NCBI GenBank assembly: GCA_949293285.1 | Contig: CASFCU010000036.1 | Coordinates: 1-38,602, forward strand | Direction: 5' to 3' | DNA from: an uncultured bacterium | Lineage (GTDB): Bacteria; Bacillota_I; Bacilli_A; RF39; UBA660 | DNA: 38,602 nt | In this document: one piece after another, positions 1-38,602 of the stretch | Position numbering within the stretch: position 1 is the first letter of the stretch | Layout: every line of letters begins with the position of its first letter | The notes under the pieces: generated by a model | Seen by the model: the letters and a program-made list of their open reading frames with translations, nothing else | Told to the model about the DNA's origin: nothing | The model's database searches: none | Made by a program: the position numbers and the translations under genes

Positions 1-541
1 TACCAGTAATATCCATAATATTAGTTGATGAATTCATAATTATTTTTGTTTCTGTATTAATTTCTGTTGCTTCTCTTAAAGTTTTAATACTAGATAGTAT
101 ATTTACATCTTTATTATAGTTGTTGACAATAAACTTTAATAATTCGTAATCGGTTGTTATATTTTCGTCTTCTAATAAATTATTTAGAAAATAATGATCT
201 TCACCTTTTACTTGGTCGACTAAATTAGATTCAGACATGTTTATACTAATTGTCGTTTCGCCATTTTCTAATAAGTTAACTTCATCACTAATTGTTTCTA
301 CTTCCATATTAAGATTTATAAAATTGATATCATCCAATGTATAATATTCGTCATTTTCTAAATTAGTTGTTGTTACATTCATTTGTTCATTGTTAGCAAG
401 TGATTCTTTTAAACTTACTAAGTAAGCATCATCTTCAATGACCGAATTATTATACGTAATTAAAAGTATTCCTTTTATAACAAAATAAACAATTAATAAA
501 GATACTACCACAATTAGAATAATTTTTAAACTTTTCTTCAT
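1..541 (-). CDS. Membrane-anchored extracellular protein, 3' end outside window
   Basis: An open frame of 180 codons runs off the left edge, so the C-terminus is missing. The start is the second of two adjacent ATGs: a strong GGAAGGAG site lies 6 bases before it and only 3 before the first. The protein begins with Lys residues and one hydrophobic segment (about residues 5-29), followed by an acidic, Asn- and Thr-rich hydrophilic region. It is therefore probably a single-pass protein with its bulk outside the cell. No domain is recognised. It follows the small membrane protein gene (563-1099) by about 20 bases and may be cotranscribed with it. Confidence 0.72.
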   Translation of the reverse strand, partial: MKKSLKIILIVVVSLLIVYFVIKGILLITYNNSVIEDDAYLVSLKESLANNEQMNVTTTNLENDEYYTLDDINFINLNMEVETISDEVNLLENGETTISINMSESNLVDQVKGEDHYFLNNLLEDENITTDYELLKFIVNNYNKDVNILSSIKTLREATEINTETKIIMNSSTNIMDITG

Positions 542-562
542 CATATACTCCTTCCATTATGA

Positions 563-1099
563 TTATAACACATACGTTGGTTTTCCATGATATATTTTAA
601 TGTTGTAAGGTTTAACTTTGTCAACTATTCGATTAATATCATCTATGGCAACATTTCTTACTTTTAATAACTTTTTACTTTTATTAAAAACTATAAAATG
701 ATAATATTTATATGTTTGATTTACACTACTACGGTCCGTTCTAGCAAATCTTCTAATTATTTGAAGTTTTATTTTTGTTATATCATTTAAACTAATAGAT
801 AGTTTTTTAAAAAATAAATTACAAATAAGTTCTTTGTCTGTTATTATAATACAAGGTTTATATAACTTATAAATTAGAAATAATAATGATATTGGAATAA
901 AAATTAAAAGTATTAGTAGGTATGGGCTTATCAAATAAAGATAGGCATATATGAAAAGGCTGCATAATAAAAAAGCTAAATAGATAAAAACACAGATTGG
1001 TTTACACCTATAAATTGGTATAGTTGTATTATGGTTATCTAAAAGATATTGATAAAATTCTTTATGAGTTTTACTAATTTTATATCTAAATGAAAACAT
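563..1099 (-). CDS. Small two-pass membrane protein with PH-like C-terminal region
   Basis: 178 aa. A hydrophilic N-terminus of about 32 residues is followed by two close hydrophobic segments (about 33-54 and 57-78). The C-terminal half contains the stretches ITDKELICNLF and ISLNDITKIKL, which resemble bacterial PH-like domains (YdbT/bPH type). Function unknown. No strong ribosome binding site precedes the ATG; the upstream sequence is A-rich. The same frame stays open for about 38 codons upstream into the decayed toxin region, so the true start is a little uncertain. It lies downstream of the abiE remnant on the same strand. Confidence 0.6.
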   Translation of the reverse strand: MFSFRYKISKTHKEFYQYLLDNHNTTIPIYRCKPICVFIYLAFLLCSLFIYAYLYLISPYLLILLIFIPISLLFLIYKLYKPCIIITDKELICNLFFKKLSISLNDITKIKLQIIRRFARTDRSSVNQTYKYYHFIVFNKSKKLLKVRNVAIDDINRIVDKVKPYNIKIYHGKPTYVL

Positions 1100-1185
1100 T
1101 TTTTTATAATTTTCTTTATAAACTATAGCTTTATCATTAAATGTACTAAAACTAGTTATGTCTGATAAATTACCAATTATCTTTT

Positions 1186-1335
1186 TTATTTTAAAACAAT
1201 TAGTTTTTGTAATAACTCTGAAAAATTACTCTTTGATATTTTTAAAAGAATTATATCTTGCGCAACCTTAGATATAGCATCATCTTTTTTATATCCAATC
1301 AGGATATATTGTTCTACTGATTTACTTAAATTCAT
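1186..1335 (-). pseudogene. Truncated AbiEii-type toxin (nucleotidyltransferase), N-terminal stub
   Basis: A 49-codon frame starts with an ATG that overlaps the stop of the upstream antitoxin gene by one base (TAATG), the usual coupled arrangement of abiEi-abiEii. Its residues, such as MNLSKSVEQYILIGY and VAQDIILLKIS, resemble the N-terminus of Firmicute AbiEii/AbiGii nucleotidyltransferases, in which an invariant K-G-G motif follows shortly after. Here the frame ends before that motif. The family is normally about 250-300 aa, so the catalytic core is gone. The DNA down to about 1100 is probably its decayed continuation. Confidence 0.6.
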
Positions 1336-1877
1336 TAAAACACCTCATCTTGTAATATTCCAAGTATCTTATCACTATTTGAAAAATATTGTAAATATTC
1401 TTCTATTTTACTTACATCCAATTTATCAGCAATTTTTCTATAATTAAATATAATTTCTTTATATAAATCATATCCAATTTTATTTTTATTTCTTGCTAAA
1501 TCAATTAATAAACGCTCTTTATCAAAAATATTTATAATTACTCCCTCATATATAATTTGAGTACTGCCTAATTTATAAAGATTGTCCCTCATACGAATTT
1601 GTTTAATGTCTTTATCATGTATTCTTGTATTAACATCACGTGTAGCTAAATATATTTTAGAAGGTATTATATCAGTAAAATTATAATAATAATATGCTGA
1701 TTCTCCTGTAATAACTGCATAAGGATACTTTTTCATTAAAATTGCTAAATAATGCACTTCTGGATTATCTGAATAAATACCTTTTTCTATTTTATATATT
1801 TCTTTATTACTTATTGCTTTTCGTATTTGATAAGTTGTTTTATATTTATTTTTTATTTCGCTATGATTATATAACAT
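1335..1877 (-). CDS. abiEi: AbiEi-family type IV antitoxin / transcriptional repressor
   Basis: 180 aa from the chosen ATG. An N-terminal winged-helix region (about 1-45, with the typical LYNHSEIKNKYKTTYQIRKA opening and IYKIEKGIYSD wing) precedes an AbiEi-like antitoxin region with the ITGESAYYYYN and DKERLLIDLAR stretches. In characterised AbiE systems AbiEi neutralises the AbiEii nucleotidyltransferase and represses its own promoter through inverted repeats. The start was set at 1877 because GGTGAT lies 5 bases upstream; ATG 1883 or TTG 1889 are possible. The toxin partner is only a stub, so this may now be an orphan regulator. A palindrome at 1897-1946 is the likely operator. Confidence 0.78.
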   Translation of the reverse strand: MLYNHSEIKNKYKTTYQIRKAISNKEIYKIEKGIYSDNPEVHYLAILMKKYPYAVITGESAYYYYNFTDIIPSKIYLATRDVNTRIHDKDIKQIRMRDNLYKLGSTQIIYEGVIINIFDKERLLIDLARNKNKIGYDLYKEIIFNYRKIADKLDVSKIEEYLQYFSNSDKILGILQDEVF

Positions 1878-1893
1878 TTTCATCACCAATATA

Positions 1894-1922
1894 ATTTTAA
1901 CCTAATTATACCATTTGGTCAA
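1894..1922 (-). promoter_or_regulatory. Promoter for abiEi within the palindrome
   Basis: Two overlapping readings exist on the minus strand. One is an extended -10, TGG-TATAAT (1905-1913), giving a leader of about 20 bases. The other is TTGACC (1917-1922), a 17-bp spacer and TAAAAT (1894-1899), which would give an almost leaderless message. Both are covered by the inverted repeat. Because the arms are symmetric, the plus strand also carries TGG-TATAAT (1930-1938), so divergent transcription is possible. Confidence 0.5.
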
Positions 1923-1946
1923 CGCTTTTTGGTATAATTAGGTTAA
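1897..1946. promoter_or_regulatory. Inverted-repeat operator of the abiE locus
   Basis: Two perfect 16-bp arms (1897-1912, reading TTAACCTAATTATACC, and 1931-1946, its reverse complement) are separated by 18 bases. They lie just upstream of the AbiEi gene and overlap its promoter elements. Known AbiEi proteins autorepress through inverted repeats at this position, so an operator is the most likely reading. The arms are AT-rich and no T-run follows, which argues against a terminator. Confidence 0.6.
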
Positions 1947-2057
1947 TTTTTATATTTTTAACCACCCACAATATTTAAACTAATTAGAACTAAATTAAAC
2001 TTTTTTAAACTTTAGAAAACCTATAATAAATTATTATAAACTTAAACAAACAAAAAT

Positions 2058-2073
2058 GGAGCCATAAGGCTCC
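2058..2073 (-). terminator. GC-rich hairpin, minus-strand terminator-like
   Basis: The stem GGAGCC / GGCTCC with loop ATAA (read on plus) stands out in very AT-rich DNA. Read on the minus strand it is followed by ATTTTTGTTTGTTT, as in an intrinsic terminator. On the plus strand no T-run follows. No minus-strand gene lies immediately upstream, so it may insulate the abiE locus or belong to a small RNA. Confidence 0.45.
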
Positions 2074-2181
2074 TTCAGGGGGGCTCATGGATTTTGAAAC
2101 TAATTAAAATTAAGGATTTTTTATAACTAAAGGTATTTTATCTTGTTTAATTACTATATTTTTCATATTTTAGGCAGCAGG

Positions 2182-2201
2182 TCAAGTGTATATATACTTG
2201 A
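2182..2201. promoter_or_regulatory. Palindrome upstream of bacteriocin operon (candidate operator or hairpin)
   Basis: TCAAGT, 8 bases, then ACTTGA. The inner GTATATATAC is itself palindromic in a register shifted by one base. It lies about 115 bases before the exporter start. As RNA it could form a 9-bp hairpin including one G-U pair, followed by TTTTTATA. It may therefore be an operator for a repressor or a weak terminator; the sequence alone does not decide. Confidence 0.35.
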
Positions 2202-2317
2202 TTTTTATACTTATTTTAAATTAATTTCAGTATGTGTCATTTAGTTTTTAGATAAATTTATGAAAAAGTGAGGAAATTCTTTTTTTATGGATAATAATTT
2301 AATCGAGGAGGTGATTT

Positions 2318-4399
2318 ATGAGAAAATATGTTTGCGTTATGCAGGACGGAATAAAAGATTGTGGTGTTTGTTCCTTGTTAACTATCATCAAAAGTTATGG
2401 CGGGAATGTACCACGTGAGTATTTACGAATGATAACGAATACCACTAATGATGGTGTCAATGCTTTTTCTTTGTTAGAGGCTGGAAGAAAATTGGGTTTT
2501 GATGCTAAAGGTGTAAATGGTAGTGTTTTTGATATAGATAAAAAGTTTTTGCCTTGTATAGCTCATGTAATTATTGATGGTAAATATAAACATTTTGTGG
2601 TTATTCATGAAATAAATATGAAAGCTGGAAATTTAATTTTGGCAGATCCAGCCAAAGGTATCGTTAAAATGAAAATAGAGGATTTTTTAAAGATAACTAC
2701 AAGTAATTTTTTGTTTTTAACTCCTAATAAAAAAATACCGTTTATAAAATCAGGTAATGAGATAAAAAGTTTAGTTTTCAATTTTTTGTATATGAACAAG
2801 AATATATTGTTAATGATTGCTTTCCTTTCTATTTTGTATACAATTTCTAATATTTTAACTTCATTTAATTTTCAATTTATTATAGAGAAAGCGTTGACTT
2901 ATCAATCAAAGTCAAATTTGTATTTTATTGTATTTCTCATGATTTTATTGTATATTTTAAAAAATACTGCTGATTATATGCGTAATCGACTTCTAAACTT
3001 TGTTAGTCATAAATTGGATTATATTTTAATTAGTAATACATTTTCTCATGTTTTATTGCTTCCTCATCTTTATTATAAAAATCGAACTACTGGTGAAGTT
3101 ATTTCAAGAATCAATGATTTAGGTGAGATAAGAGATTCTATAAGTCATTTGATTGTTACTTTTTTAGTAGATACCGTTTTACTTTTTTTTGTTATCTTCT
3201 TTCTTTTTTCAATTAGTGTTACTTTATCATTTATTGTTTTATTTTCTATTATTATTTATATTTGTTTTACTATTTTTTTTAATAAGTTGATATATCATCG
3301 GGTACGTGCTATTAAAGAGAATGAGGCTTTCGTTCATTCTTATATGATTGAACTTATTAGTGGTGTTGATTCTGTTCGTGGAATGAATGTTTTTGATACT
3401 GTGATGGACAAATTTTCTTATTTGTATAATAAATATTTGCTTTCTAGTTATCATTTCAGTTTTTTTGCTAATTTACAAAAATTTGTAGATAATGTTTTTG
3501 TTTCTTTATTGATGATGGTTTTAGTTTTTGTTGGTAGTATTATGGTTATGAATAATGAATTATCATTGGGGAATCTTATTACTTATCATGCTCTTATTTA
3601 TTATTTTTTGGAGCCTATTAGAAATATAATTCATTTTGATATTATCTTAAAAAAAGCTAGGATAGTTGTTGATAGAATCAATGAAATTTTGGCTATGGAA
3701 ACGGATGATTTGTTATCTGATTCTAATGCTATTATGTTTCTTGATGGTGATATTGTGATAAAGGATCTTTCTTATTCGTACAATGGTAGAGATTTTTTAT
3801 TTAAAAATTTATCATTTTCTTTAAAAAAAGGTGAAAAAATCGTTATTTGTGGTGAATCTGGAAGAGGAAAAAGTACACTTGCTAAAATCATTGCCAGATA
3901 TATTCCGATTCCTAGAAATTTTGTTTTTGTAGATGGTAAAGATATTAATGATATTAATCTTTGGGCGTTACGTGAGTGTGTTACTTATGTTTCTCAGAAT
4001 GAAATTCTATTTACCGATACTATTTATAATAATATAAATATGAATAATACACGTGACTATAATAGAGTATCGGATGTTTGTAAATATACTTTGGTAGATG
4101 AAGTAGTTAAAGATAGAAATTTGGGATATTATACTTTACTCGAGGAGAATGGTGCTAATATAAGCGGAGGAGAAAGACAACGTATTATTCTTGCTAGGAC
4201 ATTTTTAAAAAATAGTAACGTATATATTCTCGATGAATCTTTTAGTGAGATAGATGTGAATACTGAGAAAAAAATTATTCTTAATTTATTAAAATATTAT
4301 AGCAGTAAGACTATTATTGTGATATCACATAGAAAAGATAATAATTATTTATATGATAAGGTAATTGATATGGAGAATTTTATATATGAAAATTCTTGA
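2318..4399 (+). CDS. Peptidase-containing ABC exporter for double-glycine peptides (C39 peptidase-TMD-NBD)
   Basis: 693 aa, the usual length of bacteriocin-processing exporters (LcnC/ComA type). Residues 1-125 form a C39 peptidase: Gln9 and Cys15 in QDGIKDCG, His92 in KHFVVIHE, Asp110 in ADPA. A six-helix membrane domain (about 155-440) and an ATPase follow, with Walker A GESGRGKST, Q-loop YVSQNE, signature NISGGERQR, Walker B VYILDES and H-loop ISHRK. It should cut leaders after Gly-Gly inside the cell and export the mature peptides, whose likely precursors lie downstream at 4822 and 4974. The start is preceded by a consensus GAGGAGGTGATTT. The next gene overlaps its 3' end, so it heads an operon. 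Confidence 0.93.
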   Translation: MRKYVCVMQDGIKDCGVCSLLTIIKSYGGNVPREYLRMITNTTNDGVNAFSLLEAGRKLGFDAKGVNGSVFDIDKKFLPCIAHVIIDGKYKHFVVIHEINMKAGNLILADPAKGIVKMKIEDFLKITTSNFLFLTPNKKIPFIKSGNEIKSLVFNFLYMNKNILLMIAFLSILYTISNILTSFNFQFIIEKALTYQSKSNLYFIVFLMILLYILKNTADYMRNRLLNFVSHKLDYILISNTFSHVLLLPHLYYKNRTTGEVISRINDLGEIRDSISHLIVTFLVDTVLLFFVIFFLFSISVTLSFIVLFSIIIYICFTIFFNKLIYHRVRAIKENEAFVHSYMIELISGVDSVRGMNVFDTVMDKFSYLYNKYLLSSYHFSFFANLQKFVDNVFVSLLMMVLVFVGSIMVMNNELSLGNLITYHALIYYFLEPIRNIIHFDIILKKARIVVDRINEILAMETDDLLSDSNAIMFLDGDIVIKDLSYSYNGRDFLFKNLSFSLKKGEKIVICGESGRGKSTLAKIIARYIPIPRNFVFVDGKDINDINLWALRECVTYVSQNEILFTDTIYNNINMNNTRDYNRVSDVCKYTLVDEVVKDRNLGYYTLLEENGANISGGERQRIILARTFLKNSNVYILDESFSEIDVNTEKKIILNLLKYYSSKTIIVISHRKDNNYLYDKVIDMENFIYENS

Positions 4400-4817
4400 T
4401 TATCAGGAGTTATTTAGTAACAAAAAAATATATTTATGGAAAAACTTAGTAGTGGTATTGATTTTTATTTTTATAATTATTTTTATAGTAATGTTTCATA
4501 ATCATTTTTGTGATTATTATGAGGGGTATGCTTCTTTTGATAGTGCAAATAGATTTAGTACTTTAGTACATGTTAATGATTTACAAAAAATATTGAATAG
4601 TAAAGAAATAGTAATAGAAGGGTCCACATTTTCTTACAGTGTTGATAGTATTGATGATACTGATTTTGTCTATGAAGAAGAAATCTTTAAAAGAGTCTAT
4701 GTAACGATAGATTCTGATAAATATTCTACTATTGAAAATAATTATATTGTTTATCATATTATTTTAAAAAGGGATACTATTTTAAATTATGTTATAAAAT
4801 CTATAATTGGGGGATGA
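4386..4817 (+). CDS. Minimal bacteriocin-export accessory protein (short HlyD-like topology)
   Basis: 143 aa. The topology is a 22-residue cytoplasmic N-terminus (MKILDYQELFSNKKIYLWKN), one long hydrophobic helix (about 23-42) and an outer domain of about 100 residues with predicted beta strands. This matches the N-terminal layout of LcnD/ComB accessory proteins. Those have a long coiled coil and about 450 residues, all absent here. A start at 4365 is possible, but GGAG 10 bases before 4386 favours the latter. The gene overlaps the exporter by 14 bases and ends 4 bases before the first peptide gene, so a role in export of those peptides is inferred. No exact family is recognised. Confidence 0.65.
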   Translation: MKILDYQELFSNKKIYLWKNLVVVLIFIFIIIFIVMFHNHFCDYYEGYASFDSANRFSTLVHVNDLQKILNSKEIVIEGSTFSYSVDSIDDTDFVYEEEIFKRVYVTIDSDKYSTIENNYIVYHIILKRDTILNYVIKSIIGG

Positions 4818-4821
4818 TGAG

Positions 4822-4965
4822 ATGAATGATTTAACGCAAGAGAAATTAAAAAAGATAGATGGTGGTGGAATATCGGTATGGGGAGTTTTAACTATTGTTA
4901 CTGGTATTGTGTTTTTAGTAGGTGTAATCGATGGTTTTGTTAGGCCACTATCTTGCAATGAATAG
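4822..4965 (+). CDS. Class II bacteriocin precursor 1, double-glycine leader, 47 aa
   Basis: A 47-codon frame opens with the leader MNDLTQEKLKKIDGG, which fits the double-glycine consensus: Leu at -12, Leu at -7, Ile at -4, Gly-Gly at -2/-1. Cleavage after Gly15 would leave a 32-residue hydrophobic peptide starting GISVWG. It has a helix-like centre, a GxxxG motif (Gly34-Gly38, GVIDG) and an ending RPLSCNE with a single Cys45. It sits between the accessory gene and a second such peptide, with GGGGG/GATGAG before the ATG. The mature sequence fits a membrane-inserting peptide. The named bacteriocin family is not recognised. Confidence 0.85.
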   Translation: MNDLTQEKLKKIDGGGISVWGVLTIVTGIVFLVGVIDGFVRPLSCNE

Positions 4966-4973
4966 GAGGGTTT

Positions 4974-5144
4974 ATGAGAGAGATTGTTAATACTTCTGAA
5001 CTTTTGTCAATAGATGGCGGGCTTTCCATTTCTGGTAGTCTTATCAATGCCTTTACTAGCGGAATAAAAATTGTTCTTGAAGTTGGTAGAAGCTTTGGTA
5101 CATCAATTCGAAGGATAATTATTGGTAATTTATGTCACGTATAA
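4974..5144 (+). CDS. Class II bacteriocin precursor 2, double-glycine leader, 56 aa
   Basis: A 56-codon frame follows the first peptide gene by 8 bases, with a perfect AGGAGG site. The leader MREIVNTSELLSIDGG matches the double-glycine consensus (Val -12, Glu -8, Leu -7, Ile -4, Gly-Gly). The predicted mature peptide has 40 residues. It begins LSISGSL, is amphipathic, and contains a GxxxG motif (Gly38-Gly42, GRSFG), a basic Arg46-Arg47 pair and one Cys54 near the end. Two adjacent leader peptides with GxxxG motifs are the hallmark of two-peptide (class IIb) bacteriocins, so this is probably the partner of the 47-aa precursor. Confidence 0.85.
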   Translation: MREIVNTSELLSIDGGLSISGSLINAFTSGIKIVLEVGRSFGTSIRRIIIGNLCHV

Positions 5145-5302
5145 TTAAAAAAAATATACGGGAAAATAAAAAAGTTATTCTTTTGATTATGGCATCACCA
5201 TTTATTGCATATTGTTTCAATGTTTTTGTTACTTTTATATTTCATTTGGGAACCTATTTGGGAACTTATTTTAGGTATTTGTATTCTAATATGGTTTGTT
5301 AA
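5132..5302 (+). CDS. Small membrane protein, candidate bacteriocin immunity protein
   Basis: 56 aa: a strongly basic N-terminus (MSRIIKKNIRENKK), then hydrophobic residues 15-37, then a C-terminus ending exactly in Cys56. The start lies inside the 3' end of peptide gene 2 (13-base overlap), which suggests translational coupling; its own ribosome binding site is weak. The last 18 residues, LGTYLGTYFRYLYSNMVC, share Gly, Gly, Thr, Arg and Cys at identical spacing with the end of peptide 2. Small cationic membrane proteins encoded directly behind bacteriocin genes are usually immunity proteins. The resemblance suggests it binds peptide 1 or the target in place of peptide 2. That mechanism is inference. 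Confidence 0.68.
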   Translation: MSRIIKKNIRENKKVILLIMASPFIAYCFNVFVTFIFHLGTYLGTYFRYLYSNMVC

Positions 5303-5519
5303 TGTGAAAAAGGCTCTTTGGTCTTTTTCTTTTTTTAATTTATGTTTTAATAGATATTTGATCTTTTGTGAATATTTGCAAAGAATTTGATAAAGTTTGA
5401 AGTAATTTGAGATATTAGCAAAAGATTTTATGGCTGGAGTTATTAAATCGGAGTGTTTTTGATAAGTATAAATGATGAAAAAAAGCTATTTTGAATTTGA
5501 AAATGGATATGAATAGTCC

Positions 5520-5548
5520 TTGTTTTTATTCTTTTGTTCTAGTATAAT
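5520..5548 (+). promoter_or_regulatory. Sigma-A promoter of ftsA-ftsZ
   Basis: TTGTTT (5520-5525), a 17-bp spacer and a perfect TATAAT (5543-5548), followed by TAGGAGC and the ftsA start at 5576. The intergenic region 5303-5519 before it holds only an A/T-tract hairpin-like stretch just after the immunity gene (AAAAAG, then CTTTTTC, 5307-5333), a weak terminator candidate. Confidence 0.75.
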
Positions 5549-5575
5549 GATTTTATATAGTAGGAGCAATGTTAT

Positions 5576-6817
5576 ATGAGGAGAATATATACAGGTATTG
5601 ATATTGGTAGTGATAACATAAAGATTGTGGTAGCGGAATTTTTGGATGATAAATTCTATGTTCTAGCATCAACAGCAGTGAAATCGGTTGGTGTGAGAAA
5701 AGGATTAATTGTCGACCATGAAATGGTAGTTCATTCTTTACGTTTGGCTGTTTTGGAGATTGAGAAATCACTTGGTATACGAATTAACAAAGCAATTGTA
5801 ACTGTTCCTTCTAATAATAGAAGGCTTTCTGTTGTTGATGGTTCTATTAATATATTTAAAGAAAAAATAGATGGAAATGATGTTGTTAATCTTTTGCAGG
5901 AAGCGGTAGTTGATAAGATTTTACCTGAAGAAGAGTTAGTATCGATTATTCCTATTATGTTTTGCATCGATGATGATAAATTTGTTGTTAATCCAAATGG
6001 TTTTTCTGCATCGACCCTTGGTGTTAAAGCTCTTTTAGCTACAGCTCCTAAGAAACAAGTTTTCGATATGTTGAGAGTTTTTTCTAGTGTAGGAATAGAA
6101 GTTGTGGATATTACTTTTAATTGTATTGGAGATTATTATGAAGCTAGAACGAAAGAATTAGATGGCGTTTTAGGATCTGTAATAGATATTGGTCATGATA
6201 AAATGGATATTTCTATTTTTAATAAAGGAATTCTTATTAAAAATAGTATCGTTAATCTTGGTAGCAAGAATATAGATAAAGATATTTCATATATCTATGG
6301 GTTAGATGTGAATTCTTCTAGAGAATTAAAGGAAAAGTTTGCACTTTCTAGTAGAAGATATGCTGATATCAATGAAGTTTTAGAATTTTCTGTTGATGAG
6401 AAGGAGAAGATTTCCGTCAATCAGTATGAGATTACAGAAATTGTTGAGGCTAGGATAGTAGAGCTATTAAAACTTGCAAAAAAAGAGATAAATAACTTAA
6501 CAAAAAGAAAAATTAGTTATATAATTGTTACAGGTGGCATAACAGAATTAATGGGTTTTAGTTATGTAGTTGAGAATATTTTAGGGATTAATTCTTCGAC
6601 GTTGAATACTACAACCATAGGCATTAGAAATAATAAGTTTTCTAGTGCAATGGGGATAATTAAGTATTTTCATGATAAAATGAGATTAAGAGAAAAGGAA
6701 ATTTCTTTGATTGATGATGATATGATTGAACAAATATTGAGAAATAAAAAGAGCATGTTAGAATTAACAGATGATACGATTATTAGTAAAATATTCGGTT
6801 ATTTTTCTAATAACTAA
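5576..6817 (+). CDS. ftsA: Cell division protein FtsA
   Basis: 413 aa actin-fold ATPase that tethers FtsZ filaments to the membrane. Visible features are the N-terminal phosphate-1 motif TGIDIGSDNIKIVV, the 1C subdomain after about residue 80, a phosphate-2 motif VIDIGHDKMDISI near 201, and the adenosine motif IIVTGGITELMGF near 315. The C-terminus ends in a short hydrophobic/aromatic stretch (IISKIFGYFSNN) suited to membrane attachment. The start at 5576 has AGGAG 9 bases upstream. ftsZ follows by 15 bases in the same operon, and SepF, an alternative FtsZ anchor, is encoded at 15619. Confidence 0.95.
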   Translation: MRRIYTGIDIGSDNIKIVVAEFLDDKFYVLASTAVKSVGVRKGLIVDHEMVVHSLRLAVLEIEKSLGIRINKAIVTVPSNNRRLSVVDGSINIFKEKIDGNDVVNLLQEAVVDKILPEEELVSIIPIMFCIDDDKFVVNPNGFSASTLGVKALLATAPKKQVFDMLRVFSSVGIEVVDITFNCIGDYYEARTKELDGVLGSVIDIGHDKMDISIFNKGILIKNSIVNLGSKNIDKDISYIYGLDVNSSRELKEKFALSSRRYADINEVLEFSVDEKEKISVNQYEITEIVEARIVELLKLAKKEINNLTKRKISYIIVTGGITELMGFSYVVENILGINSSTLNTTTIGIRNNKFSSAMGIIKYFHDKMRLREKEISLIDDDMIEQILRNKKSMLELTDDTIISKIFGYFSNN

Positions 6818-6832
6818 GGAGGTAAGGTAATA

Positions 6833-7945
6833 ATGTTCGGTGGATTAGAAATGGATCAATTGGCAAAGATTAAAGTTATAGGCATTGGTGGTGGAGGAGG
6901 AAACGCTATCAATAGTATGGTAGAGACTGGTGTTAAGGGTGTAGAGTTTATTGCAGCTAATACAGATTTGCAAGTTTTGAGCACCTCTAAAGCAGATGTA
7001 AAAATTCAACTTGGAAAAACAGGTTTAGGAGCTGGTGCAAAACCTGAGATTGGAAAAGAGGCTGCTCTTGAAGCAAAAAAAGAAATAGAAGAGGCCTTGA
7101 GTGGTGCAGATATGGTTTTCATTACTTGCGGTATGGGGGGAGGAACTGGTTCTGGTGCTGCTCCTGTCGTTGCGGAAATTGCTCAAGGGTTGGGTGCTCT
7201 TACTGTGGCAATTGTTACGAAACCTTTTACCTTTGAGGGAAGAAAAAGAATGGAAAATGCTTTAGCTTGTCTTGAAGATTTAAAGAAACATGTTGATACG
7301 CTTATTGTTATTCCGAATGATAGATTAAGGGAAATTATAGATAAAACTACACCAATGCTTGAGGCATTTAAAGAAGTTGATAATGTTTTAAGAAGAGGTG
7401 TTCAGTCAATTACAGATTTGATTGCCGTTGTTGGACTTGTTAACTTGGATTTTGCGGACGTTAAAGCTGTTATGGAAAAATCTGGTAATGCCATCATTGG
7501 TATCGGTATTGGTATGGGAGAAGAACGTGCTATTGAAGCAGCTAAACAAGCAGTTTCCTCTCCACTTTTGGAAACTTCAATTTCTGGTGCTACCGATGCA
7601 ATTATTAATATAACCGGTGGGCTTAATTTGACTTTATTCGAAGCAGAACAAGCTGCTGAAGTGGTAAGGGCCGCTGCTAATACAGATATTAATACTATAT
7701 TCGGTTCTGTTATCAATGAAAATTTAACTGATGAAGTTATTGTTACTGTTATAGCTACGGGATTTGAAAAGAATAAAGATAAAGAACCTTTATATAATAA
7801 GGCTCAAACTTCTGATGTTCAAACGGCTAGAAGAACTAGAATGGATTCTATCGAGCAACCTCAAAAAATAGAAAATTTGACAGAAGAAGATGATGAAGAT
7901 GGTAAATATGAACTTCCTCCTTTTTTGAGGGACAGAAATTATTAG
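6833..7945 (+). CDS. ftsZ: Cell division protein FtsZ
   Basis: 370 aa tubulin-like GTPase that forms the Z ring. The nucleotide-binding start [13 protein letters not shown], the tubulin signature [10 protein letters not shown] near residue 105 and the T7-loop region [11 protein letters not shown] near 207 (the catalytic Asp residues) are intact. A variable acidic linker follows about residue 315. The conserved C-terminal peptide [11 protein letters not shown] binds FtsA and SepF, both encoded in this window. The ribosome binding site is AAGGAGG. It shares the ftsA promoter, and a terminator begins at its stop codon. Confidence 0.98.
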
Positions 7946-7970
7946 AAATCATAGAAGATTTCTTTTTTTT
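7944..7970 (+). terminator. Intrinsic terminator after ftsZ
   Basis: Stem AGAAATC / GATTTCT with loop ATAGAA, followed by a run of T. The 5' arm overlaps the ftsZ stop codon. It separates ftsAZ from ftsK. Confidence 0.82.
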
Positions 7971-7980
7971 CTAATAAGTA

Positions 7981-7989
7981 TGATATAAT
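7981..7989 (+). promoter_or_regulatory. Extended -10 promoter of ftsK
   Basis: TGA-TATAAT immediately after the ftsZ terminator. The -35 region is only T-rich, as is usual for extended -10 promoters. The coding start is 26 bases downstream. Confidence 0.6.
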
Positions 7990-8014
7990 ATTCATATAGA
8001 CTGGAGTGACAGTA

Positions 8015-10312
8015 ATGGCAAAGAAGAAAAAAAGAAAAGATGATAAGAAAAAAAAGTTTGAATATAGTTTAGAATTATATGGGATTTTATTGATTATTTT
8101 ATCTATTATGGCATTTGGGCCTGGGAAACCTTTAGGGTATATTGGTAAGATGATGAGATGTTTTTCTATCTTTTTATTTGGTACTTTAGATTGGTTATTT
8201 CTTGCTACTTTATTTTGTATTGGTGTGTATATGTTGCTCAAAGGGAAGGCACCTTCTTTTTGGTCTACTAAATTTATAGGATTACTGATTGTTACTATTG
8301 GTATTTTAGTTTTTGCTCATCTTAACTATGTAGTAGAAAATAATGGAAATACTTCTTTAATTTTCGAGGCAACCATTAATGATATTATGGCAACTTTTGA
8401 AAATATCAAAAAGGGAATTCATTTTACAACTTATGGTAGTGGTGTGATAGGGTGTGCTTTAGCAGTTATTTTTAATATACTTTTTGATCATGCTGGAACA
8501 AAAATTGTTTCTATTATTTTGATGATTACCGGGACTTGCTTTTTTACTGGATTTTCTATTATCGATTTTATTAAAACAAGTTTTGAAAAAGGAAAAAAAC
8601 TTATCCCTAAAACTAAAACTCATGATTCGGTTAAAGAGAATATGGATGAGAAGGAAAAGGAGAAAGAATCCGTTGTTATTATTAATGATAATAATGCACC
8701 TAAAGAAGAGTTGAGTGAGCCTAAACTGGTAGTTTCCAGTATCGATGAGTTAAAAAGATTAAATGATGAGGTAAAACAGGAAAATAAGGAAGAATTAGAG
8801 GAAAGTAGTGCTTCTTCTTTAGAAGTTTTTCATGCTCATCCCAATAACAATTATGTACTTCCTACACTTTCTATTTTAAAACCAGCTGTAAAAAAGAAAA
8901 GTGGTAATAATCAGGCAACGATTGAACATAATATTATCACGTTAGAAAAAACGTTGAAAGAGTTTGGAATTATTGGTAAGGTTGTTGAGGTGAATAGTGG
9001 TCCTACTGTTACACAGTACGAAATGGAACTTCAAACTGGTACAAAACTAAATAAATTACTTAGTATCAATAGAGAAATTTCTCTTGCACTTGCTAAGAAG
9101 GACGTTAGGATACAAGCTCCCATTCCTGGGAAGAGTACAGTAGGAATTGAGATTCCAAATGAGAATATTTCGACTGTATCATTAAGAGAAATATTAGAAA
9201 ATGTTCCTCAGAATAAGGTAAATAATAAACTTTTAGTTGCATTAGGAAAAAATATTATGGGGAAAAGCTTATTTGCTGAAATCGATAAAACTCCTCATTT
9301 GCTTGTAGCTGGTGCTACTGGTAGTGGTAAGTCTGTTTGTATTAATTGTATTATAGCATCTATTTTGATGCGTGCTAAACCTGATGAAGTAAAACTAGTT
9401 TTGGTAGATCCTAAAAAAGTAGAACTGTCTATGTATAATGGTATCCCGCATTTGCTTATGCCGGTAGTAACGGATCCTAAAAAGGCAAGTGTTGCGCTTC
9501 AAAAGATTGTAGTGGAAATGGAAAATCGATATGATTTATTTAGTGAAAAGAATGTCAAGAATATTGCCACTTATAATGCTTGGGTAGAAAAAGAAAATGC
9601 AGTAAGATCTTTTGAAGATAAGATTAGTAAGATGTATTACATTGTTGTTATAGTAGATGAACTTGCTGATTTGATGCTAGTTGCATCTAAGGAAGTAGAA
9701 GACTCCATTATGAGAATTACTCAAATGGCTCGTGCTGCTGGAATTCATTTAATTGTAGCAACTCAGCGTCCATCTACGGATGTTATTACTGGTGTGGTAA
9801 AGGCTAACATTCCGTCACGTATTTCGTTTGCTGTTTCTAGTAGTATCGATTCTAGAACTATTCTTGATATGACTGGAGCTGAAAAATTGCTGGGAAAAGG
9901 GGATATGCTTTTTTTACCTATGGGAGAAAATGCTCCAGAACGTATTCAAGGTGCTTATGTTTCTGATGAAGAACTTGAGGCCTTAGTAGAATATACTGTG
10001 AATCAACAAAAAGCTCAATACGATGAGAGATTTATGAATTTGTCATCTGCTAAAGATCAAGGAAATGCCGGTGGTGGTGTTAGGGATAGTGAAGAGGAGT
10101 ATGATGATCCACTTTACGACGATATTGTTAATTTTGTTATTACTACCGGGAAAGCAAGTGCTTCTTTGTTGCAAAGAAGATTTAAGTTAGGGTATAATAG
10201 AGCTGCAAGAGTTATTGATTTGTTAGAAGAAAGAGGAATTATTGGTCCTTCTAATGGGTCTAAGCCTAGAGAAGTTTTAGTGAAGTTAGATAATCAAGAT
10301 GATCGTAGCTAA
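8015..10312 (+). CDS. ftsK: DNA translocase FtsK/SpoIIIE
   Basis: 765 aa from ATG 8015; GGAG lies 8 bases upstream, which is better than the GTG at 8006. A Lys-rich N-terminus is followed by about four membrane helices (residues 20-185), an acidic linker (about 200-290), the alpha domain, and the RecA-like motor with Walker A AGATGSGKSV and Walker B YYIVVIVDELADL. The C-terminal gamma winged helix (about 695-755, LLQRRFKLGYNRAARVIDLL) reads polarity sequences. It pumps chromosomal DNA across the closing septum. Its length is close to that of SpoIIIE (787 aa). Confidence 0.95.
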   Translation: MAKKKKRKDDKKKKFEYSLELYGILLIILSIMAFGPGKPLGYIGKMMRCFSIFLFGTLDWLFLATLFCIGVYMLLKGKAPSFWSTKFIGLLIVTIGILVFAHLNYVVENNGNTSLIFEATINDIMATFENIKKGIHFTTYGSGVIGCALAVIFNILFDHAGTKIVSIILMITGTCFFTGFSIIDFIKTSFEKGKKLIPKTKTHDSVKENMDEKEKEKESVVIINDNNAPKEELSEPKLVVSSIDELKRLNDEVKQENKEELEESSASSLEVFHAHPNNNYVLPTLSILKPAVKKKSGNNQATIEHNIITLEKTLKEFGIIGKVVEVNSGPTVTQYEMELQTGTKLNKLLSINREISLALAKKDVRIQAPIPGKSTVGIEIPNENISTVSLREILENVPQNKVNNKLLVALGKNIMGKSLFAEIDKTPHLLVAGATGSGKSVCINCIIASILMRAKPDEVKLVLVDPKKVELSMYNGIPHLLMPVVTDPKKASVALQKIVVEMENRYDLFSEKNVKNIATYNAWVEKENAVRSFEDKISKMYYIVVIVDELADLMLVASKEVEDSIMRITQMARAAGIHLIVATQRPSTDVITGVVKANIPSRISFAVSSSIDSRTILDMTGAEKLLGKGDMLFLPMGENAPERIQGAYVSDEELEALVEYTVNQQKAQYDERFMNLSSAKDQGNAGGGVRDSEEEYDDPLYDDIVNFVITTGKASASLLQRRFKLGYNRAARVIDLLEERGIIGPSNGSKPREVLVKLDNQDDRS

Positions 10313-10334
10313 ACTTTCTCTTGATTGTTTTTTA
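10292..10334 (+). terminator. Terminator after ftsK
   Basis: Arms AATCAAGA (10292-10299) and TCTTGATT (10319-10326) flank a 19-base loop and are followed by GTTTTTTATT. The 5' arm lies in the last codons of ftsK. The long loop makes it moderate rather than certain. Confidence 0.55.
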
Positions 10335-10359
10335 TTGTATATAAAGAAAGAAGGTATGA

Positions 10360-11088
10360 ATGATGGCAACAGCACATATTGAAGCAAATTTGGAAGATGT
10401 TGCACCTATTGTATTAATGCCAGGAGATCCATTAAGAGCAAAGTATATTGCCGAAAATTTTTTAGAAGATTATAAACTGATTAATTCTGTTAGAAATATG
10501 TACGGTTATACTGGGTATTATAAAGAAAAAAAAATAACAGTTTTTGCATCAGGGATGGGAATTGCTAGTATTGGGATATATGCATTCGAGTTATTTCAGT
10601 TTTATCATGTTGAGAAAATTATTAGAATTGGTACTTGCGGAACTAATAGTAAGGACATCAAATTATTAGACGTTATTCTTGCAGAGTCTGCCTATAGTTT
10701 AAATAATTTTCCTCAACTTTTTGATGGAGATACGGAAAAAGAATATCCTGCTTCCATTCATTTAAATCGTATCATTAAGAATACGGCCGATAGTTTATCA
10801 TTGAAATTAGTCTGTGGTAAGATTATTACTAGTGATATTTTTGACCCTTATGTTGATTATGATAAATACATCAGTAATTTTCCTAAGAATGAAAATTTTA
10901 TTGCTAATGAAATGGAAAGTTTTGCTTTATTTTATTTAGCAAATAAGCTTCATAAGGAGGCTGCTTGTATTTTGACAGTGGTAGATTCACGTTTTGATTC
11001 TAGAAAAGTAACTAGCAAGGAAAGACAAAACTCTCTTAATGAGATGATTCGATTAGCTTTAGAAACATCTGTTTCTTTGGATAAATAA
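10360..11088 (+). CDS. deoD: Purine nucleoside phosphorylase, DeoD type
   Basis: 242 aa. It splits purine (deoxy)nucleosides with phosphate to free base and (deoxy)ribose-1-phosphate in the purine salvage pathway. The phosphate-binding MPGDPLRAKYIA at about 20, the substrate segment RIGTCGT near 90, and the purine/ribose motif NEMESFALFYL near 180 are visible. A catalytic-region Asp follows in TVVDSRFD near 207; the family usually has TVSDH there, so this is a slight variant. The length is normal for DeoD (233-240 aa). An alternative ATG lies one codon downstream. It sits between ftsK and the ymfF/ymfH pair without functional linkage to either. Confidence 0.92.
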   Translation: MMATAHIEANLEDVAPIVLMPGDPLRAKYIAENFLEDYKLINSVRNMYGYTGYYKEKKITVFASGMGIASIGIYAFELFQFYHVEKIIRIGTCGTNSKDIKLLDVILAESAYSLNNFPQLFDGDTEKEYPASIHLNRIIKNTADSLSLKLVCGKIITSDIFDPYVDYDKYISNFPKNENFIANEMESFALFYLANKLHKEAACILTVVDSRFDSRKVTSKERQNSLNEMIRLALETSVSLDK

Positions 11089-11128
11089 AATACGAAAAGT
11101 TATTTATAATAAGTAGTGGGGTGATAGT

Positions 11129-12391
11129 TTGGAATACATAAAAAAAGAATTTGGCTCTTATAATTTACATATGGTAAACACAGATAGATTTAAGACTATA
11201 AATGTTGAGGTGATTTTTAGAAATAAAATCAAAAAAGAAGAAATAACAATTACTAATTTTTTAGCATCTATTCTTGCATATACTACTAAGAATTATCCTG
11301 TAAAAAATGCTTTAGCACTTAAGCTTCAAGATTTATATTCCGCAAGGCTTTTTCCTTCTTGCTATCGAATTGGCAAATATTATAATGTCGATTTTAATTT
11401 AAGCATATTGGATGAAAAGTATAGTGAAGAGGGAATGTTTGAAGAATCTTTGGAACTTTTGAGAAATGTTATTTTTGATCCTAATGTCGATCATGATGAG
11501 TTTGATCATACTAGTTTTCATGTTATTCAAAATGAAGAGAAGGCTCAAATTGAAAGAATCAAAGAGGATGCAAGGAAATATTCTATTATTAGAATGTTGC
11601 AAACGTTAGGGAAAAATTTGGAATTTTCTTATTCAGAATATGGTTATATGGAAGATTTAGATAAGATTACTCCTGCTAATTTATATGAGTTTTATAAAAA
11701 CTTTATTCATAATAGTAGTATAGATATTTTTGTAATAGGTAATATCGATTTTAATAAAACGGAAAAGTTAATTAGGGAGAAATTTAAATTTAGAGTATTT
11801 AAGAAAAATAAAGATAGTATTATTTTAGATAACATTGTTCCTAGAAAAAAACCACAGATTGTTTTTGAGGAAGATAATACTTCTCAGGCAAAGTTAAGTA
11901 TCGGATGTATTATTGATCATATGACTAAATTTGAACGTGAGTATGTTTTAAATATATATAACCTAATATTAGGGGCTACAGCGGACTCTAAGTTTTTTAA
12001 GAATATTAGGGAGAAGTATTCTATTTGTTATTACGTATCTTCGATTGGTAATAAGCTGGATAATTTATTTATTATTACGTCTGGTATTAATAAGAAGAAT
12101 TTTGATATGATGATGACGCTTATAAAAAAAGAAATGCAAGATATGGACAATGGATTTTTTAGTGAAGAGGATGTGGAGAATGCTAAAAAATATTATTTAT
12201 CTATCTTAGAAGAGGCCATTGATAAACCTGGACAAATTATATCTTCTTATTATGCTATGAGTTTATGGGGAGTGGATCCTTTGGAAAAAAGAAAGGAAGA
12301 AATTTTGAAGGTTACTAAAGATGATATTATTAAGCTTTCAAAGAAGATTAATATCGATACTGTATTTTTATTAGGTGGTGATAAGAATTGA
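11129..12391 (+). CDS. ymfF: M16-family peptidase-like protein YmfF, inactive subunit
   Basis: 420 aa with the two-lobe M16 fold but no HxxEH zinc motif at the place where active members have it. This is as expected for the non-catalytic half of the YmfF/YmfH pair. It begins with TTG behind GGGGTGAT; no better start lies nearby. The next gene overlaps it by 4 bases (TTGA), and that partner carries the active site. In databases the pair is annotated as linked to EF-P 5-aminopentanol modification, from work in Bacillus. Whether that holds here cannot be seen from the sequence. Confidence 0.85.
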   Translation: MEYIKKEFGSYNLHMVNTDRFKTINVEVIFRNKIKKEEITITNFLASILAYTTKNYPVKNALALKLQDLYSARLFPSCYRIGKYYNVDFNLSILDEKYSEEGMFEESLELLRNVIFDPNVDHDEFDHTSFHVIQNEEKAQIERIKEDARKYSIIRMLQTLGKNLEFSYSEYGYMEDLDKITPANLYEFYKNFIHNSSIDIFVIGNIDFNKTEKLIREKFKFRVFKKNKDSIILDNIVPRKKPQIVFEEDNTSQAKLSIGCIIDHMTKFEREYVLNIYNLILGATADSKFFKNIREKYSICYYVSSIGNKLDNLFIITSGINKKNFDMMMTLIKKEMQDMDNGFFSEEDVENAKKYYLSILEEAIDKPGQIISSYYAMSLWGVDPLEKRKEEILKVTKDDIIKLSKKINIDTVFLLGGDKN

Positions 12392-13668
12392 TTTCTAGAG
12401 AAATTGGTGGATTAGAGCAGGTAGTAAATATAGAAAAGTTGGATAATGGTTTAACGGTGTATCTTGTTCCTTTTAAAAATAGGAAGAATTATTATATAGA
12501 GTATGTGACAAAATTTGGTGCTTCTATTCATAAGTTTAAATCAGTTGAAAATGACAGGGTAATTACGGTCCCTTATGGAATTGCTCATTTTTTAGAACAT
12601 AAAATGTTTGAGCAAGAATCTGGGGAAGATCCTTTTCAATTTTTTTCTAAATATGGAAGTGATGCTAATGCATCGACCGGATATAAGACTACTTCTTATA
12701 CTGTAGAAGGCACTAATCATATCGAGGAAAATTTGGATTATTTACTTACTTATGTGAATAGCCCTTATTTTACAGAAGAAAATGTGGAGAAAGAAAAAAA
12801 TATCATTATAGAAGAAATTAATATGTATAATGATGAGCCAGAAGGTAAACTTTACCGAGAAAGTAGTAAGGCCATTTTTAAAAACCATCCGATGAGAGTA
12901 GATATCGGTGGAACTGAAAAAAGTGTTAGAACTATAACTAGTAATGATTTATATTCTTGTTATAATACTTTTTATCAGCCCAGTAATATGATGCTTTTCA
13001 TTGGTGGAGATTTTGATTCTGAAAAGGTTATGAGTGTAATTAAAAAAAATCAGGCACTTATGAGTCATCAATATAATCATAAAATTATGGTTAAAAAGGT
13101 AAATGAGCCAAAAGATGTCAATATAAAGTTCAAGGAGTTAAATATTGAAGGAATGATTATTCCAAAGTTTATTTTTACTATAAAACTTTCTTTAAAGAAT
13201 ATTCCGGTAAAACAAAGATATCGATATGCTTTGGCAATTACGCTACTTTATAGCATTTTGTATGGAAGTTCTTCTAGTTTTAGAGAAGAGGTTTTAAATC
13301 TTGGAATTATGTCTTTTTTTGCTACTTCTAAAGTGATTGTAGATGATTTTTTATTGATAGAGTTTATTGCAGAAAGTAGAAACCCTAAGGCTTTAATTGA
13401 TAAGATAGTAGAATATTTTAAAAATAAAGAAATTACGGAGATAGATGTTGAAAGACATAAGAAAAGTTATATTGCTAGTCAAGTTCTTAATTCTGATCAG
13501 GTAGTTCCTACAGTTAGTAATTTAGTGGATAATGTGATAGATTATGGAGATATTATTTATGATAAATTAGATATTGTCAGAAGTATTACCTTGAAAGATG
13601 TTCTTTCTGTTAAGGATACGATAGATATTGAAAATTCATCTATTGTTATTGCTTATCCTAAAGAGTAA
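12388..13668 (+). CDS. ymfH: M16-family zinc metalloprotease YmfH, catalytic subunit
   Basis: 426 aa. The inverted zinc-binding motif HFLEH (about residues 67-71), followed at the usual distance by the second metal ligand in EKNIIIEEINMYND, marks an active M16 (insulinase/processing peptidase) domain. The C-terminal lobe completes the clam-shell. Translation starts at TTG overlapping the ymfF stop (TTGA), with GGTGGTGAT upstream, so the two subunits are coupled. The next Met lies inside the active-site region, which supports the TTG. A strong terminator overlaps its last codons. Confidence 0.9.
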   Translation: MISREIGGLEQVVNIEKLDNGLTVYLVPFKNRKNYYIEYVTKFGASIHKFKSVENDRVITVPYGIAHFLEHKMFEQESGEDPFQFFSKYGSDANASTGYKTTSYTVEGTNHIEENLDYLLTYVNSPYFTEENVEKEKNIIIEEINMYNDEPEGKLYRESSKAIFKNHPMRVDIGGTEKSVRTITSNDLYSCYNTFYQPSNMMLFIGGDFDSEKVMSVIKKNQALMSHQYNHKIMVKKVNEPKDVNIKFKELNIEGMIIPKFIFTIKLSLKNIPVKQRYRYALAITLLYSILYGSSSSFREEVLNLGIMSFFATSKVIVDDFLLIEFIAESRNPKALIDKIVEYFKNKEITEIDVERHKKSYIASQVLNSDQVVPTVSNLVDNVIDYGDIIYDKLDIVRSITLKDVLSVKDTIDIENSSIVIAYPKE

Positions 13669-13696
13669 TTTTTTAGAAATTACTCTTTTCTTATTG
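13660..13696 (+). terminator. Strong terminator after ymfH
   Basis: Perfect 12-bp arms, AAAGAGTAATTT and AAATTACTCTTT, with loop TTTAG, then TTTTCTTATT. The 5' arm covers the ymfH stop codon. Confidence 0.85.
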
Positions 13697-13704
13697 AAAG
13701 TTTA

Positions 13705-13713
13705 TGGTATAAT
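13705..13713 (+). promoter_or_regulatory. Extended -10 promoter of the HerA-like gene
   Basis: TGG-TATAAT directly after the ymfH terminator, followed by AAGGAG and GGGTGA before the ATG at 13736. The -35 is poor. Confidence 0.6.
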
Positions 13714-13735
13714 TAAGGAGAATAGGGTGACACGT

Positions 13736-15514
13736 ATGAATCATAGTTTGGGTAGTATTATAAATGTAGAAGGAAATATTGTTACTGTAAAAATTGATAT
13801 TAATGTTTTAAATTATGGTAATCTTATGAATATTCATGTTATTTTTGATGATGGAAAAAGAAAGTTAGTGGGAGAAATATTAAAAGTAGATATTCAATAT
13901 CTTAAAATTGCCATAGTAGGGGAGATTGTTCTTGATTCTTTTGTTCCTGGTATTAGTTTGAAACCTTCTTTTTCTTCCTTGATTAGAATTATTTCTAAGG
14001 AAGAATTAGCTTATATTTTAGGAAATCAAGATATTGTAGATAATAATCAAATAGCGCTTGGTATTTCTTCTGTGTATCCTGGGTATAAGATTAATGTTGA
14101 TGTCAATTCTTTTTTTAGTAATCATTTTGCTATTTTAGGTAATACTGGTGCTGGAAAAAGTTGTACTTTTGCTCGTATCGTTCAAAATATTTTTACTACT
14201 TCTAAATATTTACCAGTAAATGCTAGTATTTTTATATTCGATGCTTATGGTGAGTATAAAAATTCATTTTCATTTTTGCATGAATTCAATAGTGGTCTTA
14301 ATTTTAAAGCGTATACTACGAATACTCAGTATCCGGATGCTGAAATTTTAAAGATTCCATTGTGGCTTATGGATGTGGATGATATTGCCCTTCTATTAGG
14401 TGCTACTGAGGCTGCCCAACTTCCAATTATTGAGAAAACTTTGAAACTGGTTCCTATTTTAAAAGGAACTGGGGAAGAGGCTACTAAATGTAAAAATGAC
14501 ATTATTGCAAGAGCTATATTGGATATTTTAAAAAGTGGTAAGGATTCCATTAAAATAAGAGATCAAGTAACTGCTGTTTTGTCTACTTTTAGTACAGATC
14601 TTCTTAATTTAGATAGTAAAATTATTCAACCTGGTTATGTTAGAACTTTAAAGCAGTGTATTTATGTAGATAATACAGGTAAAATGCAAGAGATGGAATT
14701 GGTAGTAAATTTTATTAGTACTTTTGTAATAGAAGGTTTTGAAATCCCTTCACCTAAGGGGGATGTGAAGTATGAATTAAAGGATTTAGAACAAGCTTTG
14801 GATTTTGCTCTTATTTCAGAAGGAATTTTGAAAAGTGATAAAGTGTTCGATTATGCAAATGTTTTGTCAGTAAGACTTCATTCTCTTGTAAACAGTGATT
14901 ATTCACAGTATTTTAGTTATGATAAGATGGTTACTAGAGGAGGATATATTAGTGATTTACTTACTACATTTGATGGAAAAAAGGCCCAGTTAGTAGATTT
15001 TAATATTAACTATGTAGATGATAGAATAGCTAAAGTTATTACAAAAATTATTTCAAAAATTTTATTTGATTATTCCGTAAATAATGAAAACAGAGGGAAG
15101 GTTCCTTTTCATATCATTATTGAAGAGGCACATAGGTATGTTCAAAATGATAAAGATGCTGAACTTTTAGGATATAACATATTTGATAGAATTACTAAAG
15201 AAGGAAGAAAATATGGAATTTTGTTGGGACTTATTACTCAAAGACCTAGTGAATTAAGTGAAACTAGTATTTCGCAGTGTTCTAACTTTTTGGTTTTAAG
15301 GACATTGCATCCTAAAGATTTGCAATATATTAAAGAGATGGTGCCCAATGTTAGTGAAGAGGTATTGTCTATTTTGAAGACACTTCAACCTGGTAGTGCC
15401 ATTGCTTTTGGTAGTGCTTTTAAAGTACCTATTTCTTTAAAAATGGAAAGACCAAATCCAGAACCATACAGTAGTAATAGTGATGTTGCAAAAATTTGGT
15501 ATGCATTAGGTTAA
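13736..15514 (+). CDS. herA: HerA-like ATPase (DUF87 helicase/translocase)
   Basis: 592 aa from ATG 13736 (GGGTGA upstream); the frame extends 36 codons further up, but that DNA holds the ymfH terminator and the promoter. An N-terminal beta-barrel (about 1-110, HAS-barrel type, GSIINVEGNIVTVKI) precedes the FtsK/HerA motor. Walker A is LGNTGAGKSC at about 138, Walker B is HIIIEEAHRYV at about 460, and an Arg-finger/sensor stretch LLGLITQRPSELSETS follows. Archaeal HerA works with the nuclease NurA in DNA end resection. No NurA lies beside it here, and a nearby housekeeping or defence role cannot be told apart. Confidence 0.85.
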   Translation: MNHSLGSIINVEGNIVTVKIDINVLNYGNLMNIHVIFDDGKRKLVGEILKVDIQYLKIAIVGEIVLDSFVPGISLKPSFSSLIRIISKEELAYILGNQDIVDNNQIALGISSVYPGYKINVDVNSFFSNHFAILGNTGAGKSCTFARIVQNIFTTSKYLPVNASIFIFDAYGEYKNSFSFLHEFNSGLNFKAYTTNTQYPDAEILKIPLWLMDVDDIALLLGATEAAQLPIIEKTLKLVPILKGTGEEATKCKNDIIARAILDILKSGKDSIKIRDQVTAVLSTFSTDLLNLDSKIIQPGYVRTLKQCIYVDNTGKMQEMELVVNFISTFVIEGFEIPSPKGDVKYELKDLEQALDFALISEGILKSDKVFDYANVLSVRLHSLVNSDYSQYFSYDKMVTRGGYISDLLTTFDGKKAQLVDFNINYVDDRIAKVITKIISKILFDYSVNNENRGKVPFHIIIEEAHRYVQNDKDAELLGYNIFDRITKEGRKYGILLGLITQRPSELSETSISQCSNFLVLRTLHPKDLQYIKEMVPNVSEEVLSILKTLQPGSAIAFGSAFKVPISLKMERPNPEPYSSNSDVAKIWYALG

Positions 15515-15561
15515 CTTTTGTTAGTTTTTTTGTAAATAGTTTGTTAGAAGCAAAATAATGC

Positions 15562-15590
15562 TTTAAAAAAAAGATTAATTGTGATAGAAT
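15562..15590 (+). promoter_or_regulatory. Promoter of sepF-divIVA
   Basis: TTTAAA (15562-15567), a 17-bp spacer and TAGAAT (15585-15590), the last preceded by TGA as an extended -10. The sepF start is 28 bases downstream. Confidence 0.55.
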
Positions 15591-15618
15591 GTTGATTATA
15601 GATAATGGAGGATATGAG

Positions 15619-16032
15619 ATGGCATTAGAGAAATTAAAAGGTATATTTGGTGGACAAGAGTCCGACGATGGAATAAATGATGAAGAATCAATGATTGAAT
15701 CTCATAGTGGTTCTGAAAATACAATGATTTTATTGGAACCACGTGCTTATTCTGAATCACAACAGATTGCGGATTACTTAAAGGGAAATTCTTCTGTTGT
15801 TGTGAATCTTAAAAGAGTAACACCTGATCAAGCAAAGAGAATTGTAGATTTTTTGAGTGGTACTATTTATGCAATAGGTGGAGATTTACAGAAATTAGGT
15901 GGAGGAATTTTCTTATGTACTCCTAAAAGTATTAATGTAGAAGGAAAGATTAGTGATGATGCAGTTCCTGCTAAGGGGAAGAATAATAAAAAATCTGAAG
16001 ATCAACAAGAAGATGATGAATTTAATTGGTAG
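15619..16032 (+). CDS. sepF: Cell division protein SepF
   Basis: 137 aa from ATG 15619, chosen because GGAGGA lies about 6 bases upstream and the product then begins [12 protein letters not shown], a short amphipathic membrane-binding helix. The core domain (about 42-118) has the family stretches [26 protein letters not shown] and [15 protein letters not shown]. An acidic tail follows. SepF polymerises into rings that bundle FtsZ and bind its C-terminal peptide. It lies 40 bases before divIVA, as in many Gram-positive division clusters. Confidence 0.94.
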
Positions 16033-16072
16033 TTTTTGATTTTTTGTTTTATTAGTTTGAGGTGATGATGCC

Positions 16073-16504
16073 ATGGATAAATTTAAAGTAGTGGAAAAAG
16101 GTTATAGTATAGCTGAAGTGAATAAATTTGTTGATGACGTTATTCTGCAAACTGAGAGTATGCTTGAGAAAATGAAAAAACAACATAGTGAGAATATGCT
16201 TTTAAAGCAAGAGATTGAAAAATATAGAAAAATGGAAACGGATCTTAAGAATGCTTTATTTAAGGCAGAACAGTCCGGTAGTGATATAAAAAAACAAGCT
16301 TATGAAGAGAAAAATCTTATTATTGAAGAGGCAAGAAAAAATGCATCACGAATCGTGAATGATGCATTGTTAAGAGCTGAGAAAATCGAAATAAAAGCGG
16401 ATACTTTAGAAAGAAATATGAGGATTTTTAAGAAAAAGCTAAAGCTTGTTGTTGAACAACAGTTAGCAGTGATTGATGAAATAGAGGAGCTAAATTTAAA
16501 ATAG
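16073..16504 (+). CDS. divIVA: DivIVA-domain protein
   Basis: 143 aa. The N-terminus FKVVEKGYSIAEVNKFVDDV is the DivIVA lipid-binding domain, although the usual FxxxxxGYD is FKVVEKGYS. The rest is predicted coiled coil to the end (residues 25-140, rich in Glu, Lys and heptad Leu/Ile). DivIVA/GpsB proteins sense curved membrane at septa and poles and recruit division or wall-synthesis proteins. The gene is cotranscribed with sepF behind GAGGTGATG, and the block ends at the palindromic terminator at 16522. It is shorter than Bacillus DivIVA (164 aa). Confidence 0.88.
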   Translation: MDKFKVVEKGYSIAEVNKFVDDVILQTESMLEKMKKQHSENMLLKQEIEKYRKMETDLKNALFKAEQSGSDIKKQAYEEKNLIIEEARKNASRIVNDALLRAEKIEIKADTLERNMRIFKKKLKLVVEQQLAVIDEIEELNLK

Positions 16505-16521
16505 TATCCTTTTTTTAATAA

Positions 16522-16549
16522 AAAAAACATTTGGCGCCAAATGTTTTTT
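16522..16549. terminator. Bidirectional terminator between divIVA and rpmB
   Basis: A perfect palindrome of two 14-base arms: AAAAAACATTTGGC and its reverse complement. The A-run and T-run at the ends serve both strands. It touches the rpmB stop codon and closes the convergent sepF-divIVA unit. Confidence 0.9.
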
Positions 16550-16742
16550 ATGCAGCTTCTTCAGTGAATTTTTCTGCTTTTCTTAATGTTCTTGCTTCTT
16601 TTGCACTAATTCTTACTCTTGTACCGTCTACAAGTCTTACTACTTGTAAGTTTAGATTTTGAGTACTGTTTGTAGTATTCAAAGCATGAGAACGAATTCT
16701 TTTCCTTTTATTAGGTTTTCTACTTGATATATTAATTGCCAT
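16548..16742 (-). CDS. rpmB: 50S ribosomal protein L28
   Basis: 64 aa, very basic. The stretches KRIRSHALN, NLNLQVVRLVDGTRVRISAKEARTL match the L28 fold and length. The Cys residues of zinc-binding L28 types (CxxTG near the N-terminus) are absent, so it is a Cys-free (C-minus) paralogue type. The ribosome binding site AAGGAGGAC is strong. It is monocistronic, with a good promoter 45-70 bases upstream and a shared terminator downstream. Confidence 0.85.
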   Translation of the reverse strand: MAINISSRKPNKRKRIRSHALNTTNSTQNLNLQVVRLVDGTRVRISAKEARTLRKAEKFTEEAA

Positions 16743-16781
16743 ATAAAAGTCCTCCTTTGTATAAATTTAACTTGCCATATA

Positions 16782-16810
16782 ACTTTATCACAATTTGCAA
16801 CAATAGTCAA
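16782..16810 (-). promoter_or_regulatory. Promoter of rpmB
   Basis: On the minus strand: TTGACT (16805-16810), a 17-bp spacer ending in TGA, and TAAAGT (16782-16787). Confidence 0.65.
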
Positions 16811-16830
16811 TTTTTTTATGAGTTGATATT

Positions 16831-17550
16831 TTATAATCTTTTTCCAGTTATGTGAACTTCTGTTGCTTCTTTGTCATGATCATATAGTTCATCTAAAACT
16901 TTTTCTGTACTTTTTTGATAACCATCAAAGAGAAAATCTAGAAATTTTGGAGCAAATCTAAGGGATTCTTTTAATCTGTAACTGCTATTTCCTAGAAGTT
17001 CTCCTCCTTCTTTTTTTGTTAATCCAAATAGGTAAGAAAGAAGAATTTCATTTAGGTGTTTTTGATGAGTAGATTCTTCTTTTCCTCTTTTTAGTTGAGT
17101 TAAATCTATGGCATATATTCTTTTTTCATCTTCTAGAAAATTATCTGAGTGTAAATCATTATGTGAAAATTGATGTTCATTTAAGCTGGATACGAATCTG
17201 ATTAATTGATACATTTTTGGTATTCTTTGATTGATCTTTCTGCTACTGGTGTCTATTTCTGCACTTTCTGTCAAAGTTTTAGAGTTTTTGATAAAAGGCT
17301 GTACTTCTCCTGTTACTTGGTAATTACTATCTATGATAAAACTTTCTGGAAAGACTGCATGTGGAATATCTTGTTTACTTAATTCATAAAGCTCAGCTAC
17401 AACGTAAAATGGTAGAGGTTCTCTGTACAGTTTATAAAATCTGTTATTTCCTTTTAGTAGTAATTTGCTGTTTGTGTGTATTCTACCTATTCCTAATTTT
17501 ATTTCCTCTAAATTCTTTGGCAAATCTTTTTCCTGTATAGCTAAAAACAT
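16831..17550 (-). CDS. Kinase-fold phosphotransferase (APH/RIO-like)
   Basis: 239 aa from ATG 17550, which has GGAGGG 5 bases upstream; a longer frame to 17610 lacks a site. The catalytic loop HNDLHSDN (residues 130-137) and a metal-binding IDLTQ (Asp149) mark the protein-kinase/aminoglycoside-phosphotransferase fold. RFYKLYRE near residue 40 probably holds the ATP-binding Lys. At 239 aa it is small, with a reduced C-lobe, nearer to RIO or lipopolysaccharide-type kinases than to full APH enzymes. The substrate is unknown. A decayed second copy in the same orientation lies at 23430-23776. Confidence 0.72.
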   Translation of the reverse strand: MFLAIQEKDLPKNLEEIKLGIGRIHTNSKLLLKGNNRFYKLYREPLPFYVVAELYELSKQDIPHAVFPESFIIDSNYQVTGEVQPFIKNSKTLTESAEIDTSSRKINQRIPKMYQLIRFVSSLNEHQFSHNDLHSDNFLEDEKRIYAIDLTQLKRGKEESTHQKHLNEILLSYLFGLTKKEGGELLGNSSYRLKESLRFAPKFLDFLFDGYQKSTEKVLDELYDHDKEATEVHITGKRL

Positions 17551-17705
17551 TTTTCCCTCCAAGTATTTATTGATATATCCAATTATATATTGAATTGTTA
17601 TTATTATCAATAGTTTTTCAGGATAAACTCGGAGTGAGATTCATATTAACAAGAAGATTCAAGAAATAGTAGGATAAAAACAGGAAATAAATTATGAATA
17701 GCAGA

Positions 17706-17743
17706 GAAAGTCTTATCTTAAAAGACTTTCCTGTTGTTTTTTT
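17706..17743 (+). terminator. Plus-strand terminator without an obvious gene
   Basis: Arms GAAAGTCTT and AAGACTTTC are followed by CTGTTG and seven T. It faces plus, but no plus-strand gene lies between it and rpmB. It may be left over from a lost gene or end an unannotated transcript. The flanking sequence 17551-17705 otherwise shows nothing. Confidence 0.6.
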
Positions 17744-17761
17744 AGCTTGAAAATTTTATTT

Positions 17762-18130
17762 TTAGACTAAAGATAAATAACACATTAGATCTATTAATCC
17801 CTTCTTAAAATTATATGATAGTACTTTTCTTATTCTTCTTAGACTTATATTGTTATAAAACGGTTTTACTATATCATTATAACTAGTTTCATTTTTTTGA
17901 ACTTCCTCTATTAACTCTGCCATCTAATGAATCATATTATTATCTTTGGAAGAATAGTAAAGACTCTTTCATAAGTCTTTGTACAAGGAATACCTCCTGT
18001 TATTAATAAAAATTCTCTTAACCAATTATAATGACTCATGTATATTTTTCCAGTCATTGAGAGTGCAAAATAAAGTATATAAGTTTTTTCTTACTTTTTG
18101 CATTCCTCGAGGAGAATTTGTTATTGACAT
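17762..18130 (-). pseudogene. Decayed transposase-like remnant (ISAs1-type N-terminus suspected)
   Basis: Read on minus, sensible protein appears in pieces over three frames: LYTLFCTLNDWKNIHESL, then WLREFLLITGGIPCTKTYER followed by VFTILP, then MAELIEEVQKNET. The middle piece matches the layout of the ISAs1/H-repeat transposase N-terminus, where W-L-x-x-F-L is followed by G-I-P-x-x-x-T-x-x-R-V-F. Frameshifts and stops break it and the DDE catalytic part is absent. The segment nearest 17762 (about 55 codons) may be unrelated. It suggests that a mobile element once inserted beside the ABC cassette. Confidence 0.5.
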
Positions 18131-18217
18131 TATAGTAGTTGTTCATTTATACTGTAGTTAGCTGAGCAGTATTAGGCTTTTATGGTTTAATATTGCTTTT
18201 ATTATTTTATGGTATAG

Positions 18218-18457
18218 ATAACTACAGTTTTTACAATAGCATATGCGTATAATCAAAACACTGGTTATGTTTTAGGACTAGAAGTATATTCTGGGCAAAC
18301 TACTACCGGATCAGTTTATTCTTTAAAATCTGCTTATGCTCCAGTAACTGGTGCAGAAACTGCTGAATTTTATATTAAAATGAAACTCGATTATATTACT
18401 GGTGATAAGACGACAACTAATGGTCCAATGTTTAGCTATGATATTAGATTAGATTAG
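18218..18457 (+). pseudogene. Fragment of a small secreted protein (start lost)
   Basis: 79 open codons without any usable start follow an in-frame TAG. The translation begins with the tail of a hydrophobic, signal-like segment (ITTVFTIAYAYNQN) and continues as a Thr/Gly/Tyr-rich, beta-type sequence ending SYDIRLD. In an adjacent frame just upstream, LILLLLFYG looks like the rest of the hydrophobic core, so a frameshift probably broke the gene. A strong hairpin follows. Size and position, directly before an ABC cassette, would fit an exported peptide or its precursor, but no family is recognised. Confidence 0.45.
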
Positions 18458-18469
18458 TGTATATTGCAT

Positions 18470-18505
18470 TTAAAAGTCATTTATATCATTATAAATGACT
18501 TTTAA
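18470..18505 (+). terminator. Long perfect hairpin after the secreted-protein fragment
   Basis: Arms TTAAAAGTCATTTATA and its complement (16 bp) with loop TCAT. The T-run downstream is short (TTTTAATGC), so it may act as a weak or two-way terminator. It lies 30 bases before the next gene. Confidence 0.6.
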
Positions 18506-18535
18506 TGCTACTTTTGAGGAAGGATACTATTTTTT

Positions 18536-19441
18536 ATGAGAAAAAAAACATTAAATCAAAAAATTACTTTTATAATTATAAGTATTGTTTTTATTTTTAT
18601 TATATTTGTTAGTTTAAACAAAATATATACTACCTATAAACAAAATCTTGATAAACAAAAATTAGAAAGTGAACGAAACGAGATAGCAAATAGTAGGGAA
18701 TGGAAAAAGACAATTATTGAGAAACAAGATGGTTGGTATTATTTTATGTCTATTGATAGAGTTAAAAACGAAACTAGTGAATATCTTTACTATATTAGAA
18801 TGGATGGGTGCAATATTAAATATCAAACGTTAGATAATAATTATGTTATATATTACGATGAAGAAAATCCAGCTGATTTTCAAAAAATTCCTGCTACTCC
18901 TCCGAATCTTGTAAATTCATATGCTTCTAAAGATGGTATTAAAACAGAAGAAACAGAATTGGAAGAAATAAATGACCTATTAGAACAGGAAAATTGGCAA
19001 AGAAAAATTAATGCAGCTGATTTAAAATCATTAACTTTTGTTAATTTTGATTACAATGATGTTATTGTTTTGTGGAATGAACTTTATGATATGAATTATT
19101 CTAAAAAATCCGGTCAATATGATAAATTGGGTTTGTGTTCATTAACTAAGGAAGAAAAAGAAGGTAACTATTATCAAGTCGGTTTAGTACTTAATTATGG
19201 TACTATTGCTGTAATAAGAATTGATTTTGTAGATAATAATGGTATTTATTTAACTGATAAAATGGAAAATGGAAGTGCCACTAAAGAGGAAAAAGAAATA
19301 TATAGTAATATAGAAAAAATAGAAAATGAAATAGAAAAAAATGGTTTTTTAAGTTTAGATAATAAATTTAGCAACTTAAAGAAAGATCCAAATTATGAAA
19401 GTCTATTTAATTTATTGAATAAAATTGAATCTAGTAAATAG
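18536..19441 (+). CDS. Membrane-anchored extracellular protein of the ABC cassette
   Basis: 301 aa. A basic N-terminus (MRKKTLNQK) and one hydrophobic helix (about 10-30) are followed by an outer domain rich in Asp, Glu, Asn and Tyr. There is no lipobox, so it is anchored by the uncleaved helix. No domain is recognised. It ends 8 bases before two ABC-permease fusion genes and is surely in their operon. It may be a partner or adaptor of that transporter. The AGGAAGG upstream is about 12 bases from the ATG, which is unusually far. Confidence 0.7.
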   Translation: MRKKTLNQKITFIIISIVFIFIIFVSLNKIYTTYKQNLDKQKLESERNEIANSREWKKTIIEKQDGWYYFMSIDRVKNETSEYLYYIRMDGCNIKYQTLDNNYVIYYDEENPADFQKIPATPPNLVNSYASKDGIKTEETELEEINDLLEQENWQRKINAADLKSLTFVNFDYNDVIVLWNELYDMNYSKKSGQYDKLGLCSLTKEEKEGNYYQVGLVLNYGTIAVIRIDFVDNNGIYLTDKMENGSATKEEKEIYSNIEKIENEIEKNGFLSLDNKFSNLKKDPNYESLFNLLNKIESSK

Positions 19442-19449
19442 GTGTTAAA

Positions 19450-21387
19450 ATGATTACATGTAAAAATATAAAAAAGAAGTTTAATGAATTCGTTTTATTT
19501 AATAATTTTTCCTATATTTTTAAAAATCATGGTCTATATGTATTATATGGTGTAAGTGGAAGTGGTAAAACAACTCTTTTACAAATGCTTTTGGGGATTA
19601 TAGATTTTGATTATGGCAAAATTATTTTTGATAATCAAGAATATGAAAAAAAGGTTTCTTTTGCTGAGATTCAAGATTCTGTTGCATATATATCACAAGA
19701 TTCGTATTTTATTGATTATTTAAACATAGAAGAAAATTTAAAATTACAATCTGGAAAAAACTTAGAGGAAATAATTAATGTTTCTAAAAAATTTAGTCTG
19801 GATAGCTTTTTAAAAAAGTTTCCTAATCAGTTATCGGGTGGTGAAAGGCAAAGGTTTGCTATAATTGGAAATATTTTACAAAATAAAAAAATCTTTTTAT
19901 TAGATGAACCTACTTCGTCTTTAGACAAAAACAATAAAAAAATATTTTATGATTTGCTTTTTAAGTTGAAAAATGACTGTTTGATTATTTGCGCTAGTCA
20001 TGATGATTCTATATTTGATTATTCAGATGATATTATCGATTTTAATGAGTTAAATAAATATAGGAAAATACCTAAATATGAGTTAATGGAGAAAAATGAA
20101 ATAAAATTGGAAAAAAAAGCAAAATATAATTCAGTTTTAGTAATATTAAAGAATTTATATAAGCAGATTTTTAGGGCTGAAAAAAAATTTGTATGTTTAT
20201 ATTTATTTATTTTTACCTTCACTTTTATATTACTTTTTAGTTGCACAAATTATGAAGATAAAGTAATCGGTAGTCTTGTAGATAATCACAATTTAAAATC
20301 AATTCTTATATTGTGCTCTTTGAAAAGTGGTGATTATTGTGAAGATATTTTATCTAACTATTCTGTTAGTGAAGTGGTATATCATTATACAAGAAATTTA
20401 CCTATAGAAGAAGAACAAGAGGGTGGAAATAACAATATTGCTGATTTTACTTTTGATATTTTGTCTTTGCCGTATTCTAAGGAAAATATGGAAAAAATAG
20501 ATGAGTTACTTTTGTATGGCACTTATTATAATGCTAAAAATCAAGTTATTTTAGGTTATGATAAAGCAATAAGTCTAGCTGAGGAAAGAAATATAATGAT
20601 TCAAGATTTGATAGGGTTAGATATAGAATTAAAGTTACCTGATGGTAGTGATACTTTTGAAATTGTTGGAATATTTAAAGATCTAGATGAGAAAAGCAAT
20701 GTGTTTTTAAGAGCAAATCTAGGACAATATGATTTTAAATTTTATTATTTTTTAAATAGTTGGTACTTGGAGAAATATTTATATGATGATGTTTTAGGGA
20801 TGGATGAGAAAAGTGAGTTGAAAGCTACTTCACTGGTAGTTTTTTTTAAAGATACAGAGAGCTTTTTAAATTTTTATTATGATTATATAGATAAAGATCT
20901 TTCAAATTCATTGTTACGAATAGAAAACCCTGTAGATTATTTTGCTGAATATTATACTGTAAATCAGTTGATAAGGGGGATTTGCTTTGTAACTAGTATT
21001 TGCTTTTTTGTTCTGGGTATGCTTTTTTATTATCAAATTCATAAAACTAGAATTTCACATACAGAACATAACTTTAGTATTTTCGAATATTATGGGTATA
21101 AAGAAAAAGATGTAAAGACTGCTACTATTTTGTATTTTATTACATACATAATGGCCATCATTTTATTTTCTTCTTTAATTGCTAGCTGTTTATCTTTTAT
21201 TATAAATGAATATATTTTGTTTAAAAATATATTGCCGTATTCACTATTAGTAATTGATTTATCTTCTATTATATTGGTTTTGTCAATGGGAATAATTATC
21301 TCTTTTTTCGAGGGAATATTGTTGAATTATTCTAGAAGGAAAAAAGGATGGTTTTATTTAATAAAAGAAAAGAGTGATTTATTATGA
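19450..21387 (+). CDS. MacB-like ABC transporter, ATPase-permease fusion, subunit 1
   Basis: 645 aa. The N-terminal ATPase (1-205) has Walker A GVSGSGKTTL, signature LSGGERQRFA, Walker B IFLLDEPTSSLD and H-loop CASHDD. After a linker, one membrane helix (about 245-263), a large outer domain (about 265-500) and three helices near the C-terminus form an FtsX/MacB-type permease half. MacB-type proteins couple ATP use to movement of the outer domain rather than to passage through the membrane. Its stop overlaps the start of a second, related fusion (ATGA), so the two probably form a heterodimer. Substrate unknown. Confidence 0.85.
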   Translation: MITCKNIKKKFNEFVLFNNFSYIFKNHGLYVLYGVSGSGKTTLLQMLLGIIDFDYGKIIFDNQEYEKKVSFAEIQDSVAYISQDSYFIDYLNIEENLKLQSGKNLEEIINVSKKFSLDSFLKKFPNQLSGGERQRFAIIGNILQNKKIFLLDEPTSSLDKNNKKIFYDLLFKLKNDCLIICASHDDSIFDYSDDIIDFNELNKYRKIPKYELMEKNEIKLEKKAKYNSVLVILKNLYKQIFRAEKKFVCLYLFIFTFTFILLFSCTNYEDKVIGSLVDNHNLKSILILCSLKSGDYCEDILSNYSVSEVVYHYTRNLPIEEEQEGGNNNIADFTFDILSLPYSKENMEKIDELLLYGTYYNAKNQVILGYDKAISLAEERNIMIQDLIGLDIELKLPDGSDTFEIVGIFKDLDEKSNVFLRANLGQYDFKFYYFLNSWYLEKYLYDDVLGMDEKSELKATSLVVFFKDTESFLNFYYDYIDKDLSNSLLRIENPVDYFAEYYTVNQLIRGICFVTSICFFVLGMLFYYQIHKTRISHTEHNFSIFEYYGYKEKDVKTATILYFITYIMAIILFSSLIASCLSFIINEYILFKNILPYSLLVIDLSSIILVLSMGIIISFFEGILLNYSRRKKGWFYLIKEKSDLL

Positions 21388-23201
21388 TAGAGTTAAAAGA
21401 TATTACTAAAAAATTCGATAGATTAATTTTAAATAAAATTTGTTTAAAATTGGAAAAAGGAAATATTTATGTTATTAAGGGAATTAGTGGAAGTGGAAAA
21501 ACCACTCTTCTTAATATTCTTTCTTTTTTGGATACGGATTATAGTGGAGATTATCTTTGGAATGGTCAAAATGTAAAAAATATTTCAGCTGAAAAAAAGG
21601 AAGAGTATTTTAATAAAGTGTCTTATGTATTCCAGAAGAGTTTCTTATTTAGGGGATTAACCATAAAGGAAAATTTGTTATTTATTAAAAATGATATAGA
21701 ACTCATCGAAAAATATTCTAATATGTTTCATATTTCTTCTTTGCTTGATAAAAAACCAGAGGAAATATCCGGTGGAGAAAGACAAAGAGTGGCTCTTGTA
21801 AGAGCATTGATATTAGATAGTGAAGTCATTCTTTTGGATGAGCCTACTTCGTCTTTAGATAAAGAAAATTCTCTACTTTTTGTAAGTTACTTAGAAAAGT
21901 TGAAACTTGAAAATAAAATTATCGTTATATCTACTCATAAAGAGATATATGATGATTTATCTGATACGATTTATCATTTAGATTACGGAGTTTTAAAAAC
22001 GATTAAGGAATCAAAAAATGAAAAAAAGGCAAATGAAAACTTTAAAGACATAAAGAAGTCGTATTCTACTTTTAAATATGATTTGTTATTTGTGAAAAAA
22101 AGAAAAAAGAAACGAGTTGCTTTGCTGATATTTATGGTATTGTTTTTTTTATTATTGTTTTCTTTTGTTTCCATTTTAAAAAACATCAAGAAAGAGGTCG
22201 TTAATCAATTTTCTGAGGTATATCCACTGCATGTATTTAGTATCAGTGAATATGATTCCAAGAGAGTTGATCAGCAAATTCAAAAAGTATATTATAATTA
22301 TAAATTAGAATATGATAATTATTCTGCATATATTTTATTAGATAGGGAAGATTCTGTTTTAAAGGATAAAGCTATTTTGCAATATGGTTCTTTTCCTGAT
22401 GGTGATAATGAAGTATTAGTAAACGAAGAGTTTATAATTAATAATTTAGACTTTACTGATTATGATGATGCTTTGAATTCTACTATAGTTGTAGAAAACG
22501 AAGAATTTATTATTTCTGGTATTGTTTTTAATGACAATTCTCCATATTTAAGTAATTATTTTTATCGTGAGATAGATGCAATTAACAAGGATTATATTAC
22601 TCCAGTTGTTTTTATCCCGTATGAGAAGATGAAAAATATTGGTTATATAGCTTATGATGAAAAAGAGGTAGTTATTACAATTGATAAAGATGAAGCCATA
22701 GATATTTATACTAATAGTGAAGAATTTACTAATAGAAATGGTGATTTTTCTTATTCTTTAACATGGGGAAATGAGGTTCGAAATGCTTATTCTGCTATTT
22801 ATAATTATGTTAAAATTGGCTTGTTGATAGGTGGATTGCTAGCTATATTTACTTTTATATTTATGATAGGTAAAGTTTCACTAGAGTTATATTATCAAAA
22901 GAAAGAGATAGGCTATTTACAATTGTATAGGGTTTCTAAAGATCGAATTCATATGATTTTTTTAATGAATTATTTGCTGGAAATTATTTTAGCATTCATA
23001 GTTGCAATTATTTTATTCAATATTTTTTGTTTTATTATATATCATATTTATGGATTGTATTTTTTTCTTTCATTTTTTTATTGGATTTTATTTATAATAA
23101 TATCATTTATTTATTTTTATACTTTAATTACAGTTCCAGTAATGAAATATTTAAAAAAAGATATTCTGGATTGTATTAAAGAAAGTTGGCTATATTCGTA
23201 A
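21384..23201 (+). CDS. MacB-like ABC transporter, ATPase-permease fusion, subunit 2
   Basis: 605 aa with the same plan as its neighbour: ATPase (1-210; Walker A GISGSGKTTL, signature ISGGERQRVA, Walker B VILLDEPTSSLD, H-loop STHKE), one helix (about 243-265), an outer domain (about 270-475) and three C-terminal helices. Both ATP sites look complete, unlike many heterodimers with one dead site. It begins on the ATGA overlap with subunit 1. Genes of this design often accompany bacteriocin or lantibiotic immunity functions, but no target is visible here. Confidence 0.85.
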   Translation: MIELKDITKKFDRLILNKICLKLEKGNIYVIKGISGSGKTTLLNILSFLDTDYSGDYLWNGQNVKNISAEKKEEYFNKVSYVFQKSFLFRGLTIKENLLFIKNDIELIEKYSNMFHISSLLDKKPEEISGGERQRVALVRALILDSEVILLDEPTSSLDKENSLLFVSYLEKLKLENKIIVISTHKEIYDDLSDTIYHLDYGVLKTIKESKNEKKANENFKDIKKSYSTFKYDLLFVKKRKKKRVALLIFMVLFFLLLFSFVSILKNIKKEVVNQFSEVYPLHVFSISEYDSKRVDQQIQKVYYNYKLEYDNYSAYILLDREDSVLKDKAILQYGSFPDGDNEVLVNEEFIINNLDFTDYDDALNSTIVVENEEFIISGIVFNDNSPYLSNYFYREIDAINKDYITPVVFIPYEKMKNIGYIAYDEKEVVITIDKDEAIDIYTNSEEFTNRNGDFSYSLTWGNEVRNAYSAIYNYVKIGLLIGGLLAIFTFIFMIGKVSLELYYQKKEIGYLQLYRVSKDRIHMIFLMNYLLEIILAFIVAIILFNIFCFIIYHIYGLYFFLSFFYWILFIIISFIYFYTLITVPVMKYLKKDILDCIKESWLYS

Positions 23202-23429
23202 TGTATTTAAAAAGTCTCGTACTTTTATCCTGATAGTTTTACTTTTAAAACTAAATCGTAGTTAATGTAGAGAGTTTTGGGCAAATAATAAAGAAAGTTG
23301 AATTTTATAATAAATTTGATTTTTTTTATTTTATATAGAGTGAATATAATTATCAAAATGAAAGATTTTGTCAAAATTCATTTCATTATAATAATTATAT
23401 TCGTTGTAATAGGTAAATGAATGATTAAC
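23202..23429. other. Intergenic region after the ABC cassette
   Basis: No gene seen. A short hairpin, AAAAGT-CTCGT-ACTTTT (23210-23226), directly after the stop is a weak terminator. A second stem, TAGTTTT/AAAACTA, follows at 23234-23253. A 12-bp inverted repeat lies at 23342-23402. Confidence 0.5.
23342..23402. repeat. Inverted repeat, 12-bp arms
   Basis: GAATATAATTAT (23342-23353) and its complement (23391-23402) flank an inner pair AAATGAA / TTCATTT. It lies 27 bases before the decayed kinase copy and could be a hairpin or the relic of a mobile element end. Confidence 0.45.
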
Positions 23430-23776
23430 GTTGAGTTAAATCTATGGCATATACTCTTTTTTCATCTTCTAGAAAATAAATCATTATGTGAAAATTGCTG
23501 TTCATTTAAGCTGGATATGAATCTGATTAATTGACTTTTGATATTCTTTGATTGATCTTTCTGATACTGGTGTTTATTTCTGTATTTTCTCTCAAAGTTT
23601 TAGAGTTTTTGATAAAAGGCTCTTCTTTTGTTATTTGGTAATTACTACTTATGATAAAACTTTCTGGAAAGACTGCGTGTGGAATATCTTGTTTACTTAA
23701 TTCGTAAAGCTCAGCTGCAACGTCTTTTTGGTTGTAAGCAAATTTTAAATGTAATTATTTGGCAAATCTTTTTCTT
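23430..23776 (-). pseudogene. Decayed duplicate of the kinase gene
   Basis: The block 23430-23723 matches 17094-17405 of the intact kinase gene almost base for base, roughly nine in ten by eye, in the same orientation. A short piece near 23757-23776 matches 17517-17533. It carries an 11-base deletion next to the catalytic-loop codons, a deletion near 23533, and many substitutions. About 113 bases (17405-17517) are replaced by a short unrelated stretch, and the C-terminal part is absent. It cannot code for a kinase. The two copies bracket the ABC cassette. Confidence 0.85.
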
Positions 23777-23803
23777 TATTTGAAAGTTTATTTATATGAT
23801 ATG

Positions 23804-23812
23804 TGTTATAAT
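23804..23812 (+). promoter_or_regulatory. Extended -10 promoter of dnaE
   Basis: TGT-TATAAT, 22 bases before the dnaE ATG; the -35 is weak. AAGGAG follows at 23821. Confidence 0.55.
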
Positions 23813-23834
23813 ACTATTGAAAGGAGTAGCAATT

Positions 23835-26756
23835 ATGTATACGCCATTATATGTGAAAAGTAATTATTCTTTTTTATCTAGTCTTGTAAAAATTGACGAT
23901 TTAGTGAATCAATGTGTAAAGTTAAATATAAAGAGTGTAGCACTTTGTGATGATAATATGATTGCTACTATGTATTTTTATAAATTATGTAAGTCCAAAA
24001 ATATTAAACCAATTATTTCTGTCGAAGTAAAGTATCATGATTGTCCTATTTTACTTTATGCTAAAAATTATGAAGGATATCAAAATCTTTTGAAAATCAT
24101 TACCATTGGAAATGAAGTAACTCAAGATATTTTATTTCAGTATAAGGATCATTTAATTGTGATCATTCCTTTTTCTTCCTTGAAAGTTTTTAAAGAACTC
24201 GATTCTATTACTTCTTCATTGTATTTAGGATTTTCTAGTAAACAAGAAGAGTATGAAGCTTTAAAAGTGTCTAGTAGAACTGTTTTTATAAATAAAGTTC
24301 TTTATACTTTCAAAAAAGATAGTAAATATTTTAAGTATTCTATTATGATGAAAGATAAGAAGAATATTCTGGATAATGTTGATTATATAGATAATCATAA
24401 TTATTTGTTGACAGAGCATGAAGTTTTGTTATTTAGTAGTGAAAAGGGTATGAATACTACGAATTTTATTTCTGATTTATGCAATTTAACTTTTCCAACT
24501 TATCAGAATTTAATTCCAGTTTATGAAAATTATCTTGGTGTTTCTAGTGATGAGTATCTTACTAAACTTAGTATGCAGGGTATTACTATTAGACTTTCTG
24601 GAGAGGTTAGTCCGGTGTATAAGAAAAGGCTTTTATATGAATTGGACGTCATTAAGAAAATGGGATTTTCTGATTATTTTTTGATTGTGTACGATTATGT
24701 TAAGTATGCTAAAAAAAATGGGATTTTAGTTGGCCCTGGAAGGGGAAGCGCCGGAGGAAGTTTAGTAGCTTATGCCCTTGGGATAATAGATATTGATCCG
24801 TTGAAATATGATTTACTTTTCGAGAGATTTTTAAATCCTGGAAGAATCACAATGCCAGATATTGATATTGATTTTCCTGATGTGTATCGTGATCAAGTGA
24901 TTGACTATGTGAAAGAAAAATATGGAGATAAGAATGTAGCGGGGATTGTGGCCATTGGTACCTTGAAGGCAAAAGCGGTTTTAGATGATGTTTCTAAGAT
25001 ATTGAAAATATCTCAAGATAAAGTTGATAGACTAAAAAAATACATTGATCTTAATTCTAAGCTGAAAGATATTTATGATCATAATGAAGAATTTAGAGAT
25101 ATCATTAACAATGATGATAGACTTTCTCTTTTGTATGACGTAGCTTTGTATTTTGAGGGTTTTCCCAAAAATATTACAACTCATGCTTCAGGTATTATTA
25201 TTTCTAAGGTAGAACTAGATTCTGTAATTCCACTGATTAAACAGGATAATATGTATTTAAGTTCGTATGAAATGGGATTTTTAGAAGAACTTGGACTTTT
25301 AAAGATGGATTTTCTTGGAAATCGAAATCTTACTACTATTATGGATATTATTGCTAGTATTAAAGAGCATGAGTCTATTTCTATTGACTTTTTGAATATT
25401 CCATTAGATGACAAAGATACACTTAAACTTTTTTATGATGTTGATACTAATGGAATATTTCAATTCGAAAGTGATGTCATGAAAAATCTTTTAAAGAAGC
25501 TTAAAGTAGTTTCTTTTGATGACATTGTAGCTGCTGATGCTTTGGTAAGGCCCGGACCAGATACTGATGTTTATCTGGAAAGAAAAAACAATAATATAGA
25601 AGTTCAGTATTTAAATGAAGATATAAAAAGAGTTTTGGCTCCTACTTATGGTGTTATGGTTTATCAGGAACAAATTATGTTAATTGCTAATATTATGGCT
25701 GGTTTTTCTTTGTCTTCTGCCGATATTTTAAGACGAGCCATGAGTAAGAAGAAGAAAGATGATCTTAAAGTACAAGAAGAAAATTTTATCAAAGGGGCTT
25801 TAAAGAATGGATATGATTATAATACTGTTAAAACTTATTATGATGATATTTTGGCTTTTTCACAGTATGGGTTTAATAAATCTCACGCTGTTGCCTATTC
25901 TACCATAGCTTATAAAATGGGGTATTTAAAGGTTCATTTTCCCAAGTATTTTTATTTAAGTTTGTTGTCTATGATTATTGGAAGTGATTATAAGACATCG
26001 ATGATTATAAGAGAAGCAAGAAGTAAAGGTGTTATATTTTTACTTCCTGATATTAATAAAAGTAGTGAAAAATACGAGATAGATAAAAATGGAATTTTAT
26101 TTCCACTTTCTAATATTAGGAATATTGGAATGAATACAGCAAGAGAAATTGTTAGAGTTAGAAAAGATGGTTTTAAGAATTTATTTGATTGCCTTGCTAG
26201 ATTGGTGGAAGTTGGTATTAATAGGAAAACGATTGAGCAATTGATTTATGCTTCTTCTTTTTCTTCCTTTGGTTATAATAAAAAGACATTGATTAGTAAT
26301 CTTGATAATCTTCTTACTTATGCCTTTATTGTCAAAGGATTAGATAGTGATATGATTGATCATCCAGATATTGAGATTACGGAGGAATTTTCTCGTGATA
26401 TTTTAATGAGCAAGGAAAAAGAACTGTTTGGGTTTTATTTGAGTTATCACCCAACTACTAGATATAAGGATAAGTATAAAGTGGTGAATTTAAGTGATGT
26501 GAAAATGCATTACGGAAAAGTAATCGATACTATTATATTGGTGGATAAGTTAAAGATTCATCTTGATAAAAGAGGAAATTATATGGCTTTTCTAACGGGA
26601 AGTGATGAAATTTCTTCTCTTGATTATGTCTTTTTTTCTGATGTTTTTAAAACGGTACCAGATGTCAAGAAAGGTGATATTCTTTTGGTTCGAGGAAAAG
26701 TGGAGAGAAAAGAAGAATTTCAAATCATAGCAGAAAAAGTTAAAATTATAGTTTAA
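23835..26756 (+). CDS. dnaE: DNA polymerase III subunit alpha DnaE
   Basis: 973 aa from ATG 23835, which has AAGGAG 8 bases upstream and starts the PHP domain (MYTPLYVKSNYSFLSSLVKI); the frame opens 13 codons earlier without support. After the PHP domain come the palm (VGPGRGSAGGSLVAYALGI near 302, and the catalytic Asp triad region PDIDIDFPD near 344), fingers (VYQEQIMLIA, SYGFNKSH-like QYGFNKSHAVAY), tandem HhH and a C-terminal OB-type region. In low-GC Gram-positives DnaE extends RNA primers before PolC takes over. The length is slightly short of Bacillus DnaE (about 1115 aa). Its PHP His residues look largely lost. Confidence 0.95.
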   Translation: MYTPLYVKSNYSFLSSLVKIDDLVNQCVKLNIKSVALCDDNMIATMYFYKLCKSKNIKPIISVEVKYHDCPILLYAKNYEGYQNLLKIITIGNEVTQDILFQYKDHLIVIIPFSSLKVFKELDSITSSLYLGFSSKQEEYEALKVSSRTVFINKVLYTFKKDSKYFKYSIMMKDKKNILDNVDYIDNHNYLLTEHEVLLFSSEKGMNTTNFISDLCNLTFPTYQNLIPVYENYLGVSSDEYLTKLSMQGITIRLSGEVSPVYKKRLLYELDVIKKMGFSDYFLIVYDYVKYAKKNGILVGPGRGSAGGSLVAYALGIIDIDPLKYDLLFERFLNPGRITMPDIDIDFPDVYRDQVIDYVKEKYGDKNVAGIVAIGTLKAKAVLDDVSKILKISQDKVDRLKKYIDLNSKLKDIYDHNEEFRDIINNDDRLSLLYDVALYFEGFPKNITTHASGIIISKVELDSVIPLIKQDNMYLSSYEMGFLEELGLLKMDFLGNRNLTTIMDIIASIKEHESISIDFLNIPLDDKDTLKLFYDVDTNGIFQFESDVMKNLLKKLKVVSFDDIVAADALVRPGPDTDVYLERKNNNIEVQYLNEDIKRVLAPTYGVMVYQEQIMLIANIMAGFSLSSADILRRAMSKKKKDDLKVQEENFIKGALKNGYDYNTVKTYYDDILAFSQYGFNKSHAVAYSTIAYKMGYLKVHFPKYFYLSLLSMIIGSDYKTSMIIREARSKGVIFLLPDINKSSEKYEIDKNGILFPLSNIRNIGMNTAREIVRVRKDGFKNLFDCLARLVEVGINRKTIEQLIYASSFSSFGYNKKTLISNLDNLLTYAFIVKGLDSDMIDHPDIEITEEFSRDILMSKEKELFGFYLSYHPTTRYKDKYKVVNLSDVKMHYGKVIDTIILVDKLKIHLDKRGNYMAFLTGSDEISSLDYVFFSDVFKTVPDVKKGDILLVRGKVERKEEFQIIAEKVKIIV

Positions 26757-26819
26757 ATATTTAATTAAGTATTTAATTGTGATATATTAAATATGTTAGC
26801 AATATGGAAGGTGAAGTAG

Positions 26820-27656
26820 ATGAATGTTGAGTTTGTGGTTAATGATTATTTGTTAGCATGGAATTTATTATTTAGGCCTTCTATTTCAGAAGATATCCAA
26901 AAATTAAAAGAAAGACTTTGGAAAAACTATTCTAAACAGTATATGAAAATAGAAAAGGAAAACGTGGAAATTCTTAAATATACTAATGATTTTATACCGG
27001 ATGATGATACTATTTATAATTTTATTTTTAATACAGATGAATTTAAGATTGTAAAAAGACAGACAGATAAGTATAGAAGATTTTTAATGAAGATTTGGGA
27101 TTCCCATCAAAAAGAAATTCAAAGTTCATTAAAAGAGTTACTTAGATTTAAAGTAGAAAATAAGTATCAAATTTTAGTAGTTCATCCGTACTTAGATAAT
27201 GTTGAATATTTAAAGAAAAATCCTAAAAAAAATGTTGTTTGGGGAAAGAAAGAAGACACCGAAGATGGTCTTAAGGCCATCATTAGAATTTTATTTACTT
27301 TAGTTAAGTATGAAATAGGAGATTATCAAAGTGAAAATAAAGAAATGGTTTCTGCAATTATAGATTTACTGGTTAGTAATGAAGTATATACTAGGTTATC
27401 GGGATTTACTAAATATGAAGAGGGGTTAAAGAAACTGAAATTTTTGAAAAAACAGCTTTATCCTTATTGGCTTATGTATATGGGTGCTGATAGAGAAGAA
27501 TTAGTTAGTTATATGATGAGAGATAGAATGCCTTTTGATATAGATAAATATCCTGTGGAGAAAGAGCTTAGAAAAATAGATCTTTTTGGTTTTATTGATT
27601 TTTGTTGTAATAATCAAAGATATATAATTAGATTGAATAATTTAGAAACTATATAA
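26820..27656 (+). CDS. Unrecognised 278-aa protein between dnaE and polC
   Basis: A soluble, charged, mostly helical protein with no signal peptide or membrane segment. Visible stretches are a Trp/Lys-rich N-terminal half (KLKERLWKNYSKQYMKIEKE), ILVVHPYLDNVEYLKK in the middle and a C-terminus with FIDFCCNNQRYIIRLNN. No family, catalytic motif or DNA-binding motif is recognised. GGAAGGTGA lies upstream. It sits on the same strand between the two replicative polymerases and a terminator-like hairpin follows. A replication role would be a guess from position only. Confidence 0.75.
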   Translation: MNVEFVVNDYLLAWNLLFRPSISEDIQKLKERLWKNYSKQYMKIEKENVEILKYTNDFIPDDDTIYNFIFNTDEFKIVKRQTDKYRRFLMKIWDSHQKEIQSSLKELLRFKVENKYQILVVHPYLDNVEYLKKNPKKNVVWGKKEDTEDGLKAIIRILFTLVKYEIGDYQSENKEMVSAIIDLLVSNEVYTRLSGFTKYEEGLKKLKFLKKQLYPYWLMYMGADREELVSYMMRDRMPFDIDKYPVEKELRKIDLFGFIDFCCNNQRYIIRLNNLETI

Positions 27657-27657
27657 G

Positions 27658-27683
27658 AGATTAAAAGTTTATACTTTTAATCT
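27658..27683 (+). terminator. Hairpin between the 278-aa gene and polC
   Basis: Perfect 11-bp arms, AGATTAAAAGT and ACTTTTAATCT, with loop TTAT, then TATGTTTG. The T-run is weak. It ends 22 bases before polC, so it could act as an attenuator as much as a terminator. Confidence 0.6.
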
Positions 27684-27704
27684 TATGTTTGTATGAGGTT
27701 AGAA

Positions 27705-30700
27705 ATGGATGAGAAGTTAAATAAGATATTAAACAGAATAGGTGTAGATAAAAAATATTTTGAAGAGTTTTCTAATGCTAAGTTATATGATGTAAATGTT
27801 GATGATTTAGACAATGTTATTTCTATAAAAATAGGTAATGACAGTGATATTTCCTGTTCTTTTTATAATGAACTTATCGATAAGTTTAAAAAGTATTTTG
27901 ATGGTGCAACGATAAAGTTGAAAATTGTGAATCAATTGGGGAATTGTTATCATTTTAAAGAATATGTCGATATGGTTAGTAGTCTGTATCAAGATGATCT
28001 TCCTAATTTAGAGTTGATTTTAAAAAAAACGGTATTGAATGGAAATTTTTTATCCATTAAGGCAATTAATGAGATTGAAAAAGAAAATTTTGATTCTACT
28101 ATCAAAAAGTTATATCAAATTTTAGAAAATTATGGGGTAGTTTTTAGTTATACTATCGATTTGGATTTTGAGCTTAGAGTAGAAATTAATGATTCTATTA
28201 ATGATGAGACAAAAGAAATTATGAGTAGACCTTTTTTAAATCATTTATCCAGTAAATCTAATGGTTCTAGTTTCTTTCCTAAAAGAAGAAAAAAGGAAGT
28301 GGATGAGAGGACTATCTTTGGAAATTTGATTAAAGAAGAGGAGGCTATTGATAGAATCGGATCTATTGTAGGAGAAAATTCTGATATTGTCATAGAGGCT
28401 AAAATATTTGGTATTGATGAATTTGTTCCTAGTAGTAAAGCCTTTAAAATTTTAACGTTGAAGGTTACAGATTATACAGATAGTATTTTAGCTAAAATTT
28501 TTATAAGGGATGATGAGGTTTATCAGCAGGTTTTGAAGAAGACAAAACCCGGTACTTGGGTTAAGTTGAAAGGAAATACTAAATTTGATCAGTATTCTGG
28601 AGATGAACTTGTTTTGTATGTTTCTGATGTGTATGAGTCTTCAAAAAAGGATAACAAGATAGTAGATGATGCTTTGGAAAAAAGAGTAGAGCTTCATGCT
28701 CATACTATGATGAGTCAAATGGACGGTGTAACAAAGTTAGATCTTGATAAGCACACTTGTGAATTAGTTAGTAATGCTATTGAGCTTGGGTATAGAGGAG
28801 TTGCTATTACAGATCATGCTGGATGTCAAGCGTTTCCTATTGCTTTTGAAATTATTACTGCCCACAATAAGTCCATTATTAAAAAGTTGAAAGCAAAAAG
28901 AGAAGAACTTGAAAAAGAGTTTAATGAAATAGACGAAGAGCAAAAGCAATTGATTGATAGTAAATTGAAAGAAGTCGAGGAAGAACTTAAGAATCCACCT
29001 ATTTTTAAAGGATTATATGGTACGGAACTTACTTTGGTAGATGATACTGTTAATATTGTAGTTAGGCCTACAGATGATGATTTATTGACTTCTACTTATG
29101 TGGTTTTTGATACAGAGACTACGGGGTTTAATGCTGCTGGTGTCGATCAGATGATCGAAATTGGTGGAGTTAAAATAAAAAATGGGGAGATTATTGATCG
29201 GTTTGATGAACTGATTAACCCTCATCGTCATATACCAGATAAAATTACGGAACTAACTAATATTACTGATCAAATGGTTTCTTCGTGTGATACTGAGGAG
29301 ATGGTTACTAGAAGATTTTTAGAATGGGTTCAAGATTTACCGATGGTTGCTCATAATGCTAAGTTTGATATTTCTTTTATTGAGATGGCTATGAAAAAGT
29401 ATCAACTTGGTGAATTTAAAAATACCGTTATCGATACGTTAGAACTTTCTCGTACTTTGGATCAAGGTTTTGCAAGACATAGCTTATCAGCATTAGTTGC
29501 TAGATATAATGTGGAGTTTGATGAAGAAGGACATCATAGAGCAGATTACGACTCGGAAGCAACTGCTAAAGTTTATCATAAAATGATGCAAAAACTAGTT
29601 AATCAAAATTATAAAAAAATTAGTGATTTAGATAAGTTAATTTCTAAAGATGAAATTTATAAATTTGGTAGAACATTTCATTTTAATGCTATAGCGCTTA
29701 ATAAAAAGGGACTTAAGAATTTATTTAAAATTATCTCTTTGGCTAATACAACCTATCTTTATAAGACTCCTAGAATTCTTCGAAGTAAACTTGCAGAGTT
29801 AAGGGAAGGGTTATTAATTGGAAGTAGTTGCTATAATTCTGAGGTTTTTATCGAGGCAAGGAGTAAAGAAGGGCAAGAACTTACTAATATTATTAATTTT
29901 TACGACTATGTTGAGGTTCAACCTCCTGAAGTGTACGACCATTTAATTCAGACTAGTGATTTTAAAGATAGATATGAATTAGAAGAGCATATTAAAAAGA
30001 TTATTAGTGCTGTGAAGGAGGCTGGAAAAATCATCGTTGCAACGGGAGATGTACATCATTTTTATAAAGAAGATAAGATATATAGAGAAATTATTATCAA
30101 CCAGAAGGTTCCTGGAGGAGGAAGACATCCTTTGGCAAAAAAAGAAATTACTTCGATTCCTTCACAACATTTTAGAACGACTAATGAAATGTTGAGTGAT
30201 TTTTCCTTTTTGGATCATGAATTAGCTTATGAAATTGTTGTAAAAAATACTAATAAAGTATTGGATATGGTAGAAGAGATAGAAGTAATCATCGATACTG
30301 GTGGAATTCCTTTTTCTCCTCGTATCAAAAGTGATGATGGAAAAAGTTATCTGGATTGTCCTAGAGTAGTAACAGATTTAGTTTTTGAAAAAGCTATTTC
30401 TTGGTATGGGGAGCCTCTTCCTTTTAATATAGAGGAGAGAATTGCTAAAGAATTATATGGGGATATTGTTTATAAGTGTTATAGTTCACAAGTGAAAAAG
30501 CAATTTCCAAACTTAGTTGGAGAAATGTTCGAAAAAGAAGTGTTTAAAAGGATTCATGAGACGGTTTTGGGAGGCTTTGAGAAGGTAAAAGAAGAACTGA
30601 TTCCATTTATTAAAGAAAATTGGACAGAAGAAGATAAGGAGTTAACAGAAGAAGCTGTTTTGCAAAAATTAAAAAAAGAATTAGGAGGAATTATTGGTGG

Positions 30701-32660
30701 TGGATTCGATCCGATATATCTGATTGCTCAACGTCTTGTAAAACATTCTAATGATGATGGATATTTAGTGGGTTCTCGTGGGTCTGTAGGATCTAGTTTT
30801 GTTGCTACGATGATGGGGATTACGGAGGTAAATCCTCTTCCGGCACATTATCGATGTCTTCATTGTAAAATGAGCATTTTTAACGATGAAGATGAAAATC
30901 CTTTGGGAGCAAAGTATTCTTCTGGATTTGACTTACCTGATATGCTTTGTCCTAGATGTGGAAAGGCTTTGTATAAAGATGGGCAAGATATGCCATTTGC
31001 TACTTTTTTAGGATTTAATGCGGATAAAGTACCAGATATCGATTTAAATTTTTCTGATTTAAATCAAGCTTCTGCCCATGAATATACTAAGGTATTATTC
31101 GGTGTCGATAATGTTTATCGTGCAGGAACTATTGGTACCGTTGCTGATAAAACAGCTTATGGTTTTGTACTTGGATATTATGAAGACAAAATTATGTCCT
31201 TGGTTTCGGAGGTAGCAAAAGGTATAGGAAAATCTATTGAGGATATGTTATCTATAGATAAAAAAGAAAAACCTTTTAAAATTGCTAAAAAGTTTTTATT
31301 GCTTCAGGAGAATATCAGAAAAGAACTACCCCAGGAAATCGATGTAAAATATGAGGAAATCGTAAAAAAGGTGAAAGAATACTCTACGGTTAGGAGTGCA
31401 GAGATAGAAAGAATTTCTTTAGGATGTGTTGGTGTTAAGAGGACTACTGGACAACATCCTGGGGGAATTGTTGTAGTGCCAGATTATATGGATGTATCTG
31501 ATTTTACGCCATTTCAATTTCCTGCGGATGATCCAAATAGCTCTTGGAGAACTACTCACTTTTCCTATCATGCTATTGACCAAGATTTATTAAAACTAGA
31601 TATTTTGGGGCATTCTGATCCTACTCAATTACGTATGATTCAAGATTTAACTAAAACAGATATCTTAAAAGTGCCACTTGATGATAAAGAGACTATGAGT
31701 ATATTTACTTCTACAAAGGCTTTGGGAGTGACTAATGAGCAGATTCTTTGTGAAACAGGTACTTTAGGAATTCCCGAATTTGGTACCCCATTTACGATAG
31801 GAATGGTAGCAGAGACGAAACCGAAAACTTTTGCAGAACTTGTTAAAATATCAGGACTTTCTCATGGTACTGATGTTTGGTTAGGAAATGCTCAAGAGTT
31901 AATTAAGAATAAAGTGGTGCCATTTAGTGAGGTTATTGGATGTCGTGATGATATTATGGTTTATTTGATGTATCACGGGGTAGTACCAATTAAGGCTTTT
32001 AAAATTATGGAATTCGTAAGAAAGGGAAAGGCAAGTAAAGATCCTGAGACATGGAAGTCTTATAAAGAAATTATGAAAGAAGCAGGAATCGAAGATTGGT
32101 TTATTGATTCCTGTGAAAAAATCAAGTACATGTTTCCTAAAGCTCATGCTGCAGCTTATGTTATTAGTGCTTTTAGGATTGCTTGGTATAAAGTACATAT
32201 GCCAGTTTATTTTTACGCTTCTTGGTTTACATCAAAAGCTACAGATGTCGATGTAGAAGTGATGATGGAAGGTTATGATGCCATAAAAGAAAAAGTAACG
32301 GAAATACAGTGTAAAGGTTATGATGCTACAAATAAAGAAACAGGTCAATTAGAAAGTTTGAAAGTCTCTTTAGAGGCTACTGCTAGAGGAATACAGTTTG
32401 TTAGAATAGAGTTAGATAAGAGTGAAGCTACTACTTGGGGAGTTAAGGATGAGACTTCTATATATCCACCATTTTCATCGATTGATGGATTGGGGGATAC
32501 GGTAGCAAAGGCCATTGTAGAAGAGAGAAGCAAAAGACCTTTTACTAGTATTGAAGATTTACAAAAAAGGGCTAAAGTCTCACAGACTTTAATTGAAAAA
32601 ATGAGGAAAATGAAAATTCTAGATGGATTAGACGAGTCTGATCAGTTATCTTTGTTTTAA
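27705..32660 (+). CDS. polC: DNA polymerase III PolC, Gram-positive replicative polymerase
   Basis: 1651 aa from ATG 27705 (GAGGTT 5 bases upstream; the frame opens 4 codons earlier). In order: N-terminal domain, OB fold (about 225-320), PHP domain start ELHAHTMMSQMDGVT (about 328), and an inserted proofreading exonuclease (VVFDTETTGF at about 464 to HHRADYDSEAT near 615). Then follow the rest of the PHP domain, palm (DDGYLVGSRGSVGSS), a Cys4 zinc site (CLHCK, LCPRCGK) and the catalytic Asp pair in VPDIDLNFSD near 1109. Bacillus PolC has about 1437 aa, so this one is about 200 longer. The extra sequence is charged and helical, near 395-440 and 905-985 and after the catalytic Asp pair. Confidence 0.96.
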   Translation: MDEKLNKILNRIGVDKKYFEEFSNAKLYDVNVDDLDNVISIKIGNDSDISCSFYNELIDKFKKYFDGATIKLKIVNQLGNCYHFKEYVDMVSSLYQDDLPNLELILKKTVLNGNFLSIKAINEIEKENFDSTIKKLYQILENYGVVFSYTIDLDFELRVEINDSINDETKEIMSRPFLNHLSSKSNGSSFFPKRRKKEVDERTIFGNLIKEEEAIDRIGSIVGENSDIVIEAKIFGIDEFVPSSKAFKILTLKVTDYTDSILAKIFIRDDEVYQQVLKKTKPGTWVKLKGNTKFDQYSGDELVLYVSDVYESSKKDNKIVDDALEKRVELHAHTMMSQMDGVTKLDLDKHTCELVSNAIELGYRGVAITDHAGCQAFPIAFEIITAHNKSIIKKLKAKREELEKEFNEIDEEQKQLIDSKLKEVEEELKNPPIFKGLYGTELTLVDDTVNIVVRPTDDDLLTSTYVVFDTETTGFNAAGVDQMIEIGGVKIKNGEIIDRFDELINPHRHIPDKITELTNITDQMVSSCDTEEMVTRRFLEWVQDLPMVAHNAKFDISFIEMAMKKYQLGEFKNTVIDTLELSRTLDQGFARHSLSALVARYNVEFDEEGHHRADYDSEATAKVYHKMMQKLVNQNYKKISDLDKLISKDEIYKFGRTFHFNAIALNKKGLKNLFKIISLANTTYLYKTPRILRSKLAELREGLLIGSSCYNSEVFIEARSKEGQELTNIINFYDYVEVQPPEVYDHLIQTSDFKDRYELEEHIKKIISAVKEAGKIIVATGDVHHFYKEDKIYREIIINQKVPGGGRHPLAKKEITSIPSQHFRTTNEMLSDFSFLDHELAYEIVVKNTNKVLDMVEEIEVIIDTGGIPFSPRIKSDDGKSYLDCPRVVTDLVFEKAISWYGEPLPFNIEERIAKELYGDIVYKCYSSQVKKQFPNLVGEMFEKEVFKRIHETVLGGFEKVKEELIPFIKENWTEEDKELTEEAVLQKLKKELGGIIGGGFDPIYLIAQRLVKHSNDDGYLVGSRGSVGSSFVATMMGITEVNPLPAHYRCLHCKMSIFNDEDENPLGAKYSSGFDLPDMLCPRCGKALYKDGQDMPFATFLGFNADKVPDIDLNFSDLNQASAHEYTKVLFGVDNVYRAGTIGTVADKTAYGFVLGYYEDKIMSLVSEVAKGIGKSIEDMLSIDKKEKPFKIAKKFLLLQENIRKELPQEIDVKYEEIVKKVKEYSTVRSAEIERISLGCVGVKRTTGQHPGGIVVVPDYMDVSDFTPFQFPADDPNSSWRTTHFSYHAIDQDLLKLDILGHSDPTQLRMIQDLTKTDILKVPLDDKETMSIFTSTKALGVTNEQILCETGTLGIPEFGTPFTIGMVAETKPKTFAELVKISGLSHGTDVWLGNAQELIKNKVVPFSEVIGCRDDIMVYLMYHGVVPIKAFKIMEFVRKGKASKDPETWKSYKEIMKEAGIEDWFIDSCEKIKYMFPKAHAAAYVISAFRIAWYKVHMPVYFYASWFTSKATDVDVEVMMEGYDAIKEKVTEIQCKGYDATNKETGQLESLKVSLEATARGIQFVRIELDKSEATTWGVKDETSIYPPFSSIDGLGDTVAKAIVEERSKRPFTSIEDLQKRAKVSQTLIEKMRKMKILDGLDESDQLSLF

Positions 32661-32683
32661 AGATTAGGTAGAAAATAAGAATG

Positions 32684-32722
32684 AAATGTAAAATAGAGGG
32701 ACTTCTATTTTACATTTTTTGT
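32684..32722 (+). terminator. Terminator after polC
   Basis: Perfect 14-bp arms, AAATGTAAAATAGA and TCTATTTTACATTT, with loop GGGACT, followed by TTTG. It closes the polC unit. Confidence 0.85.
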
Positions 32723-32913
32723 AGTAGGGAGAATTTATTTGAATTTAGAAATGATAACATAAAAACAGTGAGTAATAAAGAACAAAACGTCTTTGGAAAA
32801 TACTATGAAGTATGAAAGAAGTTTTGATTATAAAAACGTAACAGAAAAGATTTAGTATAAAATTATTAGCTGCTGATATACAAATATTATAGTAATCGAT
32901 GGACCACTATTAT
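32723..32913. other. Non-coding stretch between polC and the two-component system
   Basis: About 190 bases without a plausible coding frame or clear promoter. It lies between two terminators, so a short unannotated transcript ending at 32945 is possible. Confidence 0.35.
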
Positions 32914-32945
32914 GACTATTTTGTAATGAAAAAATAGTCTTTTTT
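32914..32945 (+). terminator. Second terminator, directly before the response-regulator promoter
   Basis: Arms GACTATTTT and AAAATAGTC with an 8-base loop, followed by six T. It ends 4 bases before a TATAAT. Confidence 0.75.
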
Positions 32946-32949
32946 GTTC

Positions 32950-32955
32950 TATAAT
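32950..32955 (+). promoter_or_regulatory. -10 element of the two-component operon
   Basis: A perfect TATAAT, 16 bases before the response-regulator ATG. The -35 region falls inside the terminator stem and is poor, so an activator may help. The predicted leader is only about 10 bases and holds GGTGAT. Confidence 0.5.
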
Positions 32956-32971
32956 ATAGTTGGTGATATGA

Positions 32972-33646
32972 ATGAAAATTATGTTAATTGAAGATGATGA
33001 AGCCATAAGGGTAGGACTTACCTATTATTTGTCACAAGAAGGATTTTCTTTATTGTCTACTACGAATGGGAATCAGGCTTTAGATGTGATTCTTAATCAC
33101 AAAGATATTTGCTTAATTTTATTAGACTTAAATCTTCCTGATATCAATGGGTTTGAATTATTTAAAAAAATAAAAGATATAAAGGATATTCCCATTATAT
33201 TTTTAACGGCTAATGATTTAGAAGTTTCTATTGTTATGGGGCTTGATATGGGGGCAGATGATTATGTAACAAAACCATTTAAAGCTAAAGAATTGGTATC
33301 TAGAATTAAAACAGTATTACGAAGAACGAATGGAAGTCCAAAACAAATTATCAACATCAAGGATGTAACGATTGATATTTCTCAGGCCAAAGTCATGAAA
33401 AATGGAATAGATGTTATGCTAACTGCCTTGGAGTATAAAATATTATTAATATTTGCTTTGAATCCCAATACGATATTTACGAGAGAAAAAATACTTGCCA
33501 ATATTTGGGATGTAAATGAGGAATATGTAAATGATAATACTCTAACAGTTTACATAAAGAGAATAAGAGAAAAAATAGAAGATGATCCTAGTAGCCCTAA
33601 AATCATATTAACGATTAGAGGATTAGGGTATAAGTTGGGGGAATAG
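32972..33646 (+). CDS. OmpR-family response regulator
   Basis: 224 aa. The receiver domain (1-115) has the acidic pocket EDD (7-9), phospho-acceptor Asp52 in LLDLNLP, Thr in FLTAND and Lys in VTKPF. The C-terminal winged helix (about 125-224), ending RGLGYKLGE, binds DNA. The kinase gene starts 2 bases after it. A tandem repeat upstream of the ABC genes at 34894-34915 is its likely target, so the system probably switches on the transporter that follows. Confidence 0.93.
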   Translation: MKIMLIEDDEAIRVGLTYYLSQEGFSLLSTTNGNQALDVILNHKDICLILLDLNLPDINGFELFKKIKDIKDIPIIFLTANDLEVSIVMGLDMGADDYVTKPFKAKELVSRIKTVLRRTNGSPKQIINIKDVTIDISQAKVMKNGIDVMLTALEYKILLIFALNPNTIFTREKILANIWDVNEEYVNDNTLTVYIKRIREKIEDDPSSPKIILTIRGLGYKLGE

Positions 33647-33648
33647 TT

Positions 33649-34872
33649 ATGAAGAATAAGGCAAGTATTAAAAAGTTTATAGGAATAGAATTATTACTTT
33701 TTCTTGTTATTATTTTATTATCTATTGTAGTGAGTGTTTCCCTTGCTAATCTTTATGAAAAAAGACAAGAAGAAAATAATTCTTATATATTCAATAGGCT
33801 TTTAGAAGACAATCCAGAGTTGGAAGAAAAAATTGTAAGACTTATCTTAGAAAGTGAATATGGGAAAAACGATTATGATTCTTCTCTTTTAGAAAAAAAT
33901 GGAATTACAAAAGAAGATTTAAATTTTTCTAGTGATAGTGAAGCTTTAAGAACACAAGTAGTTAGATGCAATGTATTGTTCGTTATTGTTTCTTTTTCCC
34001 TTTTGACTACTACTTTTATTATTTATATTATAAAAGAGAATAGAAAGATTAAAAACATATCTAATTATTTAAATCAAACGTTAAATGGAAATTATTCTAT
34101 GGATATTAGAGATTTTGATGAAGGAGCTATTAGTCATTTAAAAAATGATATTTATAAAGTAACTGTTAAATTGAAAGAACAGCATGATTTATTAATAGAA
34201 GATAAGAAAAGATTAGAAGATACTCTTTCTGATATATCTCATCAATTAAAAACACCACTTACTAGTATGTATGTAATTAATGACTTATTAGATAAAGATT
34301 TAGATAAGGATGTTAAGAAAGAAATGCTTTCTAGAAATTTTTCACAGTTACAAAGAATTGAATGGTTGGTAACTAGTCTTTTAAAAATATCTAGATTAGA
34401 TAGTGGAACAGTTATTTTAAAAAATGATAAAGTAAAGGCATTAGACTTGATTCATAAAGCTCTAGAGCCACTGAGAATTCCTTTGGAATTAAAAAATATT
34501 ACTCTTGTGGTAGATTGTCCTAAAAATATTACTCTTTTTGTAGATTTGAATTGGACAACAGAAGCTTTGGTTAATATTATTAAAAATGCTTGTGAACATA
34601 CAAAAGAAAATGGGAAAATTGAAATTGCGGTAATAGAAAATCCTATATATGTTGAGATTATGTTAAAAGATAATGGATGTGGTATTAAAGAAAAAGATAT
34701 TAACCATATTTTTGAACGTTTTTATAAAGGGGAAGGTAATCCTGAAAGTATAGGAATAGGGCTTAATATGGCAAAAAAAATTATTGATTTAGAAAATGGA
34801 GAAATTAGGGTGAAAAGTAAAGAAAATTTGGGAACCACGTTTTTCATTAAATTTTATAAAAATGTTGTTTAG
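33649..34872 (+). CDS. Sensor histidine kinase
   Basis: 407 aa. Two membrane helices (about 10-34 and 108-128) enclose an outer sensor loop of about 70 residues with no known domain, longer than the tiny loop of BceS-type kinases. A HAMP-like linker leads to the phospho-acceptor His198 in SDISHQLKTPLTS. N-box NIIKNACEH and G-boxes DNGCGIKEKD and IGIGLNMAKK complete the ATPase domain. GGGGGA precedes the ATG. It should phosphorylate the preceding response regulator. The outer loop suggests it senses its ligand itself rather than through the transporter. Confidence 0.93.
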   Translation: MKNKASIKKFIGIELLLFLVIILLSIVVSVSLANLYEKRQEENNSYIFNRLLEDNPELEEKIVRLILESEYGKNDYDSSLLEKNGITKEDLNFSSDSEALRTQVVRCNVLFVIVSFSLLTTTFIIYIIKENRKIKNISNYLNQTLNGNYSMDIRDFDEGAISHLKNDIYKVTVKLKEQHDLLIEDKKRLEDTLSDISHQLKTPLTSMYVINDLLDKDLDKDVKKEMLSRNFSQLQRIEWLVTSLLKISRLDSGTVILKNDKVKALDLIHKALEPLRIPLELKNITLVVDCPKNITLFVDLNWTTEALVNIIKNACEHTKENGKIEIAVIENPIYVEIMLKDNGCGIKEKDINHIFERFYKGEGNPESIGIGLNMAKKIIDLENGEIRVKSKENLGTTFFIKFYKNVV

Positions 34873-34893
34873 TGACTAAATTGTAATCAAATC

Positions 34894-34915
34894 AGTCATT
34901 TTAGAGTCATATTAG
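34894..34915 (+). promoter_or_regulatory. Tandem 11-bp direct repeat, likely response-regulator site
   Basis: AGTCATTTTAG is followed immediately by AGTCATATTAG (10 of 11 bases the same). The 11-bp period equals one helical turn, as in OmpR-family binding sites, and the repeat occupies the -35 region of the ABC promoter. Confidence 0.6.
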
Positions 34916-34920
34916 TTCTG

Positions 34921-34926
34921 TATAAT
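34921..34926 (+). promoter_or_regulatory. -10 element of the ABC transporter genes
   Basis: A perfect TATAAT 5 bases after the tandem repeat and without a good -35, the typical design of an activator-dependent promoter. GGAAAGGAAG precedes the ATG at 34950. Confidence 0.6.
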
Positions 34927-34949
34927 GATATTGGAAAGGAAGATTTTAT

Positions 34950-35630
34950 ATGGAAATTTTAAGAGTTGAAAATCTAACGAAAACTTATGGAAAAGGGGAT
35001 ACCTTAGTAAAAGCCTTAGATAATGTCAGTTTTACTGTAGATAAAGGGGAATTCGTTGCCATTATCGGAGCTAGTGGTAGTGGTAAATCTACTTTGTTAC
35101 ATTTACTTGGTGGAGTAGACAGACCTACTAGTGGTAGAATTATTGTAGATAAAGAAGATGTTTATTCTTTAAATGAAACGAATCTTGCTATCTTTAGAAG
35201 AAGGCAAGTAGGGCTTATTTATCAGTTTTATAATTTAATCCCTATTTTAAATGTGGAAGAAAATATTACGCTTCCAATATTACTTGATGGTAAAAAGGTC
35301 GATAGAAAATATTTAGATGAAATTATCGATATTCTTGATTTACGTGATAGAATTAATCATTTGCCCAATGAGTTATCTGGAGGACAACAGCAAAGAGTGT
35401 CTATTGGAAGAGCTTTAATGAATCGACCTAGTTTATTATTAGCAGATGAGCCAACCGGAAATCTAGATTCAAAGACTAGTAAGGATATTATTGATTTGTT
35501 AAAAGCTTCCAATAAAAAATACAAACAGACTATTATTATGATTACACATGATCAAAATTTAGCTTTAGCAGCGGATAGAATTATAACTATAGAAGATGGA
35601 AAAATCATTAAGGATGAGAAGGTATTATAG
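34950..35630 (+). CDS. ABC transporter ATPase, MacB/LolD/BceA type
   Basis: 226 aa, a single ATPase domain: Walker A GASGSGKSTL, Q-loop IYQFYNLI, signature LSGGQQQRVS, Walker B LLLADEPTGNLD, H-loop MITHDQ. The LADEPTGNLD form and size are those of ATPases that pair with FtsX-type permeases. The permease gene begins 2 bases after its stop. With the two-component system upstream it forms a module like the peptide-resistance systems of Firmicutes (Bce, Vex, Sal types). Confidence 0.94.
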   Translation: MEILRVENLTKTYGKGDTLVKALDNVSFTVDKGEFVAIIGASGSGKSTLLHLLGGVDRPTSGRIIVDKEDVYSLNETNLAIFRRRQVGLIYQFYNLIPILNVEENITLPILLDGKKVDRKYLDEIIDILDLRDRINHLPNELSGGQQQRVSIGRALMNRPSLLLADEPTGNLDSKTSKDIIDLLKASNKKYKQTIIMITHDQNLALAADRIITIEDGKIIKDEKVL

Positions 35631-35632
35631 AT

Positions 35633-38275
35633 ATGAATATTTTAAATAAACTTACAATTAAGCATTTGATGATGAATAAAAAGAGGACGATTGTAAGTAT
35701 TGTAGGAATTATTTTATCCACTGCTTTAATGGTAGGAATTGGTTTAATTTGTTCTACTATGCGTGAATTCTTAATTGAACAAACTATTATGTCTAGTGGT
35801 AAGTATCATGCTAATATCGAAGATGTTAAAAAAGAAAATTTAGTAAATATTGAAAGCAATAGTAATATTAAAGAATACTATTATGAATATGGAATAGGTT
35901 ATGCAAAGTATGAAGAGTCAGAGAATGAATACAAACCTTATTTTTATATTGATGCAGTTAGTGAGAATTTCTTTGAAGAGTTGAAATTAATAGATGGAAC
36001 TTATCCTAAGGATGATACGGAAATTATTATTTCTAATCATATTTTTTCTCAAGGGAAATCTACTTATAAAGTTGGTGATGTTATTACTTTAGAATATGGA
36101 ATAAGGCAGTTTGATGATGCTTCTTCTTTTGGTCCATTGGATAATAGTATCGGATATAAAGAGGACGAAACATTTCATGTAGTTGGTACTAAAACATATA
36201 AAATCGTAGGTATTTGTGAAAGAAGTAATTATGAAGCTTTTTCTTCACCAGGTTTTTATTTTTTCACAAAAGCAAATGAAGAATATCAAGGTAATGTTAA
36301 TTTATTTTTAGTATATCATAAGCCTTCTAAAGTCTATGAACTATCACAGACCATTTATAAAAATTTAGGGAAAGAATTAGAAAATGATTCTTATGCTATT
36401 AACTATCATGATAGTCTTCTATCACTTTATGGTGTTAGTAGTTATGGTAATTTTAATGATTTTCTATCAGGATTTTTAGTTTTATTTTTATCTATTATTT
36501 CTGTAGCATGCACTATTGTAATATACAATTCTTTTGCTATATCTGTGATGGAAAGAAAAAAACAATTTGGCCTTTTTTCTAGTATTGGAGCAACTAAAGG
36601 ACAAATCCGAAAGACTGTTTTTTATGAAGCATTTATTGTAGGAAGTATTGGAATTATTTTAGGAATTATTAGTGCTTATGTAGGTATTGGAACATTAGGA
36701 ATCGTATTAAATAATTTATTGAAAAATCAATTAGATAATATTCCATTAAAGCTTACAACCTATCCTTTGTTTATTGTCATACCTATCATTTTTATTATCA
36801 TTGTGATTATAGTATCTGCATTTATACCGGCAAAACGTGCTAGTAAAATATCTCCTATCGAAGTCATTAGACAAAATGATGATATTAAAATTAAAAGAAG
36901 CAAGATAAAGACCCCTAAAATTATAGAGAAGATATTCGGAATAGAAGGAGTCATTGCTTTAAAAAATATTAAGAGAAATAAAAAGAAATACCGTGTAACT
37001 TTGGTATCTTTATTTATTAGTATAACGACCTTTATTGCTTTTTCTTCCTTTTTGAAGTTCGGTATGGAAACGGCAAATAATTATGTCTTTTCTTCAGATT
37101 ATGATGTTGAGATTTTGGTTTTTGATACTATCAGTGAACAAGATAAGAATACAATAGAAGAGATGAAGGTAGAGAAAAATGTAGAAGAGTATGTGGAATA
37201 TGATATATTTAATGTTTCTTCTAAAGTTATAGAACCAAAATATTATACAGACAAATATAAGGATTACTATGGAATAGTAGAAAATCAAGAAGTAGGGGGA
37301 GATAGTTATCTTTATGATTATGTTAATATTATCAAACTAGATGATCATTCTTATCAAAAATATTTGAAAAAACTAGGGGCATCTAGTGATAAAATTATTT
37401 TAATTAATAGTCATAGAGTATTTGATTATAACGATGATGATAGGAAAGTTTTAACTTTTGAAAGATTTAATAGTAATTTAGAACTTAGTATATGTAATTT
37501 AGAACTTATTGAGGAGTATGATGAAAGTCTTGAAAATGACGGCACTGGAGACTACTATTATTCGATTTCTCCTTCTGAATATGATAGAATTTGTTCTTAT
37601 CGAATGGATAACTTTTATTATACTAATGAACTACCATCCTTATTAAATAATCTTAACACAACATTTAATCCTGTATTGATAGTAAATGAAAGCACTTATG
37701 AAGAACTAAAACATGTTTATTTTGGTACATCTTCTTTTGATACAACAAAGGTAGTTGGATTAAAAGTAAGAAATAGTAGTAAATTGGATGAATTAGCTAA
37801 GAAATTGGGAAATCATGTTTCTTATACCAATATAAAGGAAAGTGAAAAATCAGAAAGAAATGCTATAGTAGCTATCAAGATTTTATTATATGGATTTATT
37901 TCCTTAGTAACATTGATAGGAATAACTAGTGTATTTAACACAATTACAACAAGTATTAGTTTGAGAAAAAGAGAATTTTCAATACTTAGAAGCGTCGGAT
38001 TAACACCTCAAGGTTTTAATAAGATGATTTGGTTTGAAAGTATATTCTTTGGTTTAAAATCGTTACTATATGCACTTCCGGTTGGGATTGTATTATCTAT
38101 TTTAATAGCAGATAATATGAATACATTAGTGGAATTTCATTATTCTCTACCACTAGAAGCAATTATGATGGCGGTAGTAGGTGTGTTTGTTATTGTTTTG
38201 ATTACTATGTGGTACTCAACCAGTAAAATGAAAAAGGAAAATATTTTGGAATCTATAAGAGAAGAGAATATTTAA
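35633..38275 (+). CDS. FtsX-family ABC permease, long form
   Basis: 880 aa with a duplicated plan. Helix 1 (about 17-38), outer domain 1 (about 40-275) and helices 2-4 (about 280-400) come first, then helix 5 (about 460-480), outer domain 2 (about 485-750) and helices 6-8 (about 755-870). FtsX-type segments GLFSSIGATKGQIRKTVFYE and SILRSVGLTPQGFNK precede helices 3 and 7. The two outer domains are large and differ from the single 200-residue domain of BceB, so it is nearer to the MacB-like dual-FtsX permeases. Together with the ATPase it probably removes peptide antibiotics or other lipophilic substrates from the membrane. Confidence 0.92.
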   Translation: MNILNKLTIKHLMMNKKRTIVSIVGIILSTALMVGIGLICSTMREFLIEQTIMSSGKYHANIEDVKKENLVNIESNSNIKEYYYEYGIGYAKYEESENEYKPYFYIDAVSENFFEELKLIDGTYPKDDTEIIISNHIFSQGKSTYKVGDVITLEYGIRQFDDASSFGPLDNSIGYKEDETFHVVGTKTYKIVGICERSNYEAFSSPGFYFFTKANEEYQGNVNLFLVYHKPSKVYELSQTIYKNLGKELENDSYAINYHDSLLSLYGVSSYGNFNDFLSGFLVLFLSIISVACTIVIYNSFAISVMERKKQFGLFSSIGATKGQIRKTVFYEAFIVGSIGIILGIISAYVGIGTLGIVLNNLLKNQLDNIPLKLTTYPLFIVIPIIFIIIVIIVSAFIPAKRASKISPIEVIRQNDDIKIKRSKIKTPKIIEKIFGIEGVIALKNIKRNKKKYRVTLVSLFISITTFIAFSSFLKFGMETANNYVFSSDYDVEILVFDTISEQDKNTIEEMKVEKNVEEYVEYDIFNVSSKVIEPKYYTDKYKDYYGIVENQEVGGDSYLYDYVNIIKLDDHSYQKYLKKLGASSDKIILINSHRVFDYNDDDRKVLTFERFNSNLELSICNLELIEEYDESLENDGTGDYYYSISPSEYDRICSYRMDNFYYTNELPSLLNNLNTTFNPVLIVNESTYEELKHVYFGTSSFDTTKVVGLKVRNSSKLDELAKKLGNHVSYTNIKESEKSERNAIVAIKILLYGFISLVTLIGITSVFNTITTSISLRKREFSILRSVGLTPQGFNKMIWFESIFFGLKSLLYALPVGIVLSILIADNMNTLVEFHYSLPLEAIMMAVVGVFVIVLITMWYSTSKMKKENILESIREENI

Positions 38276-38308
38276 TTTATTATGATTAATAAATAATATA
38301 TTGATGTG

Positions 38309-38345
38309 AACCTCGTTTCTTTATGTAGAAATTGAGGTTTTTATA
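38309..38345 (+). terminator. Terminator after the ABC permease
   Basis: Stem AACCTC-TTTCT with AGAAA-GAGGTT and a small internal bulge, followed by TTTTATA. It closes the module. The bases 38346-38479 that follow show nothing further. Confidence 0.75.
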
Positions 38346-38479
38346 TGAGTAAATGAAGTTGTGTAGAAAAATGGGAAATAACTTGCCTTTTATAGAAATC
38401 AAAAAATATCTTAAGATATCATAGTAATGAAAAGTTTGAATATTAAGGATTCTTTTCTTGGAAAGTTGTGTTAAATATA

Positions 38480-38508
38480 ATGACTGATAAATAAAAATGA
38501 GGTATAAT
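38480..38508 (+). promoter_or_regulatory. Promoter at the right edge
   Basis: ATGACT (38480-38485), a 17-bp spacer and a perfect TATAAT (38503-38508). The predicted start of transcription, about 38515, is where the long hairpin begins. Confidence 0.55.
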
Positions 38509-38515
38509 AATATTA

Positions 38516-38580
38516 GCCAAACAAAAGATAAAGAAAGGAGATATCCTTAATCAGCTAGTCTATCTTTATCTTTGTTTGGC
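38516..38580 (+). ncRNA. Long 5'-end hairpin of an RNA leader (structured leader)
   Basis: Arms GCCAAACAAAAGATAAAGA (38516-38534) and TCTTTATCTTTGTTTGGC (38563-38580) pair along 18 bp with one bulged A. The 28-base loop contains AAGGAGATATCCTT, which holds a ribosome-binding-site-like AGGAG and can itself fold. No ATG follows in good position within the window and no T-run follows the stem, so it is not a simple terminator. It is probably the leader or regulatory 5' end of a gene beyond the edge, or an RNA gene. Confidence 0.45.
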
Positions 38581-38602
38581 GATAATGATATATGATTTAG
38601 AC

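Follow-up and report, generated by a model that had tools for sequence, protein, structure and literature searches.

Introduction

Bacteriocins are normally patchy, mobile and fast-changing weapons; they are rarely as conserved as the genes described here, and fixation throughout a family is atypical of ordinary ones. In Bacillus, SigH controls many transition-state genes. Among the closest described systems, CibABC of Streptococcus pneumoniae is a two-peptide bacteriocin with its immunity protein, encoded by genes that ComX induces (PMC5295010). SigH activates com genes in Lactobacillus sakei (PMC3364868) and controls them in Listeria, where the sigma-H promoter of comEA consists of AAAGGAATT, 11 nt and GGCGAAT (PMC4754846). 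Immunity to class IIb bacteriocins was called a mystery by a 2019 study (PMC6957408), and the C39 exporters of Mycoplasma have unknown substrates (PMC6609329).

Here we analyse a two-peptide operon in a 38,602-nucleotide stretch of DNA (the window) from an uncultured bacterium. An earlier note on this DNA had proposed a class IIb bacteriocin pair or, alternatively, a signalling pair. We call the lineage RF39-type because the loci of its named relatives include that of Candidatus Faecisoma merdavium, whose genus is assigned to GTDB order RF39 (PMC8035907). Our literature searches, which paired RF39 with bacteriocin or competence and Mollicutes with double-glycine, brought up no account of this system.

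Organisation of the operon

The ORFs of the window confirm an operon of five frames. It is flanked by a sigma-H-type promoter and a terminator-like hairpin, neither of which the earlier note had mentioned:

2271..2300, plus strand: sigma-H-type promoter, AGGAAAT (2271-2277), 14 nt, TAATAATTT (2292-2300), immediately 5' of the ribosome-binding site (conserved motif, matrix score)
2318..4399, plus strand: C39-peptidase ABC exporter, 693 aa (Pfam domains, PDB match)
4386..4817, plus strand: 143-aa accessory protein (AlphaFold2 model, weak MacA/BesA matches)
4822..4965, plus strand: pepA, 47-aa double-glycine (GG)-leader precursor, mature part of 32 aa ending GVIDGFVRPLSCNE (conservation, dN/dS)
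4974..5144, plus strand: pepB, 56-aa GG-leader precursor, mature part of 40 aa containing GRSFGTSIRR, its Cys being C-terminal (conservation, dN/dS)
5132..5302, plus strand: ORF5, 56-aa single-TM protein (profile likeness to mature pepB, dN/dS)
5306..5338, plus strand: intrinsic-terminator-like hairpin (5306-5329) and T run at the operon end (pattern match only)

The exporter, 143-aa protein, two precursors and 56-aa membrane protein are thus all in the places first reported, and the genes, described as overlapping or at most 10 bases apart, are joined in order by a 14-nt overlap, 4 nt, 8 nt and a 13-nt overlap. The comparison of gene order suggested at that time also upheld the operon: pepA-pepB order is the same in 80 of 80 named relatives and the exporter stands in front in 78 of 81 operons, the window's included, the other three ending at a contig boundary. 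This conservation is far beyond chance. The gap between pepA and pepB is 1218 nt in one locus (L068, 6774-7994) and 710 nt in another (L079, 7279-7991), and holds a methyltransferase-like frame in the genome of the latter (L023) and another frame in that of the former. Upstream of the window's operon, on the minus strand at 1186-1889, lie frames of 184 and 49 aa with no Pfam match, which resemble an AbiEi-type antitoxin region.

The exporter carries Peptidase_C39 (101.5 bits), ABC_membrane and ABC_tran domains in Pfam; its best PDB match is an ABC-type bacteriocin transporter (E 5e-104), and it is the sole C39 exporter found in the window's 1.2-Mb, 90-contig genome. Among the pepB-positive genomes tested, 22 of 22 have a C39 exporter beside the pair, one each. 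Six of eight pepB-negative genomes have no C39 domain, one has a weak match in another protein, and the eighth (G242) has an exporter close to the beginning of a contig, and there the peptide genes may have been cut off.

AlphaFold2 models the accessory protein as an N-terminal TM helix and a beta-barrel (mean pLDDT 89), leaving no room for the lipoyl and helical-hairpin domains of HlyD/ComB-type membrane-fusion proteins; its Foldseek matches to MacA/BesA are weak (E about 0.02) and suggestive at most, and no recurring Pfam family was found among its members. The gene (at least 110 aa) is present in 56 of 78 operons; its product probably serves the exporter as a cut-down membrane-fusion protein of the HlyD/ComB-like kind.

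The two peptides and ORF5

The pepA leader is MNDLTQEKLKKIDGG and that of pepB MREIVNTSELLSIDGG; likeness between the precursors is confined to the leader. The invariant residues are mostly within the mature parts (F..G..DG..RP..C in A; GRSxGxxIRR......C in B), which are strongly conserved across genera. As the earlier note had read them, both mature peptides have a GxxxG motif, GVIDG in A (each G at least 90% conserved) and GRSxG in B (invariant in 63), and a single Cys, which is C-terminal and conserved. Residues 21-50 of pepB are predicted to form one long helix. The two adjacent GG-leader precursor genes, the GxxxG in both mature peptides and the C39 exporter in the locus are features of class IIb bacteriocins. 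When the window precursors were compared with known families, as had been advised, none in Pfam or NCBIfam reached its curated cut-off: pepA scored 16.4 bits against 27.1 for Bacteriocin_IIc (PF10439) and 16.1 against 21.5 for TIGR03949, and pepB matched neither. Membership of a known named family was rejected on these scores, wider alignment members giving weak Bacteriocin_IIc matches only.

ORF5 has no leader; its N-terminus is basic, a hydrophobic stretch follows and the tail reads GxxxGTxxR. Its last 34 columns align with mature pepB in a profile-profile comparison (hhalign probability 94, E 9e-8). The pepB profile also matches ORF5 positions weakly in several genomes. By its sequence, then, ORF5 is a leaderless and apparently membrane-anchored look-alike of mature peptide B. 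Its size and topology fit an immunity protein, and two-peptide bacteriocins can have immunity proteins no larger than this, CbnZ having one N-in/C-out TM helix (PMC6957408). It is a plausible candidate for that role and may act by mimicking peptide B. An automated call, with a few doubtful cases, recognises ORF5 in some two thirds to three quarters of operons; the remaining quarter to a third have no recognisable one, so immunity would need another source in these. In one locus (L120) the place of ORF5 after pepB is taken by a small GG-leader precursor (3402-3521), the third there.

Distribution, inheritance and selection

Whole-genome searches with pepB alone found it, one match each, in 345 of 386 same-family genomes; among good genomes of the family the count is 235 of 252 (about 93%), and 144 of 150 genera have it. 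In an order sample searched with a 15-row profile, 138 of 146 genomes were positive, all pertaining to this family, and in a class-wide sample 35 of the 38 genomes from the family carried pepB, against 0 of 258 from other families of the class. A phylum-wide sample gave five weak extra matches, mainly over the leader region, and we rejected these as relatives beyond the family: in the one that was read (L216), the mature part is by eye unrelated. This small protein, with a GG/AG-leader-like start, lies on the minus strand at about 1290-1620 of L216, a locus in a Mollicutes-type genome (G727), with the rplU-rpmA region on one side and an rsmI-like gene on the other, and four other genomes of its family show similar leader-only matches; such proteins are candidate substrates of the orphan mycoplasma C39 exporters (PMC6609329).

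The operon's inheritance is mostly vertical. In 27 genomes the exporter and rpoB trees have 14 of 24 splits in common (2000 label shuffles gave a mean of 0.25 and a maximum of 3), with no conflict between splits of support 95 or more. A plasmid- or phage-borne bacteriocin was rejected on this congruence and on tblastn searches, which gave no match for pepA and a consensus-like pepB in 72,556 plasmids, nor for pepB in 50,697 phages. In one genome (G036, contig C6 near 127928, L198) the rpoB search gave a fragmentary match inside an open frame of 24,166 aa, perhaps masked (N) sequence.

Pooled Nei-Gojobori dN/dS, from pairs that are mutually non-independent, is 0.12 for pepB, 0.18 for pepA, 0.18 for the exporter, 0.25 for ORF5 and 0.33 for the accessory protein. 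The two precursors are under purifying selection; that they might show neither selection nor conservation as genes, which the earlier note had named as fatal to its reading, was not seen.

A promoter motif in common with DNA-uptake genes

Upstream of the exporter, relatives have AGGAAAT, usually 14 nt, a block like GTATGATA or CTAATATAA, and the ribosome-binding site. As far as sequence can tell, this motif is the -35 sequence of a sigma-H promoter at sigma-H spacing. AGGAWWT occupies the promoter position in 38 operons and in only 2 among roughly 330 other starts (with denominators rounded, Fisher P 2e-29); beyond pepAB and a few operons it is seldom seen.

With a matrix built from 59 pepAB promoters and 366 starts as controls, the window's operon promoter scores 10.5, above the 99th control percentile. 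So do the comEA upstream regions of 11 of 25 genomes (P 5e-8), and comEA and pepAB scores correlate genome by genome (rho 0.76, P 6e-5), kinship among the genomes inflating these P values. In the window's genome comEA (7.4) and pepAB (10.5) both exceed the 95th percentile. In about half the genomes the promoter common to pepAB and the DNA-uptake genes is strong; in others it is weak, scores being at background level in several genera for pepAB and comEA operons alike.

A stricter pattern, applied to eight genomes only, turned up more of these sites. In G114 and G037 one precedes comEA-comEC; G114 has another before dnaG, followed downstream by an rpoD-length sigma gene; and in G088 one lies upstream of rlmB-sigH. 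Sigma-H-type motifs also precede nuclease-like genes in G114 and G088; in the latter they stand before nuclease/recombinase-like or apparently decayed genes on contigs C9, C17, C21, C22 and C23 (L241, L245, L248-L250), possibly a repeated element that carries a promoter.

A SigH-type gene lies beside rlmB in the four genomes read, its best matches being SigH-group models, below their curated cut-offs. In the window's genome (contigs C34, C4, C12, C55, C27 and others) there are nine matches to sigma-70 region 2, several of them 230-280 aa long, as well as spoIIID- and mreB-like genes (L221), which suggests sporulation-type genes in part of the lineage; another genome (G057) retains only one RpoD-length and one SigH-like sigma gene. 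ComEC is found in 21 of 22 pair-positive genomes and is intact in 2 of 8 pair-negative ones, G100 and G157 having ComEC without the pair and G077 the pair without detected ComEC; this association comes from a small sample and a statistic that ignores phylogeny, and it weakens to P 0.07 if fragments are counted and G242 is moved.

A proposed competence-linked peptide pair, and the alternatives

We lean, by a little, towards a competence-regulated two-peptide bacteriocin, class IIb-like in kind and CibABC-like in working, which is a core trait of the RF39-type lineage. The mechanism we infer runs from sigma-H dependence through export, pairing and killing to immunity and DNA release. Entry into a sigma-H-driven competent state would turn the pepAB operon on, SigH RNA polymerase transcribing the exporter, accessory, pepA, pepB and ORF5 genes within the comEA-comEC programme. 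The C39 exporter would cleave both leaders after GG and export peptides of 32 and 40 residues, which would pair via GxxxG in the membranes of neighbours not expressing ORF5; the permeabilised neighbours would release DNA and nutrients for uptake. ORF5 would stay in the producer membrane and, as a mimic of peptide B's GxxxGTxxR half, could compete for peptide A or the target to leave only expressing cells protected. The class IIb pair first proposed thus keeps its paired GG leaders, GxxxG motifs, C39 exporter and small membrane protein; what falls away is the isolated antimicrobial, as the operon is clade-wide core and has a promoter in common with DNA-uptake genes.

Weapons are not the only possibility. 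A membrane-active A-B heterodimer restrained by the ORF5 mimic could be a fixed, non-antagonistic part of a lineage-wide sigma-H competence programme, aiding DNA acquisition on self or kin, which we hold to be unlikely. Decidedly unlikely, in our judgement, is any fixed self- or kin-directed role in competence free of antagonism, such as local membrane permeabilisation that aids DNA acquisition or release with ORF5 as its restraint: near-universal vertical inheritance, tight constraint on the mature peptides and the promoter common to pepAB and comEA would suit it, but the architecture is of the bacteriocin type, and the two pepB-negative genomes that keep intact ComEC imply that uptake genes can persist without the pair.

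We regard with similar doubt the idea that the pair, or one member of it, is a secreted ComC/CSP-like pheromone that induces or synchronises competence, its sigma-H promoter providing positive feedback. Streptococci do use GG-leader peptides, C39 ABC transporters and an accessory protein in this manner (PMC5295010), and a LytTR regulator is present in 23 of 29 pepB-positive genomes. However, the other 6 of these 29 lack it; in the three genomes read its gene lies away from the operon, beside mreB-type genes, and no histidine kinase or response regulator was found inside the operon of the window or of its relatives. A signal, moreover, needs neither two different conserved peptides nor an ORF5, and such signals usually diverge between species, which pepA and pepB do not; the signalling alternative of the earlier note is accordingly less likely.

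A class IIb bacteriocin of the ordinary kind, subject to general control by sigma-H (transition-state) and functionally untied from DNA uptake, would accord with the many transition-state genes governed by SigH in Bacillus and with the motif before dnaG and nuclease-like genes, but is very unlikely given the motif's rarity beyond pepAB and a few operons, the tracking of pepAB and comEA promoter scores, the ComEC association and the atypical family-wide fixation.

To return to the competence-regulated bacteriocin: that about 93% of the species sampled from an uncultured gut lineage with small genomes keep the pair, in single copy and mostly by vertical inheritance, suggests that peptide export linked to DNA uptake is core biology there. 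The resemblance of ORF5 to pepB offers a testable mimicry mechanism for class IIb immunity, and with the shared promoter comes a competence regulon that, as far as our literature searches show, is the first to be predicted in this lineage.

Comparison with known systems

Mycoplasma C39 exporters (NF045998; syn3A 0401) share with the operon a peptidase-containing ABC exporter in related genome-reduced bacteria, but the window's exporter scores 290 bits on the NF045998 model, whose cut-off is 500. With the sigma-H competence regulons of Listeria and L. sakei (PMC4754846, PMC3364868) the predicted RF39-type programme has in common an AGGAWTT-type -35, the spacing, and comEA-comEC and dnaG operon targets; it differs in a more variable -10 block (TAT/GAAT/AAT) and in including a peptide-export operon.

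Class IIb systems such as lactococcin G, the plantaricins and carnobacteriocin XY likewise have paired GG leaders with GxxxG, a C39 exporter and a short membrane protein behind. Unlike them, the RF39 pair has a single Cys, conserved and C-terminal, in both of its peptides, reaches no curated cut-off, is followed by an ORF5 that resembles mature pepB and is conserved clade-wide. CibABC is like the RF39 operon in layout: two peptides with a small protein behind, and expected expression with late competence genes. The RF39 operon departs from it in having its own exporter, a sigma-H-type rather than a ComX promoter, and a lineage-wide core distribution.
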